This document shows positions 1 to 64,000 of a stretch of 64,000 bases of DNA, piece by piece. This DNA is from Mariniphaga sp. (lineage in GTDB: Bacteria > Bacteroidota > Bacteroidia > Bacteroidales > Prolixibacteraceae). The notes beneath the pieces are model-generated. The model was not told the DNA's origin. It saw only the letters and a list, made by a program, of their open reading frames with translations, and searched no databases. The DNA lies in contig JAHYIT010000001.1 of NCBI GenBank assembly GCA_019429205.1, forward strand, positions 1 through 64,000. Reading direction: 5' to 3'. A program made the translations under genes and the position numbers. Each line of letters starts with the position of its first letter. The first letter of the stretch is position 1.

Positions 1-612
1 GAACCCTTCTTTTTTTCGCAGGCCGAAAGTAAAAACGATAAAAATATTTATGCTGAAATCATGAAGTATTTTGTGATTTTCGGATTGTTGATTTTTCTGG
101 GAATGATGCTTTATATTGATGTAATAAAACTGATAATTCCTTTAGAATATGCAGAAGGGTTTTCCATTGTACCGGTTATTATGCTGGCCAACCTGTTTTT
201 CGGCATTTATTTTACACTTTCGTTGTGGTACAAACTTACCGATATGACACGTTACGGAGCCTATATTTCCATTATGGGAGCTGTTATTACCATCACACTT
301 AATTTTATTCTGATTCCGCAATTTGGATACAAAGGTTCGGCTGTAGCACTTTTAATCGCCTTTTTTATCATGATGGTGGTTTCCTATTTTTTTGGTCAGA
401 AATATTATCCTGTTCCATACAATCTAAAACGAATTGGCACCTATTTTTTGGTTGCTGTTGTTATTTATATTTTATCACTCATTTCGTCCTCCCAACCGGC
501 TATCATTAAATTTCCTGTGAACACATTCTTATTATTTGGTTTTATTTTCGCTGTTTATAAACTGGAAAAAAGTCAGTTAAAGCGATTATTTAAACGAAAA
601 ATGACAAAATAA
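1..612 (+). CDS. Oligosaccharide/lipopolysaccharide flippase, C-terminal part (5' end outside window)
   Basis: The ORF track starts at the ATG at 61, but the same frame is open back to base 1 (EPFFFSQAESKND...), so this is the C-terminal third of a longer gene. It shows about six hydrophobic segments (e.g. FGLLIFLGMMLYIDV, ISIMGAVITITLNFILIP) and a basic tail (KRLFKRKMTK). The pattern NLFFGIYFTLSLWYKLTDMT followed by a paired helix is typical of polysaccharide biosynthesis C-terminal regions of Wzx/PST-type flippases, which move lipid-linked sugars across the inner membrane. The family call rests on topology and general resemblance; the substrate is unknown. Confidence 0.75.
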   Translation, partial: EPFFFSQAESKNDKNIYAEIMKYFVIFGLLIFLGMMLYIDVIKLIIPLEYAEGFSIVPVIMLANLFFGIYFTLSLWYKLTDMTRYGAYISIMGAVITITLNFILIPQFGYKGSAVALLIAFFIMMVVSYFFGQKYYPVPYNLKRIGTYFLVAVVIYILSLISSSQPAIIKFPVNTFLLFGFIFAVYKLEKSQLKRLFKRKMTK

Positions 613-635
613 ATGAATTAAATATCAAAAAGTAT

Positions 636-643
636 TAATTTTG
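636..643 (+). promoter_or_regulatory. Putative -7 promoter element (TAATTTTG) of rpiB
   Basis: TAATTTTG matches the Bacteroidota -7 consensus TAnnTTTG. It ends 5 bases before the rpiB ATG, so transcription would begin at or near the start codon, suggesting a leaderless or near-leaderless mRNA. No good -33 TTTG box is visible, so confidence is limited. Confidence 0.45.
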
Positions 644-648
644 CCCGA

Positions 649-1098
649 ATGAAAATATTTAAAGGAAAAACTATTGCAATAGCCAGCGATCATGCCGGTT
701 TCGATAAAAAGCAAGTCATTATTCATTTTTTCGAAGAGAATGGAATTTTTTATAAAGATTTTGGCTGTTTTTCAAATGAAAGTTGCGATTACCCCGATTA
801 TGCCCATCTTATTGCCGATGCCATTGATAAAGGCGAGTACGACACTGGTATCACCTTTTGCGGAAGCGGGCAGGGAATCAGCATAACTGCCAATAAACAT
901 CAGAATGTACGTTCAGGATTATGCTGGAACCCTGAAATTGGAGCTTTGGCGAAACAGCATAACAACGCAAATATTTGTGCCATTCCTTCAAGATTTGTAA
1001 CCGACGAAGAAGCCGTTGCAATTGTAGAAGCCTATTTAAATGCCGAATTTGAAGGAGGACGACATGCCAGAAGGATAGCCAAAATACCGTTGAAATAA
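649..1098 (+). CDS. rpiB: Ribose-5-phosphate isomerase B
   Basis: Interconverts ribose 5-phosphate and ribulose 5-phosphate in the non-oxidative pentose phosphate pathway, in the cytoplasm. The protein (149 aa, usual family length) has the RpiB/LacAB hallmarks: SDHAGF near residues 14-19, the catalytic cysteine C71 in TFCGSGQGISITANK, and the C-terminal GGRHARRIAKI. The start is the first ATG; the upstream frame contains no better candidate and a -7 element lies just before it. It stands alone between the flippase and an Rrf2 regulator. Some RpiB/LacAB proteins act on other sugar phosphates, which sequence alone cannot exclude. Confidence 0.93.
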   Translation: MKIFKGKTIAIASDHAGFDKKQVIIHFFEENGIFYKDFGCFSNESCDYPDYAHLIADAIDKGEYDTGITFCGSGQGISITANKHQNVRSGLCWNPEIGALAKQHNNANICAIPSRFVTDEEAVAIVEAYLNAEFEGGRHARRIAKIPLK

Positions 1099-1127
1099 TT
1101 AGGTTTATATATTTAAAATTTACTGAT

Positions 1128-1571
1128 ATGCTTTCCAATACTTGTAAATATGCTCTGAGAGCTCTTATCTATCTGGCGAAATTTTCCAAAGACAACAAAA
1201 TGATTGGAATCAAGAAAATTTCGGAAGACCTGAAATTGTCGTCGCCTTTTTTGGGTAAAATTTTGCAAAACCTTGTAAAACAAAAATTGCTGGTTTCAAC
1301 CAAAGGACCAAATGGTGGTTTTGCCCTGGCAAAAACTCCGAACGAAATCACCTTAATGGATATAGTGATCAAAGTGGATGGTGAAGAATTTTTTACCAAT
1401 TGTTTGATTGGGCTTGAATCGTGTAAATCGCATGATTTGTCGAAACCTTATTGTCCGGTGCATTACCAGTATGAAGCGCTTCGGCAGGAAATTGCAAAAT
1501 TTTACAAGGAAACTTCGCTGAAAGTTATCAGCAAAGACATTGAAAAGTACGAGGACCTGATGAAGCTTTAG
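1128..1571 (+). CDS. Rrf2-family transcriptional regulator with three cysteines
   Basis: A 147-aa Rrf2-family winged-helix regulator. The N-terminal helix-turn-helix (TCKYALRALIYLA ... IKKISEDLKLSSPFLGKILQNL) is followed by the wing STKGPNGGFALAK. Three cysteines (NCLIGLESC then PYC, spacing CX6CX9C) sit where IscR/NsrR-type members bind an Fe-S cluster, so iron-sulfur or redox/NO sensing is plausible. The spacing is not identical to IscR (CX5CX5C) or NsrR (CX5CX7C), so the cluster is inference. No Suf/Isc or NO-detoxification gene is adjacent in the window, and the target is unknown. Confidence 0.85.
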   Translation: MLSNTCKYALRALIYLAKFSKDNKMIGIKKISEDLKLSSPFLGKILQNLVKQKLLVSTKGPNGGFALAKTPNEITLMDIVIKVDGEEFFTNCLIGLESCKSHDLSKPYCPVHYQYEALRQEIAKFYKETSLKVISKDIEKYEDLMKL

Positions 1572-1588
1572 ACTGGTTCTTTGGAAGT

Positions 1589-1966
1589 TTAAGCGTATTT
1601 TTCCCACTTTCGTCCCGAAATAAAAATAAGGAAGAAAATTGTTGCTGCTGCAATTCCGGCACTGTTGGCTATCAAATCATAAAAGTTGCTGCTTCTCGAA
1701 CTTGATACCACGTGCTGAATGCCCTCCAAAACTGCTGCAAGAAATAGGGCAACAGTCGGAGCATATAAATAATGGTTTAGTTTTAGCTTTTTGAAAGGCA
1801 CAAAAAGTAAAAGACAAAAAATAAAAAATAACCCGAAATGGACGAGTTTATCGAAATGCGGAATGTTCAAAAATGGAGTTTTGGGAAGACTGCTCGCAGG
1901 AATAAACAGTCCGTAACAAATTATTGCTAACCAGATTAAGGGTTTAAAAAATATTTTAAATATCAT
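1589..1966 (-). CDS. VanZ-like membrane protein
   Basis: About 125 aa from the ATG at 1966; the ORF-track start at 2086 would run inside divergent hemW and its first 40 residues look spurious. Four hydrophobic segments are visible (LIWLAIICYGLFIPA, LVHFGLFFIFCLLLFV, YAPTVALFLAAVLEGIQHVV, DLIANSAGIAAATIFFLIFI). The motifs DKLVHFGLF, EGIQ and DLIANSAG are the conserved acidic/His positions of VanZ-like proteins. The family is named after a teicoplanin-resistance protein, but single small VanZ-like genes are common in Bacteroidota with no proven role. It is divergent from hemW with a 36-bp gap. Confidence 0.75.
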   Translation of the reverse strand: MIFKIFFKPLIWLAIICYGLFIPASSLPKTPFLNIPHFDKLVHFGLFFIFCLLLFVPFKKLKLNHYLYAPTVALFLAAVLEGIQHVVSSSRSSNFYDLIANSAGIAAATIFFLIFISGRKWEKYA

Positions 1967-2002
1967 CCATTCTATTTTAAACGGTGCAAAATAACAAAAT
2001 CT

Positions 2003-3130
2003 ATGGCAGGAATTTATATTCATATCCCTTTTTGCCGGCAAAAATGTTACTATTGCGACTTTTATAAAACCGTAAATACCACACAAACAGATAATTTTCT
2101 TTCTTCTTTAAAAAAGGAGGCCGCACTTCGAAAAGATTATATTTCCGAAGAAAAAATTAAAACCATTTATTTCGGTGGTGGAACTCCTTCTGTTTTAAAT
2201 GAAAATCAACTTTTTTTTATTTTTAATTTTTTGAGCGACTTTTTTTTAGTTGAACCCGAAGCCGAAATTACTTTCGAAGCCAATCCTGATGATTTAACAA
2301 AAGAATATCTTCAAATGCTTAAAAATGTGGGGATTAATCGTTTAAGTATAGGTATTCAATCATTTCAGGATGAGCATCTGAAAAAAATGAATCGCCGGCA
2401 CCAGGCAAAACAGGCCATTCAGTCCATAGAAAATGCTGCTTCGGCTGGCTTTTCAAACCTCAGTGCCGACCTCATTTACGGATTGCCGGGTTTAACCCTT
2501 CAGGAATGGAAAAGTAGTCTGCAACAAATGTTCAGGCTTCCGGTGGTTCACCTTTCTGCTTACCATTTAACATACCACCAGGGCACGCCGTTTTATACCT
2601 GGCTAAAAAAAGGAACTTTAAAAGAACTATCTGAAAATGATAGCATTAAACAGTTTAATCTGTTAATTGACGAAGCTGAAAAAGCAGGTTTTGAACAGTA
2701 TGAAATTTCAAATTTTGCCCGCAATGGATTGTATTCCAAACACAATTCAGCTTATTGGACGGGTGAAAAATACCTTGGGTTAGGCCCCTCCGCTCATTCG
2801 TTTAACGGAGATTCACGCCGCTGGAACGTGGCACATGTTGATGGATACATTCTCGGAAGTGAAAATAATTCTTCGGGGTTTGAAGAAGAACAACTTTCAG
2901 AAAAAGATAAGTTTAACGAATACATTTTAACCCGGATACGGACGAAATGGGGAATTTCTGTTTATGAAATTGAGAAGTGGTTTGGGTTGAAAATTGCCGG
3001 ACAGGTTGAAAAAGAAGCGGAAAAATATTTGCTTAGCGGAAAAATGAAAGAAACAAATGGCATTTTCACACTCACCAGAAAAGGCCTGTTTGTTTCAGAC
3101 GACCTGATGACAGATTTTATGATTATCTGA
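2003..3130 (+). CDS. hemW: Radical SAM heme chaperone HemW
   Basis: A 375-aa radical SAM protein of the HemN/HemW group. IHIPFCRQKCYYCDFYK carries the CX3CX2C cluster ligands, GGGTPS follows, and NRLSIGIQSF and the C-terminal HemN domain (YLGLGPSAHSF) are present. The CYYCDF form and the short N-terminus distinguish HemW, which inserts heme into respiratory proteins, from true oxygen-independent coproporphyrinogen oxidase HemN (longer N-terminal extension, CXXXCXXCXC). It is often mis-annotated as coproporphyrinogen oxidase. The start is the ATG directly before AGIYIHIPF. Confidence 0.9.
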   Translation: MAGIYIHIPFCRQKCYYCDFYKTVNTTQTDNFLSSLKKEAALRKDYISEEKIKTIYFGGGTPSVLNENQLFFIFNFLSDFFLVEPEAEITFEANPDDLTKEYLQMLKNVGINRLSIGIQSFQDEHLKKMNRRHQAKQAIQSIENAASAGFSNLSADLIYGLPGLTLQEWKSSLQQMFRLPVVHLSAYHLTYHQGTPFYTWLKKGTLKELSENDSIKQFNLLIDEAEKAGFEQYEISNFARNGLYSKHNSAYWTGEKYLGLGPSAHSFNGDSRRWNVAHVDGYILGSENNSSGFEEEQLSEKDKFNEYILTRIRTKWGISVYEIEKWFGLKIAGQVEKEAEKYLLSGKMKETNGIFTLTRKGLFVSDDLMTDFMII

Positions 3131-3238
3131 TTGTTAACCAAATAATTGAATCACACCATTAATTTTATAAATATTGTTAATGCCAACGAGGTCTGTTTTA
3201 AAAATTCTATCTTAGCGGGTCTTTTAAAAAGCTGATGG

Positions 3239-3673
3239 ATGTTTGTTAAAATAGTAAATGAATCGAACAATCCTCTACCGGAATACAGCACAGAACTTTC
3301 GGCAGGAATGGATTTGCGTGCATATCTGAATGAGCCGGTGGTTTTAAAACCGCTCGAGCGGAAATTAATTTCCACTGGTTTATATATTGAGTTGCCAAAA
3401 GGTTACGAGGCTCAAATCAGGCCACGAAGCGGGCTGGCTATTAAAAAAGGAATTACAGTGTTAAACACTCCGGGAACCATTGATGCTGATTATCGGGGCG
3501 AAATAAGGGTGATTCTTGTAAATCTTTCCAACGAGGATTTTGTTATTGAAAATGGCGAACGAATTTGCCAAATGGTCATTGCATCGCACGAGACTGTGGA
3601 ATGGAATTTGGTAGAAGTGTTGAACGAAACACAAAGAGGAGCAGGCGGTTTTGGTCACACCGGAAAAAATTAA
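3239..3673 (+). CDS. dut: dUTP diphosphatase (dUTPase)
   Basis: Hydrolyses dUTP to dUMP and pyrophosphate, keeping uracil out of DNA and feeding dTMP synthesis; acts as a cytoplasmic homotrimer. The 144-aa protein shows motif I (SAGMDLRA), motif II (RPRSGLA), motif III ([11 protein letters not shown]), motif IV (GERICQMVI) and the C-terminal motif V arm ([10 protein letters not shown]). Motif V has His where the usual sequence is GGFGSTG, a modest deviation in the flexible lid. A TATCTTAG sequence near 3209 resembles a -7 element. In many Bacteroidota dut heads the TPR-DUF4292-M23 cluster that follows here. Confidence 0.93.
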
Positions 3674-3772
3674 TAACAACCGGAAAAAATTCCATAGAAA
3701 GTATTTCGTTTAATTTCCGGGGGAATGAATGAAATACCAAAATAGTTTCTTATGAAAATTTAATTGAAAAAC

Positions 3773-5551
3773 ATGAATAAAACAATGATAAAATGGATGC
3801 TGATGTTCCTGCTGTCAGGTTATATATTTGCCTGTTCAGGAACAAAAGGCATTACGCAGAATAGTATTGAAAATACCGAAAATCAGGAAGTTGAATTAAA
3901 CGAGAAGGAACTTCCGTTAGAAGAGCAGAAACAAATGCAATTTGATTACATGTTTGTGGAAGCTCTAAAGGAGAAAAGCCTGGGCAATCCGCAACAAGCT
4001 ATTCAGCTTTTATCGGGGTGCCTCGAAATAAATCCAAATTCTTCGGCAGCCATGTACGAACTGGCAACCATTCATGCAGAAAATAACGATTTTACAAGTG
4101 CTTCCCTGCTTTTGGAAAAAGCCATTCAACTCAATCCCGACAATAAATGGTACAGTTTGTTGCTGGCCCAGATTTATCAGCAAACCCAGCGATTTAATAA
4201 CGCTGCAGAAATATATGACAAGCTTTTACAGCAGGAACCTGAAAACCTTGAATTTTTGTATATGAAAGCTGCGTTGCTTTCCAATGCCAATAAAATTCAG
4301 GAGGCTATTAATGCCTACAACACGCTGGAAGAGAAAGTGGGTGTGAATGAGCAGATTTCTGTGTCAAAACAACAATTGTATGTTGAAAATAACGAGGTGG
4401 AAAAAGCCTTTTGGGAAATTGAAAAATTGATAGAAAGTAACCCTGACGATCCGAAATATTACGGGTTGATGGCCGATCTTTTTCAAAGCCAGGGCGATTC
4501 TATTAATGCCCTGAAATATTACCGTAAAATTCAGGAAATAGATCCTGAAAACGGTTTTGTGCACTTTTCTCTGGCCAATTATTACCTGCAAAACGGAGAA
4601 ATGGAAAAATCGTTTGAAGAAACGAAAATGGGATTTCTAAGTCAGGACGTTGATTTGCAAACCAAACTTCAGCTTTATATGATGTTAACTGGTAACCCGG
4701 CTCAGTCTGGCATTCAGCCTGAACAGGAAAATGAGTTGATTGATATTTTGCTGGAATCTCACCCCAACGAGCATATTGTTTATACAGTAAGGGCCGAAAG
4801 CCTTTTAAAAAGCAGAAAACTGGAAGAAGCACGCACCGAACTTTTAAAAGCCCTCGATATTGAAAAAAACGATTATATCCTTTGGGAGCGTGTGTTGTTT
4901 ATAGACAATGATTTGCAGGACTGGCAGGGTTTGTACAAACACAGTACTCAAGCAATGGACTTATTTCCCAATCAGCCACAGATTTATTTTCTGAACGCTG
5001 TAGCCTGCATTCAACTCGAAAAATACGACGAAACTGTAACCGTTTCAGACGAAGGACTCATGTACGTTTTAGGCAACAAACGGATGGAAGGTCAGTTTCT
5101 GATGTTGAAAGGCGAAGCGCTTTATAAAACTGGCAAAAGGAAAGAAGCTTTTGCATTGTTCGACAAATCAATTGACCTTGACCCAGATAATCACATCGCC
5201 CTGAATAATTACGCTTACTACTTGTCGCTTGCAGGAGAAAACCTGAATAAAGCAGAACAAATGAGCGGTAAAGTAATTGAACGTTTTCCTGATAATGCAA
5301 CCTATCTCGATACTTATGCCTGGGTGCTGTTTAAAAAAGGAGAATACAAACTGGCCAGGTTTTATATGGAATCGGCCCTTAAATATGGAGGAGAGAACAA
5401 TGGAACTCTTCTGGAACATTATGGCGACATTCTTTTTAAACTTCAACGGACTGAAGAGGCAATAAAATACTGGCAAAAAGCCAAAGATTTGGGTGAGGTT
5501 TCAGAACTTCTGAATAGAAAAATAAATGAACGCAATTATTTCGATGAATAG
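3773..5551 (+). CDS. TPR-repeat lipoprotein
   Basis: A 592-aa protein from the ATG at 3773; the track begins at a TTG three codons earlier. A lipoprotein signal peptide with lipobox YIFACSG indicates export and lipidation. The rest is a long superhelix of tetratricopeptide repeats (e.g. AAMYELATIHAENNDFTSASLLLEKAIQLNPDN). No enzymatic motif is seen. It abuts the DUF4292 lipoprotein gene with no intergenic base (stop TAG then ATG), and an EnvC-like gene follows, so an outer-membrane or periplasmic assembly role at the envelope is likely. The specific partner is unknown. Confidence 0.85.
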   Translation: MNKTMIKWMLMFLLSGYIFACSGTKGITQNSIENTENQEVELNEKELPLEEQKQMQFDYMFVEALKEKSLGNPQQAIQLLSGCLEINPNSSAAMYELATIHAENNDFTSASLLLEKAIQLNPDNKWYSLLLAQIYQQTQRFNNAAEIYDKLLQQEPENLEFLYMKAALLSNANKIQEAINAYNTLEEKVGVNEQISVSKQQLYVENNEVEKAFWEIEKLIESNPDDPKYYGLMADLFQSQGDSINALKYYRKIQEIDPENGFVHFSLANYYLQNGEMEKSFEETKMGFLSQDVDLQTKLQLYMMLTGNPAQSGIQPEQENELIDILLESHPNEHIVYTVRAESLLKSRKLEEARTELLKALDIEKNDYILWERVLFIDNDLQDWQGLYKHSTQAMDLFPNQPQIYFLNAVACIQLEKYDETVTVSDEGLMYVLGNKRMEGQFLMLKGEALYKTGKRKEAFALFDKSIDLDPDNHIALNNYAYYLSLAGENLNKAEQMSGKVIERFPDNATYLDTYAWVLFKKGEYKLARFYMESALKYGGENNGTLLEHYGDILFKLQRTEEAIKYWQKAKDLGEVSELLNRKINERNYFDE

Positions 5552-6442
5552 ATGAAGAAGTTATTCCTGAATAAAAACAGCAGGATTTTTATTGTGCTTT
5601 TTATACTGGTGGTGGCGTTTTCTTCATGCCGCACCTCCCGCGATTTTGCCACCGAACGAATAAGGCCAATGGCGCCGGAAAAACTGCTGGAACAAGTGGA
5701 ACAGAATGCATTTGATTATTCTGATTTAACCATTCGCCGAATCAACGTCCAGTTTTCAAACAGCAATTCAAAAACCAGCTTCAGGGCAAATCTGAAAGCC
5801 CGGAAAGACGATAAAATTCTGGCATCTATCAGTAAAATTAATATTCCGGTTGGCCGGATACTTCTTACTCCCAACAATTTAACTTACGTCAATTACATCG
5901 ATAAAAGCTATTTTGAAGGCGATTATTCATTTTTAAGCAGTTTGCTGAATTTCAACCTTTCCTTTGAAACTATTCAGGCGATTATTTCAAATAAGGCTGT
6001 TTTTTCTTATTCAAAAAACAACCATACAAATTTTAATTCTTTTGTTGAAAATGGAAAATATGTTTTGCAAACGGCAAACAATACTGAAAATATTAAAACC
6101 GGTGGATTAAAGAGTTTTTTTCCCGGACGCGGACTGCAGACTTCCAGTGCTGACAAAACATTTGAAAACAATATTGTTAGAACCATGTATTTTAATCCTC
6201 GGAATTTTACCCTTGAGAAGTTAATTTTTGATGATTCAAAGAATGGATGGAATATGGAGGTGAATTTCAGCGATTTTGAACGTGTTGAAAAAAAGGATTA
6301 CCCGGGTTCAATCGACTTGAAAATAGTATCACCCGACGAAACAACAGAGCTGAAAATAAAACTGAACGGATTTTCAACTGAAAACATAGATTCAATTGAT
6401 ATAAATATTCCCGACAGTTATCAACAAATCAGGGCACGTTAG
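5552..6442 (+). CDS. DUF4292 lipoprotein
   Basis: A 296-aa lipoprotein (signal FIVLFILVVAFSSC, acylated Cys about residue 26) followed by a DUF4292 domain, recognised from the LKARKDDKILASISKI and GRILLTPNNLTYVNYID regions. DUF4292 resembles LolA/LolB-type beta folds that carry lipids or lipoproteins, but no function is established. It starts directly after the TPR gene stop and precedes the EnvC-like gene by 36 bp, so the three are very probably co-transcribed. It acts presumably in the periplasm or at the outer membrane. Confidence 0.85.
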   Translation: MKKLFLNKNSRIFIVLFILVVAFSSCRTSRDFATERIRPMAPEKLLEQVEQNAFDYSDLTIRRINVQFSNSNSKTSFRANLKARKDDKILASISKINIPVGRILLTPNNLTYVNYIDKSYFEGDYSFLSSLLNFNLSFETIQAIISNKAVFSYSKNNHTNFNSFVENGKYVLQTANNTENIKTGGLKSFFPGRGLQTSSADKTFENNIVRTMYFNPRNFTLEKLIFDDSKNGWNMEVNFSDFERVEKKDYPGSIDLKIVSPDETTELKIKLNGFSTENIDSIDINIPDSYQQIRAR

Positions 6443-6478
6443 CAATTACATCATAAAAATCCGGAAATCCATCAGGAT

Positions 6479-7669
6479 ATGAGGACACTGGCACTTGCTT
6501 GCATATTTTTAATCTTTCAGGTTTCTGCACAGGCGCAGGCCCTTACCGACTTGCAGCTGCAAAAAGAAAATGCTGCAAAAGAAATTGAATTGACTTCCCG
6601 TTTGTTAAATCAGGTGCAGCAAAAAGAAAGGTCTTCGCTAAACACTCTGCAACTATTAAATAACAACATCAAACAACGCAATACCATAATTTCGAACCTG
6701 AACGCTGAAATAAAATTATATCAGGAATTTACTCAGAACAATATCCTGGTTGTTGAAATGCTTTCAGAAGATCTTGAAAAAATGAAAGCCGAGTATGCAC
6801 AGCTTATCAGGTTGGCTTATTTGAGTAAAAATGCAGGCAACCAGTTGTTATTTCTGCTTTCGGCCGGGAATTTTAACCAGGCCTACCGGCGGTTGCTTTA
6901 CATGAGAAGATATACTCAGTTCAGGAACAACCAGGCTGCTACCATGAAAACTTTACAGCATTTGCTGAATGAAAAAGCCGAAAACCTTGAAAAGTTGAAA
7001 GCTACCCGCGAACAACTGCTTGCTGAAACACAAAATGAAACACAAAAATTGGCTCAGGAAAAAAATCAGCAAAACCAGGAAATCCAGAAATTAAAAAAAC
7101 AGCAACAGGATTTAAAGCAAAAACTGCAGCAACAACGCCGTATTGAACAGCAATTGGAGCGCGAAATTCAGCAAATAATTGAAGAAGAAGCCCGCAAAAA
7201 CCGCGAGGCCGGTGAACCGGCTTATGCACTTACTCCTGAACAATTGCTGGTGGGCGAAAATTTTGAACAAAACAAACAACGGCTTCCCTGGCCGGTTGAA
7301 CGAGGCGTGATAACCGAACGGTTTGGTATTCACCGCCACCCGGTATTGGAAAATGTTCAGGTTAGAAACAATGGTATAAATATTTCCACCGAACCTGGTT
7401 CAAAAGTGCGTGCGGTTTTTAATGGCGAAGTGTCGCGTGTTTTTGGTATCTCCGGTGGAAATTCAGCCATAATTATCAGGCACGGAAACTTCCTGACCGT
7501 TTACTCCAACCTGCAGGAGGTAACGGTAAAAAAAGGCGATAAAGTTTCGGCCCGGCAAAACATTGGTACGGTTTACACCGATTTCGAAGACGGAAATAAA
7601 TCGATTCTGAAATTTCAGATTTGGCGTGAAAACCAAAAGTTGAATCCCGAGGAGTGGATAGGCAGATAA
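6479..7669 (+). CDS. EnvC-like murein hydrolase activator (degenerate M23/LytM domain)
   Basis: A 396-aa periplasmic protein: signal peptide (LALACIFLIFQVSAQAQA), two long coiled-coil stretches (about residues 20-110 and 160-245, rich in Q, E, K), and a C-terminal LytM/M23 domain starting near PWPVERGVITERFG. Active M23 enzymes need an HxxxD and HxH zinc site. Here the first site reads NNGINIS and the last reads LKFQIW, so the zinc ligands are missing. That fits EnvC/NlpD-type proteins, which activate amidases during septum splitting rather than cutting peptidoglycan. It is the last gene of the dut-TPR-DUF4292 cluster. Confidence 0.87.
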   Translation: MRTLALACIFLIFQVSAQAQALTDLQLQKENAAKEIELTSRLLNQVQQKERSSLNTLQLLNNNIKQRNTIISNLNAEIKLYQEFTQNNILVVEMLSEDLEKMKAEYAQLIRLAYLSKNAGNQLLFLLSAGNFNQAYRRLLYMRRYTQFRNNQAATMKTLQHLLNEKAENLEKLKATREQLLAETQNETQKLAQEKNQQNQEIQKLKKQQQDLKQKLQQQRRIEQQLEREIQQIIEEEARKNREAGEPAYALTPEQLLVGENFEQNKQRLPWPVERGVITERFGIHRHPVLENVQVRNNGINISTEPGSKVRAVFNGEVSRVFGISGGNSAIIIRHGNFLTVYSNLQEVTVKKGDKVSARQNIGTVYTDFEDGNKSILKFQIWRENQKLNPEEWIGR

Positions 7670-7793
7670 ATTTTACTTTTTCACGAACTTCCTTTGTAAA
7701 CGGCTTCCCAAGACCTTTTCTCCTTTGGTTATACCAAATGGCAGCCTCTTGGATATCTTTTTTAGCCAAAGGCAATATTTTTGGTTTATACAT
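7476..7793 (-). pseudogene. Truncated RelE/ParE-type toxin gene
   Basis: The first ~43 residues (MYKPKILPLAKKDIQEAAIWYNQRRKGLG...) look like the N-terminal half of a RelE/ParE toxin. The homology stops at FI, exactly where the reading frame enters the antisense of the envC-like gene 3' end (stop at 7669). The remaining ~60 codons are antisense LytM sequence, so the catalytic C-terminal half is lost. The ATG at 7793 overlaps the antitoxin stop (TGATG), the normal arrangement of such pairs; the track's first codon is a TTG just before it. The toxin is probably inactive. Confidence 0.8.
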
Positions 7794-8023
7794 CAAAGTT
7801 TATTTTCAATATCGTCCATGGCAGAATCAAAATCCAAAGCAGAGTCAGGGTTTTTATGATAATGTTCAAGACGTTCTTTTACCAAATTCAAATGCCACGA
7901 AGGAATTTCCATTTCTTCTTCTTCAATCCCTTTGTATTTGTTTTTTAACTCATTCCATTCATTTATAGGAATGAATACACCTGTTGTTTGACCCTTGCTA
8001 TCTGAGATGTATTGTAAGTTCAT
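7793..8023 (-). CDS. Antitoxin of a type II toxin-antitoxin pair
   Basis: A 76-aa acidic protein starting MNLQYISDSKGQTTGVFIP, matching the short addiction-module antitoxins that precede RelE/ParE toxins in Bacteroidota (the YISDxxGxxxxVxIPxxEW pattern). The N-terminal part would bind DNA/dimerise and the acidic helix near the C-terminus would cover the toxin. It is complete and has its own -7 element upstream. The partner toxin is truncated, so this is likely an orphan antitoxin, perhaps still autoregulatory or acting against related toxins elsewhere. Confidence 0.75.
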   Translation of the reverse strand: MNLQYISDSKGQTTGVFIPINEWNELKNKYKGIEEEEMEIPSWHLNLVKERLEHYHKNPDSALDFDSAMDDIENKL

Positions 8024-8052
8024 GATATTTGAATTTTGAATAAACTATCATA

Positions 8053-8060
8053 CAAATTTA
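8053..8060 (-). promoter_or_regulatory. Putative -7 element (TAAATTTG) of the antitoxin gene
   Basis: On the minus strand TAAATTTG fits TAnnTTTG and lies about 30 bases upstream of the antitoxin ATG at 8023, a usual distance for Bacteroidota promoters. Confidence 0.45.
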
Positions 8061-8108
8061 CGGAAATATAAATCAGTTAAAATATTTATGAGTAACAAGT
8101 TCTGTTTT

Positions 8109-8891
8109 TTACTTCGAAACCACATAATAAACCGCAGTGGTAAAAAAGTTGCGAACCCACGGAATAGTGGAAATTAATTTGGATTGCCGGCGAGGTTTTA
8201 ATCCGAATTTGGTTTCGTAATTCGGGTTGATAAAAAAGAAGGTACGTTTTTCGATGGTGTAGTTTTCCTTTTTCAGTATCCGTTCGAATCGATCGATTGA
8301 AATTCCGGTTTTCTTTATCTCCATCAGGCCTGCCACACGCGCTTCATTTTTTTCGAAAGCTGATAGAATCCAGCGGTACATACCGCCGGGAAGCAAATGA
8401 AAATAGGGTAATTTTGACAAAAAATTGCTGCTGCAAATTTGCTGGTGCCCGCCAAACGGATTTTGCCATGGCGGAAAACCCAGGAAAAACTTACCGTCAG
8501 GTTTCAGGAATTTTTTAACGTAACCCATAAACTTTTCCTGGTTGGGAATGTGCTCAATCACATCGCGCATTAAAATGAGATCAAACATTTTTCCCTTTAA
8601 ATCTGCTTTGTATATGTCTTCACAAACCAGCTTTAGGTTTTCTTTTTTCGGATGTTTTGCAAAAAATTCACTGGCCAGTTCAATCCGTCCGCACGAAATG
8701 TCAATACCGGTAACTTTGCAGCCCAAATCCAGAAATGGTTTCAGATTTCCGGCTTCGGCACAGCCAATTTCCAGAACTTCGGTTTTTGGCCCTGTTTTTA
8801 ATATATCTTCCAGGTAAGGAATAACGTGTTTTTGGGTGGTACGTGCCTGTTCGTTAAAGTACCTTTTTTTATCCTGATGGCGTTCCTGCAT
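8109..8891 (-). CDS. Class I SAM-dependent methyltransferase
   Basis: A 260-aa protein with the class I methyltransferase core: motif I LEIGCAEAGNLKPFL (residues about 40-54), the acidic motif TGIDIS, motif II/III FDLILMRDVIEHI and the LKPDGKFFLGFPP strand. This is the Methyltransf_11/UbiE-like group; the substrate (small molecule, lipid or sugar) cannot be told from sequence. A C-terminal hydrophobic stretch (TIPWVRNFFTTAVYYVVS) may associate with membrane. The start lies 5 bp after the Crp/Fnr gene stop, so the two are probably co-transcribed. Confidence 0.82.
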   Translation of the reverse strand: MQERHQDKKRYFNEQARTTQKHVIPYLEDILKTGPKTEVLEIGCAEAGNLKPFLDLGCKVTGIDISCGRIELASEFFAKHPKKENLKLVCEDIYKADLKGKMFDLILMRDVIEHIPNQEKFMGYVKKFLKPDGKFFLGFPPWQNPFGGHQQICSSNFLSKLPYFHLLPGGMYRWILSAFEKNEARVAGLMEIKKTGISIDRFERILKKENYTIEKRTFFFINPNYETKFGLKPRRQSKLISTIPWVRNFFTTAVYYVVSK

Positions 8892-8896
8892 GGAGA

Positions 8897-9598
8897 TTAA
8901 ATATTGGCAACGCGTCGCAAACCGGGCGTATCCAGAAACTTAATTTTCCTGCCCTGCAACTCAATCAGTTTATCCTGCTTAAATTCAGAAAGCAACCTGA
9001 TGACTGATTCGGTTGCCGTTCCCACCATGTTGGCCAGTTCTTCACGAGTAAGTGAAATTTGCAGGGTATTCTGTTTGTCCAGTTCAAAGTTTTCCTTCAG
9101 CAGCAGTAAAACTTCTGCCAGCCGTTCACGCACGGTTTTCTGGGCTATGTCGGTAATATAATCATTTGCTTCGCGCAATTCATGGCAAACAATCTGCAAC
9201 ATGTGGTGCGAAAACTGCCAGTTGTTTTTAATCAGGTATAGCAGCGTTTGGTAAGGAATGTGGCACAACACCGCTTCATCAATAACTTTGGCGGTGGTGC
9301 AGGCCAGTTCCTGGCTCAGCAGCGAACGGTAAGCAATTATTTCGCCGCGTTTGGCAAACCTGATAATTTGTTCCTTTCCGTCAATTCCGGTTTTGAATAT
9401 TTTTACAATTCCGCGGGTAACACAGAAAAATCCGGTAAGCCTGCTGCCTTCGCGGTAAATTACTGTGCCTTTTTTGTAAAGCGAACAGGTTTTTTCGTAA
9501 TTCAGACGGTTAAACTCCTCCTCGTCCAGTTTTTTAAATAACTGAAATCCAATCAAATCGGTTTCTTCCTCAGTTGGCCTTTTAATAATGCTTCTCAT
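8897..9598 (-). CDS. Crp/Fnr-family transcriptional regulator
   Basis: A 233-aa regulator with an N-terminal cyclic-nucleotide-binding-like beta-roll (KGTVIYREGSRLTGFFCVTRGIVKIFKTG) and a C-terminal HTH_Crp domain (LTREELANMVGTATESVIRLLSEFKQDKLIEL). The N-terminus lacks an FNR-type cysteine cluster, so oxygen sensing through Fe-S is unlikely and the effector is unknown. It is divergent from the OsmC gene; the 176-bp gap could carry its operator. A TATCTTTA sequence on the minus strand near 9668-9675 could be its -7 element. The downstream methyltransferase gene is likely in the same transcript. Confidence 0.9.
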   Translation of the reverse strand: MRSIIKRPTEEETDLIGFQLFKKLDEEEFNRLNYEKTCSLYKKGTVIYREGSRLTGFFCVTRGIVKIFKTGIDGKEQIIRFAKRGEIIAYRSLLSQELACTTAKVIDEAVLCHIPYQTLLYLIKNNWQFSHHMLQIVCHELREANDYITDIAQKTVRERLAEVLLLLKENFELDKQNTLQISLTREELANMVGTATESVIRLLSEFKQDKLIELQGRKIKFLDTPGLRRVANI

Positions 9599-9725
9599 TT
9601 GCGCTAAGTGTTATAATTATTTGCATGTTTCTGCCCCATGCAGTGCCTGCCAGTTTGTTAAAGACCCTAAAGATACAATTTCACGGAATATTTGAAAAAC
9701 TATTTATATAGATAGTTGTATATCG

Positions 9726-9733
9726 TATATTTG
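9726..9733 (+). promoter_or_regulatory. Putative -7 element (TATATTTG) of the osmC-like gene
   Basis: TATATTTG fits the TAnnTTTG consensus 41 bases upstream of the OsmC ATG. The surrounding 30 bases are very AT-rich and contain partly repeated ATAGATAGTTGTATATCG-like sequence that could bind the divergent Crp/Fnr regulator. Confidence 0.5.
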
Positions 9734-9774
9734 CTATTCAAAATAGTTGAATTATAATTAAAAAGAATACTAAT

Positions 9775-10191
9775 ATGAAACATATTGTAGATTTAGCCTG
9801 GACCGATAAAGTTGCATTTGAAGCCGATATGGACGGGCACAGGGTTGTAGTTGATGCTACAAAAGAGTCTGGTGGAAACGATTTGGGACCCCGTCCCAAA
9901 AAATTAATGTTGACCGCCCTGGCAGGATGCACCGGAGTGGATGTAATTATGATTCTGAAAAAAATGAAAGTGGAACCCGAAGCATTTAATGTAATTGTGG
10001 AAGCGGATGTTACTGATGAGCACCCGAAACATTACAGCAAAATGAAAGTGATTTACCAGTTTAAAGGTAAAGATTTACCCAAAGAAAAGCTGGAAAAAGC
10101 GATAAAACTTTCTGAAGAAAAATATTGCGGGGTAACTGCCGTTTACAAAAAAGCTATGGATATGGAAAGCGAAATCAGGATAGTAGAATAA
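9775..10191 (+). CDS. OsmC/Ohr-family protein
   Basis: A 138-aa member of the OsmC family, thiol-dependent peroxidases that reduce organic hydroperoxides. Both reactive cysteines are present: C in LTALAGCTGVDV and C in EEKYCGVTAVY, the spacing usual for the YhfA/OsmC-like branch. Cytoplasmic, no signal peptide. A clear terminator follows. It is divergent from a Crp/Fnr regulator, which may control it (inference). OsmC branches differ in substrate, so a peroxide role is likely but unproven. Confidence 0.88.
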   Translation: MKHIVDLAWTDKVAFEADMDGHRVVVDATKESGGNDLGPRPKKLMLTALAGCTGVDVIMILKKMKVEPEAFNVIVEADVTDEHPKHYSKMKVIYQFKGKDLPKEKLEKAIKLSEEKYCGVTAVYKKAMDMESEIRIVE

Positions 10192-10215
10192 TTGGAATAC
10201 ATTTTTAATTTTAGC

Positions 10216-10243
10216 AAAAGCAACTAAAACGTTGCTTTTTTTT
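10216..10243 (+). terminator. Rho-independent terminator after the osmC-like gene
   Basis: AAAAGCAAC pairs with GTTGCTTTT across a 6-base loop, followed by an uninterrupted T run. It lies 25 bp after the stop codon. Confidence 0.85.
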
Positions 10244-10310
10244 GTCCTTTGAACAAAATAAAGACTTTTTTGTCTTTATAATTGAAATTAAAAAACAAAA
10301 ATTAAAAATA

Positions 10311-10931
10311 ATGAAAACAATTGGAAAACTAACAGGAACGATTACACTGGTTGCCATCCTCGCCATGCAGGTACTGGCAGGCGATTTTAAACTGGACAAA
10401 TCGAATAGCACAGTAAAATGGAACGGAAAAAAAGTAACAGGAGAACATTACGGAACCATTGATTTAAAAAGTGGTAACCTGGAAGTTGCCGACAATAAAA
10501 TTATGTCGGGAACTTTTCAGATGGACATGACCACTATTGTTTGCGAAGACCTTTCAAATGAATCCATTAACAAAAAGCTTGTTGGACACCTGAAATCTGA
10601 CGACTTCTTTTCGGTTGACAAGCACCCGGTATCTACCCTGGTCATTAAAAAAGCAAAACACAAAGTGGGAAACACACATTCGTTTACCGGACAATTAACC
10701 ATTAAAGGAATTACCCATCCGGTAACCTTTGATGCTGAGTTAAATGTTTCAGGTAATAAATTAAAAGCCAATGGCAAAATTGAAGTTGACCGTACTTTAT
10801 ACGACATTAAATTCAGGTCGGGCAAATTTTTTTCCGACCTGGGTGATAACCTGATTTACGACACATTTACGCTTGGTTTTGATGTAGTAGCAATTTCTGA
10901 TGAAAATACAGTTATGCTGGAGTCGAAATGA
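10311..10931 (+). CDS. YceI-family periplasmic protein
   Basis: 206 aa from the ATG at 10311; the track start at 10242 adds 23 residues that fall in the preceding terminator region. A signal peptide (GTITLVAILAMQVLAG) precedes a YceI-like lipocalin fold: DFKLDKSNSTVKWNGKKVTGEHYG at the start, SDDFFSVDKHPVSTL in the middle, IKGITHPVTFDAEL and DRTLYDIKFRS later. YceI proteins bind isoprenoid or other long amphipathic lipids in the periplasm. Monocistronic, with its own terminator downstream. Confidence 0.9.
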   Translation: MKTIGKLTGTITLVAILAMQVLAGDFKLDKSNSTVKWNGKKVTGEHYGTIDLKSGNLEVADNKIMSGTFQMDMTTIVCEDLSNESINKKLVGHLKSDDFFSVDKHPVSTLVIKKAKHKVGNTHSFTGQLTIKGITHPVTFDAELNVSGNKLKANGKIEVDRTLYDIKFRSGKFFSDLGDNLIYDTFTLGFDVVAISDENTVMLESK

Positions 10932-10958
10932 TTTTTTTAAACTTGAAAACATGAAGGT

Positions 10959-10984
10959 ACCCTGGAGAAATCCGGGGTTTTTTC
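10959..10984 (+). terminator. Terminator after the yceI-like gene
   Basis: ACCCTGGA and TCCGGGGT pair (one T-G wobble) around a GAAA tetraloop and are followed by a T tract, a textbook stable terminator 27 bp after the stop. Confidence 0.85.
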
Positions 10985-11320
10985 TTTAAATAAATGCATT
11001 CCATTCCGCTGTCTGGTGCATTAAAACATGCCGATAAAAACGGGCATTCACCGCGCTACGATCAAAAGAAATTTTCAACGGATGACCGAAGTGGAAAGTG
11101 GCAACTGTTGGTTCATTAATAATTGAAGAAACAGAACTCGGAAAACGAGATACTGCCGGGTTTTGGTCGTTTAGCGAACCCTTAAAAATTCAGTTTACAC
11201 AACAAACAAGTTTATTAGCCATTGAAATTCCCATGAATTAATTCCCTTTTTCAAAAACCCGGTTTCACTTTTTTCGTAGTAAGCTTTAAACATTAGATTT
11301 GTAATCCAATTAAAACAATT
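10985..11320 (-). other. Gene-poor stretch with a 60-codon open relic on the minus strand
   Basis: No complete gene was found here. On the minus strand an open stretch ending at the TAA at 10986-10988 reads DQNPAVSRFPSS...INEPTVATFHFGHP...RSAVNARFYRH with no good start codon. It has amino-acid composition like real protein but I do not recognise it; it could be a relic or chance. The last ~100 bases hold the dehydrogenase upstream region, AT-rich, with no clear -7 box. Confidence 0.3.
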
Positions 11321-12685
11321 ATGATGAAATCGGTAAACCCTGCCACCGGGGAAATCAATCAGAAGTATGAATTGCACACTGAAAAAGGGATTATAAAAAT
11401 TATAAACTCAGTGGATAAATGCTGGCATCAGTGGGGAAAAACTTCATTTTTTCAACGAAGCCAGGCAATGCAGAACCTGGCAACCCTGCTAAAAAGTAAT
11501 AAAGAAAAACTAGCCCGTTTAATGGCCATGGAAATGGGTAAAGTTTTGTACGAAGGAGTAGCCGAAATTGAAAAGTGTGCCTGGGTTTGCGATTACTATG
11601 CGGCAAATGCCGAAAATTTTCTGGAAAACGAAAACATTGAAACAGACTTCTCGAAATCGTATGTAAGTTACCAGCCAATTGGAACAATTTTGGCTGTAAT
11701 GCCCTGGAACTTTCCGTTTTGGCAGGTATTTCGGTTTGCAGCGCCTACCATTATGGCCGGAAATACTGCCGTTTTGAAACATGCCAGCAATGTTCCTGGT
11801 TGTGCTTTGGCCCTTGAAGATCTTTTTCGTGAAGCCGGTTTTCCTGAAAACGTTTTTCGTTCCCTGCTCATAAAAAACAATATGGTGGAGACGGTGATTA
11901 AACACCAGGCCGTGAAAGGAGTCAGCCTTACCGGAAGCAATCCTGCCGGGAAAAGTGTGGCCTCCGTTGCCGGGAGTGTGCTTAAAAAATGTGTGCTTGA
12001 ACTGGGCGGCAGCGATCCCTATCTTATTCTGGAAGATGCCAATTTGGTTTCTGCTGCCAAAACCTGTGCAACAGGAAGGCTTCTGAATGCCGGGCAGAGT
12101 TGTATCGGCGCCAAACGGTTTATTGTTGTTGAAAAAGTTTATGCCGAATTCCTTGAAAATTTCACCCATGAAATGATGAAAGCACAGTTTGGCGATCCGT
12201 GTGAACCGGAAACCACCATGGGTCCGCTCGCACGAATGGATTTACGTGATGAACTTCACCAGCAGATTTCTGCCTCGGTGAAAAAGGGAGCTGAAATAGT
12301 TATTGGAGGCGAAAAACCCGACAGGAATGGCGCTTATTATCCACCAACTGTTGTGGAAAATGTAAAACCCGGCATGCCCGCCTACGATGAGGAATTGTTT
12401 GGACCGGTGGCATCGGTTATCCGGGTGAAAGACGAAAAAGAAGCTGTTCTGGTTGCCAACGATACCGTGTTTGGATTGGGTGCTGCCGTGTTTACCCAAA
12501 ATGTAAAAAGAGGAGAAAAAATTGCCGAAACGAAATTGCAGGCGGGTTGCTGTTTTGTTAACGATTTTGTGAAATCAGATCCCCGGCTGCCTTTTGGCGG
12601 AATAAAAGAAAGCGGCTTTGGCCGCGAACTCTCTTCCCATGGCATCAAGGAATTCATGAATATTAAAACCGTTGTCGTAAAATAA
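11321..12685 (+). CDS. NAD(P)-dependent succinate-semialdehyde dehydrogenase family protein
   Basis: A 454-aa aldehyde dehydrogenase. Catalytic cysteine C261 lies in NAGQSCIGAKR and the general base E227 in LELGGSDPYLI; the cofactor region VMPWNFPFWQVFR and the C-terminal PFGGIKESGFGREL are intact. The LELGGSDP form and SVNPATGE start resemble the Sad/GabD-like succinate-semialdehyde dehydrogenases that oxidise the aldehyde to succinate in GABA catabolism. No GABA transaminase is adjacent, so the substrate assignment stays tentative. Two ATG codons are adjacent at 11321 and 11324; either could be used. Confidence 0.85.
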   Translation: MMKSVNPATGEINQKYELHTEKGIIKIINSVDKCWHQWGKTSFFQRSQAMQNLATLLKSNKEKLARLMAMEMGKVLYEGVAEIEKCAWVCDYYAANAENFLENENIETDFSKSYVSYQPIGTILAVMPWNFPFWQVFRFAAPTIMAGNTAVLKHASNVPGCALALEDLFREAGFPENVFRSLLIKNNMVETVIKHQAVKGVSLTGSNPAGKSVASVAGSVLKKCVLELGGSDPYLILEDANLVSAAKTCATGRLLNAGQSCIGAKRFIVVEKVYAEFLENFTHEMMKAQFGDPCEPETTMGPLARMDLRDELHQQISASVKKGAEIVIGGEKPDRNGAYYPPTVVENVKPGMPAYDEELFGPVASVIRVKDEKEAVLVANDTVFGLGAAVFTQNVKRGEKIAETKLQAGCCFVNDFVKSDPRLPFGGIKESGFGRELSSHGIKEFMNIKTVVVK

Positions 12686-12770
12686 CCGGGTGGCGCGGTT
12701 TCCCGCAAAGCGAGTGAGTTCGACAAATTCCGGTTTTAAATCACTGAATAAACAATCAATTTTTTTTTTT

Positions 12771-12955
12771 ACACCCGTGCTTTAGCCCGGTGTTTAACTT
12801 CTTTCGGAGTCTTTTTCGGCTTTAGCATTTAATTCTCTTAATGGCCTTTTTGTTTTTGATACCTCTGTTCGCCGGGCTTTCCGAAGGTCCGAAGCCCCGG
12901 AGGGATGCCTATGGCAGACTCCTACGGAGAATCCCGATGGGGGAAGCCACAGTGT
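12771..12955. repeat. Cluster of palindromic intergenic repeats
   Basis: The 415-bp gap before the GH2 gene holds several hairpins: ACACC...GGTGT (12771-12793), CCGGGCTT...AAGCCCCGG (12872-12900) and CTCCTACGGAG (about 12930). The composition is far more GC-rich than the flanks and differs from the REP family at 15.5-19 kb. It reads like a second family of dispersed, short, structured repeats. The small ORFs drawn across it look like translated repeat rather than genes. Confidence 0.5.
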
Positions 12956-13100
12956 AAAAGATATAATCTTCCGAAAGCTCATAAAAATACAGAATTTGTC
13001 GCACGCACCAAAGCGATCATTTCGCAGCGAAACACATATTTTGCATTTATTTTTTTAGTTTTACCCCAATTTCAAATCAATCAATTAATCTTTACCTGAT

Positions 13101-15545
13101 ATGAGAAACCTGTTTTATATCCTCTTTTTTTTCCCGGCTATTCTATTTCTGAATGCTTGTCAACAAAAAGGTTCGCTAACCGATCGCGAAACAAACTTCA
13201 ATTCAGGTTGGAAATTTATCCGTGCTGATATTCCCGAAGCTGAAAATCCTGAATTTGATGATTCAGCCTGGCGGACACTTGTTTTGCCTCACGATTTCAG
13301 CATGGAAGATTTGCCGGAAAAAGAAGGCGTTAAACAGATCGGCCCGTTTTCTGAAGAAAGTGAAGGCGGCATTTCCACCGGTCATGTGGTGGGTGGAACA
13401 GCCTGGTACCGAAAGCATTTTACACTGGATAAAACCGATGAAGGCAAAATTATCAAAATACTTTTCGATGGCGTTTATATGAATACCGATGTTTGGCTGA
13501 ACGGGTATCACCTTGGAAATCATCCGTATGGCTACACTGCCTTTTCGTTCGATTTAACCGAAAAACTGCGTCCGGTAGGGGAGGAAAACGTGTTGGCGGT
13601 TCAGGTGAAAAACGAAGGCCAGAACTCCCGGTGGTACAGCGGTTCAGGTATTTACCGCAATGTAACGCTTTTAAAAACCAATCCGGTGTATGTTGATTTG
13701 TGGGGAATTTTTGTGCGCACAAAAACCGTTTCACCTGAAATGGCTACAATTGCAGTGGATGTTAATCTAATGAATGAATCATCAGAAAATAAAACGGTTA
13801 CCTTGAAAATGGAATTCCGCGATCCGGACGGAAAATACGTCACTCATTTTGAAGATGAAAAAGAACTGGCTGCCGAACAGAAATATACATTTGAGCAGGA
13901 ATTCGGGCTGCCGGATTACCGGTTGTGGTCAATAGAAAATCCGGAATTATACACACTTGTTGTTCAACTGGTTGATGGAAAAAAAGTGATCGATGTGGTG
14001 ACCGAAACCTTTGGAATCCGCACCATCGAATTTTCGGCTGAAAAAGGATTTTTGTTGAATGGTGAAAATGTATTGCTGAAAGGCGGCTGCCTGCATCACG
14101 ATAATGGTCCGCTGGGTTCTGCTGCATTCGATGCTGCTGAATTTCGCCGGGTGAAAACCATGAAAGAAAACGGGTTTAATGCCATTCGCTCGGCCCACAA
14201 TCCGCCTTCAAAAGCGTTTCTCGATGCCTGCGACCAACTGGGAGTTCTGGTTATGGACGAGGCATTCGATATGTGGCAGGTTCCCAAAAAACCGCAGGAT
14301 TACCATTTGTATTTCGATGAGTGGTGGGAAAAAGATTTGGAATCAATGGTGCTGCGTGCGCGGAATCACCCGTCGGTGATTATCTGGAGTGTAGGCAACG
14401 AAATAAAGGAACGCGCCGATTCTTCGGGGCTCGAAATTTTCAAAAATTTAAGGGAAAAAGTTCTGGAATTGGATGATACCCGGCCTGTAACCCAGGCTAT
14501 ATGCGGCTTCTGGGAAACTCCGGGCAGACCATGGGAAGATTCGGAACCGGCATTTGCCCAAATGGATGTTCATGGCTATAATTACCAGTGGCAGCAATAC
14601 GAATCCGACCACGAAAAATTCCCGGAACGGATTATTATCGGCACCGAATCGTTTCCCATGGAAGCTTTCGAAAACTGGCAGATGGTGGAAAAACACCCGT
14701 ATGTTATCGGCGATTTTGTGTGGACCGGCATGGATTATTTCGGCGAATCGGGCATTGGAAGCAGCAAACCCGATGATGAGGATATTCCCTTTCTTCCGCC
14801 CTGGCCGTGGTTCAATGCACATTGTGGCGACATCAGCGTGCTGGGTTACAAAAAGCCACAAATGTATTTTCGCGATGTGGTTTGGCGCAACAGCCAGCTC
14901 GAAATACTGGTTCACGCACCCATTCCCGAAGGCCGGAAAGAAATTATAAGCAACTGGGGCTGGCCCAACGAAATGAAAAGCTGGAGCTGGGAAGGCCACG
15001 AAGGCACACCTCTGCAGGTTTCCGTTTACACCCGCTGCGACGAGGTAAGACTGGAACTGAACGGCGAGGTAATCGGCATAAGACCGGTTATGGAGGAAAC
15101 CAAACTCACAGCCCGTTTCGATGTGCCCTACCAGCCCGGCGAACTGGTTGCAGTGGTTCTGAAAAACGGAGAAGAGGTGGCACGGCAGGTGCTGAAAACT
15201 GCCGGAAAACCGGTCCGGCTCAAAATCACCGCTGAACGGGAGCGGGTAACAGCATCTTTCAACGACCTGGCGTATTTCAACATAGAAGTGTTGGACGAAA
15301 ACGGTTTGCTGGTACCTCATGCCGAAATCCCTGTGGAGTTTACTATCGACGGAGTTGGAACCCTGCAGGCAGTTGGCAATGGCAATCCAACCGGTATGAA
15401 AAGCTTTCAGCAGCCGCATGTTTTAACATACCGGGGAAAATGCCAGGTGATCGTGCGTTCATCGGATCAGCCCGGCGAAATTTCGGTTGCCGCCAAATCA
15501 CAAGGGCTGGAAAGCGGAACCGCAAGAGTGGATGTTAATAATTGA
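13101..15545 (+). CDS. Glycoside hydrolase family 2 lipoprotein, beta-galactosidase-like
   Basis: An 814-aa GH2 enzyme exported as a lipoprotein (signal FPAILFLNAC, Cys about residue 20). Domain order: jelly-roll sugar-binding domain (WRTLVLPHDFSME, GTAWYRKHF), Ig-like domain, TIM barrel (about residues 310-600), then Ig-like C-terminal domains including a DUF4982-like part (TRCDEVRLELNGEVIG). Acid/base E434 in WSVGNEIKER and nucleophile E516 in IIGTESF are both present. It likely removes terminal beta-galactosides in the periplasm or at the surface; related GH2 members take other sugars. No SusC/SusD pair is adjacent, so it is not in a recognisable polysaccharide utilisation locus here. Confidence 0.88.
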   Translation: MRNLFYILFFFPAILFLNACQQKGSLTDRETNFNSGWKFIRADIPEAENPEFDDSAWRTLVLPHDFSMEDLPEKEGVKQIGPFSEESEGGISTGHVVGGTAWYRKHFTLDKTDEGKIIKILFDGVYMNTDVWLNGYHLGNHPYGYTAFSFDLTEKLRPVGEENVLAVQVKNEGQNSRWYSGSGIYRNVTLLKTNPVYVDLWGIFVRTKTVSPEMATIAVDVNLMNESSENKTVTLKMEFRDPDGKYVTHFEDEKELAAEQKYTFEQEFGLPDYRLWSIENPELYTLVVQLVDGKKVIDVVTETFGIRTIEFSAEKGFLLNGENVLLKGGCLHHDNGPLGSAAFDAAEFRRVKTMKENGFNAIRSAHNPPSKAFLDACDQLGVLVMDEAFDMWQVPKKPQDYHLYFDEWWEKDLESMVLRARNHPSVIIWSVGNEIKERADSSGLEIFKNLREKVLELDDTRPVTQAICGFWETPGRPWEDSEPAFAQMDVHGYNYQWQQYESDHEKFPERIIIGTESFPMEAFENWQMVEKHPYVIGDFVWTGMDYFGESGIGSSKPDDEDIPFLPPWPWFNAHCGDISVLGYKKPQMYFRDVVWRNSQLEILVHAPIPEGRKEIISNWGWPNEMKSWSWEGHEGTPLQVSVYTRCDEVRLELNGEVIGIRPVMEETKLTARFDVPYQPGELVAVVLKNGEEVARQVLKTAGKPVRLKITAERERVTASFNDLAYFNIEVLDENGLLVPHAEIPVEFTIDGVGTLQAVGNGNPTGMKSFQQPHVLTYRGKCQVIVRSSDQPGEISVAAKSQGLESGTARVDVNN

Positions 15546-15557
15546 TGTTTTTAATAC

Positions 15558-15735
15558 TTGAGCTGGTGACTTCCGGTCACCTGCTCAATTTCAGACACTA
15601 TTGAGCAGGTGGACTTAGAGCCACCAGCTCAACTTCCTTCGGTTCACCTGCTGTCCGCCGGCTGGCGGATCAACTCGTGTATAGTAGTTTCGGAAACGCA
15701 CGATTGAGCAGGTGGACTTTAAGCCACCAGCTCAA
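15558..15735. repeat. Left REP array (hairpins A, B, C, B)
   Basis: Four palindromes downstream of the GH2 gene: A at 15558-15588 (GAGC T GGTGAC ttccg GTCACC T GCTC), B at 15601-15632 (GAGC A GGTGG...CCACC A GCTC), C at about 15643-15680 (TCCGCC ggct GGCGGA), B again at 15704-15735. Each A/B foot has a symmetric mismatch (T/T or A/A) after GAGC, a feature typical of REP hairpins. The two B copies are exactly 103 bp apart. Confidence 0.85.
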
Positions 15736-15758
15736 ACGCCTTCGGTTCACTAGTTCAA

Positions 15759-16460
15759 TCACAGAATTTTCAACCCCAATTCAGCAGCCTTCTCCCTGTT
15801 TATAAGTTTACCGTCTCTTAATCCCACATAATCACGGTACGACGAAAACTCCCATTCATCCGGAGATTTTACCAGGCCACTTTTTACCGGATTTTGATGG
15901 ATGTAATTAAAGCAAACCTGCGGATATTCCTTCTCCGGATCGGTAATGTTGATAATGATTCCGTACCTGGACTCAAACCAGGCTGGAGTAATTCCGTCAA
16001 CTTCCGTCAGGCAAATGGCTTTGGTTCTATGCTGAAAAAGACTTCCGGTGATATTATTTTGATTCTGAATGGCCCGTGTGTATGAACGCAGTAAAATCGA
16101 AATCGAATCATTAAGCAACCTTTTCTTCGTGAGCTGGTGACTTTTGATCTTCCGGGTGAGCTGGTGACTTCCGGTCACCTGCTCACTATTACTTTCGCCT
16201 TCTTTGGTGAGCTGGTGACTTTCCGTCACCTGCTCACTACTTCTTTCTTCAACACTTACCTCCACCTCCACCTCATTCACATAAACCATCAGATGAAAGT
16301 GGTTCGGCATCAGGCACCAGGCCAGAATATCGGCATGAGATAGAATATGTTTTCTGACTTTTTTAAGAAAGAACAGGTAGTTTTCTCCGGAAAAGAAAAT
16401 GGGTTGTGAGTTATTTCCCCTGTTGTAAATATGGTAGATGTGAGCTTTGGCAAATTGCAT
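15759..16460 (-). CDS. REP-associated tyrosine transposase (RAYT, TnpA_REP) with in-frame REP insertion
   Basis: A 233-aa Y1/HUH transposase of the IS200-related RAYT group. The metal-binding HUH motif is PNHFHLMVY (H54, H56); the probable catalytic tyrosine is Y127 in LLRSYTRAIQNQ, followed by SLFQHRTKA and the NYIHQNPVKSGLV signature. Between the HUH strand and the Tyr helix, about residues 63-113, is an insertion with the repeated peptide SEQVTxSHQLT, encoded by the same palindrome that surrounds the gene. Such enzymes cut single-stranded REP hairpins at the foot and are usually single-copy and domesticated. The insertion sits in a loop, so activity may survive. Confidence 0.88.
   Translation of the reverse strand: MQFAKAHIYHIYNRGNNSQPIFFSGENYLFFLKKVRKHILSHADILAWCLMPNHFHLMVYVNEVEVEVSVEERSSEQVTESHQLTKEGESNSEQVTGSHQLTRKIKSHQLTKKRLLNDSISILLRSYTRAIQNQNNITGSLFQHRTKAICLTEVDGITPAWFESRYGIIINITDPEKEYPQVCFNYIHQNPVKSGLVKSPDEWEFSSYRDYVGLRDGKLINREKAAELGLKIL
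16131..16236. repeat. REP hairpins inside the RAYT coding sequence
   Basis: Two complete A-type palindromes at 16157-16185 and 16208-16236 and a half copy at 16131-16145 lie inside the transposase gene. They match the A palindromes outside the gene (GAGCTGGTGACTTCCGGTCACCTGCTCA) almost base for base. Spacings are 51 and 27 bp, both multiples of three, so the reading frame is kept. Confidence 0.9.
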
Positions 16461-16540
16461 ATCGATTGTTTTCGTTCTGTTTCTGGACTGAAATTACGGA
16501 ATATTATTTTTTTAAGGCATGTGATTTGATTTTTTTTTTT

Positions 16541-16920
16541 GAGCTGGTGACTTCCGGTCACCTGCTCAATTTCGGAGATTTCACCTGCTGTCCGCCGGCT
16601 GGCAGATCAGCTGGTGAATAGTTGCTTTGGGAAAGCACAATTGAGCAGGTGGACATAGAGCCACCAGCTCAACTTCCTTTGGTTCACCTGCTGTCCGCCG
16701 GCTGGCGGATCAACTGGCGAATAGTTGCTTTAGGAAAACACTATTGAGCAGGCGGACTTAGAGCCACCAACTCAACTTCCTTCGGTTCACTTGCTGTCCG
16801 CCGGCTGGCGGATCAACTGGCGAATAGTTGCTTTGGGAAAACACTATTGAGCAGGTGGACTGAGAGCCACCAGCTCAATTGCCTTCGGTTCACTTGTTGA
16901 CTTGAGCTCAGCTGGTGAAT
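16541..16920. repeat. Right REP array with 103-bp tandem units
   Basis: Order: A at 16541-16569, C at 16580-16619, B at 16641-16672, C at 16683-16721, B at 16744-16775, C at 16786-16824, B at 16847-16878 and a degenerate C at 16888-16920. The B elements step by exactly 103 bp, the same period as in the left array. Each unit joins a B hairpin, a CTTCCTTCGGTT linker, a C hairpin and a GAATAGTTGCTTTGGGAAA spacer. The array fills the space between the transposase start and the stop of the methyltransferase-HIT gene. Confidence 0.9.
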
Positions 16921-16925
16921 GGTTG

Positions 16926-17786
16926 TTAAGTGTATTTTTGTTTTTCTGGAATTACCCCCCTTACGCCACCTTCCGGATTTTCTACATCGCCTTTGTACCG
17001 GGGAATTAAATGAATATGTACATGTGGAATAGTTTGACCGGCTGGTTCGTTTACGTTAATTCCAACGTTGAAACCTTCTGGATTAAATTTTTCGGAGATG
17101 ATTTCTTTTGTTTTATTCAAAATAAACCAGCAAGCCGATTGTTCTTTAAACGATAGTTGAAAATAATCATCACAATGCCTTTTGGGAATGATTAAAGCAT
17201 GACCTTTATTTACGGGAAATTTATCGTAAATCGCATACGCAGTGGCCGATTCAAGAATCAATTCTCTATCTGAATCAGGATTGCAAAACGGGCATTCAGT
17301 ATTTTTTCGTTTAATCTGGTTAAAATGTTTGTATTCATACATTTCAACATTTTCATTTTTGAAAATCGATTTGTAGCTGAGCTTCACAATACACTGATAA
17401 GTTGGTTTTTGATATATTTTGTGTGTTCTGAATCCTTCGTATTTAATATCCCTTCGAACTGCAAAATAGGCTTTTCCTGTGGGTTTTAGCAATCGCGAAA
17501 TTTCAATTAATACATTGGATTGCTCTTCCGGAAGCAGAACATTTAAAACGTAAAAACATAAAATCGTGTCAAATTTTTCTTTTGGATATTCCGGAAAATA
17601 ATGATTATCGTAGCCTTTTATTTCAATTCCTTTCGATTTTAATACTTCCACATCTTTACCAAACCCACAGCCAAAATCAAGTGTTTTTCCTTTAACCAGA
17701 TTTTTGTTTAAAAGAATTCTGGCCGGAAACGAAAGTTTATCTCTTTCCTTGGCAGTTAAATGGTTATATTGGTTTTCGAGTTTCAT
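16926..17786 (-). CDS. Bifunctional SAM-dependent methyltransferase / HIT-domain protein
   Basis: A 286-aa fusion. Residues about 30-150 form a class I methyltransferase core (motif I LDFGCGFGKD at 37-45, then GYDNHYFPEYP and FDTILCFYVLNVL). Residues about 160-286 form a HIT domain: zinc-type CPFC at 165-168, GHALIIPKRHCDD, and the catalytic HVHIH at 255-259. HIT proteins hydrolyse or transfer nucleotides at alpha-phosphates. The final GGVRGVIPEKQKY resembles the tails of bacterial HIT proteins. It overlaps the HNH gene by 4 bp, so the two are translationally coupled. The joint substrate is unknown; nucleic-acid or nucleotide modification is inference. Confidence 0.85.
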   Translation of the reverse strand: MKLENQYNHLTAKERDKLSFPARILLNKNLVKGKTLDFGCGFGKDVEVLKSKGIEIKGYDNHYFPEYPKEKFDTILCFYVLNVLLPEEQSNVLIEISRLLKPTGKAYFAVRRDIKYEGFRTHKIYQKPTYQCIVKLSYKSIFKNENVEMYEYKHFNQIKRKNTECPFCNPDSDRELILESATAYAIYDKFPVNKGHALIIPKRHCDDYFQLSFKEQSACWFILNKTKEIISEKFNPEGFNVGINVNEPAGQTIPHVHIHLIPRYKGDVENPEGGVRGVIPEKQKYT

Positions 17787-18817
17787 TCCAAAAATTCAAA
17801 TCCGTTGTTTGAAGCGATGGTAATTAGAGGTTGAAAAACTTCTTTAAATCGAATTTCTGTAAAACTGTTTTCAATATCTGGTAAAACAGTTAAGTAATCC
17901 AAAAGAAATCTACTTTTGGGAGATTTTTTCTGTACAATTTTTACAGCTGTTTTTTGAAGTGAAAAAAACGGCACGAAATAAGTTTTCAAAGGAGGCAATC
18001 TGTTATTTTTGGAACTGTTAAAGGAGGGATCGGCAGGAATCAAATTCCAGATTAAATCGTGCGAGACAAAACTATGCGGAATAAAATGCTCCATCGCATA
18101 ATTTCCAACAGTCAATTTTTTACCTGTATAAATACATTTTATGAACCCCATTTCCTGTATTGCAATATCCCAGAAAAATTTCTTTTGGTTCCCCAGATTT
18201 CCTCTGGATGGCGGTTTAATCAATTTGTTGGGAATGTCGGGAACACTGGAATTTCTTACCTGTAAAAACAAAGATAAATTCCAGTAGCAGAAATCTTTAA
18301 GAATCTTTGAATTGGCCTTTAAATAGTTTATCCATTCAGGATTCACTTCAATAATGTCATCATGTAATGCATAAAGGCACTGTTTGTCGAAAGACTTTGA
18401 AGCGGCATAAATATATTTTTCACTCTTTTTTATAAACCAGGGACTTAAAAAACGATGAGGCACATTCTTATTGAAATGCCAAAGAAGTTTTACGGTATCG
18501 TAATTTTTTGAAGAAGTTAAACGGTTGAAGACTTTTTGTTGTTTTTCATCAACCGGAATTTTTTCAATATCCTTTATCTTGCATACAGTATTTTGAATTA
18601 AATCCAACTTGCCAAATGACACATTGAAATAATTTACTGTGTACCATGAATTTGAAATCATTCGTGCAAACAAATTTTTTTTTGGAATGATGTGATTGCC
18701 GGTTTCAACTTCCTCCAAAATGGATATCAACCAATAAAATTTGTATGTGGCAGTTGTGTTGTTAAAACACGCAGCCAAATAATTTACTGGCAAATGGTTT
18801 GATTCGGGTAATCGCAT
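17783..18817 (-). CDS. HNH endonuclease domain protein
   Basis: A 344-aa protein whose C-terminal half holds an HNH nuclease: CIYTGKKL at about 228-235, the HNH core MEHFIPHSFVSHD (242-254) and WNLIPADPSFNSSKNNRLP (257-275), ending with more basic residues. The order Cys-Cys-less EHFIPHSF...NL.P....NSSK.N matches restriction-type HNH domains. The N-terminal ~200 residues are not recognised and may select the target. First gene of a two-gene operon with the methyltransferase-HIT fusion. Nuclease plus methyltransferase suggests restriction or another defence role, but this is unproven. Confidence 0.82.
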   Translation of the reverse strand: MRLPESNHLPVNYLAACFNNTTATYKFYWLISILEEVETGNHIIPKKNLFARMISNSWYTVNYFNVSFGKLDLIQNTVCKIKDIEKIPVDEKQQKVFNRLTSSKNYDTVKLLWHFNKNVPHRFLSPWFIKKSEKYIYAASKSFDKQCLYALHDDIIEVNPEWINYLKANSKILKDFCYWNLSLFLQVRNSSVPDIPNKLIKPPSRGNLGNQKKFFWDIAIQEMGFIKCIYTGKKLTVGNYAMEHFIPHSFVSHDLIWNLIPADPSFNSSKNNRLPPLKTYFVPFFSLQKTAVKIVQKKSPKSRFLLDYLTVLPDIENSFTEIRFKEVFQPLITIASNNGFEFLE

Positions 18818-18920
18818 CTAACTTATTTTCAATGGATATTTTTCCCGTAAAGATAAAAAATCAAAAGTTATTGAGCAGATAACCGGATTGAAGTTGTTTG
18901 TTTTTTTCAACCGTTGTATA

Positions 18921-18999
18921 TTGAGCAGGTGGACTTAGAGCCACCAGCTCAACTTCCTACGGTTCACCTGTGTCCTTTGGCTGGCGGATTAGCGGGTGT
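18921..18999. repeat. Isolated REP B-C unit upstream of the HNH operon
   Basis: A perfect B hairpin (18921-18952) followed by a degenerate C hairpin (18963-18999, TGTCC...GGCGGA partly lost). It is the same family as the arrays at 15.6-16.9 kb. A partial foot (ATTGAGCAGAT) is also visible at about 18869. Together with the array at 16.5 kb it brackets the HNH/methyltransferase-HIT operon. It lies just after the gltX stop. Confidence 0.85.
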
Positions 19000-19006
19000 A
19001 ACCAGA

Positions 19007-20539
19007 TTAATTCTGAATATTTTTTACTGCCGTTTCAATGCGCTGAATGGTTTCTTCTTTTCCCAGAATTTCACAAATTTTGAACAAGTCGGGGCCCATG
19101 TTGCCGCCTACCAAACAGAGACGAAGCGGATTCATGACGGCTCCAAATCCCCAGCCTTTTTCGTTCATAAATGCAGAGAATGTTTCTTTTATTTCTTCTG
19201 CTTTCCAGGTGTCAACAGATTTTAACACTGCTGTTAGGGCAGCAAGTTGTTCCGGTGTGTCGTCTTTCCATCGTTTTTTTACGGTTTTTTCGTCGTAAGA
19301 AGTGGGCGCCACAAAAAAGTAACTTCCCTGTTCCCACAAATCAGAAACAAACTCGCACCGTTCCTTGATTTCTGCAACCACAGCAGTAATTTTTTCACCG
19401 GGTGCAACAATTCCTTTTTTTTCCAGAACGGGTTTAAACAGTTGGGCCAGTTCTTCTTCCGTTTTTTGCTGGAAATAATGCCGGTTGAACCATTTGGCTT
19501 TTTCGGGGTTGAACCTCGAACCTGATTTCACCACACGATCAAGGCTGAAAAGCTGCGTCAGTTCTTCCATCGAAAAGAACTCCTGTTCTGTTCCGGGATT
19601 CCAGCCCAGCAGGGCCAGCAGGTTAATAAAAGCTTCCGGGAAATAACCGTCTTCGCGGTAGCCGCGGAAAACTTCATTTGTAGCCGGGTCTTTCCATTCC
19701 AGCGGAAAAACCGGGAAACCCATTTTATCGCCGTCGCGTTTGCTCAGTTTTCCTTTTCCCTGCGGTTTTAGAATGAGGGGCAGGTGGGCAAACTGCGGTT
19801 TGGTTTTTTCCCAGTCCAGAGCGCGGTACAACAACACATGCAGCGGCATAGACGATAACCACTCCTCGCCGCGGATAACATGGGTAATCTCCATCAGGTG
19901 GTCGTCCACCACGTTGGCCAGGTGGTAAGTTGGCATGCCGTCCGATTTAAACAGCACTTTGTCGTCGAGGCTTTTCGTGGTGTTAAACGTTACGCTTCCG
20001 CGAATAATATCGTTTTCAGTAACATCTTCATCTTCCGGCATTTTAAAGCGCACAACATAAGGTTCGCCGGCAGCCATTTTTTGCTGCACTTCCTCTTCGG
20101 AAATGTTCAATGAATTATTTAGCTTTTCGCGCGTTCCAATTCCGTAAGAAAAAGTTTCCTTATTTGCCTCAGCATCCGTGCGGAGTTTTTCAATCTCTTT
20201 CGGTGTGTCGAAAGCTATGTAGGCCCAACCTGATTTCACCAGTTGATCGGCATATTTCTTATACAAATGTTTACGTTCGCTTTGCCGGTAAGGGCCAAAA
20301 TTACCGCCCATTCCGGGACCTTCGTCGGGATGTAGCCCGCACCATTTCAGGCTTTCCGCAATGTACTCCTCAGCACCCTGTACAAACCGGTTCTGGTCGG
20401 TGTCTTCAATGCGAAGGATAAAATCGCCACCTTGTTTTTTGGCAAAAAGGTAGTTAAAAAGCGCGGTGCGCACGCCACCCATGTGAAGCGGGCCTGTTGG
20501 ACTTGGGGCAAATCGTACCCTTATTTTCTGGTTGCTCAT
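19007..20539 (-). CDS. gltX: Glutamate--tRNA ligase
   Basis: A 510-aa class I aminoacyl-tRNA synthetase that charges tRNA-Glu. The HIGH region reads PSPTGPLHMGGVRTALFNY and the KMSKS loop reads GKLSKRDGDKMGF; EDTDQNRF and GEEWLSSMPLH (family-conserved) are present, and the length is normal. In organisms with GatCAB it may also mischarge tRNA-Gln, but this cannot be told here. A TATCTTTG -7 element sits 24 bases upstream on its strand. The 3' end runs up to a REP unit. Confidence 0.95.
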   Translation of the reverse strand: MSNQKIRVRFAPSPTGPLHMGGVRTALFNYLFAKKQGGDFILRIEDTDQNRFVQGAEEYIAESLKWCGLHPDEGPGMGGNFGPYRQSERKHLYKKYADQLVKSGWAYIAFDTPKEIEKLRTDAEANKETFSYGIGTREKLNNSLNISEEEVQQKMAAGEPYVVRFKMPEDEDVTENDIIRGSVTFNTTKSLDDKVLFKSDGMPTYHLANVVDDHLMEITHVIRGEEWLSSMPLHVLLYRALDWEKTKPQFAHLPLILKPQGKGKLSKRDGDKMGFPVFPLEWKDPATNEVFRGYREDGYFPEAFINLLALLGWNPGTEQEFFSMEELTQLFSLDRVVKSGSRFNPEKAKWFNRHYFQQKTEEELAQLFKPVLEKKGIVAPGEKITAVVAEIKERCEFVSDLWEQGSYFFVAPTSYDEKTVKKRWKDDTPEQLAALTAVLKSVDTWKAEEIKETFSAFMNEKGWGFGAVMNPLRLCLVGGNMGPDLFKICEILGKEETIQRIETAVKNIQN

Positions 20540-20562
20540 TGTTCTCTTTTTGAAATTCAGTG

Positions 20563-20570
20563 CAAAGATA
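20563..20570 (-). promoter_or_regulatory. Putative -7 element (TATCTTTG) of gltX
   Basis: Minus-strand TATCTTTG matches the TAnnTTTG consensus exactly, 24 bases before the gltX ATG. Confidence 0.6.
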
Positions 20571-20608
20571 GAGGAAATTAAAAAACACTTTCTCTTTTCA
20601 AAATATTA

Positions 20609-20616
20609 TACCTTTG
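20609..20616 (+). promoter_or_regulatory. Putative -7 element (TACCTTTG) of the U32 peptidase gene
   Basis: TACCTTTG matches TAnnTTTG, 21 bases upstream of the ATG at 20638. It excludes the TTG at 20614 used by the ORF track as a start. Confidence 0.6.
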
Positions 20617-20637
20617 TGGCCAGAAATTTTGAGCAAT

Positions 20638-21897
20638 ATGGAGCGAAGAGAGATAGAAATTATGGCGCCGGTGGGGTCGTACGAATCGCTGATGGCCGCT
20701 ATTCAGGGCGGGGCCGGTTCGGTTTATTTTGGTGTGGAACACCTGAACATGCGGTCGCGCTCGGCCAATAATTTTTCGCTCGACGACCTTAGAAAAATTG
20801 TGGAAATTGCCACAGCCAACGGTGTAAAAACCTACCTTACCCTGAACGTGGAAATTTTCGACAACGAAACAGACCAGATGCATGCTGTGCTTTATGCGGC
20901 CAAAAATGCCGGCGTTTCGGCTGTTATTGCCGCCGATATTTCAGTGATTATGTATGCCCGCTCCATTGGGCTTGAAGTGCATATTTCCACCCAGGTAAAC
21001 ATTACCAATGTGGGGGCGGTGAAGTTTTATGCGCAGTTTGCCGATGTGGTGGTTTTGGCCCGCGAAATGAACCTGGGCCGCGTTTGGGAAATCAGCAACC
21101 AGATAAATGAGCAACAGATAAAAGGACCTTTGGGAAAATTGGTGCGGCTGGAAATGTTTGTGCACGGTGCGCTCTGTATGGCTATTTCAGGCAAATGTTA
21201 CCTGAGCCTGCACGAAATGAACTCGTCGGCCAACCGGGGCGCCTGCCTGCAAACCTGCCGCCGGGCCTACACGGTTACCGACAAGGAAACGGGTGCGGAG
21301 CTGGAAATCGACAACGAGTACATTATGTCGCCCAAAGACATGAAAACCATTCATTTTTTGAATAAAATTCTGGATGCCGGCGTTTCAGTATTAAAAATTG
21401 AAGGGCGCGCCCGTTCGCCTGAATACGTGAAAACCACCGTGCAATGTTACCACGAAGCGGTGGAAGCCTATTTTGAAAAAACCTTCACCCAGGAGAAAAT
21501 AGAAAACTGGAACGAACGGCTTGCTTCTGTTTTTAACCGTGGTTTCTGGGATGGTTATTATTTGGGGCAACATTTGGGAGAATGGAGTGCCAATTACGGT
21601 TCGCGGGCTACAAAACGAAAAATATACATTGGCAAGTGTACCAACTATTTCACCAACATTGAGGTGGCCGAGTTTAAACTGGAAACGCAAAACCTGAAAA
21701 CCGGCGACGAAATAATTGTTACCGGACCAACAACCGGCGTGGTTCAAACCACAGTGAGGGAAATCCGGTTCGAAATGGAACCTGTTGGGGAAGGTTTAAA
21801 GGGGCAGCATGTTTCGGTCCCGGTTGACATAAAACTCAGGCGTTCGGATAAATTATTTAAAGTGGTGGATGCAAAAGATGTAAAAGAGCGGCGGTAG
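20638..21897 (+). CDS. U32-family peptidase / tRNA or rRNA hydroxylase-like protein
   Basis: A 419-aa member of the U32 family from the ATG at 20638. The pattern IEIMAPVGSYESLMAAIQGGAGSVYFG, the VHGALCMAISGKCYLS motif with conserved Cys, and RGACLQTCRRAY belong to U32 proteins. Escherichia coli members RlhA and TrhP hydroxylate cytidine in 23S rRNA and uridine in tRNA, and several Cys residues here match that group's conserved set. Proteolytic activity is established only for some members, so an RNA-hydroxylation role is the more likely one. It is divergent from gltX, sharing a 98-bp promoter region. Confidence 0.85.
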   Translation: MERREIEIMAPVGSYESLMAAIQGGAGSVYFGVEHLNMRSRSANNFSLDDLRKIVEIATANGVKTYLTLNVEIFDNETDQMHAVLYAAKNAGVSAVIAADISVIMYARSIGLEVHISTQVNITNVGAVKFYAQFADVVVLAREMNLGRVWEISNQINEQQIKGPLGKLVRLEMFVHGALCMAISGKCYLSLHEMNSSANRGACLQTCRRAYTVTDKETGAELEIDNEYIMSPKDMKTIHFLNKILDAGVSVLKIEGRARSPEYVKTTVQCYHEAVEAYFEKTFTQEKIENWNERLASVFNRGFWDGYYLGQHLGEWSANYGSRATKRKIYIGKCTNYFTNIEVAEFKLETQNLKTGDEIIVTGPTTGVVQTTVREIRFEMEPVGEGLKGQHVSVPVDIKLRRSDKLFKVVDAKDVKERR

Positions 21898-21913
21898 TTT
21901 TTTCCCGGATTCG

Positions 21914-21941
21914 CGTTTTTTGTTCACAACAAAAAAAAGCG
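21914..21941. terminator. Probable terminator after the U32 gene
   Basis: CGC-TTTTTTGTT and AACAAAAAA-GCG can pair around a CAC loop, giving an A/T-rich stem that could act in either direction. The T-tract downstream of the stem is weak. Confidence 0.45.
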
Positions 21942-22032
21942 GAAGTAAGAATAATGTCAGTTTTTTAACCGCTGGTTTGGATTTTTAGCCAGTAATGTCA
22001 TATCTTCATGGCTGAAAATAAAACCAATAATT

Positions 22033-22932
22033 ATGAGACGTTTTCTTGCCCTCTTGTTTCTGTTTATTTTGGTTTACGGAGTTGCTTCCGGGCAAATTTT
22101 CAGATACCGTTTAAGCGCCAACGGTGGCATGTTTTTAGGTGAACCCGGGAATGCAGAAATCGATTACCCCATGAAAGATGAATTGTCAAACCCGGGCAGT
22201 GAGGAATTTTCAGCCGTTTTTAAACCGGGTGCAGAACTGGAAATAATGGCGCCCGTTACACCCGATTTTGAATTGGGATTACAGTTTGGCTATTCAAATT
22301 TTGCAGGCCAAACGCCGTCGCCTCCATTGTATAATTTTTTTCTGTCGCGCTATAATCCGCTTCCTGACAATTACAAATACCCCAACAAGGCATTGATTTA
22401 CGATACTAAAATATTGAGTATCCTGGGAACAGCCCGTTTTTATGTTCTGCCGTTGAGCGGGAATATGAATGTTTTTTTGAAATTATTGGGTGGTGTTTCA
22501 TTCACAGGCACTGATTTTACTTTTGAAGATCCGGTTCACCGGGTGCAATATGATGTTGGGGTTCTGCATTCCCGTGGTACCAAAAACAGTGATTATCCCA
22601 AAAAAGCGGCTTTAACAGGCGGAATTGGGCTTGGAGCCTCTTACCGGTTGTATGACAGATTAGACATTAATTTTGATGCCACAGCATCGCTTATTAATTC
22701 TGATATTGTGAACGGAGTGCCCAACTATAATTACATCAATAACGAAGGGCAAACTTCAATGGAAAGGACCAATAGTCTGGCAACAGTGGCACAGTTCAGT
22801 ATTGGTCTGATTTATTCTGCCATTCCCGACCGAAGATTTAATAAAAGTAATTTTACACGTTCATCGAGAGTAAGCAAAAATCTTTTCCACAGAAAAAAGA
22901 AAGGAAAGCCTTTTTCAAAACGAAGGAGATAA
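22033..22932 (+). CDS. Putative outer-membrane beta-barrel protein with basic tail
   Basis: A 299-aa exported protein: signal peptide ALLFLFILVYGVASG, then alternating amphipathic strands with aromatic ends (GMFLGEPG, FELGLQFGYSNF, ARFYVLPLSG, FLKLLGGVSF, GIGLGASYRLYDRLDINFDA, QFSIGLIYSAI), the style of a 8-10 stranded barrel. The last ~30 residues are strikingly basic (SRVSKNLFHRKKKGKPFSKRRR) and follow the last strand, so they may extend into the periplasm. I do not recognise a specific family. It is monocistronic and followed by a terminator. Confidence 0.6.
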   Translation: MRRFLALLFLFILVYGVASGQIFRYRLSANGGMFLGEPGNAEIDYPMKDELSNPGSEEFSAVFKPGAELEIMAPVTPDFELGLQFGYSNFAGQTPSPPLYNFFLSRYNPLPDNYKYPNKALIYDTKILSILGTARFYVLPLSGNMNVFLKLLGGVSFTGTDFTFEDPVHRVQYDVGVLHSRGTKNSDYPKKAALTGGIGLGASYRLYDRLDINFDATASLINSDIVNGVPNYNYINNEGQTSMERTNSLATVAQFSIGLIYSAIPDRRFNKSNFTRSSRVSKNLFHRKKKGKPFSKRRR

Positions 22933-22937
22933 AAAAA

Positions 22938-22969
22938 GCAGTGAATGAGTAATTTCCACTGCCTTTTTC
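22938..22969 (+). terminator. Terminator after the barrel-protein gene
   Basis: GCAGTG pairs with CACTGC, flanked by an A run on the left and a T run on the right, 6 bp after the stop. Confidence 0.75.
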
Positions 22970-23140
22970 CCCAATAAATATTAATTTTTAACCTGTCTTG
23001 AACCAGCCTCAACCAATCAATTCTGTAAGTCCACTTATAAAACAAAAATTCAAGACAATACTAAAATTACGGTACTGTTTTGCCTTTGTTTCAAAATTAC
23101 CCTGGTTTAACAAATTTTAACCGGTGCACTTACTGTAAAA

Positions 23141-23741
23141 TCAGGCCAGGCTTTCAAAAACTTTTTCAAGAAGTTTTTTTGTAGCCAAAATTCCTTCTTT
23201 TTCAGATAATTCACTTCCTTCGTATTCAATCCCAATCCAGCCTTTGTAACCTGAATCCTTTACAATTTTCATCAGGCGAAAATAATCGGAACGGGTTTCA
23301 TTTCCTTCCGAATCAAAATTATTTGACTTGGCACTTACTCCCTTGGCGTAAGGCATGAGTAATTTTGTCCCTTTATAGCGGTCAAATTCTTCGCCCGTTT
23401 GTCTGTTTATAAGGAAGTTGCCAAAATCGGGTAAGGTTCCCACCCGTTTGTGGTCAGCCATTTCCATAACGCCGGCCAGCCATTCGCCATGGCTCGACCA
23501 TCCGCCGTGATTTTCAACAATTACGTTAATTTTTTGGGTGTCGCCATATTCGCATAACATGCGTAACCCATCGGCAGCCAGTTTTTGCTGTTCTTCGAAA
23601 CTTCCCTGGCTACCTGCATTAACCCTAATGGAATGGTGATTTTTTTGCAGCCATTCCGGCAAAAGCAGGTGATACAAGCAAAGTTCCGGCAGTTGCCGCA
23701 AGTGTTGCTTTTAAAAAGTTTCTTCTTGATGTATTTTTCAT
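23141..23741 (-). pseudogene. Sugar phosphate isomerase/epimerase (TIM barrel), internally deleted
   Basis: From the ATG at 23741 the minus strand encodes a Tat signal ([25 protein letters not shown]) that hits a TAG after 38 codons. In a different frame the sequence continues as the C-terminal half of a xylose-isomerase-like TIM barrel ([19 protein letters not shown]...[13 protein letters not shown]...IGIEYEG). Relatives have roughly 100 more residues between these parts, so an internal deletion with frame change has occurred near 23630-23645. The ORF-track protein of 186 aa begins with frame-shifted signal sequence and is not a real product. It lies next to a sugar-related acyltransferase gene. 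Confidence 0.8.
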
Positions 23742-23779
23742 TTGATGTGATTTTAATATGAACCCCGTAATTTCAGTTT

Positions 23780-24910
23780 TTATATTTTAAAAAAGATTCT
23801 TTTTCGGTATAAATAGTAGCATAAAAGCCATTCAAGCGCCAAAACAGTTAACGAAGTTACCAGTGCCATCAGAAATTCCGGAGCATGAAACCAACTTAAA
23901 AATCCTTTGGAGAAAATGCCCACAAATCCGTTAAACCATTGTCCGCCAACAGTATTCGAAAACAGGTATATAAAAATCGGATTCATACCAACAATAACAA
24001 AGGGGAAAATCCAGCGGTTAATTTTTTTCATGTCGATAAACCAGTAACTGATCGCCAGTACCAAAAGCGACCAACCCCCCGATGCCAATACGAATGATGA
24101 GGTGGAAATGCGTTTAATAATGGGTGTTACCGAAGTCCAGTGAAGCAGGTAGCCCGCTGCAAGGATTACTAAACCACCAATTACAAGCTGTTTAAGTTTT
24201 TTTGCTGCAGGTTTTTCAGAATGAAGCAACTGACCGGCAACAACCCCCCAAATGGTGTGGGCTGCTGTTGGAATAAAATTGATGGCCACCCATCCGCCGC
24301 CTGAATTAATTTTTCCCATTAAAACCATGTCCATCCAGGAGCCAAAATTGTGGTCTTTAACAAACGGCTGGTTGTATCCTTCCAAAGGAAAAGTCCGGTA
24401 GAGTATTTCTGTCAGAAATAATAGTCCGAATGAGACAATAATTTGAACAGAAGGTTTGTACCGCATTAAAAAGTAAGCAATGATGATGGTAACCGAAAGT
24501 TGTGAAAGTACGTTCCACAATTCCCAAACCAGTTCGCGGCGGTATCCGCAGTGCAAACCCACGCCAAATGCCAGCAAAAGAATACACCGCTGAATGATGT
24601 GGCGGGTAATTTTTTGTTTGGAATCGCCTCTTTTGCGTCTTTTTGCATAGGAAAACGGCATGGCTACGCCCACAATAAACATGAAAAACGGCTGCACCAA
24701 ATCCCAGAAACGCAGTCCGGCCCAGGGGTGGTGATGAAACTGCTGAAAAAAGGATTCCAGAAAAGTCCCTGCAACGGGTTCTTTTATCAAAACACTCCAA
24801 AGGGCAGTCCCCTCGGCAACCAGAAGAAACATGGTCATTCCGCGAAAAAAATCAAGCGATAACAAACGGGTTCCGGTTGGATCAATTCCTTTTTGATTTA
24901 ACTGGCTCAT
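23780..24910 (-). CDS. Membrane acyltransferase of the DUF5009 / HGSNAT-like group
   Basis: A 376-aa polytopic protein with about ten transmembrane segments. The N-terminus RLLSLDFFRGMTMFLLVAEGTALW and HHHPWAGLRFWDLVQPFFMFIVGVAMPFS are hallmarks of the DUF5009/heparan-alpha-glucosaminide acetyltransferase-like family, which transfer acyl groups from cytoplasmic donors to sugars across the membrane. The His-rich FHHHPW region probably holds the catalytic residue. Its neighbour is a decayed sugar isomerase gene on the same strand, hinting at a former sugar-processing operon. Confidence 0.82.
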   Translation of the reverse strand: MSQLNQKGIDPTGTRLLSLDFFRGMTMFLLVAEGTALWSVLIKEPVAGTFLESFFQQFHHHPWAGLRFWDLVQPFFMFIVGVAMPFSYAKRRKRGDSKQKITRHIIQRCILLLAFGVGLHCGYRRELVWELWNVLSQLSVTIIIAYFLMRYKPSVQIIVSFGLLFLTEILYRTFPLEGYNQPFVKDHNFGSWMDMVLMGKINSGGGWVAINFIPTAAHTIWGVVAGQLLHSEKPAAKKLKQLVIGGLVILAAGYLLHWTSVTPIIKRISTSSFVLASGGWSLLVLAISYWFIDMKKINRWIFPFVIVGMNPIFIYLFSNTVGGQWFNGFVGIFSKGFLSWFHAPEFLMALVTSLTVLALEWLLCYYLYRKRIFFKI

Positions 24911-24984
24911 GGATACAAAAGAGTTATACTATCGCACAGTTTAATGAATGCATATTGATTTAAAACATAACTGGCGAAAAGCAT

Positions 24985-26625
24985 TTATACATATTTAAAC
25001 CTCTTGATGTTCTTTTTGGGTGTTTTTTCAAATTCTTCACTCACCATTTCAAACGCGCTAATTTGTTCATAACGCGGAAGTTCTGCATTCAGTTTTTTGC
25101 GGTTTTCCTCCATCGCGTCTGGCAGTTCTTCCATCGAAATGTTGCCGGCTTCCATGGCTTCAAAGTCGGGGTAAACTTTGGCAATCAGTTTTCCCTGGCG
25201 TTCGGCAACCACACATTCGGCCACATAAGGCAGGTTGCTAATTTTGGCTTCAATTTCTTCAGGATAAATGTTTTGACCGGAAGGACCCAGTATCATATTT
25301 TTGGACCGGCCCCGAATAAAAATAAAGTTGTTTTTGTCAATTACGCCCAAATCGCCGGTTTTAAGCCAACCGTCTTCTGTGAAGGTTTCAATGGTCGCTT
25401 GTTCATTTTTAAAATATCCGGTCATAATGTTTTCTCCCCGAACCTGAATTTCACCTACAGCATTGTAAGGATCAGGTGAATCGATGCGTACTTCCATGCG
25501 ATCAACCATACGGCCTGCCGAGCCTGGCATGGTTTTGTCCCACGCTTCATAACTGATTAGCGGTCCGCACTCGGTCATGCCATAGCCAATAGAGAATCTG
25601 AAATTGATTCGACGGAAGAATTTCTCCACATCAGCACTAAGCGGGGCGCCTCCAATAACAATTTCAAAAAATCTTCCTCCAAACGTTTCTTCCAGTTTTT
25701 CTTTTATCTTTTTAAGCAGAATTTTTTGAATTCCAGGTGTTTTAAGCAGAATTCTTATAACTGGTTTTTCGATGGTTGGCAGGATTCGTTTTTTATAAAT
25801 CTTTTCGATAATTAGTGGTACCGAAAGGATCAGATGAGGTTTCACTTCGCCAAAAACCTTGGTAATAATTGCGGGCGAAGGCATTCTGCTTAAAAATGTA
25901 ATATGGCAACCAAGTGTTACTGGGAATAAAAATTCGAACAAAAGCCCATAAACATGCGCCATGGGCAAAAATGATACGATTTTATGTCCTGGTTGTAAGG
26001 GCATGTGTTCCCGGGCATAAACAATATTTGAAAACAGGCTTCTTTCGGGTATCATCACACCTTTAGTAAAACCAGATGTACCAGATGTGTATGAAATAAT
26101 GCAGGTATCTTCGGGTTTCCAGTTTTCAAACTTGAAGTTTTCTTTTTTCAGATTGTTTTCTTTGTAATACTGAAATGCATCGGCCAGTTTATACTGAATG
26201 TTTTTATTTTTGGTTGCATGCAAAGAAAAATCTTCCAGAGCCAAAACAGCATGAAGTTTTTCTGCCTTATCAAAATCGACCTTGTTGAGCAATGTTTTTG
26301 CACCAAAAATGAGTTTTGCCTCTGAGTGATTGATAATGTGGTTGGTGTTGCTTTCATTAAAATCGGGCAAAATGGGAACAATAACAATTCCTGATGACAA
26401 GGCTGATAAAAATACTGCAGCCCAGTTGGCTGAATTCCGTCCGAGAACGGCAATCTTGTCTCCGCGCTGTAATCCTGACAACTGATAAAACAGGTGCAGC
26501 GATTTTATGGTGCTTGCAATATCGCTGTACTTGAAATCGCTTCCTTCGTAATCCGTAAATGCTCGGTTATCCCAGTTTTTCTGAAAGGCTCCGGTGTAAA
26601 GATTTGATAATGTTTTATTTGCCAT
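24985..26625 (-). CDS. AMP-binding long-chain fatty acid--CoA ligase-like protein
   Basis: A 546-aa ANL-superfamily adenylating enzyme. Motifs: P-loop ISYTSGTSGFTKGVMI, FLPMAHVYG, GYGMTECGPLIS, GWLKTGDLG and RSKNMILGPSGQNIYPEEIEAKI. Length and the MTECGP/GRSKN sequence fit acyl-CoA synthetases that activate fatty acids through an acyl-AMP. The last lysine of the family, needed for adenylation, is probably K541 in KKNIKRFKY. It is divergent from the DUF4271 gene and has a TACATTTG -7 element. Confidence 0.88.
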   Translation of the reverse strand: MANKTLSNLYTGAFQKNWDNRAFTDYEGSDFKYSDIASTIKSLHLFYQLSGLQRGDKIAVLGRNSANWAAVFLSALSSGIVIVPILPDFNESNTNHIINHSEAKLIFGAKTLLNKVDFDKAEKLHAVLALEDFSLHATKNKNIQYKLADAFQYYKENNLKKENFKFENWKPEDTCIISYTSGTSGFTKGVMIPERSLFSNIVYAREHMPLQPGHKIVSFLPMAHVYGLLFEFLFPVTLGCHITFLSRMPSPAIITKVFGEVKPHLILSVPLIIEKIYKKRILPTIEKPVIRILLKTPGIQKILLKKIKEKLEETFGGRFFEIVIGGAPLSADVEKFFRRINFRFSIGYGMTECGPLISYEAWDKTMPGSAGRMVDRMEVRIDSPDPYNAVGEIQVRGENIMTGYFKNEQATIETFTEDGWLKTGDLGVIDKNNFIFIRGRSKNMILGPSGQNIYPEEIEAKISNLPYVAECVVAERQGKLIAKVYPDFEAMEAGNISMEELPDAMEENRKKLNAELPRYEQISAFEMVSEEFEKTPKKNIKRFKYV

Positions 26626-26646
26626 TGCTTTTGATTTTTATTTGCC

Positions 26647-26654
26647 CAAATGTA
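26647..26654 (-). promoter_or_regulatory. Putative -7 element (TACATTTG) of the acyl-CoA ligase gene
   Basis: Minus-strand TACATTTG fits TAnnTTTG, 22 bases before the ATG at 26625. Confidence 0.55.
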
Positions 26655-26738
26655 GAAAAAATAGAGACTAAACCCACCAAATTCAAAATGATAATGAAAG
26701 ATTCAGTTTATTACCTGCTAAAGTGGCTTTGTAAATGG

Positions 26739-26746
26739 TATCTTTG
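26739..26746 (+). promoter_or_regulatory. Putative -7 element (TATCTTTG) of the DUF4271-hemD transcript
   Basis: TATCTTTG matches the consensus and ends 12 bases before the ATG at 26759. It lies inside the ORF-track start (26735), which therefore cannot be the translated start. Confidence 0.6.
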
Positions 26747-26758
26747 CAACGTGGAAAT

Positions 26759-27745
26759 ATGGATTATCGATTTATATATCAGCAAGACACAAGCAAGGTG
26801 AAATTACCTGTTGAAAAAAGCTCAGGAATTCCTGATGGCGGACAACTGAATATTGATCGAAATGCCCTGTTGCCACTGGGTCCAATACCAGAACGTAAAA
26901 AAGAAATAAAGGAAGTTGATACGGTGAAACCTCAGCCAGTATCAGTTGCACCTTTCAGGATTCAGCTACGCAATATTTGGTGGCAGCAGGAGAATAAGTT
27001 GTTAATCGGCGATTCACGCTATTTAGAACCCCGCACCGAAATTCAGTTGGTTTCACCTTTAAATAATGAACATGTCGGGTTGCAGTTACCGGCTCATCAG
27101 ATAAATCAAATGAATTACGACTGGCTGACTTTTTTGCTGTTGGCAGCCCTGGCCATCTTTGCGTCTGTAAGAACTACCTGGAATAAATACGTGTTGCATC
27201 TTTTTCAATCAGTAGTAAATAATACCACTTCTGCAAGATTGTTTCAGGAAAAAAACACATCGGATATACAGGGCGCTTTTCTGCTTGACATTCTGTTTTA
27301 CCTTGTTTTTGCAGTTTTTTCTTTTCAGCTGTTGAATTTTTTTCAGGTTGATTTGTCCTTTGGAAATAGCCGGCTTTTTTTATCCAGCATGGGTTTAATT
27401 GTTGCCTATTTCCTTATTAAAAAATTAATATACAGGTTTTTTGGTTTTTTAATTGAAAAAACAGGGGAAACAAAAGAATACCTTTTCAATATGAATAATT
27501 TTGCCAGAGTAGCTGGTATTATTCTCTTTCCAGTGGTTACTGTAATTGCATTTTACCCGTTCAGCAACATCAAAATACCGGTTTTTTTCGGATTGTTTTT
27601 AGTAGGAGCAATTTATTTTTTACTGATTTCAAGAGGATTTGTAATTTTAATGAACAAACAATTTTCTATATTTTATCTCTTTTTATACTTTTGTACCCTT
27701 GAATTTTTACCCTTGGTTTTACTTTTTAAGATTTTGGTGGTATAA
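26759..27745 (+). CDS. DUF4271 membrane protein
   Basis: About 328 aa from the ATG at 26759. The soluble N-terminus is followed by about seven hydrophobic segments beginning at LTFLLLAALAIFASVRTTW. It fits DUF4271, a Bacteroidota membrane family of unknown function whose gene lies next to hemD (uroporphyrinogen-III synthase) and rnpA, as here. The conserved pairing with a heme gene makes a role in heme, respiration or the membrane plausible but unproven. Confidence 0.82.
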   Translation: MDYRFIYQQDTSKVKLPVEKSSGIPDGGQLNIDRNALLPLGPIPERKKEIKEVDTVKPQPVSVAPFRIQLRNIWWQQENKLLIGDSRYLEPRTEIQLVSPLNNEHVGLQLPAHQINQMNYDWLTFLLLAALAIFASVRTTWNKYVLHLFQSVVNNTTSARLFQEKNTSDIQGAFLLDILFYLVFAVFSFQLLNFFQVDLSFGNSRLFLSSMGLIVAYFLIKKLIYRFFGFLIEKTGETKEYLFNMNNFARVAGIILFPVVTVIAFYPFSNIKIPVFFGLFLVGAIYFLLISRGFVILMNKQFSIFYLFLYFCTLEFLPLVLLFKILVV

Positions 27746-27780
27746 GAGTTTGGGTATAGTTTAAATTAAAGAAGCAAATT

Positions 27781-28530
27781 TTGAAAATCAAGAGTATTCT
27801 GGTTTCACAACCAAAACCGTTAACGGCAAAATCACCTTATTTTGACCTGGCCGAAAAGAACAATGTAAAAATTGATTTCAGGCCGTTTATACAGGTCGAA
27901 GGTATTACGGCGAAAGAGTTTAGGCAAACGCGAATCCATATTTTGGAACATTCTGCCGTAATTTTCACCAGCCGTACTGCTATCGATCATTTTTTCAGAA
28001 TCAGTCAAAACCTCCGGCTTACCATTCCCGACAGCATGAAATATTTCTGTATTTCTGAGGCCACAGCCTATTATCTTCAGAAATATATTGTGTACAGAAA
28101 AAGGAAGATTTTTTATGGAAACGGAAATTTTTCTGATCTAATTGCGCTTATGAAAAAGCACAAGGATGAAAAATTGCTGGTACCACTTTCTGATATTCAT
28201 AAGCAGGAAATCCCGGAATTGCTTGATAAAGGCGATTTTAAATACACTAAGGCCATTTTATACAGGACTGTTAGCAGCGATTTGTCTGATTTACGTGATG
28301 TGAATTACGACATTTTAGTGTTTTTCAGTCCTTCGGGGATAAAGTCATTGTTCCAAAACTTCCCCGATTTTCAACAAAATGAAACACGAATTGCATGTTT
28401 CGGGCCAACCACTGCGCAGGCAGTTCGCGAGGCAGGCTTACGGCTTGACATTGAAGCTCCTACTGCAAAAGCACCTTCAATGACAATGGCTTTGGAGCAA
28501 TACATCATTAAAGCAAACAAAAACAATTAG
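27781..28530 (+). CDS. hemD: Uroporphyrinogen-III synthase
   Basis: A 249-aa cytoplasmic enzyme that cyclises hydroxymethylbilane to uroporphyrinogen III in tetrapyrrole synthesis. HemD is poorly conserved in sequence; recognisable features are ILVSQPKP at the N-terminus, AVIFTSRTAIDHFF in the first lobe and VFFSPSGIKSLFQNFP and ACFGPTTAQAVREAGL in the second lobe. The track starts with a TTG codon; no ATG occurs near, and KIKSILVSQPKP is the usual beginning in related bacteria, so TTG is probably the true start. It follows DUF4271 by 35 bp. Confidence 0.85.
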   Translation: MKIKSILVSQPKPLTAKSPYFDLAEKNNVKIDFRPFIQVEGITAKEFRQTRIHILEHSAVIFTSRTAIDHFFRISQNLRLTIPDSMKYFCISEATAYYLQKYIVYRKRKIFYGNGNFSDLIALMKKHKDEKLLVPLSDIHKQEIPELLDKGDFKYTKAILYRTVSSDLSDLRDVNYDILVFFSPSGIKSLFQNFPDFQQNETRIACFGPTTAQAVREAGLRLDIEAPTAKAPSMTMALEQYIIKANKNN

Positions 28531-28542
28531 AAAGAAAATATT

Positions 28543-28586
28543 TACCTTTGAAAGGCTGTCTGCAAAAGAAGCAGGCAGCCTTTTTT
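28543..28586 (+). promoter_or_regulatory. hemD terminator overlapping a -7 element before rnpA
   Basis: TACCTTTG at 28543-28550 fits the -7 consensus, and a hairpin GGCTGTCTGC/GCAGGCAGCC (28554-28580, one G-T wobble) followed by T6 comes immediately after. The T tract makes it a terminator for hemD, while the -7 box would put the rnpA start site at the hairpin foot. Both roles may coexist. Confidence 0.6.
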
Positions 28587-28594
28587 ATTAATTC

Positions 28595-29008
28595 ATGAAT
28601 AAAGATTCAGAAAATAGTAAAGTTCCTGATTTTTCGCTTAAAAAAGCAGAACGTTTGTGCAGCAAAAAACAAATTGAAAAATTGTTTTCTGAAGGTAATT
28701 CATTTTTGTTTTATCCGCTGAAAGTTGTTTATATTGATATTGATTTTCCCGAACCATTTCCAGCCAAATCAGCATATTCTGTAAGTAAAAAACGATTTAA
28801 AACCGCGGTGCGGCGAAATTTAATTAAACGCCGCATGCGCGAATCCTACCGTTTAAACAAGCATTTGCTTACTTTAGATGATAATTCTTCTAAAAAGGCT
28901 GTTTTTTTTATTTACATAGGTAAGGAAATACTGGATTTCCATACCATTGAAAAGGCAATGAAGCGAAGCCTGATTGCCCTGGCAAAAATTTCTACTCCGA
29001 ATCCATAA
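28595..29008 (+). CDS. rnpA: Ribonuclease P protein component
   Basis: A 137-aa basic protein that assists RNase P RNA in cutting the 5' leader from pre-tRNA. The signature SKKRFKTAVRRNLIKRRMRESYRLNK is unmistakable (RNP-A RNR motif). The N-terminal ~25 residues (MNKDSENSKVPDFSLKKAERL) are a modest acidic extension before the conserved LCSKKQIEKLF. The usual downstream genes yidD/yidC are absent; instead the aroG/CM gene ends against it, with the two 3' ends overlapping by 17 bp (28992-29008). Confidence 0.92.
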   Translation: MNKDSENSKVPDFSLKKAERLCSKKQIEKLFSEGNSFLFYPLKVVYIDIDFPEPFPAKSAYSVSKKRFKTAVRRNLIKRRMRESYRLNKHLLTLDDNSSKKAVFFIYIGKEILDFHTIEKAMKRSLIALAKISTPNP

Positions 29009-30083
29009 TTTCGGTTTGCATCCGAACCGAATCTTCGTGAATTAACTGAAACAAAATTTTCACAAAAGTTTCGTTTAAATCGAGCGTTTTACCAATGTTT
29101 ACACGGTTATCCATAAGTTGCGACCAACGGCTAATCTGTAAAGCTGTAACGTTGTTTTCCTTTTTGTACCGTCCAATTTCTTTTACAATTTCTACCCTTG
29201 AAGACAACATCTCAAGCAATTCAGAGTCGATGGCATCAATCCGGCTACGGAGCATATCCAACCGGGTTTCAAACTCAGGGTTATTGGCTGTTTGGTGCCT
29301 GATAACCAATTTATCGAGCAATTTGGCCAAATCAGCCGGGGTTACCTGCTGGGCAGCATCACTTAAAGCACACGACGGATCGATGTGCGATTCCAGCATC
29401 AGCCCTTCCATGCCCATATCAAAAGCTTTTTGGGAAATCTCGTAAAGTAATTCTCGTTTTCCGGCAATGTGGCTGGGATCGCAAATAATTGGCAGGTTGG
29501 GCATTACCCGGCGCAGTTCAATAACCGTTTTCCAGTTGGGATAATTCCGGTAAACCGTATCGCCGAATGGGGTAAAACCGCGATGAATGGCCACAATATT
29601 TTTTATACCGGCCTGGTAAATGCGCTCAATGGCACCCACCCAAAGCTGAACATCGGGGTTGACCGGATTTTTTACCATGACAACAACATTAGTTCCTTTC
29701 ACAACATCGGCAATTTCCTGCACCACAAACGGGCTGGCAGTTGATCGTGCTCCAATCCAAACTACATCAAGGCCGGCATTCAGTGCTTCCTCAGTATGTT
29801 GTGCGTTGGCTACTTCGGTACCTACAGGCAAACCGGTTTCTTTTTTCACCATTTGCAGCCATTTTAGACCAATGGAGCCAACCCCTTCAAACGATCCCGG
29901 GCGGGTGCGGGGTTTCCAAACGCCTCCCCGGAAAACAAAAACCCGGGGATCTTTTGCCAGTAGTTTAGCAGTTTCAAGTGTTTGTTGCTCTGTTTCGAGG
30001 CTGCATGGCCCCGAAATTAGAAGTGGATTGTTAATGTGGGGAAGCCACTCCTTTATTGGATTGATTTCAATATTTGTACTCAT
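28992..30083 (-). CDS. Bifunctional DAHP synthase / chorismate mutase type II
   Basis: A 363-aa enzyme that begins the shikimate pathway and also makes prephenate. The N-terminal ~265 residues form a type Ibeta DAHP synthase (LLISGPCSLET, VFRGGVWKPRTRPGSFEG, GTEVANAQH, KNPVNPDVQLWVGAIE, CDPSHIAGKR). The C-terminal ~90 residues form an AroQ chorismate mutase helix bundle (RLDMLRSRIDAIDSELLEMLSSRVEIVKEIGRYKKEN). In such fusions the mutase also mediates feedback control. It starts 2 bp after the tyrA stop, in one operon with a leader-peptide attenuator. Confidence 0.95.
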   Translation of the reverse strand: MSTNIEINPIKEWLPHINNPLLISGPCSLETEQQTLETAKLLAKDPRVFVFRGGVWKPRTRPGSFEGVGSIGLKWLQMVKKETGLPVGTEVANAQHTEEALNAGLDVVWIGARSTASPFVVQEIADVVKGTNVVVMVKNPVNPDVQLWVGAIERIYQAGIKNIVAIHRGFTPFGDTVYRNYPNWKTVIELRRVMPNLPIICDPSHIAGKRELLYEISQKAFDMGMEGLMLESHIDPSCALSDAAQQVTPADLAKLLDKLVIRHQTANNPEFETRLDMLRSRIDAIDSELLEMLSSRVEIVKEIGRYKKENNVTALQISRWSQLMDNRVNIGKTLDLNETFVKILFQLIHEDSVRMQTEIMDSE

Positions 30084-30085
30084 TG

Positions 30086-30982
30086 CTATTTTGTATAAAG
30101 TTTTATAAATGTTTCTTCATTTTTAATGAAATGCGGGTGTTCGCCATCGAGGATAGTTCTGATTTTATTGGCATTTAATATAAGTTCTTCCAGCTTATCG
30201 AATTCGTTATTTTTCATACAGTCGCGAAATTGCTGCAGGTGCTGGATATAAACATTCAGAGAGTTAACCACATATTGGCTGTTTTGTTCAAAAATGGGTT
30301 TCCACATGGAACACGAGCTTTTTGCCAGCCGAACTGTTGAACGGAATCCTCCGCTGGCCAAATCAAAAATAATGTTGCGGTCTTCTTTGGCCTGAACTGC
30401 ATTGGCCAGGGCAAAGGCTGCTGCGTGTGGCAAATGCGAGACAAAAGCTGTGCTGTGGTCTTGATCGTCAGACGACATGTAGGCAATATCCATTCCAAGT
30501 ACCTGGAACATCTTCTCGATTAGAGCCAGGTGTTGCGGGCCGGAATCTTCGTGATCACAAATTATGGCAATCTTTCCTCTGAACAGATCATCAATGGCTG
30601 CAGTTGGACCTGAATTTTCAGTTCCTGACATAGGGTGGGCCGGAATAAACTGTTTTCTTTTCGGGTGATTTTTAACCAGGTCGGTAATCATTTTTTTGGT
30701 GGAGCCCATATCGGCAACTGTTGTGTTGGGGTCAATCCCGTCAAGGACTGCCGGCAACACTTCAAGTTCTTTATCTACAGGTATTGCGATAATAACCAGA
30801 TCAGCGTTTTTTATTCCTTTTTCAAATGGCTCAACCCGGTCAACCAAACCCAGTTCAAGCGCTTCGCCGGCATGAATTTCGTTTGCATCTACACCTGTAA
30901 GTTCGGTCGCAAATTTCGAACGTCGCAAATCTTTCGCCAGCGATCCTCCAATGAGTCCAAGTCCAATAATTGTTATTTTCAT
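30086..30982 (-). CDS. tyrA: Prephenate dehydrogenase
   Basis: A 298-aa NAD(P)-dependent dehydrogenase that decarboxylates prephenate to 4-hydroxyphenylpyruvate for tyrosine. The N-terminal Rossmann fold reads ITIIGLGLIGGSLAKDLRR; HPMSGTENSGP and the following FVSHLPHAAAFALANAV contain the family's substrate-binding histidines. There is no fused mutase or ACT domain; the mutase is on the next gene. It is the first structural gene of the operon, preceded by a terminator whose T run ends 14 bases before the ATG. Confidence 0.9.
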   Translation of the reverse strand: MKITIIGLGLIGGSLAKDLRRSKFATELTGVDANEIHAGEALELGLVDRVEPFEKGIKNADLVIIAIPVDKELEVLPAVLDGIDPNTTVADMGSTKKMITDLVKNHPKRKQFIPAHPMSGTENSGPTAAIDDLFRGKIAIICDHEDSGPQHLALIEKMFQVLGMDIAYMSSDDQDHSTAFVSHLPHAAAFALANAVQAKEDRNIIFDLASGGFRSTVRLAKSSCSMWKPIFEQNSQYVVNSLNVYIQHLQQFRDCMKNNEFDKLEELILNANKIRTILDGEHPHFIKNEETFIKLYTK

Positions 30983-30996
30983 GTTTAATTCTTTTC

Positions 30997-31025
30997 AAAA
31001 AAAAGGCCCCGGAAATTCCGGGACC
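30997..31025 (-). terminator. Attenuator terminator upstream of tyrA
   Basis: On the minus strand the 8-bp stem GG-T-CCCGG / CCGGG-G-CC (one U-G wobble, AATTT loop) is followed by eight Ts, 14 bases before the tyrA ATG. It sits after the leader ORF stop and before the first gene, so it must be controlled if the operon is to be expressed. The 5' arm GGTCCCG (31019-31025) can alternatively pair with CGGGATC in the leader (31067-31073). Confidence 0.85.
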
Positions 31026-31057
31026 TTTAGCAAAATATGTTTATCTGTAACAATACC

Positions 31058-31132
31058 CTACTGGTTGATCCCGCTTTCAGAACCAAAATAAAAATACCAG
31101 TAAAAAGATGTATTGTTAATTGCAGAATTCAT
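31058..31132 (-). CDS. Aromatic leader peptide of the tyrA-aroG/CM operon
   Basis: A 24-codon ORF (ATG at 31132, TAG at 31058) too short for the ORF track. Residues 10-16 are FYWYFYF, seven consecutive aromatic codons covering Phe, Tyr and Trp. A -7 box lies 19-26 bases upstream and TTGAAAGAAA precedes the ATG. The Tyr-Trp codons contain TACTGGT (31096-31102), which is the perfect complement of ACCAGTA at the leader stop (31059-31065), giving a 7-bp pause hairpin. A ribosome stalled on the aromatic codons would free CGGGATC to pair with GGTCCCG and block the terminator. This fits ribosome-mediated attenuation by any of the three aromatic amino acids; function is inferred from sequence only. 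Confidence 0.88.
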   Translation of the reverse strand: MNSAINNTSFYWYFYFGSESGINQ

Positions 31133-31150
31133 TTTCTTTCAATTTGTAAG

Positions 31151-31158
31151 CAAAGATA
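31151..31158 (-). promoter_or_regulatory. Putative -7 promoter element (TATCTTTG) of the aromatic operon
   Basis: Minus-strand TATCTTTG matches TAnnTTTG and would start transcription about 10 bases before the leader ATG. A TTCG sequence 17 bases further upstream is a possible variant -33 box. Confidence 0.65.
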
Positions 31159-31168
31159 GCTATTATTT

Positions 31169-33640
31169 TTAATAACGAATTAATTTTTTTGTGAAAACCT
31201 GATTCCCGTTTTCTTTAACAACAACGAGGTATATGCCGGTATTTGTATTTTCAATTTCAATTTGAGCAGAAATATTACCTGAAGCATGAGAAAGCAGTTT
31301 GGATTTTACTTTTTGCCCGTACATGTTATACACTTCAAATTGAAGTACTTCCACCATTTTGTTTAAATGAGCGTCTATTCTGAAGGAACCTGTAAACGGA
31401 TTGGGATAAATCTGAATGTTTCCGGGTGACAAAACCGGCAAGGCTGCTGAAACAGGAGATTGAATACGCAGGTTATCGATTGCCCAGCCCCAGCCATGGG
31501 CATAAGGATCTGAAAAAAGCCGGAACCTGAAAAGAATGGTATCGCCGGCAGTAAAGTTGCCATTTTCAAGGATGTTTATTTGCCTGTTTACAAACAAATC
31601 GGGACTTCCGGCAGCAGTTGAATTATTTCCTGTTATGGAATTGTTATAACTTGTTTCCCAGGAAGAATTTTCCCTTGCATCGTAACCGTTTGTTAACGGC
31701 AACCAGGTTTCTCCTTTATCTTTGCTGCCTTCCACAATCACGTAATCCCAAAACTCGAAATCGCCGAAAACGGTTCCATTGGTACCGGGTTCAACCAGTA
31801 CAATTTCATCAAAACTCATGATGGCATTCTCACTCAGAATTACAGGGTATTTCAGGATGGTTTCAAAATTAAATTCTGTGTCATCCATGTCCGGACTGGG
31901 ATAGGGGTGAGGGCTATGCAAGGCGCCGTTTTCAAAACCATCTTCTGTAAACACGTTAAAATCTGTAAGAATAAAATCTGAATTGGCTATATCAAAACTA
32001 TTCTCGTAGCCGGAAATGGGATCATACATTTTTTCTACTATAAAAGAAAAACTACTTTTTCTAGGAATTCTTCGGGTATTTTGTGCCACGGAAGAGTCTC
32101 TTGCAACAATGGAATATTCAATGACATCGCCATCAATTAACATATCTGTTATTAGCGGAAATTCAGAAGAATAAAGTGTGCCCGAATCAAATGAAAGGCC
32201 AAATGAGGGTTGTGGCTGGCCATTGACGGAATACTCCACAAAAACGGTATCAATTCCGAGATTATCATCTGCCTGAGCAGTAATTTTCAGACTTTTTCCT
32301 GTAACAAAAAAATAAGGAATGGGGTCGTGTTCAATTTTGGGAAGGGTAATATCTGGTCCAAAATTTATCCGGTAAAATTCTTCAGGTGCCTCTGAAGGTT
32401 TTGTAAAAGTCCTGTTTTTAATATCGCCGGTACTAATATAATACTGAGCCTGGCTGGTCCCGGAGAATGGTGTCCAAACAGCTTCAAAATTGCCAGATGT
32501 ATTTATTGATAAGGGAATCGAGTCGTTTATTACCTGAAAAGTATCTGAAGATAACACTATAAATAACTGATTGGTATCTAAAGGAAAATCACTTGTAATA
32601 TTTACTTCGAAACGCAGGGGTTTTACTTCTTCCTGGTCTTTAACCGGTGAAAAATCAAACCATATGTTTTTCCATCCCACATCGGCCAAAATACCCATGG
32701 AAAGCGGGCCGGGATCGTGAACTGCCTGTCCCCTTCCGATGGAATGAGTCATCAGTGAATTGATATTGCTGGCCGGATAGGTATTCCCGTTAAGGTGATA
32801 AATACTTGAACCATCATCCCATGAAGAAGGTGCATAAAGCCGGGGTCTGGCATTGTTTCCGTCGGTTTTCGCAACAGGGCTGTTTGAATATAAATTTGAT
32901 TCAAGTGCATTTTTCAGAGGTACTGAAGGATTTGTGAAAACCGATGTATCAATAAGCCGGTCGCCGTTAAATCGTTCAACAAGGCAATCGAACGATGTTG
33001 CATCTCCATTTTCCCACCAGCCATATCCACCGAGCTGGTTGTTAGCATAAAAAAATCCGGTAAAGCCAAGTCCATGGCATATTTCGTGCAAAACAACAGA
33101 AACAAAATCATACATTAGCGTTGGTGTATTGCCGTCTGTGCCGAAGTACCAGTTAATTTCTTTATTAAAATCAGCAACCATGTCGGGGCGGAAAGAATCG
33201 GTAAGTTCTTTACCTAAAATTTTTTCTGCAAGCGCTATGGGATAATAAATTTCTTTTTGGGGAGCGCCTTCAAAATTTTTTTTAAAATCGGCAGGCGCAC
33301 AACTTCCCAAAACGTTCTGCTCTTTGGGGCGCCAGTTTGCCTGAACATGAATAGGAACAGGGGATTCAATTAACTGTTCCAGAATGCTCACTGCATATTC
33401 AAAAGCATTTTTTGCCTCTTGCGGAAAAAGACTGTAGGTAACCACAAAATCAGATTTTTTTTCGGCTGACTTCAATTGATTCATTATCTCTGCCGGAGGT
33501 GGTACAAATACCTTTTCCACCTTGTGGGAGGCATAGCACACCGGTGGCGAAATTACAATCCCTTGCTTTTGCCACAATTTTTGTCCGGTGACAGAAATTG
33601 CTCCCACCAGAAATATAATTACGAGAAGTATTTTATGCAT
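31169..33640 (-). CDS. Secreted zinc metalloprotease-like protein with type IX sorting domain (copy 1)
   Basis: An 823-aa exported protein (signal ILLVIIFLVGAISVTG). The metal-binding motif H185-E-I-C-H189-GLGFTGF is metzincin-like (HExxHxxGxxG); the usual third His or Asp is not obvious, so activity is likely but not certain. The middle part has Ig/fibronectin-like strands with a choice-of-anchor style domain (NFTAGDTILFRFRL...WGWAIDNLRI). The final ~80 residues form a type A T9SS C-terminal sorting domain (IQIYPNPF ... YNMYGQK ... GIYLVVVKENG), so it is secreted through PorSS. It is paralogous with the gene at 33890-36340. Confidence 0.85.
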   Translation of the reverse strand: MHKILLVIIFLVGAISVTGQKLWQKQGIVISPPVCYASHKVEKVFVPPPAEIMNQLKSAEKKSDFVVTYSLFPQEAKNAFEYAVSILEQLIESPVPIHVQANWRPKEQNVLGSCAPADFKKNFEGAPQKEIYYPIALAEKILGKELTDSFRPDMVADFNKEINWYFGTDGNTPTLMYDFVSVVLHEICHGLGFTGFFYANNQLGGYGWWENGDATSFDCLVERFNGDRLIDTSVFTNPSVPLKNALESNLYSNSPVAKTDGNNARPRLYAPSSWDDGSSIYHLNGNTYPASNINSLMTHSIGRGQAVHDPGPLSMGILADVGWKNIWFDFSPVKDQEEVKPLRFEVNITSDFPLDTNQLFIVLSSDTFQVINDSIPLSINTSGNFEAVWTPFSGTSQAQYYISTGDIKNRTFTKPSEAPEEFYRINFGPDITLPKIEHDPIPYFFVTGKSLKITAQADDNLGIDTVFVEYSVNGQPQPSFGLSFDSGTLYSSEFPLITDMLIDGDVIEYSIVARDSSVAQNTRRIPRKSSFSFIVEKMYDPISGYENSFDIANSDFILTDFNVFTEDGFENGALHSPHPYPSPDMDDTEFNFETILKYPVILSENAIMSFDEIVLVEPGTNGTVFGDFEFWDYVIVEGSKDKGETWLPLTNGYDARENSSWETSYNNSITGNNSTAAGSPDLFVNRQINILENGNFTAGDTILFRFRLFSDPYAHGWGWAIDNLRIQSPVSAALPVLSPGNIQIYPNPFTGSFRIDAHLNKMVEVLQFEVYNMYGQKVKSKLLSHASGNISAQIEIENTNTGIYLVVVKENGNQVFTKKLIRY

Positions 33641-33730
33641 GGTTTAATGTTATTTCAAACTATATACAAATTACGAAACTAAAAAGTTTGAAAATAAGAT
33701 AAGTTTACTCAAAACCATACAATTTAAAAA

Positions 33731-33841
33731 TTAATTGATTTTCCGTCTCTTTTTCGAAGTCAGCAACTTGTACATTAAAATTGAAGAAGTTACAAAACCT
33801 GCCAGTGAAGCTCCCAATACTAAAATTAATAAAGTTCCCAT
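33731..33841 (-). CDS. Small single-pass membrane protein (36 aa)
   Basis: An ORF absent from the track. It reads MGTLLILVLGASLAGFVTSSILMYK and ends SKKRRKIN, one hydrophobic helix with a strongly basic C-terminal tail, so the tail would face the cytoplasm by the positive-inside rule. It lies between two protease genes on the same strand, 48 bp after the upstream one's stop. Whether it is translated is not shown; composition and position favour a real small protein. Confidence 0.5.
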   Translation of the reverse strand: MGTLLILVLGASLAGFVTSSILMYKLLTSKKRRKIN

Positions 33842-33889
33842 TTTTCTTATTTTAAATTATTTATTTGATATTCAATTTTTTCTAAAACA

Positions 33890-36340
33890 CTAATTTTTAA
33901 CAATTTTGCTGGTAGCAACAATGTTTTTACCGTTGCTAACGCTTACCAGATACATTCCTGAACTGATTCCGGACAAATCGATTTCTGCCTTTGCCGAATA
34001 AAAAGTTTCAATTCCTGTTTCGTGCCGGATTGTTTTTCCGTACAAATCGGACAAAATAATTTCTATCGGTTCATTTTCTGTTGATTCAGGCCATTCAACA
34101 AACAAATGATTTTTAGCCGGATTAGGATAAACCTGGAATCTGCCTTCTGCAAAAAGTTCTTCAGTGCCGGTTTTCAACTCCTGAATTTTAAGGTTGTCAA
34201 TAGCCCATCCAAAGCCGTTAACCAAATTGTCGGAAGCCAGTCTGAAACGGAAAAGTACCGTATCTCCGGCCTCAAGACCCGTGTTTTGGGTCAGGTTAAT
34301 TGTGCGATTTATAAACATACTTTCGTGAGGTGTGGCTTCTGATGTATTATTTGAAAAACTATTCTTAAAGGCAGAATACCAGGCATCATTTATCCCCGAA
34401 TCATATTGTTCTGTAATCGGCATCCAGCTTTTTCCTCCATTTTGGCTTGCTTCCACTACCACAAAATCCCAGTTTTGAGGCTCAGCTTCGCGTGTACCTG
34501 GTTCAACCAAAACAATTTCATCGAACGAAATTTTACCATCAGGTTGAATGATTACCGGGTATTTAAGTTGTGCAACCAGGTTATGTTTTTCTTGTTCAAG
34601 GGCCGAAACCGGGTAAGGATTTTTGGTATGCAGGAGGTTGCCTGAAAAACCATTTAAGTTGGAAATACTAAAATCGGAAACTGAAAAATCGTTTTCGGCC
34701 CCGTTAAAATCTGTAAAGTAACTGTTAACTGGTTCATAAGCCGCGAAAACTTCCACCCTTTGAAAACCCATTGCCGGGAATGACCGTTTGTTTCCCCTTG
34801 ATGAGTTATCAATTGCTGTTAAACGATATTCCAGTTTGTCGGTGGCTCCAACCTGTTCGGGAAACTGCAATTTGCCGGAATAGAGGTTTTTTTCTATATT
34901 TTCGAGATGAAAGGATTCTTGCAAAACACCGTTGATTTTATATTCAACTGTTACCGATTTAATTCCCAAATTATCATTGGCTTCGGCACTTAATTCAATT
35001 TCTGGTACAGTTGTGGCAACAACTTTAACCGGATTGTGAAAAAGATCTGGCACATAATAATCGGGGCCAATGCGCAGTGTAAAACTTTTTGCAGGTGCTT
35101 CTGCCGGGTTTTTGAAAACGCGGCCTTTAGCTGTTTTTGCTTCAATAAAATATTGAATTTTGCCTGAAGTAAATTCAAGAGGAAGTTTTCCTTCAAAATT
35201 ATAGGCTGTTCCTGTTTGTTCCAGGTCTGCAATTTGGGAAGACGAGAAATTATCAGTGGAATAAACAATTTTTACACTTGAAAAATCTTCGTCTGATTCA
35301 GAAATTACGCCCATTTTCACTGGAATTTCGGCCACAGCTTCTTCGCGGTCTTTAAATGGTTCAAAATTAAATTTAACCGAACTCCATCCTAATTCAGAAA
35401 GAATTTCCATCGTAATTTCACCCGGGTTATGAATGGCTTCACCTTTACGGGCAGAAGGAGTCATTAAGCTGTTTTCTTCCCCGTATGAATATCCTTTCAG
35501 GTGGTAAATACTGGAACCTTCACTCCAAACCGGCGGAGCATAAATCCAGTCAACAGTGCTCAATTGGCTCGTTGAACCCTCCTGGCAGAATTTCAGATTG
35601 TCTGATGTAAGCTGGCTGTGCAATTCGCGTGATGGACTGTGGAACAATGTATTATCTGCAATTTTTTGGTTTTGGTTATTAAAAATAAAATGGTCGTAAA
35701 TGCTGGGCAGGTTATTATTGTTGTTAAAAAATCCATTTCCATCAGTGCCTTTAAGGAATCCTGAAAAACCTAAACCATGGGTAATTTCATGGAGAACAGA
35801 ACTTACAAAATCATACTGTGTTGATGGTGTATTTCCGTCGGTACCAAAATACCAGTCGTATTTATTATTAAAATGGCAAATAATGTCCGGGTTTCCCGGA
35901 TTCAAATCTTTGTTGCTCAATTTTTCGGCTAAAGCTACCGGGTAATAGGTGTTGGGGTGCGGAGTTCCGCTGAAATTATTATAGAATACAGCCGGTCGGC
36001 CTTGTGCAAGTATATTTTCATTCATGTATTCCCAGTGTGCATTAATATGAATGGGCACTGAAGATATAATTAGTGATTCCCAGATAGAAACAGCATATTG
36101 AAATGCCTGTTTGGCTTCTTCAGGAAAATTATAATAAGTAACCTTAATTGTTGATTGAGAAGTTCTTGCCGACTTTAGCTGGTTAAACTTTTCAGGAGGG
36201 GCAATAAATGTATTTTTAACCTCATCAAGAGCAATATTTATCAGGTTTTCGCTTTGGGCAACAGTTGCCGGAAATCGTTCCTGAGCCCTCGCATTGCCAA
36301 TTATAGCAATGAGAAGAAATAATTGAAGCGTCCACTTCAT
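33890..36340 (-). CDS. Secreted zinc metalloprotease-like protein with type IX sorting domain (copy 2)
   Basis: An 816-aa paralogue of the 31169-33640 protein with the same architecture: signal peptide (LQLFLLIAIIGNARA), metal site H184-E-I-T-H188-GLGFSGF, YYPVALAEKL and YFGTDGNTPS matching the first copy, an Ig-like middle with WAIDNLKIQE, and a T9SS type A tail (FQVYPNPAKN...LYGKTIR...GMYLVSVSNG). Tandem duplication is the simplest explanation. The copies differ through most of the sequence, so divergence is old. Both may act as secreted proteases on host or food protein, but the substrate is unknown. Confidence 0.85.
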   Translation of the reverse strand: MKWTLQLFLLIAIIGNARAQERFPATVAQSENLINIALDEVKNTFIAPPEKFNQLKSARTSQSTIKVTYYNFPEEAKQAFQYAVSIWESLIISSVPIHINAHWEYMNENILAQGRPAVFYNNFSGTPHPNTYYPVALAEKLSNKDLNPGNPDIICHFNNKYDWYFGTDGNTPSTQYDFVSSVLHEITHGLGFSGFLKGTDGNGFFNNNNNLPSIYDHFIFNNQNQKIADNTLFHSPSRELHSQLTSDNLKFCQEGSTSQLSTVDWIYAPPVWSEGSSIYHLKGYSYGEENSLMTPSARKGEAIHNPGEITMEILSELGWSSVKFNFEPFKDREEAVAEIPVKMGVISESDEDFSSVKIVYSTDNFSSSQIADLEQTGTAYNFEGKLPLEFTSGKIQYFIEAKTAKGRVFKNPAEAPAKSFTLRIGPDYYVPDLFHNPVKVVATTVPEIELSAEANDNLGIKSVTVEYKINGVLQESFHLENIEKNLYSGKLQFPEQVGATDKLEYRLTAIDNSSRGNKRSFPAMGFQRVEVFAAYEPVNSYFTDFNGAENDFSVSDFSISNLNGFSGNLLHTKNPYPVSALEQEKHNLVAQLKYPVIIQPDGKISFDEIVLVEPGTREAEPQNWDFVVVEASQNGGKSWMPITEQYDSGINDAWYSAFKNSFSNNTSEATPHESMFINRTINLTQNTGLEAGDTVLFRFRLASDNLVNGFGWAIDNLKIQELKTGTEELFAEGRFQVYPNPAKNHLFVEWPESTENEPIEIILSDLYGKTIRHETGIETFYSAKAEIDLSGISSGMYLVSVSNGKNIVATSKIVKN

Positions 36341-36653
36341 CGTATTTTGAATTTAAGGTTTGTAATCAGTAGCTAAAGTAGGGTTTGCCGAAACATCCTG
36401 AATAAATTCGTTGCTGATTTGAAATGGAGTGATTTGCTGAAATCGCATCAGTAAATTGCTGATAGCGCGTCAGTTTAAGTTGTTGGTTCTTAGTAACGAC
36501 TCTTAATTACTTCCGGGGTTCATCATATTTTTTATGATTCAGGTTCAATTCATTCACAAAAAAACAATACATTTGTAATTGTTGAAGTTGTTAATATTCA
36601 ATAGGTTTAAATATATTGTATCAAACATATTAAATCAAGTCGGAGGCGCTTAA
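36341..36653 (+). promoter_or_regulatory. Intergenic region with -7 element and strong Shine-Dalgarno of the hybrid kinase
   Basis: No gene is seen here. TACATTTG at 36568-36575 fits the -7 consensus. CGGAGG at 36641-36646 lies 7 bases before the ATG; GGAGG Shine-Dalgarno sequences are rare in Bacteroidota, where translation usually depends on A-rich leaders. The rest is AT-rich, with partially repeated CGTTGCTGATTTGA/AAATTGCTGATAGCG sequence upstream. Confidence 0.5.
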
Positions 36654-38174
36654 ATGAAAAAAATCCTGGCAATTGATGACAATGAAATAAATTTAGTACT
36701 GTTAAATCAAATAATAAAACTATATTATTCTGATTTTACTTATTTGCAGGCTACTTCCGGAAAAGAAGGAATTGAAATGGTACTAAAAGAAAAACCTGAA
36801 ATTATTTTGCTCGACATTTTAATGCCCGAAATGAATGGTTACGAGGTTTGTGCTCATTTAAAAGGCAATTCAGATACCCGGCATATTCCCATTTTAATGA
36901 TTTCGGCTTTGGGGCAGAACCCCATGGAGCGCACCAAAGGTCTGAATGCAGGTGCTGATGCTTTTATTTCGAAACCGTTCAGCCAGGACGAACTTCGGGC
37001 TCAGATTGATGTGGTTTTGCGTATTAAAAAAGCAGAAGATTTATTACGGAAAAGAAATGAAAGCCTGGAAGTTTTAATTAAAGATCAAACTACAAAATAC
37101 CTGCAAAGTGAAGAACGGTTTCTGCAAATATCAGAACACGCCCTTGAATTTTACTGGGAACTGGACTCTAACGGAATTTTTACATATGTAAGTCCGGTAA
37201 TTGAAAAAATTCTGGGAGTGAATCCTGAAGACATTATCGGTGAGGAAAGCTATATTTCGCTTTTTCAACTTAAACCAATGAAAGAGGAAAAGACAGTTTT
37301 AGAGGAAAATTTTCTGAATAAATCGAGTTTTAAAGATTTTGAAATTGAGCTGAAAGTAAAAAATCAGGAAAAAAAATGGCTATCGGTAAGTGGGTTCCCG
37401 GTATTTGATAAAAATGACAAGTATTATGGTTTTAGAGGGGTGTGTTACGACGATACCCAACGCAAACAAGCTGAAATAGCATTGAAAAAAAGCCTGGTAC
37501 AAATAAAAAATTACCAGAAAAAGCTTAAAGACCTGAATACCGAAATTATTCTGGTTGAGGAAAAGGAACGAAGAAGAATAGCTGAAAACCTTCATGACAG
37601 CCTTGGGCAAACACTTTCACTTGCTTTTATAAAACTCTCTTCTATTGTGAATGAAAAATATACGCCCTACGTAGAAAAAACAATTAATGAAATTTCCGAT
37701 TTACTCAATAAAGCAATTTCAGAATCGCGTACATTAACTTATGACCTTAGTCCGCCCATACTATATGAACTGGGTTTAATTCCGGCATTTAAATGGAAAC
37801 TTGAAGAAATAGAAGAAAAACATGGTTTACAAACCATACTTATTGGCGAAGACCAGAAAATTGGAATCAGAAAAGAATTTAATATTTTTCTTTATCGTAT
37901 TGTAACTGAATTACTCAACAATGTATTAAAACATTCGCAGGCAGATTTAGTAGAGATGGAGGTAAAAAAAGAGAAAAAATATTACTATATTACAGTACGC
38001 GATAATGGCGTTGGTTTTAAAAAGCAAACGAGCAAAAAGAATTACCTAAACGGCGGTTTTGGTTTGTTAAGTATAACCGAACGGCTTGACAGCATAAAGG
38101 GGCGGCTCGAAATTAAATCTGCTATAGGAAAAGGAACGAAGGCAACAGTAATTATTCCAACGAGGGAAGGATAA
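36654..38174 (+). CDS. Hybrid response regulator-PAS-histidine kinase (NarX type)
   Basis: A 506-aa soluble sensor kinase: receiver domain (residues 3-120, phospho-acceptor D54 in ILLDILMPEMNG), PAS domain (about 135-270, EERFLQISEHALEFYWELDSNG), coiled-coil, HisKA_3 dimerisation (EEKERRRIAENLHDSLGQTLSLA, H314) and HATPase (TELLNNVLKHSQ, RDNGVGFK, GGFGLLSITERL). No transmembrane segment, so it senses a cytoplasmic signal. The NarL-type regulator 5 bp downstream is the expected partner. The N-terminal receiver means it can also be controlled by another kinase. Confidence 0.9.
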   Translation: MKKILAIDDNEINLVLLNQIIKLYYSDFTYLQATSGKEGIEMVLKEKPEIILLDILMPEMNGYEVCAHLKGNSDTRHIPILMISALGQNPMERTKGLNAGADAFISKPFSQDELRAQIDVVLRIKKAEDLLRKRNESLEVLIKDQTTKYLQSEERFLQISEHALEFYWELDSNGIFTYVSPVIEKILGVNPEDIIGEESYISLFQLKPMKEEKTVLEENFLNKSSFKDFEIELKVKNQEKKWLSVSGFPVFDKNDKYYGFRGVCYDDTQRKQAEIALKKSLVQIKNYQKKLKDLNTEIILVEEKERRRIAENLHDSLGQTLSLAFIKLSSIVNEKYTPYVEKTINEISDLLNKAISESRTLTYDLSPPILYELGLIPAFKWKLEEIEEKHGLQTILIGEDQKIGIRKEFNIFLYRIVTELLNNVLKHSQADLVEMEVKKEKKYYYITVRDNGVGFKKQTSKKNYLNGGFGLLSITERLDSIKGRLEIKSAIGKGTKATVIIPTREG

Positions 38175-38179
38175 AAAAT

Positions 38180-38827
38180 ATGGCAACAAAAGTATTAATT
38201 GCAGACGATCATCAACTCTTCAGAGAAGGGTTGGTTAACTTGATCACTTCGGCTCCCGACATTGAGGTTATAGCCGAAGCGAAAGACGGAAAAGAAGCTA
38301 CCGAAAAGTCTCAAAAACTAAAACCGGATGTCGTTTTGATTGACATTGGGATGCCTGTTATGAATGGCATTGAAGCCACCCGAATTATAAAAAAAGATAA
38401 TCCGAAAATAAAGGTTATTGCAGTGTCTATGCACTCCGACAGGCAGTTTGTTAAAGGTGTACTTGAGGCCGGAGCCGATGGTTATCTGTTAAAAAATTGC
38501 ACTTATCGCCAGCTTATTGAGGCCGTTCAATCAGTAATTTCGGGCAAAAAATACCTGAGTGACGATATTACAGAAATGGTCATTCAGGGTTACCTTGATC
38601 CGGTGGATGAAAATTCTGAAAGCCAGAATGAACTTTCGGAAAGAGAAATGGAAGTGTTAAAACTTTATGCAGAAGGCAAATCAACACGGGAAATTGGAGA
38701 AAAATTGTTCATCAGTGTTAAAACCGTGGGTACACATAAACAGCATATTTTTGAAAAACTTGATCTGAAAAGCAATGCCGATATGGTAAAATATGCCATT
38801 AAGGAAGGATTAATCCAGCTTCAATAG
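38180..38827 (+). CDS. NarL/LuxR-family response regulator
   Basis: A 215-aa response regulator. The receiver domain has the acidic pocket (IADDHQLF), phospho-acceptor D55 in VLIDIGMPVMNG and K in SMHSDRQFVKG...YLLKNC. The C-terminal GerE HTH is LSEREMEVLKLYAEGKSTREIGEKLFISVKTVGTHKQHIFEKL. It lies 5 bp after the hybrid kinase, so the two form a NarX/NarL-type two-component pair. Target genes are unknown. Confidence 0.92.
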   Translation: MATKVLIADDHQLFREGLVNLITSAPDIEVIAEAKDGKEATEKSQKLKPDVVLIDIGMPVMNGIEATRIIKKDNPKIKVIAVSMHSDRQFVKGVLEAGADGYLLKNCTYRQLIEAVQSVISGKKYLSDDITEMVIQGYLDPVDENSESQNELSEREMEVLKLYAEGKSTREIGEKLFISVKTVGTHKQHIFEKLDLKSNADMVKYAIKEGLIQLQ

Positions 38828-38834
38828 AAAAATA

Positions 38835-39149
38835 CTACAAGTTTTTGTCGTTGGCTTTTTCAAAATGACCAAACAGTTCAGTATAACTTTTTCCGTTCGA
38901 AACAAAAAATCCCGTTGCGTTTCCAATTATGTCCAGGTTAATCATCAGCGCGGTTTTTTCAACCGGAAAAATCGGGTGATTCACATAATGAGTACTGCCA
39001 TAAAATCCACATTTTTCACCACCTGGCTGCTGCATGGTATTCAGGAGAACCCATACAACAGCTTTTGTGTATTTTTCATCATTTAATTCTTCTGCAAATT
39101 CAAGTATTTCGTGGCTTGAAATGGAATGAAACAGGCTTAAAAATTTACT
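38835..39149 (-). pseudogene. M28-family aminopeptidase fragment
   Basis: The minus frame from about 39149 to 38835 reads ILEFAEELNDEKYTKAVVWVLLNTMQQPGGEKCGFYGSTHYVNHPIFPVEKTALMINLDIIG, matching the core of M28 aminopeptidases (LELAKEL... GEE.GL.GS..F..NP..P..K....INLDM.G). The usual GEE metal ligand region reads PGGEKCGFYGS. The frame has no start: an in-frame TGA lies at the end of the neighbouring gene, and the C-terminal metal ligands are missing. It is therefore a remnant with its 5' part lost at the 39148 junction. The track's 66-aa ORF starts internally. Confidence 0.65.
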
Positions 39150-40110
39150 ATTTCACTTCAATAACTGCGTATTTCGTCAATTTCCAGAATTCATTCGGGT
39201 CTTCAATTTCCAGGAAAGCGATTAAATCATCCTGGTAAACGAAATGATAAGAACTATCTGAATGTTCAGAAATAATTTCAGCTTTTTTGGCATAAAGCGG
39301 AATGGTTTGTGTATTTCTGATATCAAGTTCTGTAAAGTAATTCTCGTTTAAATTTTTGTTTAGGGCTTTGGTTTTACCCAAAATTCCCAGGATTCCGCCC
39401 TCACGGGTAACAACGCCGTTTTCTTTCAATTCTTTAAAAGTGCCAAACGTCCAGTAAGCTTTATGAAGTTGTTCGTCCATATGCTGAAGTTTTTTCGTTT
39501 TGTCCACAATGGAATCGTTCATTACACTAATGGAATCATACATTACCAGAATTTCCTGTGACATTTCGGTAACTTTCATGTCCATTTCTGCAAGCTGAAA
39601 ATCTTTTTGCTCCAGTTCGCGTTGCAATTGTACCACCACCTCGTTTTGTTCTTTCAAATCGCTGGTGAGTTTTGCAATACGGTTTCTGAATGAGGCAAGA
39701 TCCACATTCGATGAGGCAAGCTTTTCATTCAACTCTTCAATTTTTTTCTCACTTTCTTCCAGCATGGTATTCATTAGCGCAATGTCCTCAATTATCCGTT
39801 CTTTCTGATCCGGACTTCCTTCCTGCTGTTCCAGTTCAAGCTGTCCGCGCTTGTTTTTAATGAACGTAATGTTTTGCTCAATTTCGCTAATGGTTCCATC
39901 CAGTTCATTAATTACAGAATCTCTGGTTTCGATTAACGAGTTCAGATTGTTTTTTTCCACATACAACTCGCTGATTTTTGCATCCTTATTGAGGATGATA
40001 ATGAAACCTGTAATGGCTATTAACAAGACAACTGCTCCGGTAACAATATTTCGGAGAAGTGATTTTTCCCATTTTTTCGACTTTTTTTCTTCTTCAAAAC
40101 CTTTTTTCAT
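39148..40110 (-). CDS. Membrane-anchored coiled-coil protein
   Basis: A 320-aa protein with a basic cytoplasmic N-terminus (EEEKKSKKWEKSLLRN), one transmembrane helix (IVTGAVVLLIAITGFIIIL), about 170 residues of heptad-rich coiled coil (EKKIEELNEKLASS, LQRELEQKDFQLAEMDMKV) and a C-terminal folded part (NENYFTELDIRNTQTIPLYAKKAEIISEHSDSSYHFV). No known domain is recognised, though similar proteins occur across Bacteroidota. A GGAGG Shine-Dalgarno lies upstream on its strand. It sits between two-component genes. Confidence 0.7.
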   Translation of the reverse strand: MKKGFEEEKKSKKWEKSLLRNIVTGAVVLLIAITGFIIILNKDAKISELYVEKNNLNSLIETRDSVINELDGTISEIEQNITFIKNKRGQLELEQQEGSPDQKERIIEDIALMNTMLEESEKKIEELNEKLASSNVDLASFRNRIAKLTSDLKEQNEVVVQLQRELEQKDFQLAEMDMKVTEMSQEILVMYDSISVMNDSIVDKTKKLQHMDEQLHKAYWTFGTFKELKENGVVTREGGILGILGKTKALNKNLNENYFTELDIRNTQTIPLYAKKAEIISEHSDSSYHFVYQDDLIAFLEIEDPNEFWKLTKYAVIEVK

Positions 40111-40346
40111 GGCTTATTCCTCCCAAATTTATTTAACATTTTACCGGCTTTTAAAATTTATTTGTTCATTTTAAATCTTCCTTTTTTGCCGGAATGGAAG
40201 ATGTTAAACCAAATGAAGTGCCAGGAGATAAATCTTTGGTTATTTGGCTGTATGTCAACTTTTTATTTACTAAGGTGAATGTTTAAATCCTATCTGTTTG
40301 AAAAGATTTTATCAAAATGATAAGAGGAAAGCCATTTTTTGGAGGA

Positions 40347-41705
40347 TTATTCAATCGGATTATTTGGTTTTTTCATCATCCGGTAAACGGTGGCAACTCC
40401 AATTCCCAGTTTCCCGGCCACAACTGATGTGTTGTTGTTGTATTTTTCGAGGTATTTTTTTAAAATTCTGAGGTTATATTCTTTTAGGGTCATTTCCTGA
40501 TTGGTAATGTCCGGCATAAGCACCTCATTTTCCAGTACGATGTGTTCATTGGTAATTTCATCGTTGTCAGCCAGTGTAATGGCCAGTTCCATAACCGATT
40601 TCAGTTCCCTGATATTTCCCGGAAAACTATAGGGCAAAAGTTTATCAACGGCTGATTTGGAAAGGGTTTTAGCAGGAAGCCCGTTTTCTTTACAAAATTC
40701 ATTTATAAAATGTTTGGCAAGCAATATCACGTCGTTACCGCGTTTTCGCAATGGCGGAAGTTCAATATGCAGGCCGTAAAGGCGGTAATAAAGGTCTTGC
40801 CTGAACGTCTTTTTCAACACTTGTTCCTGCAGGTTTTGATGTGTTGCCACAATAATCCGGCAATCGGTTTTCACCGGTTTGTTGCTTCCAATGCGTACAA
40901 TTTCTTTTTCCTGAAGTGCACGCAGCAGTTTGGCCTGAAGGGCAATGTCCAGCTCGGCAATTTCATCCAGAAAAAGTGTTCCGCCGTGGGCTTCCTCAAA
41001 TCGTCCAATGCGTCTGTAATTGGCCCCGGTAAATGCTCCTTTTTCAAAACCAAACAGTTCGCTTTCAAGTAAATCGTGCGGAATGGCTGCCACATTCACC
41101 GCCACTAAAGGTTTTTCTGCCCGTGTTGAGTTGTAATGAATGGCTTTGGCAACCAGCTCTTTTCCTGTGCCGGTTTCGCCGGTAATTGTAACGGTAATTC
41201 CGGTACGGGTGGCTTTTTCAATGGAACTGTAAATTTCCTGGATTGCAGCGCTGTTTCCAACGATGGTATTTTGGTAGCTGTACTTTTTTTTCACCTCGCT
41301 GCGCAACGAAATAACTTCACGTTTCAACCGTTCACCCTTTCTGATGTTTTGAACCGTGTTAAGCAATCGTTCGCGAATGTCGTTCGTTTTTACTATGTAA
41401 TCATAAGCGCCAAATTTTAGTAGCTCAACAACCACTTCAATTTCGCTTTGTTCCGAAATTAGAATCACCTGTATATCTTCGTTTTCGGTCTTAATTTTTT
41501 TCAGCATTTCCAGGCCTTTAATGTCGGGAAGCCGGTAATCAAGTGTAATTACATCAGGTGCTCTGTGCAAATTATCGAGGCATTCTTTGCCTGTTGTGAA
41601 TGATTCAATATCGTAATCGGGATTTAAGGAAAGATTGTGAACGAGCAGCCTGTTGTACCACTCGTCGTCTTCAACTACAAATATTCTGAAAGGTTTCCCG
41701 TCCAT
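40347..41705 (-). CDS. Sigma-54-dependent response regulator (NtrC family)
   Basis: A 452-aa activator with three domains: receiver (phospho-acceptor D56 in VITLDYRLPDIKG), AAA+ (Walker A GETGTGKE, the sigma-54 loop GAFTGA, Walker B GGTLFLDEIAELD) and a C-terminal FIS-type HTH (NTSVVAGKLGIGVATVYRMMKK). It would open sigma-54 promoters on phosphorylation. The neighbour at 41790 is a hybrid histidine kinase on the same strand, a probable partner. I found no clear -24/-12 sequence in the window. Confidence 0.92.
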   Translation of the reverse strand: MDGKPFRIFVVEDDEWYNRLLVHNLSLNPDYDIESFTTGKECLDNLHRAPDVITLDYRLPDIKGLEMLKKIKTENEDIQVILISEQSEIEVVVELLKFGAYDYIVKTNDIRERLLNTVQNIRKGERLKREVISLRSEVKKKYSYQNTIVGNSAAIQEIYSSIEKATRTGITVTITGETGTGKELVAKAIHYNSTRAEKPLVAVNVAAIPHDLLESELFGFEKGAFTGANYRRIGRFEEAHGGTLFLDEIAELDIALQAKLLRALQEKEIVRIGSNKPVKTDCRIIVATHQNLQEQVLKKTFRQDLYYRLYGLHIELPPLRKRGNDVILLAKHFINEFCKENGLPAKTLSKSAVDKLLPYSFPGNIRELKSVMELAITLADNDEITNEHIVLENEVLMPDITNQEMTLKEYNLRILKKYLEKYNNNTSVVAGKLGIGVATVYRMMKKPNNPIE

Positions 41706-41789
41706 TTTTTGGTAAAATTAAGCCTGTTTTATTTTTTCTGCAATTAGAAGTTGAAGATAGCATTTTTTTTGGCTTGTGTAAATGCAGAA

Positions 41790-44186
41790 TTAGTTTTGGT
41801 TTTTTTCCCAACTGGATAAAAATGCGTTTAAGAATTCGATTACTTCGGCAGTTTCTGATTTTATTGAAGAGTATAATTCCGAAATTTTGTTTTCATCCAA
41901 ATTGTTCTCTGGTGCATTTTCAAGCATTTTCAGCTTTTTGTAAAGATTTTCAGCCTTTAAATGTTTTCCGGGTGCCGCCATTTTGTGTGCAGTTTCAGAA
42001 ACTGTTTCCCAGTTTTTTTCGGCCACTGCTTTTTCCATGATTTTCAACCCATCTTGCGAAGTTTTAAAATAAAGTAAAATCATTTCTTTGAAAAAATCTG
42101 GATCGCCCGCCGCAATTTTTTCCAGGTGAAGAGGATTAATTTTAGGCGCAGTTTCAGTGCTTTTGGCCAATAATTCTGAGCTCCAAAATTGAGCAACAAC
42201 ATTAAACAGTTCTTTTTCAGAAAATGGTTTAACTATAAAACCGGCCATTCCTGCTTTTTTACTGGCTTCCTGGTCTGCTACCCGATCCGATGCTGTTACG
42301 GCAATAATGCAGGCAGCCGGTTTAGCTTTCAGAATTTCCTGCGCAGCTTCCAGTCCGTTTTTTTTCGGCATGCGCATATCCATAAAAATCAGGTCGAAAT
42401 GGTTTGATAAAGCCAGCGATACGGCCTCCTGACCATTTTTTGCTTCCTGGTATTTTACTTTCCATTTATCTAAAATTTTTTTCAGAACAAACCGGTTAAA
42501 GTCTTCATCGTCAGCAATTAAAACTTTCCGGTTTTTAAAATGTTTTGGGATTTCAGGAGCGAAAAAAGCTTCGTGAACAATTTGAGATTTGTCGCCTGCC
42601 AAATATGGAATAGAAACCGACATGGTGGTGCCAACGCCGGGTTCACTTTCAACCGATATGGAACCATTGTGCAGTTTAACAAGTTTTTTTACAATGGCAA
42701 GTCCGAGACCGGTTCCGCTGTATTTTTTGCCGGAAAGATTTTCTGTTTGAACAAACTCATCAAAAATAATCTGGTGGTTTTTGTGAGGAATTCCAATTCC
42801 GGTATCGGCAACCTTAAAATGGAGCCATATTTTTTGTGCATTTTCTGCTTCTGTTTTTACCTTCAGTTCAACCTTTCCTGTTTCGGTAAATTTTACAGCA
42901 TTTCCAACCAGGTTTATTAAAATCTGCTTTAATCGCAACGGGTCTCCCATCAAGGCATCGGGGAGTGAACTTTCTTTTTTGTAAATTAATTCAATTCCCT
43001 TGTTTTTTGCTTCTGTTTCCTGCACGCCGGCAACTTCTTCAAAAACCGAAGCCGGCGAAAAATGGACTGCATCGAGCGATAACTTTTTGGCCTGAATTTT
43101 TGAAAAATCAAGCGTATCATTTATGATGGATTTCAGGTGGCTGGCCGAATGTGCTAAAACAGACAATTGCTTCTGAAGCGATTTCTCCGCGGTCTGCATT
43201 TGCATTTGTTCGGCCATGCTGTAAATGGCGTTTACCGGAGTTCGCATTTCGTGGCTGACATTGGCAGCAAACTGCTCTTTTGCCAGGGCCAGGCTTTCAG
43301 CTTCATCCCTGGCTTTTTTTAATGCCCGCTGATATGCCCGCGCTTTTCGCTGGTAATTAAAAAGCAGAAAAATGACAGCCAAAAGAAGGAACATTACAGC
43401 TACTGAAAACATGGCCAACCGTTTATAAGTGATTTGAGCCAACCATTGTGCTTTTTCAATTTTTGAAATACGTTTGTCTGATTCGTACCGCTCGCCCCAT
43501 TGAATAATTTGATTCAATCTTTTGCCAATTTCTCCGTTCCGCTCAATTAACTTCGATTCGAGAATGTTGATCTGGGAATCTTTTTCTTTTATCGATGATT
43601 CAATATTCTGGATTTCATCTTTTAGCTGGGTTCTTTCCAGGGATTTTTTAACCAGCAAGGTGTCAACAATTACTTTTCGTTTCCCTAAAATTCCTTTTAA
43701 AAAACCTTTTTCCCTGGTTTCGGTAATAATGGTATCAACCTCTATTGCGTCCAGTTTTGAATAAATTTCATTGAATGCGGGTTTTTCACTTAGCGATGAA
43801 TGGTGCAAATTAAGAATTCCCTGCCAGATATCGAGTTTTTCAAGGGCCAGGTTGTGAAAAGAGTCAACTACACTGGCATACTCAGGTGAATAATTGGTTT
43901 GCAGATTTTTCAGCTTATTGCGCACTGTTTCATCAGTTTGGAGATATGGTTCAAGGTTTTGTTCTTCGTTGGTAAGCACATACAATCGCACTGAGTTTTC
44001 TATAGAAGCCAAATCAGAAGCAATGTCTTTAATTACAAAAAGCTGGTAATCGGGAGTAACCTCTTGTTGGATGGAATATACAATGTTGGAAAGACTTTTA
44101 TAGGCCAGGTATCCGGCAGCAATTACCGAACCTGCAATGATAACAGCCAAAACTGTAATCTGAATTTCAATCCTTAATTTTGCCAT
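41790..44186 (-). CDS. Hybrid sensor histidine kinase with receiver and Hpt domains
   Basis: 798 aa from the ATG at 44186 (the track begins at a TTG one codon earlier). Order: TM1 (VLAVIIAGSVIAAGYLAY), a periplasmic helical sensor like CHASE3/4HB (about residues 35-245), TM2 (FSVAVMFLLLAVIFLLF), HisKA (FAANVSHEMRTPVNAIYSM), HATPase (LVGNAVKFTETG, ADTGIGIP, GTGLGLAIVKKL), receiver (LIFMDMRMPKKNG) and Hpt (SETAHKMAAPGKHLKAENL). The Hpt at the end makes it a full phosphorelay. It is 84 bp upstream of the NtrC-type regulator, its likely output. Confidence 0.92.
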   Translation of the reverse strand: MAKLRIEIQITVLAVIIAGSVIAAGYLAYKSLSNIVYSIQQEVTPDYQLFVIKDIASDLASIENSVRLYVLTNEEQNLEPYLQTDETVRNKLKNLQTNYSPEYASVVDSFHNLALEKLDIWQGILNLHHSSLSEKPAFNEIYSKLDAIEVDTIITETREKGFLKGILGKRKVIVDTLLVKKSLERTQLKDEIQNIESSIKEKDSQINILESKLIERNGEIGKRLNQIIQWGERYESDKRISKIEKAQWLAQITYKRLAMFSVAVMFLLLAVIFLLFNYQRKARAYQRALKKARDEAESLALAKEQFAANVSHEMRTPVNAIYSMAEQMQMQTAEKSLQKQLSVLAHSASHLKSIINDTLDFSKIQAKKLSLDAVHFSPASVFEEVAGVQETEAKNKGIELIYKKESSLPDALMGDPLRLKQILINLVGNAVKFTETGKVELKVKTEAENAQKIWLHFKVADTGIGIPHKNHQIIFDEFVQTENLSGKKYSGTGLGLAIVKKLVKLHNGSISVESEPGVGTTMSVSIPYLAGDKSQIVHEAFFAPEIPKHFKNRKVLIADDEDFNRFVLKKILDKWKVKYQEAKNGQEAVSLALSNHFDLIFMDMRMPKKNGLEAAQEILKAKPAACIIAVTASDRVADQEASKKAGMAGFIVKPFSEKELFNVVAQFWSSELLAKSTETAPKINPLHLEKIAAGDPDFFKEMILLYFKTSQDGLKIMEKAVAEKNWETVSETAHKMAAPGKHLKAENLYKKLKMLENAPENNLDENKISELYSSIKSETAEVIEFLNAFLSSWEKNQN

Positions 44187-44304
44187 CAAATAAGTAATTT
44201 ACAATTGTCTGAATCCCAAACCCGTTGATTTGATTATCTAAACGTAAACTATCTTTTTTTGTTGAGTTTCAACTCAGCTATCTGAAAGCAAAAAAAATTG
44301 CAGT

Positions 44305-46023
44305 TTATTTCCCCTTGGCAATATCAATACCCATTTTTAGTCCTTTGTATGTGGCGTTGGAGAATGCTTTCAGAATTTGTTTTTCGTAGCGTTTATCTAC
44401 CTCGAAAAAAGAGAAATTTTTCATTACTTCAATGGATCCAATTTCGGCGCTTTTGTTGGGCAGGTGTTCGTTAACCAGGTCAATAATTTTACGTTTGTTG
44501 ATTCCGTTTTTCTTTCCAAGTGTAAAAAAGAAACGTGAAAATTCATATCCTCCTCTTTTCCTGCCACCTCGATCGCTTCTGTCAAAACGGTCGCTCCTGT
44601 CACTTGGGGCACTTCTGTCAAAACGGTTGTTACGTTCTTTTTTTACACGTTTTCCTCTTTCCTGTGGTTCATAGTCACGTCCGCTTTGCCGCGATTCATC
44701 AACATTGATATCGGGCGCATTTTCGTAATATTTAAAAAACCGGTTAAATTCCAAAGAAACAAACCTTTTAATCAGGTCTTCGCGTTCGAGCCAGGAAAGT
44801 TTTTTATAAATAACCGGCATAAACTGGCCAATTTCAGCTTCGTTCACCTCGGTTTTTTCCATTTTATCGATGAGGCTGAAAAGCTGTTTTTCGCAAATCT
44901 CATTGCCCGATGGAACTGCTTTTTGAAGGAATGTTTTATTCACTTTTTTTTCTACCTGGCGCAGTTTTCCTTTTTCGCGCAGGTGAATTAAAGTTACTGA
45001 AATGCCTTTTTTCCCGGCTCGTCCGGTACGTCCGCTACGGTGAATATAAATCTCCGGGTCGTCGGGTAAATTGTAGTTGATTACGTGTGTCAGGTCATTA
45101 ACATCAAGGCCGCGGGCGGCTACATCAGTTGCAACCAGCATTTGCAAATGTTTTCCGCGAAAACGCGCCATCACATGGTCGCGCTGTGCCTGCGACAGAT
45201 CTCCGTGGAGCGCATCTGCGTTATAACCATCTTGCATCAGTTTGTCGGCTACGTCCTTGGTTTCGGCCCGGGTACGGCAAAAAATAATACCGTAAATATT
45301 TGGATTGATATCGGCCACCCGTTTCAGCGCAATGTAGCGGTCTTTTGCATGAATCAGATAATAATGGTGTTCTACATTTTCGGCGCCGGTATTCTTTTTC
45401 CCCACCGAAATTTCGTGTGGATTGGTCATATACTTGTTGGCGATGGAAACAATCTCTTTGGGCATGGTAGCCGAAAAAAGCATGGTTTGCTTTTCTTTGG
45501 GAGAAGTTTCCAGAATGGCGTCCAAATCGTCTTTGAAACCCATGGAAAGCATTTCATCGGCCTCATCCAGCACCAACCATTTGATTTCGTTTACTTTCAG
45601 TTTTTTGCGTTTGATTAAATCGAGGGTTCTTCCGGGTGTTCCAACTACTATGGAAACGCCGCGATCCAACTGATCGATTTGCTTCCTTATATCGGCGCCA
45701 CCGTAAACCACAGCAATATTAATTTTATGAGAAAACTTCGAAAAGTTGGTCAAATCACTGGCAATTTGCATCGCCAGCTCGCGCGTTGGACTAAGAATTA
45801 AAGCCTGCGTATGATTTTTTGATGTGTCGATTTGCTGAATGATGGGCAAGCCAAAGGCAGCGGTTTTTCCCGTTCCTGTTTGTGCCAGCGCCACCATGTC
45901 GGTGTTGGTTTCCAATAAAAAAGGAATGGTTTTTTCCTGAATGGGGGTGGGGGATTCAAAACCCAGCAATTCAACAGCTTGCTGAAGTTCAGAGCTGAGG
46001 CCCATCTCGTTAAATAATGTCAT
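44305..46023 (-). CDS. DEAD-box RNA helicase with DbpA-like RNA-binding domain
   Basis: A 572-aa ATP-dependent RNA helicase. Motifs: Q motif (GFESPTPIQEKTIP), I (AQTGTGKTAAF), Ia (PTRELA), Ib (TPGR), II (VLDEADEMLSMGF), III (SAT), IV-VI (IIFCRTRAETK, ATDVAARGLDV, HRSGRTGRAGKKG). A basic, RG/D-rich linker (DRSDRFDRSDRGGRKRGG) precedes a C-terminal DbpA RNA-binding domain (FFFTLGKKNGINKRKIIDLVNEHL). It probably acts in ribosome assembly or mRNA turnover. A TACCTTTG -7 element is upstream. Confidence 0.93.
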   Translation of the reverse strand: MTLFNEMGLSSELQQAVELLGFESPTPIQEKTIPFLLETNTDMVALAQTGTGKTAAFGLPIIQQIDTSKNHTQALILSPTRELAMQIASDLTNFSKFSHKINIAVVYGGADIRKQIDQLDRGVSIVVGTPGRTLDLIKRKKLKVNEIKWLVLDEADEMLSMGFKDDLDAILETSPKEKQTMLFSATMPKEIVSIANKYMTNPHEISVGKKNTGAENVEHHYYLIHAKDRYIALKRVADINPNIYGIIFCRTRAETKDVADKLMQDGYNADALHGDLSQAQRDHVMARFRGKHLQMLVATDVAARGLDVNDLTHVINYNLPDDPEIYIHRSGRTGRAGKKGISVTLIHLREKGKLRQVEKKVNKTFLQKAVPSGNEICEKQLFSLIDKMEKTEVNEAEIGQFMPVIYKKLSWLEREDLIKRFVSLEFNRFFKYYENAPDINVDESRQSGRDYEPQERGKRVKKERNNRFDRSAPSDRSDRFDRSDRGGRKRGGYEFSRFFFTLGKKNGINKRKIIDLVNEHLPNKSAEIGSIEVMKNFSFFEVDKRYEKQILKAFSNATYKGLKMGIDIAKGK

Positions 46024-46049
46024 TTAAATACGTCTAAAATTTGTGGGCA

Positions 46050-46057
46050 CAAAGGTA
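46050..46057 (-). promoter_or_regulatory. Putative -7 element (TACCTTTG) of the helicase gene
   Basis: Minus-strand TACCTTTG matches TAnnTTTG exactly, 27 bases before the ATG at 46023. Confidence 0.6.
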
Positions 46058-46181
46058 ACCTTTTTTAATGTATTTCAGGTATTTATGCCATTTTCTTTAA
46101 TGTTTTAACAAATACATAATTCTGTTGGGTGGTTTTACATTTTTTAAAACGTGTATAAAAGAAATTTCAACCGAAATCCGT

Positions 46182-46189
46182 TACATTTG
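46182..46189 (+). promoter_or_regulatory. Putative -7 element (TACATTTG) of the barrel gene at 46221
   Basis: TACATTTG lies 31 bases before the ATG at 46221 and excludes the earlier TTG start used by the ORF track. Confidence 0.55.
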
Positions 46190-46220
46190 TTTAATTTTTG
46201 TACCAATTCAGTTGAATTGT

Positions 46221-47051
46221 ATGGAAAAAATAAAACACAAAAAAAAGACTGTTTTTTTTGTTCGGTTAAAATTGACTGGATTAGCAATCGTTTTTTGGTC
46301 TGTTGGTTTAACGGCGCAAAACGATACCATTGTACCGGTTGATAAAGATCCGGAAAAATTGCTGAGGAAAATTAATCTCAGGGAACTTGCAGATGGCGGA
46401 TTTAATTTTTGGCAAGACGATTTTTCAGGCAACTGGGCCGGAGTCGATTTTGGATTCAATCTGTTTCTGAACCCCAATTACACCGGATACGATTTCGATT
46501 TTATGGAAAACGACGTGTTCCGGTCCAATTCCACCTACATCAACCTCATTCAGCAAAGTATAGCATTGCAACGAAACCGCAACACCATTGGACTGGTTAC
46601 CGGTATTGGGCTGCATCTTGAAAGTTACCGGCTGGGAAGGAATGTAACCCTGCAGCGCCTCGAAAACGATAAAATTGAACCCCGCATTCTCGATTTCGAT
46701 CAAAACCAAAAATCAAAATTATCCCTTATTTCACTTTATGTGCCACTGCTGGCCGAATTTCAGGTTCCACTGAACCATTACCAAAACCGGATACATTTTT
46801 CGGGCGGAGTGTACGGAAGCCTGCGGCTCAGCAGCCACACAAAAATCAAATACCGGGCCGATCGGAAAAAAGAAAAGCTGAAAACACCCGACCACTTTTC
46901 CCTTCCCGATTTCAAATACGGATTGATGGTTCGGGCCGGATACCGCTGGTTTAACGTTTTTGCTACGTATGAACCGGGGTCAATTTTCGAGGAAGATAAA
47001 GGACCTGATCTTACTCCGGTAACGTTTGGAGTAACGCTTGTCCGTTTTTAA
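46221..47051 (+). CDS. Outer-membrane beta-barrel protein (PorT-like), copy 1
   Basis: About 276 aa from the ATG at 46221 with a signal peptide (TGLAIVFWSVGLTAQND). The mature part alternates beta strands typical of outer-membrane barrels (WAGVDFGFNLFLNP, NTIGLVTGIGLHLESY, RIHFSGGVYGSLRLSSHTKIKY, YGLMVRAGYRWFNVFATYEPG) and ends in a Phe (VTLVRF), the usual barrel-assembly signal. It shares WAG-FG, SHTKxKYR and GPxLxPVTFG with the protein at 62930-63853. The downstream creatininase-like gene is 10 bp away and probably in the same transcript. Its precise function is unknown. Confidence 0.75.
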   Translation: MEKIKHKKKTVFFVRLKLTGLAIVFWSVGLTAQNDTIVPVDKDPEKLLRKINLRELADGGFNFWQDDFSGNWAGVDFGFNLFLNPNYTGYDFDFMENDVFRSNSTYINLIQQSIALQRNRNTIGLVTGIGLHLESYRLGRNVTLQRLENDKIEPRILDFDQNQKSKLSLISLYVPLLAEFQVPLNHYQNRIHFSGGVYGSLRLSSHTKIKYRADRKKEKLKTPDHFSLPDFKYGLMVRAGYRWFNVFATYEPGSIFEEDKGPDLTPVTFGVTLVRF

Positions 47052-47061
47052 AATTTATAAT

Positions 47062-47823
47062 ATGAGACCTTACATTTTAGAAGAAACCAACTGGAAACAG
47101 ATTAAAAATCAGAAATACGATGTGGCAGTGTTGCCCTGGGGGGCAACTGAGCCGCACAACTACCATTTACCTTACGGAACAGATTCGCTGGAAACTGCCC
47201 GCATTGCTGCCGATGCAGCTAAAAAAGCCTGGGACAATGGCGCCAAAGTCATGGTACTTCCTGCAATACCGCTGGGAGTTCAAAATCCAGGACAGATTGA
47301 AATGCCGTTTTGCCTGCATACGCGACCATCAACGCAAATTATTATTCTCGAAGATATTGTCAGGGCGCTTTTTAATCAGGGAATCCGAAAACTGGTGGTA
47401 ATGAACGGACATGGAGGCAATGATTTTAAACCGATTATTCGCGAAGTTTTGCCACAGTTTCCCGGCATGTTTATCGCTTTGAATGAATGGTTTAAACTGG
47501 TTCCCAACTCCGATTATTTTGAAGAAGAAGGCGATCATGCAAATGAAATGGAAACCAGCATTATTATGCACTATTTTCCTGAATTGGTATTGCCATTGGA
47601 AGAAGCCGGCGAGGGGAAAGGCAAAACATTCAAATTAAAAGGTTTGGCCGACAAAACCGCCTGGACACCCCGTCAATGGGATAAAGTTTCGGAAGATACC
47701 GGCATAGGAAACCCGAAAAAAGCAACTGCTGAAAAAGGGAAAAATTTTTTGGAAACAATAACCTCAATCATAGGGGAGTTTTTTGTTGAGTTGGCAGAAA
47801 GCGATTTGGGTGAATTGTATTGA
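47062..47823 (+). CDS. Creatininase-family amidohydrolase
   Basis: 253 aa from the ATG at 47062; the track start at 47038 overlaps the previous gene. Metal ligands of the creatininase fold are present: E and H in LPWGATEPHNYHLPYGTD, H in VMNGHGGNDF and E in EGDHANEMETS. The family includes creatinine amidohydrolase and mycofactocin/FAPy-type deformylases; the substrate here is unknown. The gene follows the barrel protein closely and is followed by peptidase E 82 bp later. Confidence 0.85.
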   Translation: MRPYILEETNWKQIKNQKYDVAVLPWGATEPHNYHLPYGTDSLETARIAADAAKKAWDNGAKVMVLPAIPLGVQNPGQIEMPFCLHTRPSTQIIILEDIVRALFNQGIRKLVVMNGHGGNDFKPIIREVLPQFPGMFIALNEWFKLVPNSDYFEEEGDHANEMETSIIMHYFPELVLPLEEAGEGKGKTFKLKGLADKTAWTPRQWDKVSEDTGIGNPKKATAEKGKNFLETITSIIGEFFVELAESDLGELY

Positions 47824-47905
47824 AAATTGTTATCAAACCCAATAATTGTCATTTCTTAAATCCCTAAAATTTCTGTTATTGCATTAAAATAAAAAAAGCA
47901 GAAAC

Positions 47906-48628
47906 ATGAAACTCTTACTGATTAGCAACTCAACCATGGCAGGGGAAGCCTACCTGGATTACCCGAAATATGAAATTCAAAAATTCCTTGGCGAAAAGCC
48001 GGTAACAGCATTGTTTATTCCTTACGCGGCTGTTGTATTTTCGTTTGATGAATATTGTGAAAAAGTGGAAGAACGGTTTGCGGAAGTGGGTCACCACATT
48101 GTAGGCATTCACACTTTTGCCGACCCGGTGAAAGCTGTTGAAGATGCAGAAGCCATTGTGGTGGGCGGCGGCAACACCTGGCAGCTTGTTAGGATGTTGC
48201 ACGACCGGAAACTGATGAATCCCATTCGCGAAAAAGCATTTAACGGAACGCCTTATATTGGCTGGAGCGCCGGAGCTAATGTGGCCTGCCCCAATTTACG
48301 TACAACCAACGACATGCCCATTATCGATCCGCACGGGTTTGAGTGTATTAGCCTGGTTCCTTTTCAGATTAATCCGCACTACCTCGACGCCCATACCCAG
48401 GGACATGCCGGAGAAACACGCGAGCAACGAATTGAAGAATTTATTGAATTGAATCCGGAAATTTACGTGGTCGGATTACGCGAAGGATCCATGCTGAAAC
48501 TGGAGAATGACAAATTGGAATTGATTGGAGAACGGATGTGCCGAATTTTCAAAAAAGGAAAAGAACCGGTGGAACTTTCCACTGCCGATGATTTCAGTTT
48601 TTTAATGAAAAACGGTTTTTATCTTTAA
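47906..48628 (+). CDS. pepE: Dipeptidase E (peptidase S51)
   Basis: A 240-aa cytoplasmic peptidase that removes N-terminal Asp from dipeptides. The catalytic Ser is S121 in GWSAGANVACP, with LFIPYAA, VVGGGNTWQL, NPHYLDAHTQGHAGETRE and VVGLREGSML matching the S51 family. Length is normal. It sits between a creatininase-like gene and an AspT-type transporter that may carry aspartate, so a shared aspartyl-peptide or aspartate role is possible but inferred. Confidence 0.93.
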   Translation: MKLLLISNSTMAGEAYLDYPKYEIQKFLGEKPVTALFIPYAAVVFSFDEYCEKVEERFAEVGHHIVGIHTFADPVKAVEDAEAIVVGGGNTWQLVRMLHDRKLMNPIREKAFNGTPYIGWSAGANVACPNLRTTNDMPIIDPHGFECISLVPFQINPHYLDAHTQGHAGETREQRIEEFIELNPEIYVVGLREGSMLKLENDKLELIGERMCRIFKKGKEPVELSTADDFSFLMKNGFYL

Positions 48629-48683
48629 GATTTTAACACACATTTAGGATTCGCATAACCCTCTGTTTAAATTTGGAAGAATT

Positions 48684-48735
48684 TAACCGGTTATCTGTCA
48701 CGTTAATACATAAAGTGAACAATTCACTACCTTTG
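48684..48735 (+). promoter_or_regulatory. Promoter with two palindromic operators before the AspT-type transporter
   Basis: TACCTTTG at 48728-48735 is a good -7 element. A perfect palindrome AGTGAA-CAA-TTCACT (48714-48728) abuts it and overlaps its first base, and TAACCGGTTA (48684-48693) lies just upstream. Both could be repressor sites, since the first would block polymerase at the -7 box. Confidence 0.55.
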
Positions 48736-48757
48736 CACCGTAAAACCGAAACAGAAA

Positions 48758-50344
48758 ATGGAACTTCTTTCAAATAATTATTTCGCCCTTTTTTTAATTG
48801 TTGCGCTTGGCTTTATTCTTGGCAGAATAAAAATATTCGGGCTGTCGCTCGACGTATCGGCGGTTATTTTTGTGGCGCTGGTGTTTGGCCATTTCGGGGT
48901 GGTAATTTCCGAAGACTTTCAGTACCTCGGGCTGGTGCTGTTTATTTTTACCATTGGTATTCAGGCGGGGCCCGGATTTTTCGAGTCGTTTAAAAAGGAA
49001 GGCCGGCAACTGGCCTCGTTTGCAACTTTGCTTATTCTTACAGCAGCTTTTATTACTGTTGCTGTAGTTTACTTCTTCAAAATAGATAAAAATATTGCCG
49101 TAGGACTCTTTACCGGCGCGCTAACCAGTACACCCGGTTTGGCTGCGGCCATAGATATAACCGGTTCTCCGCTGGCTTCCATAGGATACGGGGTTGGCTA
49201 TCCGTTTGGCGTAATCGGAGTTATTCTATTTATCCGATTTCTTCCCAAAATACTGGGTGTTTCGCTGAAAAAAGAAGAAGAAGAATACCATTCAAAAACA
49301 AAAGAAGAATTTCCGGAAATTTTACGACGGAATTTTTTGGTTGAAAACGAAAAAGTGGCGGGAAAGTCTATTGGCGATCTGCGTATCAGGTACATGACAA
49401 AAGCTGTTGTTTCGAGGGTTGTGCACGAAGGATTAGCGGTAACCCCAAAACCCGAAACCATTTTATACAAAGGCGATTTGATAAAAGCTGTGGGAACAGA
49501 TGAATCCCTGAAACGTGTGGAATTGCTCATTGGGCCTCCAACCGAGGAGGAAATTCCGCTCGACCCAAATTATGATGTGCGTACGGTTTTGGTTACCAAT
49601 AAAGAAGTGGTAAATAAAACCATCGGGCAAATTAACCTTCTGCACACTTACAGTGCAACAATTACACGTATTCGCCGCTCGGGGATTAACATTTCGCCCA
49701 CCCCCAACTCGAAACTGCAGTTTGGCGACAAGCTGATAATTGCCAGCAGCAAAGCCAACATGGAAATGGTGGCCCGGGTTTTTGGCGACGACCAGAAACG
49801 GCTTTCCGACACCGATATTTTACCGGTGGCGCTGGGAATTCTCCTGGGGGTTGTGGTCGGGAAAATCAATATTACGCTCGGAAACTTCGCATTCAGTTTG
49901 GGATTGACAGGCGGTGTGCTTGTTGTTGCGCTGGTTTTAAGCCGCATGGGGAAAACCGGTCCCATTATCTGGACCATGAGTGGCGCCGCCAACCAGTTGC
50001 TGCGGCAGTTGGGGCTTATCTTTTTCCTGGCCGCTGTGGGAACCGGTGCAGGAGCCGATATTCTGGATACATTTGAACAATACGGCTACCGGCTGTTTCT
50101 GTTTGGCGGGGTGATTACCCTGGTTCCAATGATTCTGGCCGCCATTGCCGGAAAGTGGTTTTTTAAAATGAACCTGCTGAGTATGCTTGGCGCCATCAGC
50201 GGTAGTATGACCAGCACACCCGGTTTGGCTGCCGCCGATTCCATGACCGAAACCAATGCGCACAGCATCGCTTACGCAACCGTTTATCCGGTAGCTATGG
50301 TGTTGCTCATTGTCATTGTGCAGTTAATTTCGCTTTTTCTGTAG
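48758..50344 (+). CDS. AspT/YidE-type putative transporter with two RCK_C domains
   Basis: A 528-aa polytopic transporter of the aspartate-alanine exchanger group. Two repeats of about five transmembrane helices each carry the paired TSTPGLAAA motif (residues about 128-136 and 485-492), the duplicated AspT half. Between them are two TrkA-C/RCK_C domains (ENEKVAGKSIGDLRIRY; NKTIGQINLLHTYSA), typical of YidE/YbjL proteins. Substrate is unknown; dicarboxylates or amino acids are likely. Convergent with the GH32 gene, 6 bp apart, with no terminator visible between. Confidence 0.88.
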   Translation: MELLSNNYFALFLIVALGFILGRIKIFGLSLDVSAVIFVALVFGHFGVVISEDFQYLGLVLFIFTIGIQAGPGFFESFKKEGRQLASFATLLILTAAFITVAVVYFFKIDKNIAVGLFTGALTSTPGLAAAIDITGSPLASIGYGVGYPFGVIGVILFIRFLPKILGVSLKKEEEEYHSKTKEEFPEILRRNFLVENEKVAGKSIGDLRIRYMTKAVVSRVVHEGLAVTPKPETILYKGDLIKAVGTDESLKRVELLIGPPTEEEIPLDPNYDVRTVLVTNKEVVNKTIGQINLLHTYSATITRIRRSGINISPTPNSKLQFGDKLIIASSKANMEMVARVFGDDQKRLSDTDILPVALGILLGVVVGKINITLGNFAFSLGLTGGVLVVALVLSRMGKTGPIIWTMSGAANQLLRQLGLIFFLAAVGTGAGADILDTFEQYGYRLFLFGGVITLVPMILAAIAGKWFFKMNLLSMLGAISGSMTSTPGLAAADSMTETNAHSIAYATVYPVAMVLLIVIVQLISLFL

Positions 50345-50350
50345 CAGCCG

Positions 50351-51796
50351 TTAGCGCCACGCCGATTCTACCCGGTAAATATCGAGTTTCTCCACAATCA
50401 CTTCACCTCCGCTGGAGAAAAGAACAAGGCCTTCAGCTCCTTTATCCGGGGTGAAATTGTTGGAAACAGCTACCTGCCCGCCGTTGGCATACACCTCTAC
50501 AGATGCACGGTCTATAAGTATTTCAAGCGTAATTTTATTGTCGATGGGTTGCAGCGGGGCCGACGTTCCCAATAGTGATAATGTTCCGCGTTTTACATCG
50601 TAAAGTAATTCTGTCCCAGTACTTTTTTTGCTATGCCGGATATAAAATCCAAAGTTATTACAGGTTCTCAGGTCGAACTCACCAACAATGTGCAGGCAAT
50701 CGCCACTCACCCTTTTTACGATGTTCTGGTTGATCCCGGGAATCAGTTTTTCATTTTCCCAACTATAATGTTTTCCGTGCAGCAATTCAATTTCCGAAAT
50801 GGGTTTGCGGGTTATTTTATATCCGAAATTGAATTTGGTAAGTTCCAGTTCTGTTGGAAAAGTCATTTGCCCGTTAAAAGGCATTTCAGGGAAATTGCCG
50901 CCACGCATCCAGGCAATTTGAATAACCCGGCCGTCTTCTTCCGGAATATTGCTCCAGGTTTGTGTGGCGTAATAATTTTTGCCGAAGTCGCTTTTCATTT
51001 TTGCCGTTTCGGGTGAAAATTCCTCACCATCGAAGTTGCCAATGAGGTAACTACCGTCGCCATCAAACAATACCCATTTGGTTTCCTCGGGGCGGTTGCT
51101 CACCTGCATGGGAATCAAATCGGGGCATTCGTAAAATCCAAAAATATGGCTTTTGTATTCCCAGTCCACCAAATTTTCCGAAGTGTAAAACGAAACCCCT
51201 TTCGATCTGTCTTCTTCGGTGGTTTTACGGTACAGAACCATCACATATTTTTGCGAGGGCTCGTGCCAAATCACTTTCGGGTCGCGGGCATCGTCGGTTT
51301 CGTCGTAAGGAATGATTGGGTTTCCTTCGTATTTTTCCCAGGTGCGTCCCCGGTCGGTGCTGAAGGCAATTCGCTGTCCGCAATGCTGGCTGGTGTAAAA
51401 AGCAATCAGCGTTTTTACATCACCTTGTTGCTTTTCAAGTAAATTGTTGTGATCAACAATTGCCGACCCCGAAAAAGCCGTGCAGTATTCCTTGTCTTCC
51501 GAATTTTCATCGGGATATAAAGCAATGGGAAGATGTTCCCAGTGGATCAAATCAGTACTGATGGCGTGCCCCCAGTGCATGTAACCCCACTCTTTACCTT
51601 TGGGATTGTACTGGTAAAACAGGTGGTATTCGCCATCGTAGTAAACCAAACCGTTGGGATCGTTGTGCCAGTTTTCTTCAGGAGTGAAGTGAAACTGCGG
51701 CCGGTACAGTTCGTTGTAATAATTTTTATCCGGTTTTGAAGCAGTCAGCAAAAAAACCGAAGCCAGTGCAAATAAAGCAATTACAACATTCTTCAT
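50351..51796 (-). CDS. Glycoside hydrolase family 32 (fructan-acting)
   Basis: A 481-aa exported enzyme (signal VVIALFALASVFLLTAS) with a five-bladed propeller and C-terminal beta-sandwich. The nucleophile motif WHNDPNG, the RDPKV transition-state motif and the ECPDL acid/base motif are all intact. GH32 enzymes hydrolyse sucrose, inulin or levan linkages. No Sus transport genes or fructokinase are adjacent, so the substrate is undetermined. The convergent AspT gene leaves a 6-bp gap. Confidence 0.92.
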   Translation of the reverse strand: MKNVVIALFALASVFLLTASKPDKNYYNELYRPQFHFTPEENWHNDPNGLVYYDGEYHLFYQYNPKGKEWGYMHWGHAISTDLIHWEHLPIALYPDENSEDKEYCTAFSGSAIVDHNNLLEKQQGDVKTLIAFYTSQHCGQRIAFSTDRGRTWEKYEGNPIIPYDETDDARDPKVIWHEPSQKYVMVLYRKTTEEDRSKGVSFYTSENLVDWEYKSHIFGFYECPDLIPMQVSNRPEETKWVLFDGDGSYLIGNFDGEEFSPETAKMKSDFGKNYYATQTWSNIPEEDGRVIQIAWMRGGNFPEMPFNGQMTFPTELELTKFNFGYKITRKPISEIELLHGKHYSWENEKLIPGINQNIVKRVSGDCLHIVGEFDLRTCNNFGFYIRHSKKSTGTELLYDVKRGTLSLLGTSAPLQPIDNKITLEILIDRASVEVYANGGQVAVSNNFTPDKGAEGLVLFSSGGEVIVEKLDIYRVESAWR

Positions 51797-51884
51797 AGCG
51801 TATATTTTTTCTGAATTTTGGTCTGTTCATACGGTGTGCAAGATAGGAATTTATTGCGTTTATTGCAGTTTTTTCATCTCATAC

Positions 51885-52251
51885 TCAATGTATCTTTCCA
51901 GTTGGTTTTTCCCGGGAAGTTTTAAAATCACCAGGATACTCAATTAATGCAGACAGTGTCTGCATTATTGGGAAATCACCTTGTACAATTTGTGCAGACA
52001 ATGTCTGCAACATTGAACTACTACTTTTCTTATCTGAAAAAAGCGAAATGGAACTCGGGTAAGTTTGATAAAACTGTTTGAATAATTTCAGGTTTCGTTC
52101 TGAAAGTCCCTTTCGCTGAAGTGAATCTGCTAATCGTTTTTCAAGCATAGCACCATAATCCGCTCTGTCCTGACCTTTTTGTTCATACTCCGTGATGTGA
52201 AATCCAATCAGTCAATTTCTCAGTGTTAATGGAACATTTACAGTCTCATAA
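51885..52251 (-). pseudogene. DUF1016 (YhcG-like PD-(D/E)XK nuclease) pseudogene
   Basis: Reading minus from 52251: RYETVNVPLTLRN, then TGA (52213-52215), then LIGF, a one-base frame change inside a TTTT run, then HITEYEQKGQDRADYGAMLEKRLADSLQRKGLSERNLKLFKQFYQTYP. Relatives read ..TLRNWLIGYYIVEYEQ..DRA.YG..LL..LS..L, so the TGA replaces the Trp (TGG to TGA) and the extra T shifts frame. Only the N-terminal domain remains and the C-terminal nuclease is missing. The 87-aa ORF in the track is its second part. It lies at the edge of the restriction-modification island. Confidence 0.8.
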
Positions 52252-52491
52252 CGGTTCAGTTTACAAACTTGCAATAGGACTATCAACTTCCTCACTTTAG
52301 TAACTAACTTAACTTTTATGTTAATTGTGAATGAAAAATTTTAACAACAAATTTTCTTTACGTTGGCATACGAGACGCTTGTAATATACTTTTGAATAAC
52401 GATTAAATAAAAAATTGTTGAAAACTTTTTCAAATAAATATTGAATTAATATTATAAAATATTGTATTTTTAGACAAAATTTGACAAGTCA

Positions 52492-52499
52492 TAAGTTTG
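52492..52499 (+). promoter_or_regulatory. Putative -7 element (TAAGTTTG) of the restriction-modification operon
   Basis: TAAGTTTG fits TAnnTTTG and ends 6 bases before the ATG of the HTH gene, so its transcript would begin at the ATG. Leaderless transcripts are known for controller (C) protein genes of restriction-modification systems. Confidence 0.5.
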
Positions 52500-52505
52500 C
52501 AAAAT

Positions 52506-52814
52506 ATGAGTAATTTAAACTCAGGTTTAGGGCAGTATTTAAGGAAACTACGAAAAGATAGAAGTCAAACATTGCATCAGGTTTCCAAAGAAACTGACAT
52601 TGATTCACCATTACTAAGTAAATTAGAAAGAGGTGAAAGATTGCCAACTGATGAACAGATAAAGAAATTGTCTAAGCACTTTAAAGTGTCAGAAACAGAT
52701 TTGAAAGTTAAGACAACAGCAGATAGAATAATTAAAAATTACGGCTTAAATATTACAACTTACGAAGCTATTAATTTAGTAATGGAACAATTAACACCTT
52801 ACATTAAAAAATGA
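52506..52814 (+). CDS. XRE-family HTH regulator, probable restriction-modification controller
   Basis: A 102-aa protein from the ATG at 52506 with an XRE/Cro helix-turn-helix (LGQYLRKLRKDRSQTLHQVSKETDIDSPLLSKLERGERLPTDEQIKKLSKHFKV). It is the first gene of the operon and overlaps the methyltransferase gene by 4 bp (ATGA). This position suggests a C-protein that times methyltransferase and nuclease expression, but the operator is not identified; it could also be an unrelated regulator. Confidence 0.75.
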   Translation: MSNLNSGLGQYLRKLRKDRSQTLHQVSKETDIDSPLLSKLERGERLPTDEQIKKLSKHFKVSETDLKVKTTADRIIKNYGLNITTYEAINLVMEQLTPYIKK

Positions 52815-53644
52815 AACAATTGATTACAGATACATTTGAATTACATTTACAAGATGCTATACAAGGTTTATCCAATTTACCGAACAGTTCGTTTGATTTA
52901 GCAATTTGTGATCCGCCATATGGTGCAGCAACTTCTGCAAAATGGAATTACGATAGCGATAAAAAATTGAACGGTTTTGGCGGCAATTGGAAATTGAATA
53001 GCGAAGAATGGGACTTACTTACAGGTAATGATATATTCAAAAGCACTCATCAATGGCTTACTCAATTAAAAAGATTAGTAAAGCCGACAGGGTCAATTTG
53101 GATTCATTCAACATATCATAATTCGGGTTTTGTAAATGTCGTTTGCCAATTATTAGGATTGGAAATTATCAATGAAGTCGCATGGTATAAGCGGAATGCA
53201 TTTCCAAATTTATCTGCAAGACGATTGACAGCAAGTCACGAAACAATACTGTGGGTACATACAGGCGGTGAAAAGCAACGCAAATACAACTTCAATTACG
53301 ACGATGTAAAAAGAGCAAAGTTTCAGGGCGACAATATGAAAGAAGCCGATAAACAACTTAGAACCGTTTGGGATATTCCGAACAACAAAAGCAAAGATGA
53401 ATTAAAATTTGGAACGCACCCGACACAAAAACCTTTAAGAGTTGCCGAAAGATTATTGATGATTTCAGGTATTAAAGGTGGAAAATTACTTGTGCCGTTT
53501 GCAGGTTCAGGTACCGAAATGATTGCAGGGATAAAATACGGAATGCAAGCCGTTGGATTTGAAATAAGCGAAGAGTATTTTGAACTTGCAAAAAGTCGAT
53601 TGCTGTTTGAAGAATGTAATATTAAAAGCCAATTATTTGTATGA
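52811..53644 (+). CDS. DNA methyltransferase (beta-class, N4-cytosine or N6-adenine)
   Basis: A 277-aa methyltransferase with the catalytic motif IV first (AICDPPYGAA) and the SAM-binding motif I at the end (LVPFAGSGTEMIAG), the beta-type order; THPTQKP precedes motif I. It is the first of two methyltransferases in the island, overlapping the HTH gene and the next methyltransferase by 4 bp each. The two enzymes could modify the two strands of an asymmetric site, as in type IIS systems, or act like the DpnA/DpnM pair. The target base is inference. Confidence 0.88.
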   Translation: MKQLITDTFELHLQDAIQGLSNLPNSSFDLAICDPPYGAATSAKWNYDSDKKLNGFGGNWKLNSEEWDLLTGNDIFKSTHQWLTQLKRLVKPTGSIWIHSTYHNSGFVNVVCQLLGLEIINEVAWYKRNAFPNLSARRLTASHETILWVHTGGEKQRKYNFNYDDVKRAKFQGDNMKEADKQLRTVWDIPNNKSKDELKFGTHPTQKPLRVAERLLMISGIKGGKLLVPFAGSGTEMIAGIKYGMQAVGFEISEEYFELAKSRLLFEECNIKSQLFV

Positions 53645-54528
53645 TGCAAAAGCCCAAAAATATAGTTGAACCTGTTGTGAAATGGTCGGGTAGCAAACGA
53701 TATGTTGCTCCCGAATTGAGCAGACATATTGTAAAACAAAAACGATACTTAGAGCCGTTTGTCGGAGGTGGTGCTATGTTGCCTTTTCGACATATTTCAA
53801 AAGCTGTGGCAAGTGATATAATTCCCGAATTGATTAATCTGTGGAAACAAATTAAAAATAATCCTGAAAAGGTAGCCGAAGAATACAAACAACGTTGGGA
53901 AAGACTGCAAACTGAAGGTCACAATGTTTATTATGAAGTTCGGGATAACTTTAACAGAACGAAAAACGAATTTGATTTCTTGTTTCTTACACGAACTTGT
54001 GTAAACGGTTTGATAAGATACAATACGAACGGGGAGTTCAATAATTCAATGCACAAAAACCGCCCAGGAATTAATCCAAATACTTTAAAAGAAATAATCT
54101 TAAAATGGAGTTATTTTGTTCGTGATGTAGAATTTCTGAATTGCGATTACAGGCAAACATTAGCTGATGCTGATAATAACGATTTTGTTTTCCTTGACCC
54201 TCCTTATGGTGGAACAAAAGACCGATACACAAAAACGGAATTTAACCTTGTTGATTTTTATAATGAATTAGAACGATTAAATTCTGTTGGAGCAAAATGG
54301 ATTTTGACTTTTGACGGAACTGCTGGCAATCGTGAATACGATTATCAATTGCCGGAAGAATTATATAAGCACAAAACAGAAATTAAAACAGGAAATTCTC
54401 CTTTTACAAAATCAATGAAAACAAGCATTGATGCAGTTTACGAATCAGTATATTTTAATTTTGAAACTTCTGTTGAACTGCGAAATAATGTCGGTAAAAA
54501 TGCGGTTCAAGAATTGGCACTTTTCTGA
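53641..54528 (+). CDS. Dam-family DNA adenine methyltransferase (D12/alpha class)
   Basis: A 295-aa MT-A70/D12-type adenine methyltransferase: motif I VVKWSGSKRYV then LEPFVGGGAMLPF, the target-recognition region LTRTCVNGLIRYNTNGEFN and motif IV FVFLDPPYGGT. WSGSKR replaces the usual WxGGK. It likely methylates adenine at the N6 position and protects the host from the restriction enzyme. Its last 84 bp overlap the 3' end of the convergent restriction gene. Confidence 0.9.
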   Translation: MMQKPKNIVEPVVKWSGSKRYVAPELSRHIVKQKRYLEPFVGGGAMLPFRHISKAVASDIIPELINLWKQIKNNPEKVAEEYKQRWERLQTEGHNVYYEVRDNFNRTKNEFDFLFLTRTCVNGLIRYNTNGEFNNSMHKNRPGINPNTLKEIILKWSYFVRDVEFLNCDYRQTLADADNNDFVFLDPPYGGTKDRYTKTEFNLVDFYNELERLNSVGAKWILTFDGTAGNREYDYQLPEELYKHKTEIKTGNSPFTKSMKTSIDAVYESVYFNFETSVELRNNVGKNAVQELALF

Positions 54529-56430
54529 AAGCAAAAGATGTCCGATTGTTTCCGTTCCGTCATTTTTGAACTCAATCGCAAAGATAAAATCCAAACTACC
54601 ATCCTGCATTTCGGATTTCATTTCGTCCAAATTTTTAAAAACAAACGCACCGCCCGAATACGATGAAAAGTTGCTAAGCGGTGATTTTTTCCCTGTGAAA
54701 GATTGCCAATCTTGTTTGTTTGGTTTGTATGCTGTTGGTGCAATTTTTAAAAGTGCTTTTACATATTCTGTTAAGCGCTTACCTATATTATTATCCAAAT
54801 CTCTTGCATTGTTTTTGGATTCAATTACAAGAAAAATGTTTTCCTTTTTCGTGTTTATCTGAATAATATGGTCGGGTCGTTTTGCTTTAATTGCCGAAAC
54901 TCTTGGCAACGAAGTCCAACGATATTCTGTTTTGTCCGAAAAATCAAAATAGGAAATTCCACTCCAATCGCCACCGGGCGGATTGCACATTGATTCAAAT
55001 ATATACGAACTCAACTGTCGTGAAAACAATGTATGAATTGCGGTGTCCACATCGTGTTCGCCAAAAACATCGCTTGGGGTTGCAGAATTGAAAATAACTT
55101 TTACGTTTTTTCGTTTCAAGTCTCGGTTAACAATATTTGTCAAAATTCCCTGTTCAGAAGTTGCACTATCGGCTAAAACGTAATTACTCAAATTCAAAAC
55201 CGCTTGCCAAAGTCCGTTTCCTAATACAAGTTTTGCAGGATTATCTTTAAACGTTTTCCAAGTTTGTTTTCCTGCAGGTCCAAAAACAATCGTCAAAATA
55301 TCAATGTCGTTGCCAAACAACATTCTTGCAAGCGGAACAAGTCCTCTATCTGGACGAGAATCATCGCCTCTCGGTTTGAACCCTGTAACCCAAACAATGA
55401 TGAGCGGTTTATTTTTCTGTTCAACTGTGTTTGCTAATTCATTTATTTTATCTGAAGGGTAAATTTCTTTCAGAAGGGAAGCGAATTTTTTCACGTTGCC
55501 ATTTGCAACAAGACAAATAGGAATTTCTTTTGCCCCAATTGAAAGCAAATTGAGTTCCTGTGTTTTCGTTAAAAGCTTTTTGAAAGTTTTAGTAACATTT
55601 ACTTTATCTGATGATTTTTTACGCCAAATTTGTTTGTTCGGGTGGTTTTTAATCCATTCGGCTTTTTTCTGTCCCGATGATATTTTTAGAAATTCTTCCC
55701 ATTCCAAAGCACGGAAAGTATCAACTCGTTTTCTATCGCCCGAAAGTATTTTTACAAGGGTTGTTCCTTTCTGAATCAACACGTCCATTGCATCATTTGT
55801 CAAGTTTTGCTCAATGAGAGACTTCAACAAATCCAAACTTGCTTCTTTGCCGAAAATATGCGTAAATTTTTTCCGTAGTTCTTCTGTAATTGCAGGGTGT
55901 GCCTCGTAAATCGGAACACAAACCACATTCAACGTTTTAGAAGAAGTCAAGTAAGAAAACGGAACAATAGGATTTGGGAAACGTGGTGCTTTTACTTTTC
56001 TGTCGGCATCTAACTCAACGCCTCCGATTTCAGCAAAATAAAAATACGGAATACCAATTTCAGCACAAGTAACGGCTCTGCCGTTTCTTTGCCAAGCATT
56101 ATTCCCTGCCGGCAAAGCGTTACAAAACTCAATTGCAAGTAGTAATTCTTCTGTTTTACTATCCTTTGAAACTTTTGTAATGTATGCGTCTGTTGCCTCC
56201 CTCAAAGGAGCGCCGTATTTCATGAGTTCTGAAGTAAAATTTACGTTCCAACGATTGTGTCCACCTAATAATTCAACTTCAAAAATTTCTTTGGTTTTGT
56301 TTTGCAGACTGTATGAGGGCATAAAAATATTTCTACAATTTGAAACAACCTGACAGTTGTATGCGTGAGCTAATAGTGATAATGCTCTTTCGCACTCAAT
56401 AATATTGTCTCCGTGTATTCTAAGTTTCAT
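54445..56430 (-). CDS. Putative type II restriction endonuclease (PD-(D/E)XK)
   Basis: A 661-aa protein on the opposite strand to the two methyltransferases. A probable PD-(D/E)XK nuclease core lies near the C-terminus: P519-D520 in RPDHIIQI followed by FLVIESK (E537, K539). The N-terminal ~500 residues (CNALPAGNNAWQRNGRAVTCAEIGIPYFYF, KPRGDDSRPDRGLVPLARM) are not matched to a known family here but resemble proteins annotated as restriction enzymes. The recognition site is unknown. Its 3' end overlaps the adenine methyltransferase gene by 84 bp. Confidence 0.78.
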   Translation of the reverse strand: MKLRIHGDNIIECERALSLLAHAYNCQVVSNCRNIFMPSYSLQNKTKEIFEVELLGGHNRWNVNFTSELMKYGAPLREATDAYITKVSKDSKTEELLLAIEFCNALPAGNNAWQRNGRAVTCAEIGIPYFYFAEIGGVELDADRKVKAPRFPNPIVPFSYLTSSKTLNVVCVPIYEAHPAITEELRKKFTHIFGKEASLDLLKSLIEQNLTNDAMDVLIQKGTTLVKILSGDRKRVDTFRALEWEEFLKISSGQKKAEWIKNHPNKQIWRKKSSDKVNVTKTFKKLLTKTQELNLLSIGAKEIPICLVANGNVKKFASLLKEIYPSDKINELANTVEQKNKPLIIVWVTGFKPRGDDSRPDRGLVPLARMLFGNDIDILTIVFGPAGKQTWKTFKDNPAKLVLGNGLWQAVLNLSNYVLADSATSEQGILTNIVNRDLKRKNVKVIFNSATPSDVFGEHDVDTAIHTLFSRQLSSYIFESMCNPPGGDWSGISYFDFSDKTEYRWTSLPRVSAIKAKRPDHIIQINTKKENIFLVIESKNNARDLDNNIGKRLTEYVKALLKIAPTAYKPNKQDWQSFTGKKSPLSNFSSYSGGAFVFKNLDEMKSEMQDGSLDFIFAIEFKNDGTETIGHLLLSEKCQFLNRIFTDIISQFNRSFKIKIY

Positions 56431-56572
56431 TTATTTTTTTTATAAATTCAAAGTTAAAAAAAACGTTGTCAAAGAGTGTATGTGTTTTGGCAATTGTAAA
56501 GAAATTAGGTGCGTTGGAAAAATAAAAACAGTCAATGTGTTGGCAACTTTGACACACATTTTTATCAATGGA

Positions 56573-56752
56573 TTAATAAATTACAGATTTTTCTGAAATA
56601 TTGGTCGGCCTTAAAATGTGAATTTTTAAGTCTGAAACGTAATATTTACTTTTAAAAATTTCGTCCAGAAAGGTTTCAGAATTGCTTGTTAATAGTAATC
56701 CAAAATAGTAAATGGCTATATTGGTATCAATCAGATAGTTCTTTCTTCCCAT
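56573..56752 (-). pseudogene. Truncated PIN-domain (VapC-type) toxin gene
   Basis: Not in the ORF track. From the ATG at 56752 the minus strand encodes MGRKNYLIDTNIAIYYFGLLLTS...FLDEIFKS, the first strand-helix of a PIN domain with the metal-binding Asp in LIDTN. The frame ends after 59 codons with SEKSVIY and a stop, whereas PIN toxins have about 130 residues and need acidic residues further on. The ATG lies inside the antitoxin's last codons (22-base overlap). It borders the restriction-modification island, so island insertion or deletion probably removed the rest. Confidence 0.75.
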
Positions 56753-56943
56753 TCCTCCCTTGATTGTTCTATTTTTTTGATAAGCTCAACTGCTCTTTCT
56801 CGGGTAATCGCTCCTTTATGACGAACAGGAGTGTTTTTTTCTTTGGTTTTTGGCTTTATTAGTTTTATAATTTTTGCCTTCTCAAGTCCCCTCAGAATTG
56901 ACAACGCATTTTTATTTTTAATTTCAGTTTCAATTGTTTCCAT
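56731..56943 (-). CDS. Antitoxin of the truncated PIN toxin (VapB-like)
   Basis: A 70-aa protein (ETEIKNKNALSILRGLEKAKIIKLIKPK) with a basic middle, an acidic helix (ELIKKIEQSREEWEE) and overlap with the PIN gene, the layout of a VapB-type antitoxin. A TAAATTTG -7 element lies at 56960-56967 on the minus strand. The toxin beside it is truncated, so this is an orphan antitoxin. Confidence 0.65.
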   Translation of the reverse strand: METIETEIKNKNALSILRGLEKAKIIKLIKPKTKEKNTPVRHKGAITRERAVELIKKIEQSREEWEERTI

Positions 56944-56985
56944 TATTTTTGATTTGTTACAAATTTACATTAAAAAATCATTGTC

Positions 56986-57759
56986 ATGGAATCGAAAAAA
57001 GAAAAATACCGGCACAAACTGGATGAACTGGTTAAAAGCGGAAGATTTATTCCGGGCATTTACAACTATTGTGACCGTTGGTGCGAGCGTTGTACGCTCA
57101 GTCACCGGTGCCTCAATTATTCACATGAACAAGAAATGATGGAGAACAAAAATGATCCGGAGATAAACGACATAAAAAACAAAAAATTCTGGGAGCAAAT
57201 CCGGCTCTCTTTCGAGGTGGCTATGGATATGATTTCCGAAGATGCCGAGCGGCTGGGTATCGATTTGGACAACCTGCCCGATGTGGAAGAACCTGAACAA
57301 GTGGAAAGTCCGGCGGAAAAACTGGCGGAAAAGTATGGTTATGCCATGCACGACTGGCTGAAAGAAAACCATGGTAAACTAAAAGAAAAAGCCGAACAAT
57401 TGCTGGTTGTGTACACCGATGAAAAAAATGCTGTAAAATTTGCCGATGCCTGGGAAGTAGTGCAGTGGTACAGCTTTTTTATCTCGGCCAAGGTGCACCG
57501 GGCACATCTCGATTTGGATGAACGCCTTAATGAAGAGGAAGACGAATACAATATGATGTCGGACAACCTCGGTTCGGCCAAAATTGCCCTAATCGCCATT
57601 GACCGCTCAATGGAAGCGCTTTCGGTGCTTTACCCCGAAATGAAAGAGCAGGAAGATGAAATTCTGCAGTTTCTAGCTCTGCTTTCGCAAATAAAAAAAC
57701 AGGTTCAGGCTACCTTTCCAACAGCCATGGAGTTTAAACGTCCGGGGTTTGATGATTGA
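56986..57759 (+). CDS. Unrecognised protein with an N-terminal four-cysteine cluster
   Basis: A 257-aa protein of unknown family. Four cysteines near residues 28-41 (YCDRWCERCTLSHRCLNY, CX3CX2CX5C) suggest a zinc or Fe-S site. The rest is helical and charged, with a conserved-looking EKYGYAMHDWLKENH segment and a C-terminal helical bundle (DRSMEALSVLYPEMKEQEDEILQFLALLSQIKKQVQ). It stands between the truncated PIN pair and an AAA ATPase. I can suggest only a nucleic-acid or redox role; related proteins should exist in the same order. Downstream it ends in a strong hairpin. Confidence 0.6.
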   Translation: MESKKEKYRHKLDELVKSGRFIPGIYNYCDRWCERCTLSHRCLNYSHEQEMMENKNDPEINDIKNKKFWEQIRLSFEVAMDMISEDAERLGIDLDNLPDVEEPEQVESPAEKLAEKYGYAMHDWLKENHGKLKEKAEQLLVVYTDEKNAVKFADAWEVVQWYSFFISAKVHRAHLDLDERLNEEEDEYNMMSDNLGSAKIALIAIDRSMEALSVLYPEMKEQEDEILQFLALLSQIKKQVQATFPTAMEFKRPGFDD

Positions 57760-57774
57760 ATCTTTAAATCAACT

Positions 57775-57806
57775 CAAGAAACAATCAACGCACTGATTGT
57801 TTCTTG
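57775..57806 (+). terminator. Perfect 13-bp hairpin after the four-cysteine gene
   Basis: CAAGAAACAATCA and TGATTGTTTCTTG pair perfectly around an ACGCAC loop, 16 bp after the stop codon. No T tract follows directly, so a terminator is likely but not typical. Confidence 0.5.
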
Positions 57807-57816
57807 TGATATTTTT

Positions 57817-57863
57817 ATCAATGCATTGATGATTTAAGCTAAATATGTTATATTTGCATTGAT
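57817..57863 (+). promoter_or_regulatory. Promoter with palindromic operator before the AAA ATPase gene
   Basis: TATATTTG at 57849-57856 fits the -7 consensus. A perfect 14-bp palindrome ATCAATGCATTGAT (57817-57830) lies in the -33 region, and a half site GCATTGAT (57856-57863) lies just after the -7 box. This is the geometry of a repressor or autoregulated operator. No cognate regulator is adjacent. Confidence 0.6.
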
Positions 57864-57878
57864 ATAACAGAATATTAA

Positions 57879-59072
57879 ATGGAAATATTAATTCAGCGAT
57901 TTTACGAAAAATATGCACAAACCCATGTTGATTCAATACGCGATTTTGAAAAAAAAGTGGATTGGAACAACCGGGTTATTGGCTTAAAAGGAAGCCGGGG
58001 GGTTGGCAAAACCACGCTTCTTTTACAGCATATTAAAAAGAATTACAAACCCTCTGGCAAAATTCTTTATACCAGTCTCGACCATTTTTGGTTTGCCGAA
58101 AACCGTCTTTACCATCTTGCCGATATTTTTTATAAAAAAGGCGGGGAGATATTATTCTTAGATGAAGTACATCGCTACCCGGACTGGTCGGTAGAATTGA
58201 AAAATGTTTATGATGATTTTCCTGATTTAAAAATTGTTTTTACCGGTTCATCGTTGCTTCATCTGGAAAAAAGCCGCGCCGATTTAAGCAGAAGAGCAGT
58301 ACTTTACAACATGCCCGGACTATCATTCAGGGAGTTTCTGAATTTTCAAACCAACAATAGTTTTCGGACTTATACCTTGCAGGAAATTGTAAACAACCAT
58401 GTTGAAATTGCAGTTTCTGTATTGGAAAAATTAAAACCGCTTGAATTTTTCCAAAATTATCTGAAATATGGCTATTATCCTTTTTACCTGGAAAATATCG
58501 ACTCGTTTCACCAAAAATTAAGCGAAGCTGTTCATACTGTTCTCGAAGTGGATATTCCGCAATTCGAAACCATTCAAACTTCTCATATTCTGCTTTTAAA
58601 AAAGCTTTTACAAATTATTTCTTCTTCAGTTCCGTTTAAACCAAATCTACAATCACTTAGTATGCGTAGCGGAATAAGTATTAATACGTTAAAAAAATAT
58701 ATTTATCTGCTCGACCGGGCAAATATTATTTCCTTGTTGCATGCTGATTCAAAGGGAATTAGTAATCTTAGTAAACCTGAAAAAATATTTCTTCAAAACA
58801 CTAATCTCATGTACAATTTGGCAGGTGAAAATCAAAATATTGGAAACCTTAGAGAAACATTCTTCTTAACCAACTTAAAAGAGGTTGGCACTGTTAAAGC
58901 CGCCAAAACAGGGGATTTTTTTGTAAACGATAAATATACTTTTGAAATAGGAGGCAAAGGGAAAAAGCAAAAGCAGATAAAAAATATTTCTGATTCATTT
59001 ATAGTGAAAGATGAAATTGAAACCGGAAATGATAACATAATCCCGCTTTGGCTGTTTGGGTTTTTATACTAA
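57879..59072 (+). CDS. AAA ATPase with DUF4143-like C-terminus
   Basis: A 397-aa AAA_14/DUF4143 ATPase. Walker A is GLKGSRGVGKTTLL, Walker B ILFLDEVHRYPDW, sensor FTGSSLLHL; the C-terminal DUF4143-like part (SGISINTLKKYIYLLDRANIISLL) resembles a winged-helix/nuclease-like fold. These proteins are widespread in Bacteroidota and archaea, often horizontally acquired, with roles proposed in defence or mobile elements but not established. It has its own promoter with a palindromic operator. Confidence 0.85.
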   Translation: MEILIQRFYEKYAQTHVDSIRDFEKKVDWNNRVIGLKGSRGVGKTTLLLQHIKKNYKPSGKILYTSLDHFWFAENRLYHLADIFYKKGGEILFLDEVHRYPDWSVELKNVYDDFPDLKIVFTGSSLLHLEKSRADLSRRAVLYNMPGLSFREFLNFQTNNSFRTYTLQEIVNNHVEIAVSVLEKLKPLEFFQNYLKYGYYPFYLENIDSFHQKLSEAVHTVLEVDIPQFETIQTSHILLLKKLLQIISSSVPFKPNLQSLSMRSGISINTLKKYIYLLDRANIISLLHADSKGISNLSKPEKIFLQNTNLMYNLAGENQNIGNLRETFFLTNLKEVGTVKAAKTGDFFVNDKYTFEIGGKGKKQKQIKNISDSFIVKDEIETGNDNIIPLWLFGFLY

Positions 59073-59084
59073 AAAACAAAAAAA

Positions 59085-59888
59085 ATGAATTACGAAGGCA
59101 ACATCCTGAAAATGCGCACTGAGCTGGCCAAACCGGTTAACTATTTTTTGCCGGTGGGCGAACAGGAAATTAAAATGAACGAACTGATTGGCAAAGAAAT
59201 AAGCCTGCACTTCACCGGGCAAATTAACTGCATTTCCTGTGGGAAAATCACCAAAACTTCGTTCAACCAGGGATTTTGCTACAATTGCCTGCAAACGGCG
59301 CCCGAATCAAGCGAATCGGTGGTGAGGCCCGAGTTGTCGAAATCGCAGTTTGGCATTGCCCGCGACATGGAGTGGGCGGAAAAGCACGACCTCATCGAAC
59401 ACATTGTTTACCTGGCTGTGGCCAGCGAACTGAAAGTGGGCGTAACGCGCCATCATCAAATCCCCACCCGGTGGATTGACCAGGGTGCCAGCTATGCCAT
59501 ACAACTGGCCAAAACACCCAACCGCCACATTGCCGGAATCATTGAAATTTTCCTGAAAAAACATTTTACCGACCGCACCAACTGGCAGGCTATGCTGAAA
59601 AACGATGGCAATTCGGATATCGATCTTCAGGAAGAAAAGAAAAATGCCCTGCAACTACTGCCTGCCGAACTGCAAAAATATTATTGCGACGATGATGAAA
59701 TCACCTCCATCGAATACCCGCTTTCAGATTTTCCGGAAAAAGTAAAAAGCATCGGATTCGACAAAATGCCTGATATTGAAGGTATTTTAAAAGGGATTAA
59801 GGGGCAATACCTTGTTTTTGAAAACAATACAGTACTGAATATCAGAAAACACAACGGGTATTTTATTCAAATTTCTTTCAATCATTAA
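59085..59888 (+). CDS. DUF2797 protein
   Basis: A 267-aa protein recognised as DUF2797: a CX2C...CX2C zinc-binding N-terminus (CISCGKITKTSFNQGFCYNC) and the IVYLAVASELKVGVTR...RWIDQGA region, which resembles a GIY-YIG-like core. No catalytic activity is established for the family. It follows the AAA ATPase gene by 12 bp and is perhaps co-transcribed. Confidence 0.8.
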   Translation: MNYEGNILKMRTELAKPVNYFLPVGEQEIKMNELIGKEISLHFTGQINCISCGKITKTSFNQGFCYNCLQTAPESSESVVRPELSKSQFGIARDMEWAEKHDLIEHIVYLAVASELKVGVTRHHQIPTRWIDQGASYAIQLAKTPNRHIAGIIEIFLKKHFTDRTNWQAMLKNDGNSDIDLQEEKKNALQLLPAELQKYYCDDDEITSIEYPLSDFPEKVKSIGFDKMPDIEGILKGIKGQYLVFENNTVLNIRKHNGYFIQISFNH

Positions 59889-60000
59889 AATTATCAGCAA
59901 CTTGACTTTTCTCTTACTTCCCAAAAAGAAAAATTGCTTTATTTGCTTACAAAATAAAATTTGAAGGTTTTCTTCGAAAAACCATGTAAAGAATCGAAAA

Positions 60001-61017
60001 ATGGAAAATTTGGACTGGCAAAATTTAGGGTTCGGGTACCGCGATACAGACTATAATATTCGTTGCTACTACCGTAACGGACAATGGGGCGAGTTGGAAA
60101 TCAACTCATCGAACCAGATTAATATTCACATGGCAGCTACCTCGCTGCATTACGGACAGGAGGCGTTTGAAGGACTGAAAGCCTTTAAAGGAAAAGACGG
60201 TAAAGTGCGTATTTTCAGAATGGATGAAAATGCCAAACGCATGCAAAGTTCCTGCGACGGCATTTTAATGGCCAAATTGCCTGTGGAAAAATTTATGGAA
60301 GCTGTGCGCCTGACTGTAAAAATGAACGAACGTTTTGTTCCACCTTACGAAAGCGGCGCGGCATTGTATATCCGTCCGTTGCTGATTGGAACCGGTCCTG
60401 AAATTGGAGTAAAACCCGCCACTGAATATATGTTTATGGTATTTGTAATGCCGGTTGGTCCTTATTTCCCCGAAGGGTTTAAACCCACCGATTTGGTTAT
60501 TATGCGTAAATACGACCGGGCGGCGCCACAGGGAACCGGCAAATTCAAAGTGGGCGGAAATTACGCCGCCAGTATGGGGGCGGGAAAACTTGCAAAAAGA
60601 GAAGGTTTTTCTGCTGTTTTGTACCTCGACAGCAAAGAGAAAAAATACCTCGATGAATGTGGCCCGGCCAATTTTTTCGGGATAAAAAACAATACTTATG
60701 TTACGCCGCTTTCCGATTCCATTTTGCCTTCCATTACAAATAAAAGCTTGATGGATTTGGCCGAAGAAATGGGACTGAAGGTGGAACGCCGCAAAGTTCC
60801 TTATGAAGAACTGGCCGAATTTGAGGAAGTGGGCGCCTGCGGAACTGCTGCCGTAATTTCGCCCATAAAAGGCGTTTACGATGCCGACAACGACAAGTGG
60901 TTCAAATACGGCAACCAGAAAGAAGCCGGCGAATGGTCAACCAAATTGTATAACAAACTGCGGGCTATTCAGTACGGCGACGAAGAGGATAAATACGGTT
61001 GGGTGGAAGTTTTATAA
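60001..61017 (+). CDS. ilvE: Branched-chain amino acid aminotransferase
   Basis: A 338-aa PLP enzyme of fold type IV that transfers the amino group for Leu, Ile and Val. The Schiff-base lysine is K183 in KFKVGGNYAASMGAG; LHYGQEAFEGLKAF and SNLDECGPANF-like LDECGPANFFGIK are characteristic of the larger BCAT class. No BCAA biosynthetic gene is adjacent. A GGTTTT...AAAACC hairpin lies just before the ATG, but no attenuator leader peptide was seen. Confidence 0.93.
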   Translation: MENLDWQNLGFGYRDTDYNIRCYYRNGQWGELEINSSNQINIHMAATSLHYGQEAFEGLKAFKGKDGKVRIFRMDENAKRMQSSCDGILMAKLPVEKFMEAVRLTVKMNERFVPPYESGAALYIRPLLIGTGPEIGVKPATEYMFMVFVMPVGPYFPEGFKPTDLVIMRKYDRAAPQGTGKFKVGGNYAASMGAGKLAKREGFSAVLYLDSKEKKYLDECGPANFFGIKNNTYVTPLSDSILPSITNKSLMDLAEEMGLKVERRKVPYEELAEFEEVGACGTAAVISPIKGVYDADNDKWFKYGNQKEAGEWSTKLYNKLRAIQYGDEEDKYGWVEVL

Positions 61018-61071
61018 AAGAGGCAGTCCCTCTTAATCTCCCCAAAGGGGAGAAACAGAGAAAAGAAATTC

Positions 61072-61102
61072 AAAGCTTCGGAAATTTTCCGTGGCTTTTT
61101 TA
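61072..61102 (+). terminator. Terminator after ilvE
   Basis: AAAGC-TT-CGGAA / TTCCG-TG-GCTTT forms a stem with a small internal loop, followed by a run of T. A second, weaker hairpin (CTCCCCAAAGGGGAG) lies just upstream. Confidence 0.7.
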
Positions 61103-61145
61103 ATTTCTTTCCTGTAACATCCCCGCCTCTTATTCGTCTTATGCA

Positions 61146-61655
61146 ATGAACAGTGTTCAAAAGCAGCCAATGACAGTAAACGAATACAACAAAGCAGTTA
61201 ACCTTTACTCCGACCGGCTTTTCCGGTTTGTGCTTAAAAGCATCCGGGATACTTTTGCGGCGGAGGATATTGTGCAGGACAGCTACGAAAAACTCTGGAA
61301 AAATGTGGAGAACGTGGATGGAGCCAAAGTAAAGTCGTACCTGTTTACCACTGCTTACCATACCATGATTGACCGCATCCGGAAAGAAAAAAGGTCTGCC
61401 TATTTAGAAGAACTCAACCTGCCCGAAGAAAGCCATGAAAACAATTATTCCGATTTGGGCGAAATATTGAAAGAAGCCGTGAACCGGCTGCCCGAAATTC
61501 AGCGCATGGTGCTGTTGCTGCGCGACTACGAAGGTTATTCGTACAATGAAATTGGAGAAATGGCCAATTTGAACGAATCGCAGGTAAAAGTTTACATTTA
61601 CCGGGCGAGGGTATTTTTGAAAAATTATATTGGAAAAATGGAAATGGTGGTGTAA
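61146..61655 (+). CDS. ECF-type RNA polymerase sigma factor
   Basis: A 169-aa sigma-70-family factor with region 2 (LYSDRLFRFVLKSIRDTFAAEDIVQDSYEKLWKN) and region 4 (LPEIQRMVLLLRDYEGYSYNEIGEMANLNESQVKVYIYRAR) and a short linker, the ECF layout. It precedes a single-pass membrane protein by 1 bp, its probable anti-sigma factor, and then a beta-barrel gene, a possible target. The regulated signal is unknown. Confidence 0.9.
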   Translation: MNSVQKQPMTVNEYNKAVNLYSDRLFRFVLKSIRDTFAAEDIVQDSYEKLWKNVENVDGAKVKSYLFTTAYHTMIDRIRKEKRSAYLEELNLPEESHENNYSDLGEILKEAVNRLPEIQRMVLLLRDYEGYSYNEIGEMANLNESQVKVYIYRARVFLKNYIGKMEMVV

Positions 61656-61656
61656 A

Positions 61657-62709
61657 ATGAAAATTACAAGAAATAATTACGAAGAATATTTTCTCGATTA
61701 CCTGGAAGGGAATCTGGATGAAAACCTGGTGGACGATTTTATCGATTTCCTCCGGCAAAATCCTGATTTGAAGGAAGAACTGGAAATGGCCGGTGCTGTT
61801 AAGGTGGAGTTGGAAAATATTACTTTCGAGGGCAAGGGAAAACTGTACAAGGAAAAATTCGACCTGGAACCGGAATTCAACCGGGCGGCTGTGGCCCTTT
61901 TGGAAGGAGAACTTCATGAAAACGAAAAAACTGAATTTGAAAATTATCTTTCCAAACATCCTGAAAAAAGGAAGGAAGCCGCCCTTTTTGAAAAAACCAG
62001 GCTGAAAGCAGATGAATCTATAGTTTTTCGTAAAAAAAGAAGTCTTTACCATTATTCAGCCGGAAAAACCATTTTGCTGTGGTCAACCCGAATCGCTGCA
62101 GTTTTGGTTCTTGCTTTTATGGTTTACCGGGTAGCCGATAATATTTCAACCCAAAGTAATTTGCCTGAAAACCAGGTGGCTGTTTCGGAAAAGAAAACAA
62201 ATCCGGAAAAGGCAGAACCAACCGTTATTCCCGAAAAAGCGGAAAAAAAGGAAGAACCTGTACCTATGGGTAACAAAAGGGCTGAACCGTTAAAAAAAGT
62301 AGAACCCAAAAATGAACCAGTTAAAAGCCTACGCGAAACAAACAAAGGCCGAATGAATCATGAACGCATTGCAGAAGTGAGAGTTCCGGTTGAAATTCCC
62401 GAAAAACTGTCCGGGTTGAATGTTTCTCTGTCCATCAAACAACCAGAATTAACTCTGGCTCAAATGAACATTGTTTTACCGGAAACACCTGTTGAAAATT
62501 ATGAAGAACGCCTGTTGGCCGATGTGGTCAGGGAAAAAACCGGACTTGGCAACCTTTCACTGAACAAAGTGGCCAAAGCAGGCCTGAACCTGGTTTCAAA
62601 CTTTTCGGGTGAAAAATTCAGTTTCGATACCAATGACGAAGGTCAAATTACAGAACTGAATTACGATTCGCGCTTGCTGGCTTTTTCCATTCCCACCAAA
62701 AATGATTAG
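61657..62709 (+). CDS. Putative anti-sigma factor, single-pass membrane protein
   Basis: 350 aa from the ATG at 61657 (the track start at 61630 lies inside the sigma gene). The N-terminal ~130 residues are cytoplasmic and helical (YEEYFLDYLEGNLDENLVDDFIDFLRQN resembles anti-sigma interaction helices), then one transmembrane helix (ILLWSTRIAAVLVLAFMVYRVA) and a ~210-residue periplasmic part rich in E, K and P. The 1-bp gap to the sigma gene is the main support for the role. No canonical zinc ASD motif (HxxxCxxC) is seen. Confidence 0.75.
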   Translation: MKITRNNYEEYFLDYLEGNLDENLVDDFIDFLRQNPDLKEELEMAGAVKVELENITFEGKGKLYKEKFDLEPEFNRAAVALLEGELHENEKTEFENYLSKHPEKRKEAALFEKTRLKADESIVFRKKRSLYHYSAGKTILLWSTRIAAVLVLAFMVYRVADNISTQSNLPENQVAVSEKKTNPEKAEPTVIPEKAEKKEEPVPMGNKRAEPLKKVEPKNEPVKSLRETNKGRMNHERIAEVRVPVEIPEKLSGLNVSLSIKQPELTLAQMNIVLPETPVENYEERLLADVVREKTGLGNLSLNKVAKAGLNLVSNFSGEKFSFDTNDEGQITELNYDSRLLAFSIPTKND

Positions 62710-62761
62710 TTTTTTGTAACAGGCAGCAAGACAATTAGACAAAAGTTTGCAAGAAACAATT

Positions 62762-62862
62762 TTTCCATTATTCCATTTGGCCATTTCACATTTTATCCAT
62801 TTAGCAGTTTTGCAATTTCACATTCATGCATTTTCGCATTTTATCATTTTCGCATTAAATTA
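62762..62862. repeat. Degenerate CATTT-rich low-complexity region
   Basis: The gap between the anti-sigma and barrel genes has many near-repeats of 8-12 bases built on CATTT (CCATTT, GCATTT, TCATTT, CACATTT). No ORF or hairpin is convincing. It may be replication slippage sequence or an AT-rich upstream region of the barrel promoter. Confidence 0.5.
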
Positions 62863-62929
62863 TTCCACAACCTGTAACTTTCACCTTACCCTGTCCGTCT
62901 GAGCAGCAGAACATTTAAAACAGAAAAAA

Positions 62930-63853
62930 ATGAAACGATTAATCAGTATTATTTTATGCAGCCTTCTGGCAATAAATCTTTTTGCACAAACCGATACCAC
63001 CAAAGTGGGCACGAAAAATAAAAATGTGGTTACCGTAATTGAGGATGGTAAAAGAACCCAGGTTACTGTGGGAAATGACCGGGGAGTAGAAGTTATAACC
63101 GACGACTGGGGCGATACTACCCATGTAAGAATTGGCCGCCGCACTTTCAGGGTTATTGAAAGCGAAAACGGTACTTACGTAAAAATTGACAAGGAAGAAC
63201 GGCAGAAAAACTGGACCGGTAGTTTTAATCCGCACTGGGCAGGGCTCGAATTTGGAATGAATATGTTTCACAAGTCCGATTATTCTTTGTATAACAATCT
63301 GGAAGTTCCGCAGGATTTTATGGACTTACATTACGGAAAATCAATTACTGTTAACCTGAACTTTGCCGAATGGGCTTTTAAAAACGAAGCCAACAATTTC
63401 GGTTTGGTTACCGGGTTGGGATTTAGTTTTATGGACTTTACTTTCGACCAGCCCATAACCATTGAAAAAGAAGGTGGAAGCGGGATTATTATGCCCGTTG
63501 GTCTGAATCCCGATGGCCTGAAAAAAACAAAGCTGAATGTAACTTATCTTACTGCACCGCTTATTCTTGAAGTGAAAACTCCACTCCGGGCCGGTAATTC
63601 ACGGCTTTACCTGGCTGGTGGGGTAATTGGAGGAGTGAATATAGGTTCGCATACCAAATACAAATATCGGAATGACAAGGAAAAATCACGCAGCAACTTC
63701 AACCTGAATCAGTTTAAATACGACCTGACCGGACGGATTGGATTCGGCGATTTCACCGTATTTGTGAATTACGGCATGACACCACTTTTCAAGGAAGGCC
63801 GCGGTCCCGAACTTCACCCGGTAACCTTCGGATTTTCCTTTCCGAATATTTAG
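62930..63853 (+). CDS. Outer-membrane beta-barrel protein (PorT-like), copy 2
   Basis: A 307-aa exported protein: signal (ISIILCSLLAINLFAQ), an N-terminal ~75-residue soluble part with alternating K/V-T-rich strands (VVTVIEDGKRTQVTVGNDRGVEV), then a barrel (HWAGLEFGMNMF, NNFGLVTGLGFSFMDF, RLYLAGGVIGGVNIGSHTKYKYR, GRIGFGDFTVFVNYGM). It shares the WAG-FG and SHTKxKYR segments and the GPELHPVTFG end with the 46221 protein. It follows an ECF sigma/anti-sigma pair, so it could be under that system's control. Confidence 0.75.
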   Translation: MKRLISIILCSLLAINLFAQTDTTKVGTKNKNVVTVIEDGKRTQVTVGNDRGVEVITDDWGDTTHVRIGRRTFRVIESENGTYVKIDKEERQKNWTGSFNPHWAGLEFGMNMFHKSDYSLYNNLEVPQDFMDLHYGKSITVNLNFAEWAFKNEANNFGLVTGLGFSFMDFTFDQPITIEKEGGSGIIMPVGLNPDGLKKTKLNVTYLTAPLILEVKTPLRAGNSRLYLAGGVIGGVNIGSHTKYKYRNDKEKSRSNFNLNQFKYDLTGRIGFGDFTVFVNYGMTPLFKEGRGPELHPVTFGFSFPNI

Positions 63854-63883
63854 GAGCTATTTTAAAATATTTCAGCTACTTTT

Positions 63884-63925
63884 AATGCTCAAAAACCAGT
63901 GTATGGAGTTTTTGAGCATTTTCCC
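63884..63925 (+). terminator. Long perfect hairpin downstream of the barrel gene
   Basis: AATGCTCAAAAAC and GTTTTTGAGCATT pair over 13 bp around an 11-base loop, then TTTTCCC. It probably ends the barrel transcript. The ATG at 63903 lies in its loop, so it could also hide a start codon. Confidence 0.6.
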
Positions 63926-64000
63926 TTTTGTAAGCTTTCTTTTTCTGGTAACTTCTCTGATTGCCAGGATTATTTACCTGCGAAAAAAAGGAATCAGTGT
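63903..64000 (+). CDS. Start of an unrecognised membrane protein (3' end outside window)
   Basis: An open frame from the ATG at 63903 runs to the window end: MEFLSIFPFVSFLFLVTSLIARIIYLRKKGIS, one hydrophobic helix followed by a basic stretch, the style of a polytopic membrane protein N-terminus such as an isoprenylcysteine-methyltransferase-like protein. It is too short to classify. The start is provisional because it lies in the hairpin loop; a later start is possible. Confidence 0.4.
   Translation, partial: MEFLSIFPFVSFLFLVTSLIARIIYLRKKGIS

Follow-up and report, generated by a model that had tools for sequence, protein, structure and literature searches.

An in-frame REP-like hairpin in a Bacteroidota RAYT gene as a probable resident third site of its REPtron

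A RAYT (TnpAREP) transposase gene of Mariniphaga sp. carries, within its own reading frame, the hairpin that flanks it on both sides, and most homologues in its Bacteroidota clade have a hairpin of their own in the same loop and codon phase. These observations suggest, with a probability of roughly 0.6, that the REPtron includes the internal hairpin as a resident third REP: namely, a site that is ancestral, turns over together with the flanking hairpins, and is constrained as a hairpin.

The RAYT gene of the window and its hairpins

The window analyzed here is a stretch of 64,000 nucleotides (contig JAHYIT010000001.1), and the gene occupies positions 15759-16460 on its minus strand, encoding 233 amino acids. 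The HUH motif was correctly placed by the first-pass annotation at H54-F-H56 (about 16293-16301). The catalytic Tyr was assigned there to Y127, which in the predicted structure sits within helix alphaC (residues 116-135), the helix preceding the Tyr. Judged by alignment with the DYIYINP tyrosine of E. coli TnpAREP (PDB 4ER8), the catalytic residue is instead Y186 (FNYIHQNP; 15903-15905). The NCBIfam model REP_Tyr_transpos (NF047646.1) matched the protein in two stretches (E 7e-14; 51.9 bits, below the cut-off of 80), and Pfam returned no match for the protein so split. The predicted structure (mean pLDDT 84) has PDB 4ER8 as its best fold match (E 5.4e-7), followed by TnpA proteins of the IS200/IS605 family (IS608, ISDra2). 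The HUH motif, the Tyr in a Y..xNP context, and the predicted Y1 fold thus identify the gene as RAYT/TnpAREP, and, as expected of a RAYT, its flanking REP hairpins recur in the genome, where 19 related palindromes were found in addition to the flanking copies.

The flanking hairpin, TTGAGCTGGTGAC-TTCCG-GTCACCTGCTCAA, is located at 15558-15588, beyond the 3′ end of the gene, and again at 16539-16569, some 80-110 nt ahead of the start codon on the 5′ side. Within the gene, on the minus strand, internal hairpin 1 (16207-16237) reads GTGAGCAGGTGAC-GGAAA-GTCACCAGCTCAC, with the forward-strand loop TTTCC, and encodes SEQVTESHQLT (residues 75-85). Internal hairpin 2 (16156-16186), 51 nt or 17 codons away, encodes SEQVTGSHQLT (residues 92-102) and has the loop CGGAA (forward TTCCG) of both flanking copies; a half copy consisting of a single arm (16129-16143) encodes SHQLT (residues 107-111). 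Coordinates and peptides thus bear out the initial description: the flanking palindrome is present in frame twice in full and once in half. The insert (residues 75-111) is predicted to follow the HUH strand (beta3) and precede helix alphaC, and so remains between the HUH motif and the corrected Tyr. The exact palindrome occurs at just seven sites in the 5.12-Mb genome, four of them at the window locus, and a reversed control pattern gave no matches in the same genome.

Each of the nearest homologues (L018, L021, and L022) has a single hairpin, of the same GAGCAGGTGAC family as the window gene, indicating that the second copy and the half copy are lineage-specific. The loop of window copy 1 is that found inside L018 and the loop of copy 2 is that of both flanking copies, a pattern compatible with tandem duplication and with copying from the flank alike.

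REP-like sequence also surrounds the gene. Arrays at 15595-15755 on the 3′ side and 16573-16898 on the 5′ side are built from 103-bp units in which the variant palindrome GAGCAGGTGG..CCACCAGCTC (15603-15630 and 15706-15733; 16643-16670 and 16849-16876) alternates with a second type, TTCACCTGCTG..CAGCTGGTGAA, in a BIME/REPIN-like arrangement; the L018 gene is flanked by two palindrome types similar to these. A further copy of the variant hairpin (18923-18950) lies just past the 3′ end of an ORF resembling glutamyl-tRNA synthetase (19007-20539, minus strand). The ORF at 16926-17786 appears, as judged by eye, to fuse a methyltransferase-like N terminus to a HIT-like C terminus, and the next one (17783-18817) contains an HNH-like motif.

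Position, phase and covariation of the internal hairpin

Homologues were collected by a genome scan that yielded 80 loci, ranked by similarity to the insert-bearing query. A loop-free, class-wide search at E 1e-35 added a single clade member (L139), so that the prevalence given here rests mainly on those 80 loci. The alignment places a variable insert at one common position, and 69 of the 81 compared genes have a palindrome in this beta3-alphaC loop, mostly of 13-20 bp. The usual form comprises two 15-nt arms around 3 nt, equal to eleven codons, although the stem of L139 is longer, at about 22 bp. The encoded peptides include SEGFTPSETLT, THGVTQSHPVS, SDRMTMSHPIT, TPGATQSRTRS, and SGGATLSRTPT. 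Most of the loop palindromes (77 of 88) are centered on the second codon base. Stems scoring at least 9 numbered 75 in 11.3 kb of loop sequence, compared to 13 in 41.6 kb of the remaining gene sequence. When codons were drawn synonymously from the pooled genes, the observed stem was never reached in 63 of 81 inserts, which rules out a chance palindrome.

The presence of the hairpin in the same loop and phase in nearly all homologues indicates that the site is old and inherited. The first-pass annotation had proposed that substrate copies were inserted into the enzyme's own gene. This holds insofar as the insert consists of REP-like nucleotides matching its own flanks rather than of an ordinary linker; a single, recent event private to one gene is ruled out by the relatives that share the loop and its phase. 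The same match to the flanks excludes an ancestral linker alone, which had been named among the findings that would overturn the proposal. As an evolutionary statement, its phrase that the protein contains a record of its substrate is apt.

Control RAYTs were taken from other subclasses in the same phylum; of the 21 with recognizable motifs, none had a palindrome between HUH and Tyr, and several of these groups have flanking hairpins of their own. Two more distant relatives that lack the loop (L141 and L142) likewise have no internal hairpin. Within the clade, about a dozen homologues have no recognized hairpin, most with an otherwise intact frame. Four of them (L026, L038, L051, and L077) have hairpins in the flanks, which L026 has on both sides. 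The presence of the internal hairpin changes at least 12 times on the tree. These changes, together with the hairpin-free homologues, indicate that the internal site is dispensable over evolution. In L050 (807-1535), the loop contains three DGFTL arms followed by three SEAVS-type arms, which were apparently amplified separately and are still mutually complementary.

The arms differ greatly between genes yet stay complementary, far beyond what the peptide needs. In 73 distinct internal cores, 92% of the stem pairs are Watson-Crick, compared to 58% (maximum, 61.5%) in column shuffles and 16-26% in slid registers. Selection of the cores as palindromes inflates the absolute level of pairing, although not the variety of pair types; at pair 4, for instance, G-C is found in 41 cores and C-G in 30. 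Stem position 9, read on the coding strand, holds a C-A mismatch in 22 of the 73 cores and a T-G wobble in 12, a feature that may mark the recognized strand. The same C-A and T-G combinations were also noted in flank copies of several loci.

Turnover with the flanking hairpins and alternative explanations

Upstream and downstream alike, palindromes are most frequent in the 100 bp next to the gene. Compared with the best-matching site in its own flanks, the internal core has a mean identity of 81%, as opposed to 62% for the flanks of other loci; 20000 permutations gave a maximum identity of 0.68, compared to the observed 0.81. A cognate flank, defined by at most 3 mismatches in 22 stem positions, was found for 42 of 65 loci, compared to 19 of 390 loci with an unlike hairpin. 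The identity of internal hairpins scarcely tracks that of the proteins (r = 0.15) and instead follows that of the flanks (partial r = 0.54), indicating that internal and flanking hairpins turn over together. The clearest pair for such a joint change is L065 and L096, whose proteins are 84% identical outside the loop; of the 22 stem positions, 8 differ between their hairpins, and each hairpin agrees with its own flanks at every one of them. Where a genome has two RAYTs, the best match to an internal hairpin mostly lies in the flanks of the same gene (e.g., L019/L020, L027/L066, and L046/L097), although L036 and L052 are indistinguishable in this respect. Thus, the differing hairpins found at this one position, as a rule matching the flanks of the gene concerned, suggest that gene and hairpin changed together in evolution.

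In about a third of the loci, internal and flanking hairpins do not match; those of L053 even belong to different families. Stem integrity averages 14.1 of 15 pairs both with and without cognate flanks, both groups having been selected for the presence of a stem. Near-perfect internal stems also occur in L047, L082, and L091, with no other close copy found in the respective genomes, a provisional count because the genomes are mostly drafts. The L040 gene has no flank hairpins, and its genome contains one other exact copy, which is intergenic (G151:C172:10040-10066; L137) and identical to the internal hairpin including the loop, suggesting that internal and dispersed copies are related. A high-copy REP family was rejected as the source, since genome counts are low (1-5 in most genomes checked, up to 18 in others). 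An ATT foot, encoding Ile, is found in 7 of 72 cases inside versus 32 of 92 in the flanks. As a systematic difference that would render the internal copies uncleavable it was rejected, since ATT is also present inside and avoidance of Ile explains the bias.

Under the reading of a resident third REP, the REPtron would have three hairpin sites, two flanking the gene and a third in the reading frame; this third site would occupy an exposed loop between beta3, the HUH strand, and alphaC and would be ancestral to this Bacteroidota clade. The enzyme would bind this site, and its sequence would be replaced jointly with the flanks, most likely by exchange between neighboring copies, either by the RAYT, through cleavage of single-stranded DNA and strand transfer, or, alternatively, through gene conversion or template switching between copies less than 1 kb apart. 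A foldable stem would be retained because stem-breaking variants are selected against, which would account for its persistence. Joint turnover by exchange combined with stem retention is the simplest account of all the observations. Tentatively, the internal hairpin could further be a selected functional site, serving as a reservoir of the cognate REP and/or as an autoregulatory ligand and thereby coupling the enzyme to its substrate.

Among the alternatives, a passive origin, favored by Quentin et al. 2018, seems doubtful: REPs would repeatedly land or slip in a permissive loop, only in-frame events would survive, and neither peptide nor hairpin would have a role. In the structure prediction, the loop is indeed disordered and lies clear of the core (pLDDT about 50, residues 70-111), copy number varies (window gene, L036, L042, and L050), homologues without the hairpin exist, and stop codons in the other phases may restrict the codon phase. 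Nevertheless, the same site is filled in most homologues, and stems are intact where the genome shows no other copy. Repeated loss would explain the 12 presence changes on the tree as well as gain would, and other RAYT groups, several with flanking hairpins of their own, have none between HUH and Tyr.

It is unlikely, although conceivable, that the hairpin acts in cis, with the RAYT limiting its own synthesis by binding to it as an autoregulatory site, either in mRNA or in DNA while transiently single-stranded. A strong paired stem kept by covariation within coding sequence, its match to the expected DNA ligand of the protein, and upstream flank copies near the start codon in many loci are all consistent with such a role. 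On the other hand, about a third of the loci are noncognate, and position-9 C-A is kept on the coding strand as readily as T-G, which does not favor an RNA-only role. Selection of the SxxxTxSxxxT linker as protein is very improbable: its position and Ser/Thr ends are conserved and the scarcity of the ATT foot inside indicates that the protein does limit the hairpin sequence, but the palindrome is lost in synonymous shuffles, the inner residues vary freely (EQV, HGV, EGF, DRM, and PGA), and the linker is disordered in the model and absent from L026.

Relation to known REP systems

These results touch on how RAYTs and REPs stay matched and why RAYTs persist. With its dozens of enzyme-hairpin pairs, the clade is a natural data set from which recognition rules could be derived, and it also offers a testable case of DNA-level (hairpin) constraint within protein-coding sequence. 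The view of in-gene REPs as merely tolerated insertions is thereby challenged, or at least made testable. If the internal site proves to be selected, the enzyme and its recognition sequence would be passed on and would diversify together, as a single unit.

REPs lying in frame within tnpAREP genes have been published previously: the main text of Quentin et al. 2018 (PMC6006769) reports them for subclass 2.4 and reads them as probably neutral. That main text describes neither a single codon phase nor arm covariation nor a match to the gene's own flanks, and no report of arm covariation or of an own-flank test was found in the main texts of the papers examined. New here are the conserved position and phase, the arm covariation, the cognate match, and the preservation of stems in draft genomes that yielded no copy other than the internal one.

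The window gene resembles subclass 2.4, as described in the main text of PMC6006769, in having Bacteroidetes among its hosts, flanking REPs, and hairpins of the palindromic "double foot" type; it also shares the in-frame REPs between beta3 and alphaC and the NH[IFV]H motif (here NHFH). In contrast, subclass 2.4 has WQ and YIxNNP, whereas the window protein has FQ and YIHQNP (GSLF[QRK] and mostly YIHQNP across the clade), and the 5′ GT[AG]G foot of subclass 2.4 is rare here, lying near 7 of the 184 feet in the flanks and 10 of the 150 inside the genes. The W-to-F change, the Tyr motif, and the scarcity of GT[AG]G feet suggest, at the level of sequence motifs, that the present clade may be a sister group of subclass 2.4. 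Subclass 2.6 shares the Bacteroidetes hosts, YIH[QN]NP, and atypical hairpins without GT[AG]G; unlike the window protein, with FQ and an insert between beta3 and alphaC, it has WQ and an insertion between alphaC and beta4, with none between beta3 and alphaC.

The REPtron of E. coli TnpAREP (PDB 4ER8; subclass 2.2) has the same HUH/Y1 fold, catalytic motifs, and flanking REP hairpins, but no internal REP has been reported for it, its REPs are GTAG-footed with a bulge, and its WQ...EH guide-recognition stretch is not conserved in the window protein. TnpA proteins of IS200/IS605 (IS608 and ISDra2) share the Y1 HUH fold and the use of subterminal hairpins as substrate, with hairpins at the element ends as opposed to inside the coding frame. 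Intragenic REPs of the GTAG and CGTC families are tolerated in frame in loops of unrelated genes (PMC3733652); those are scattered over many proteins, whereas the hairpins described here occupy a fixed site in the gene of their cognate enzyme.
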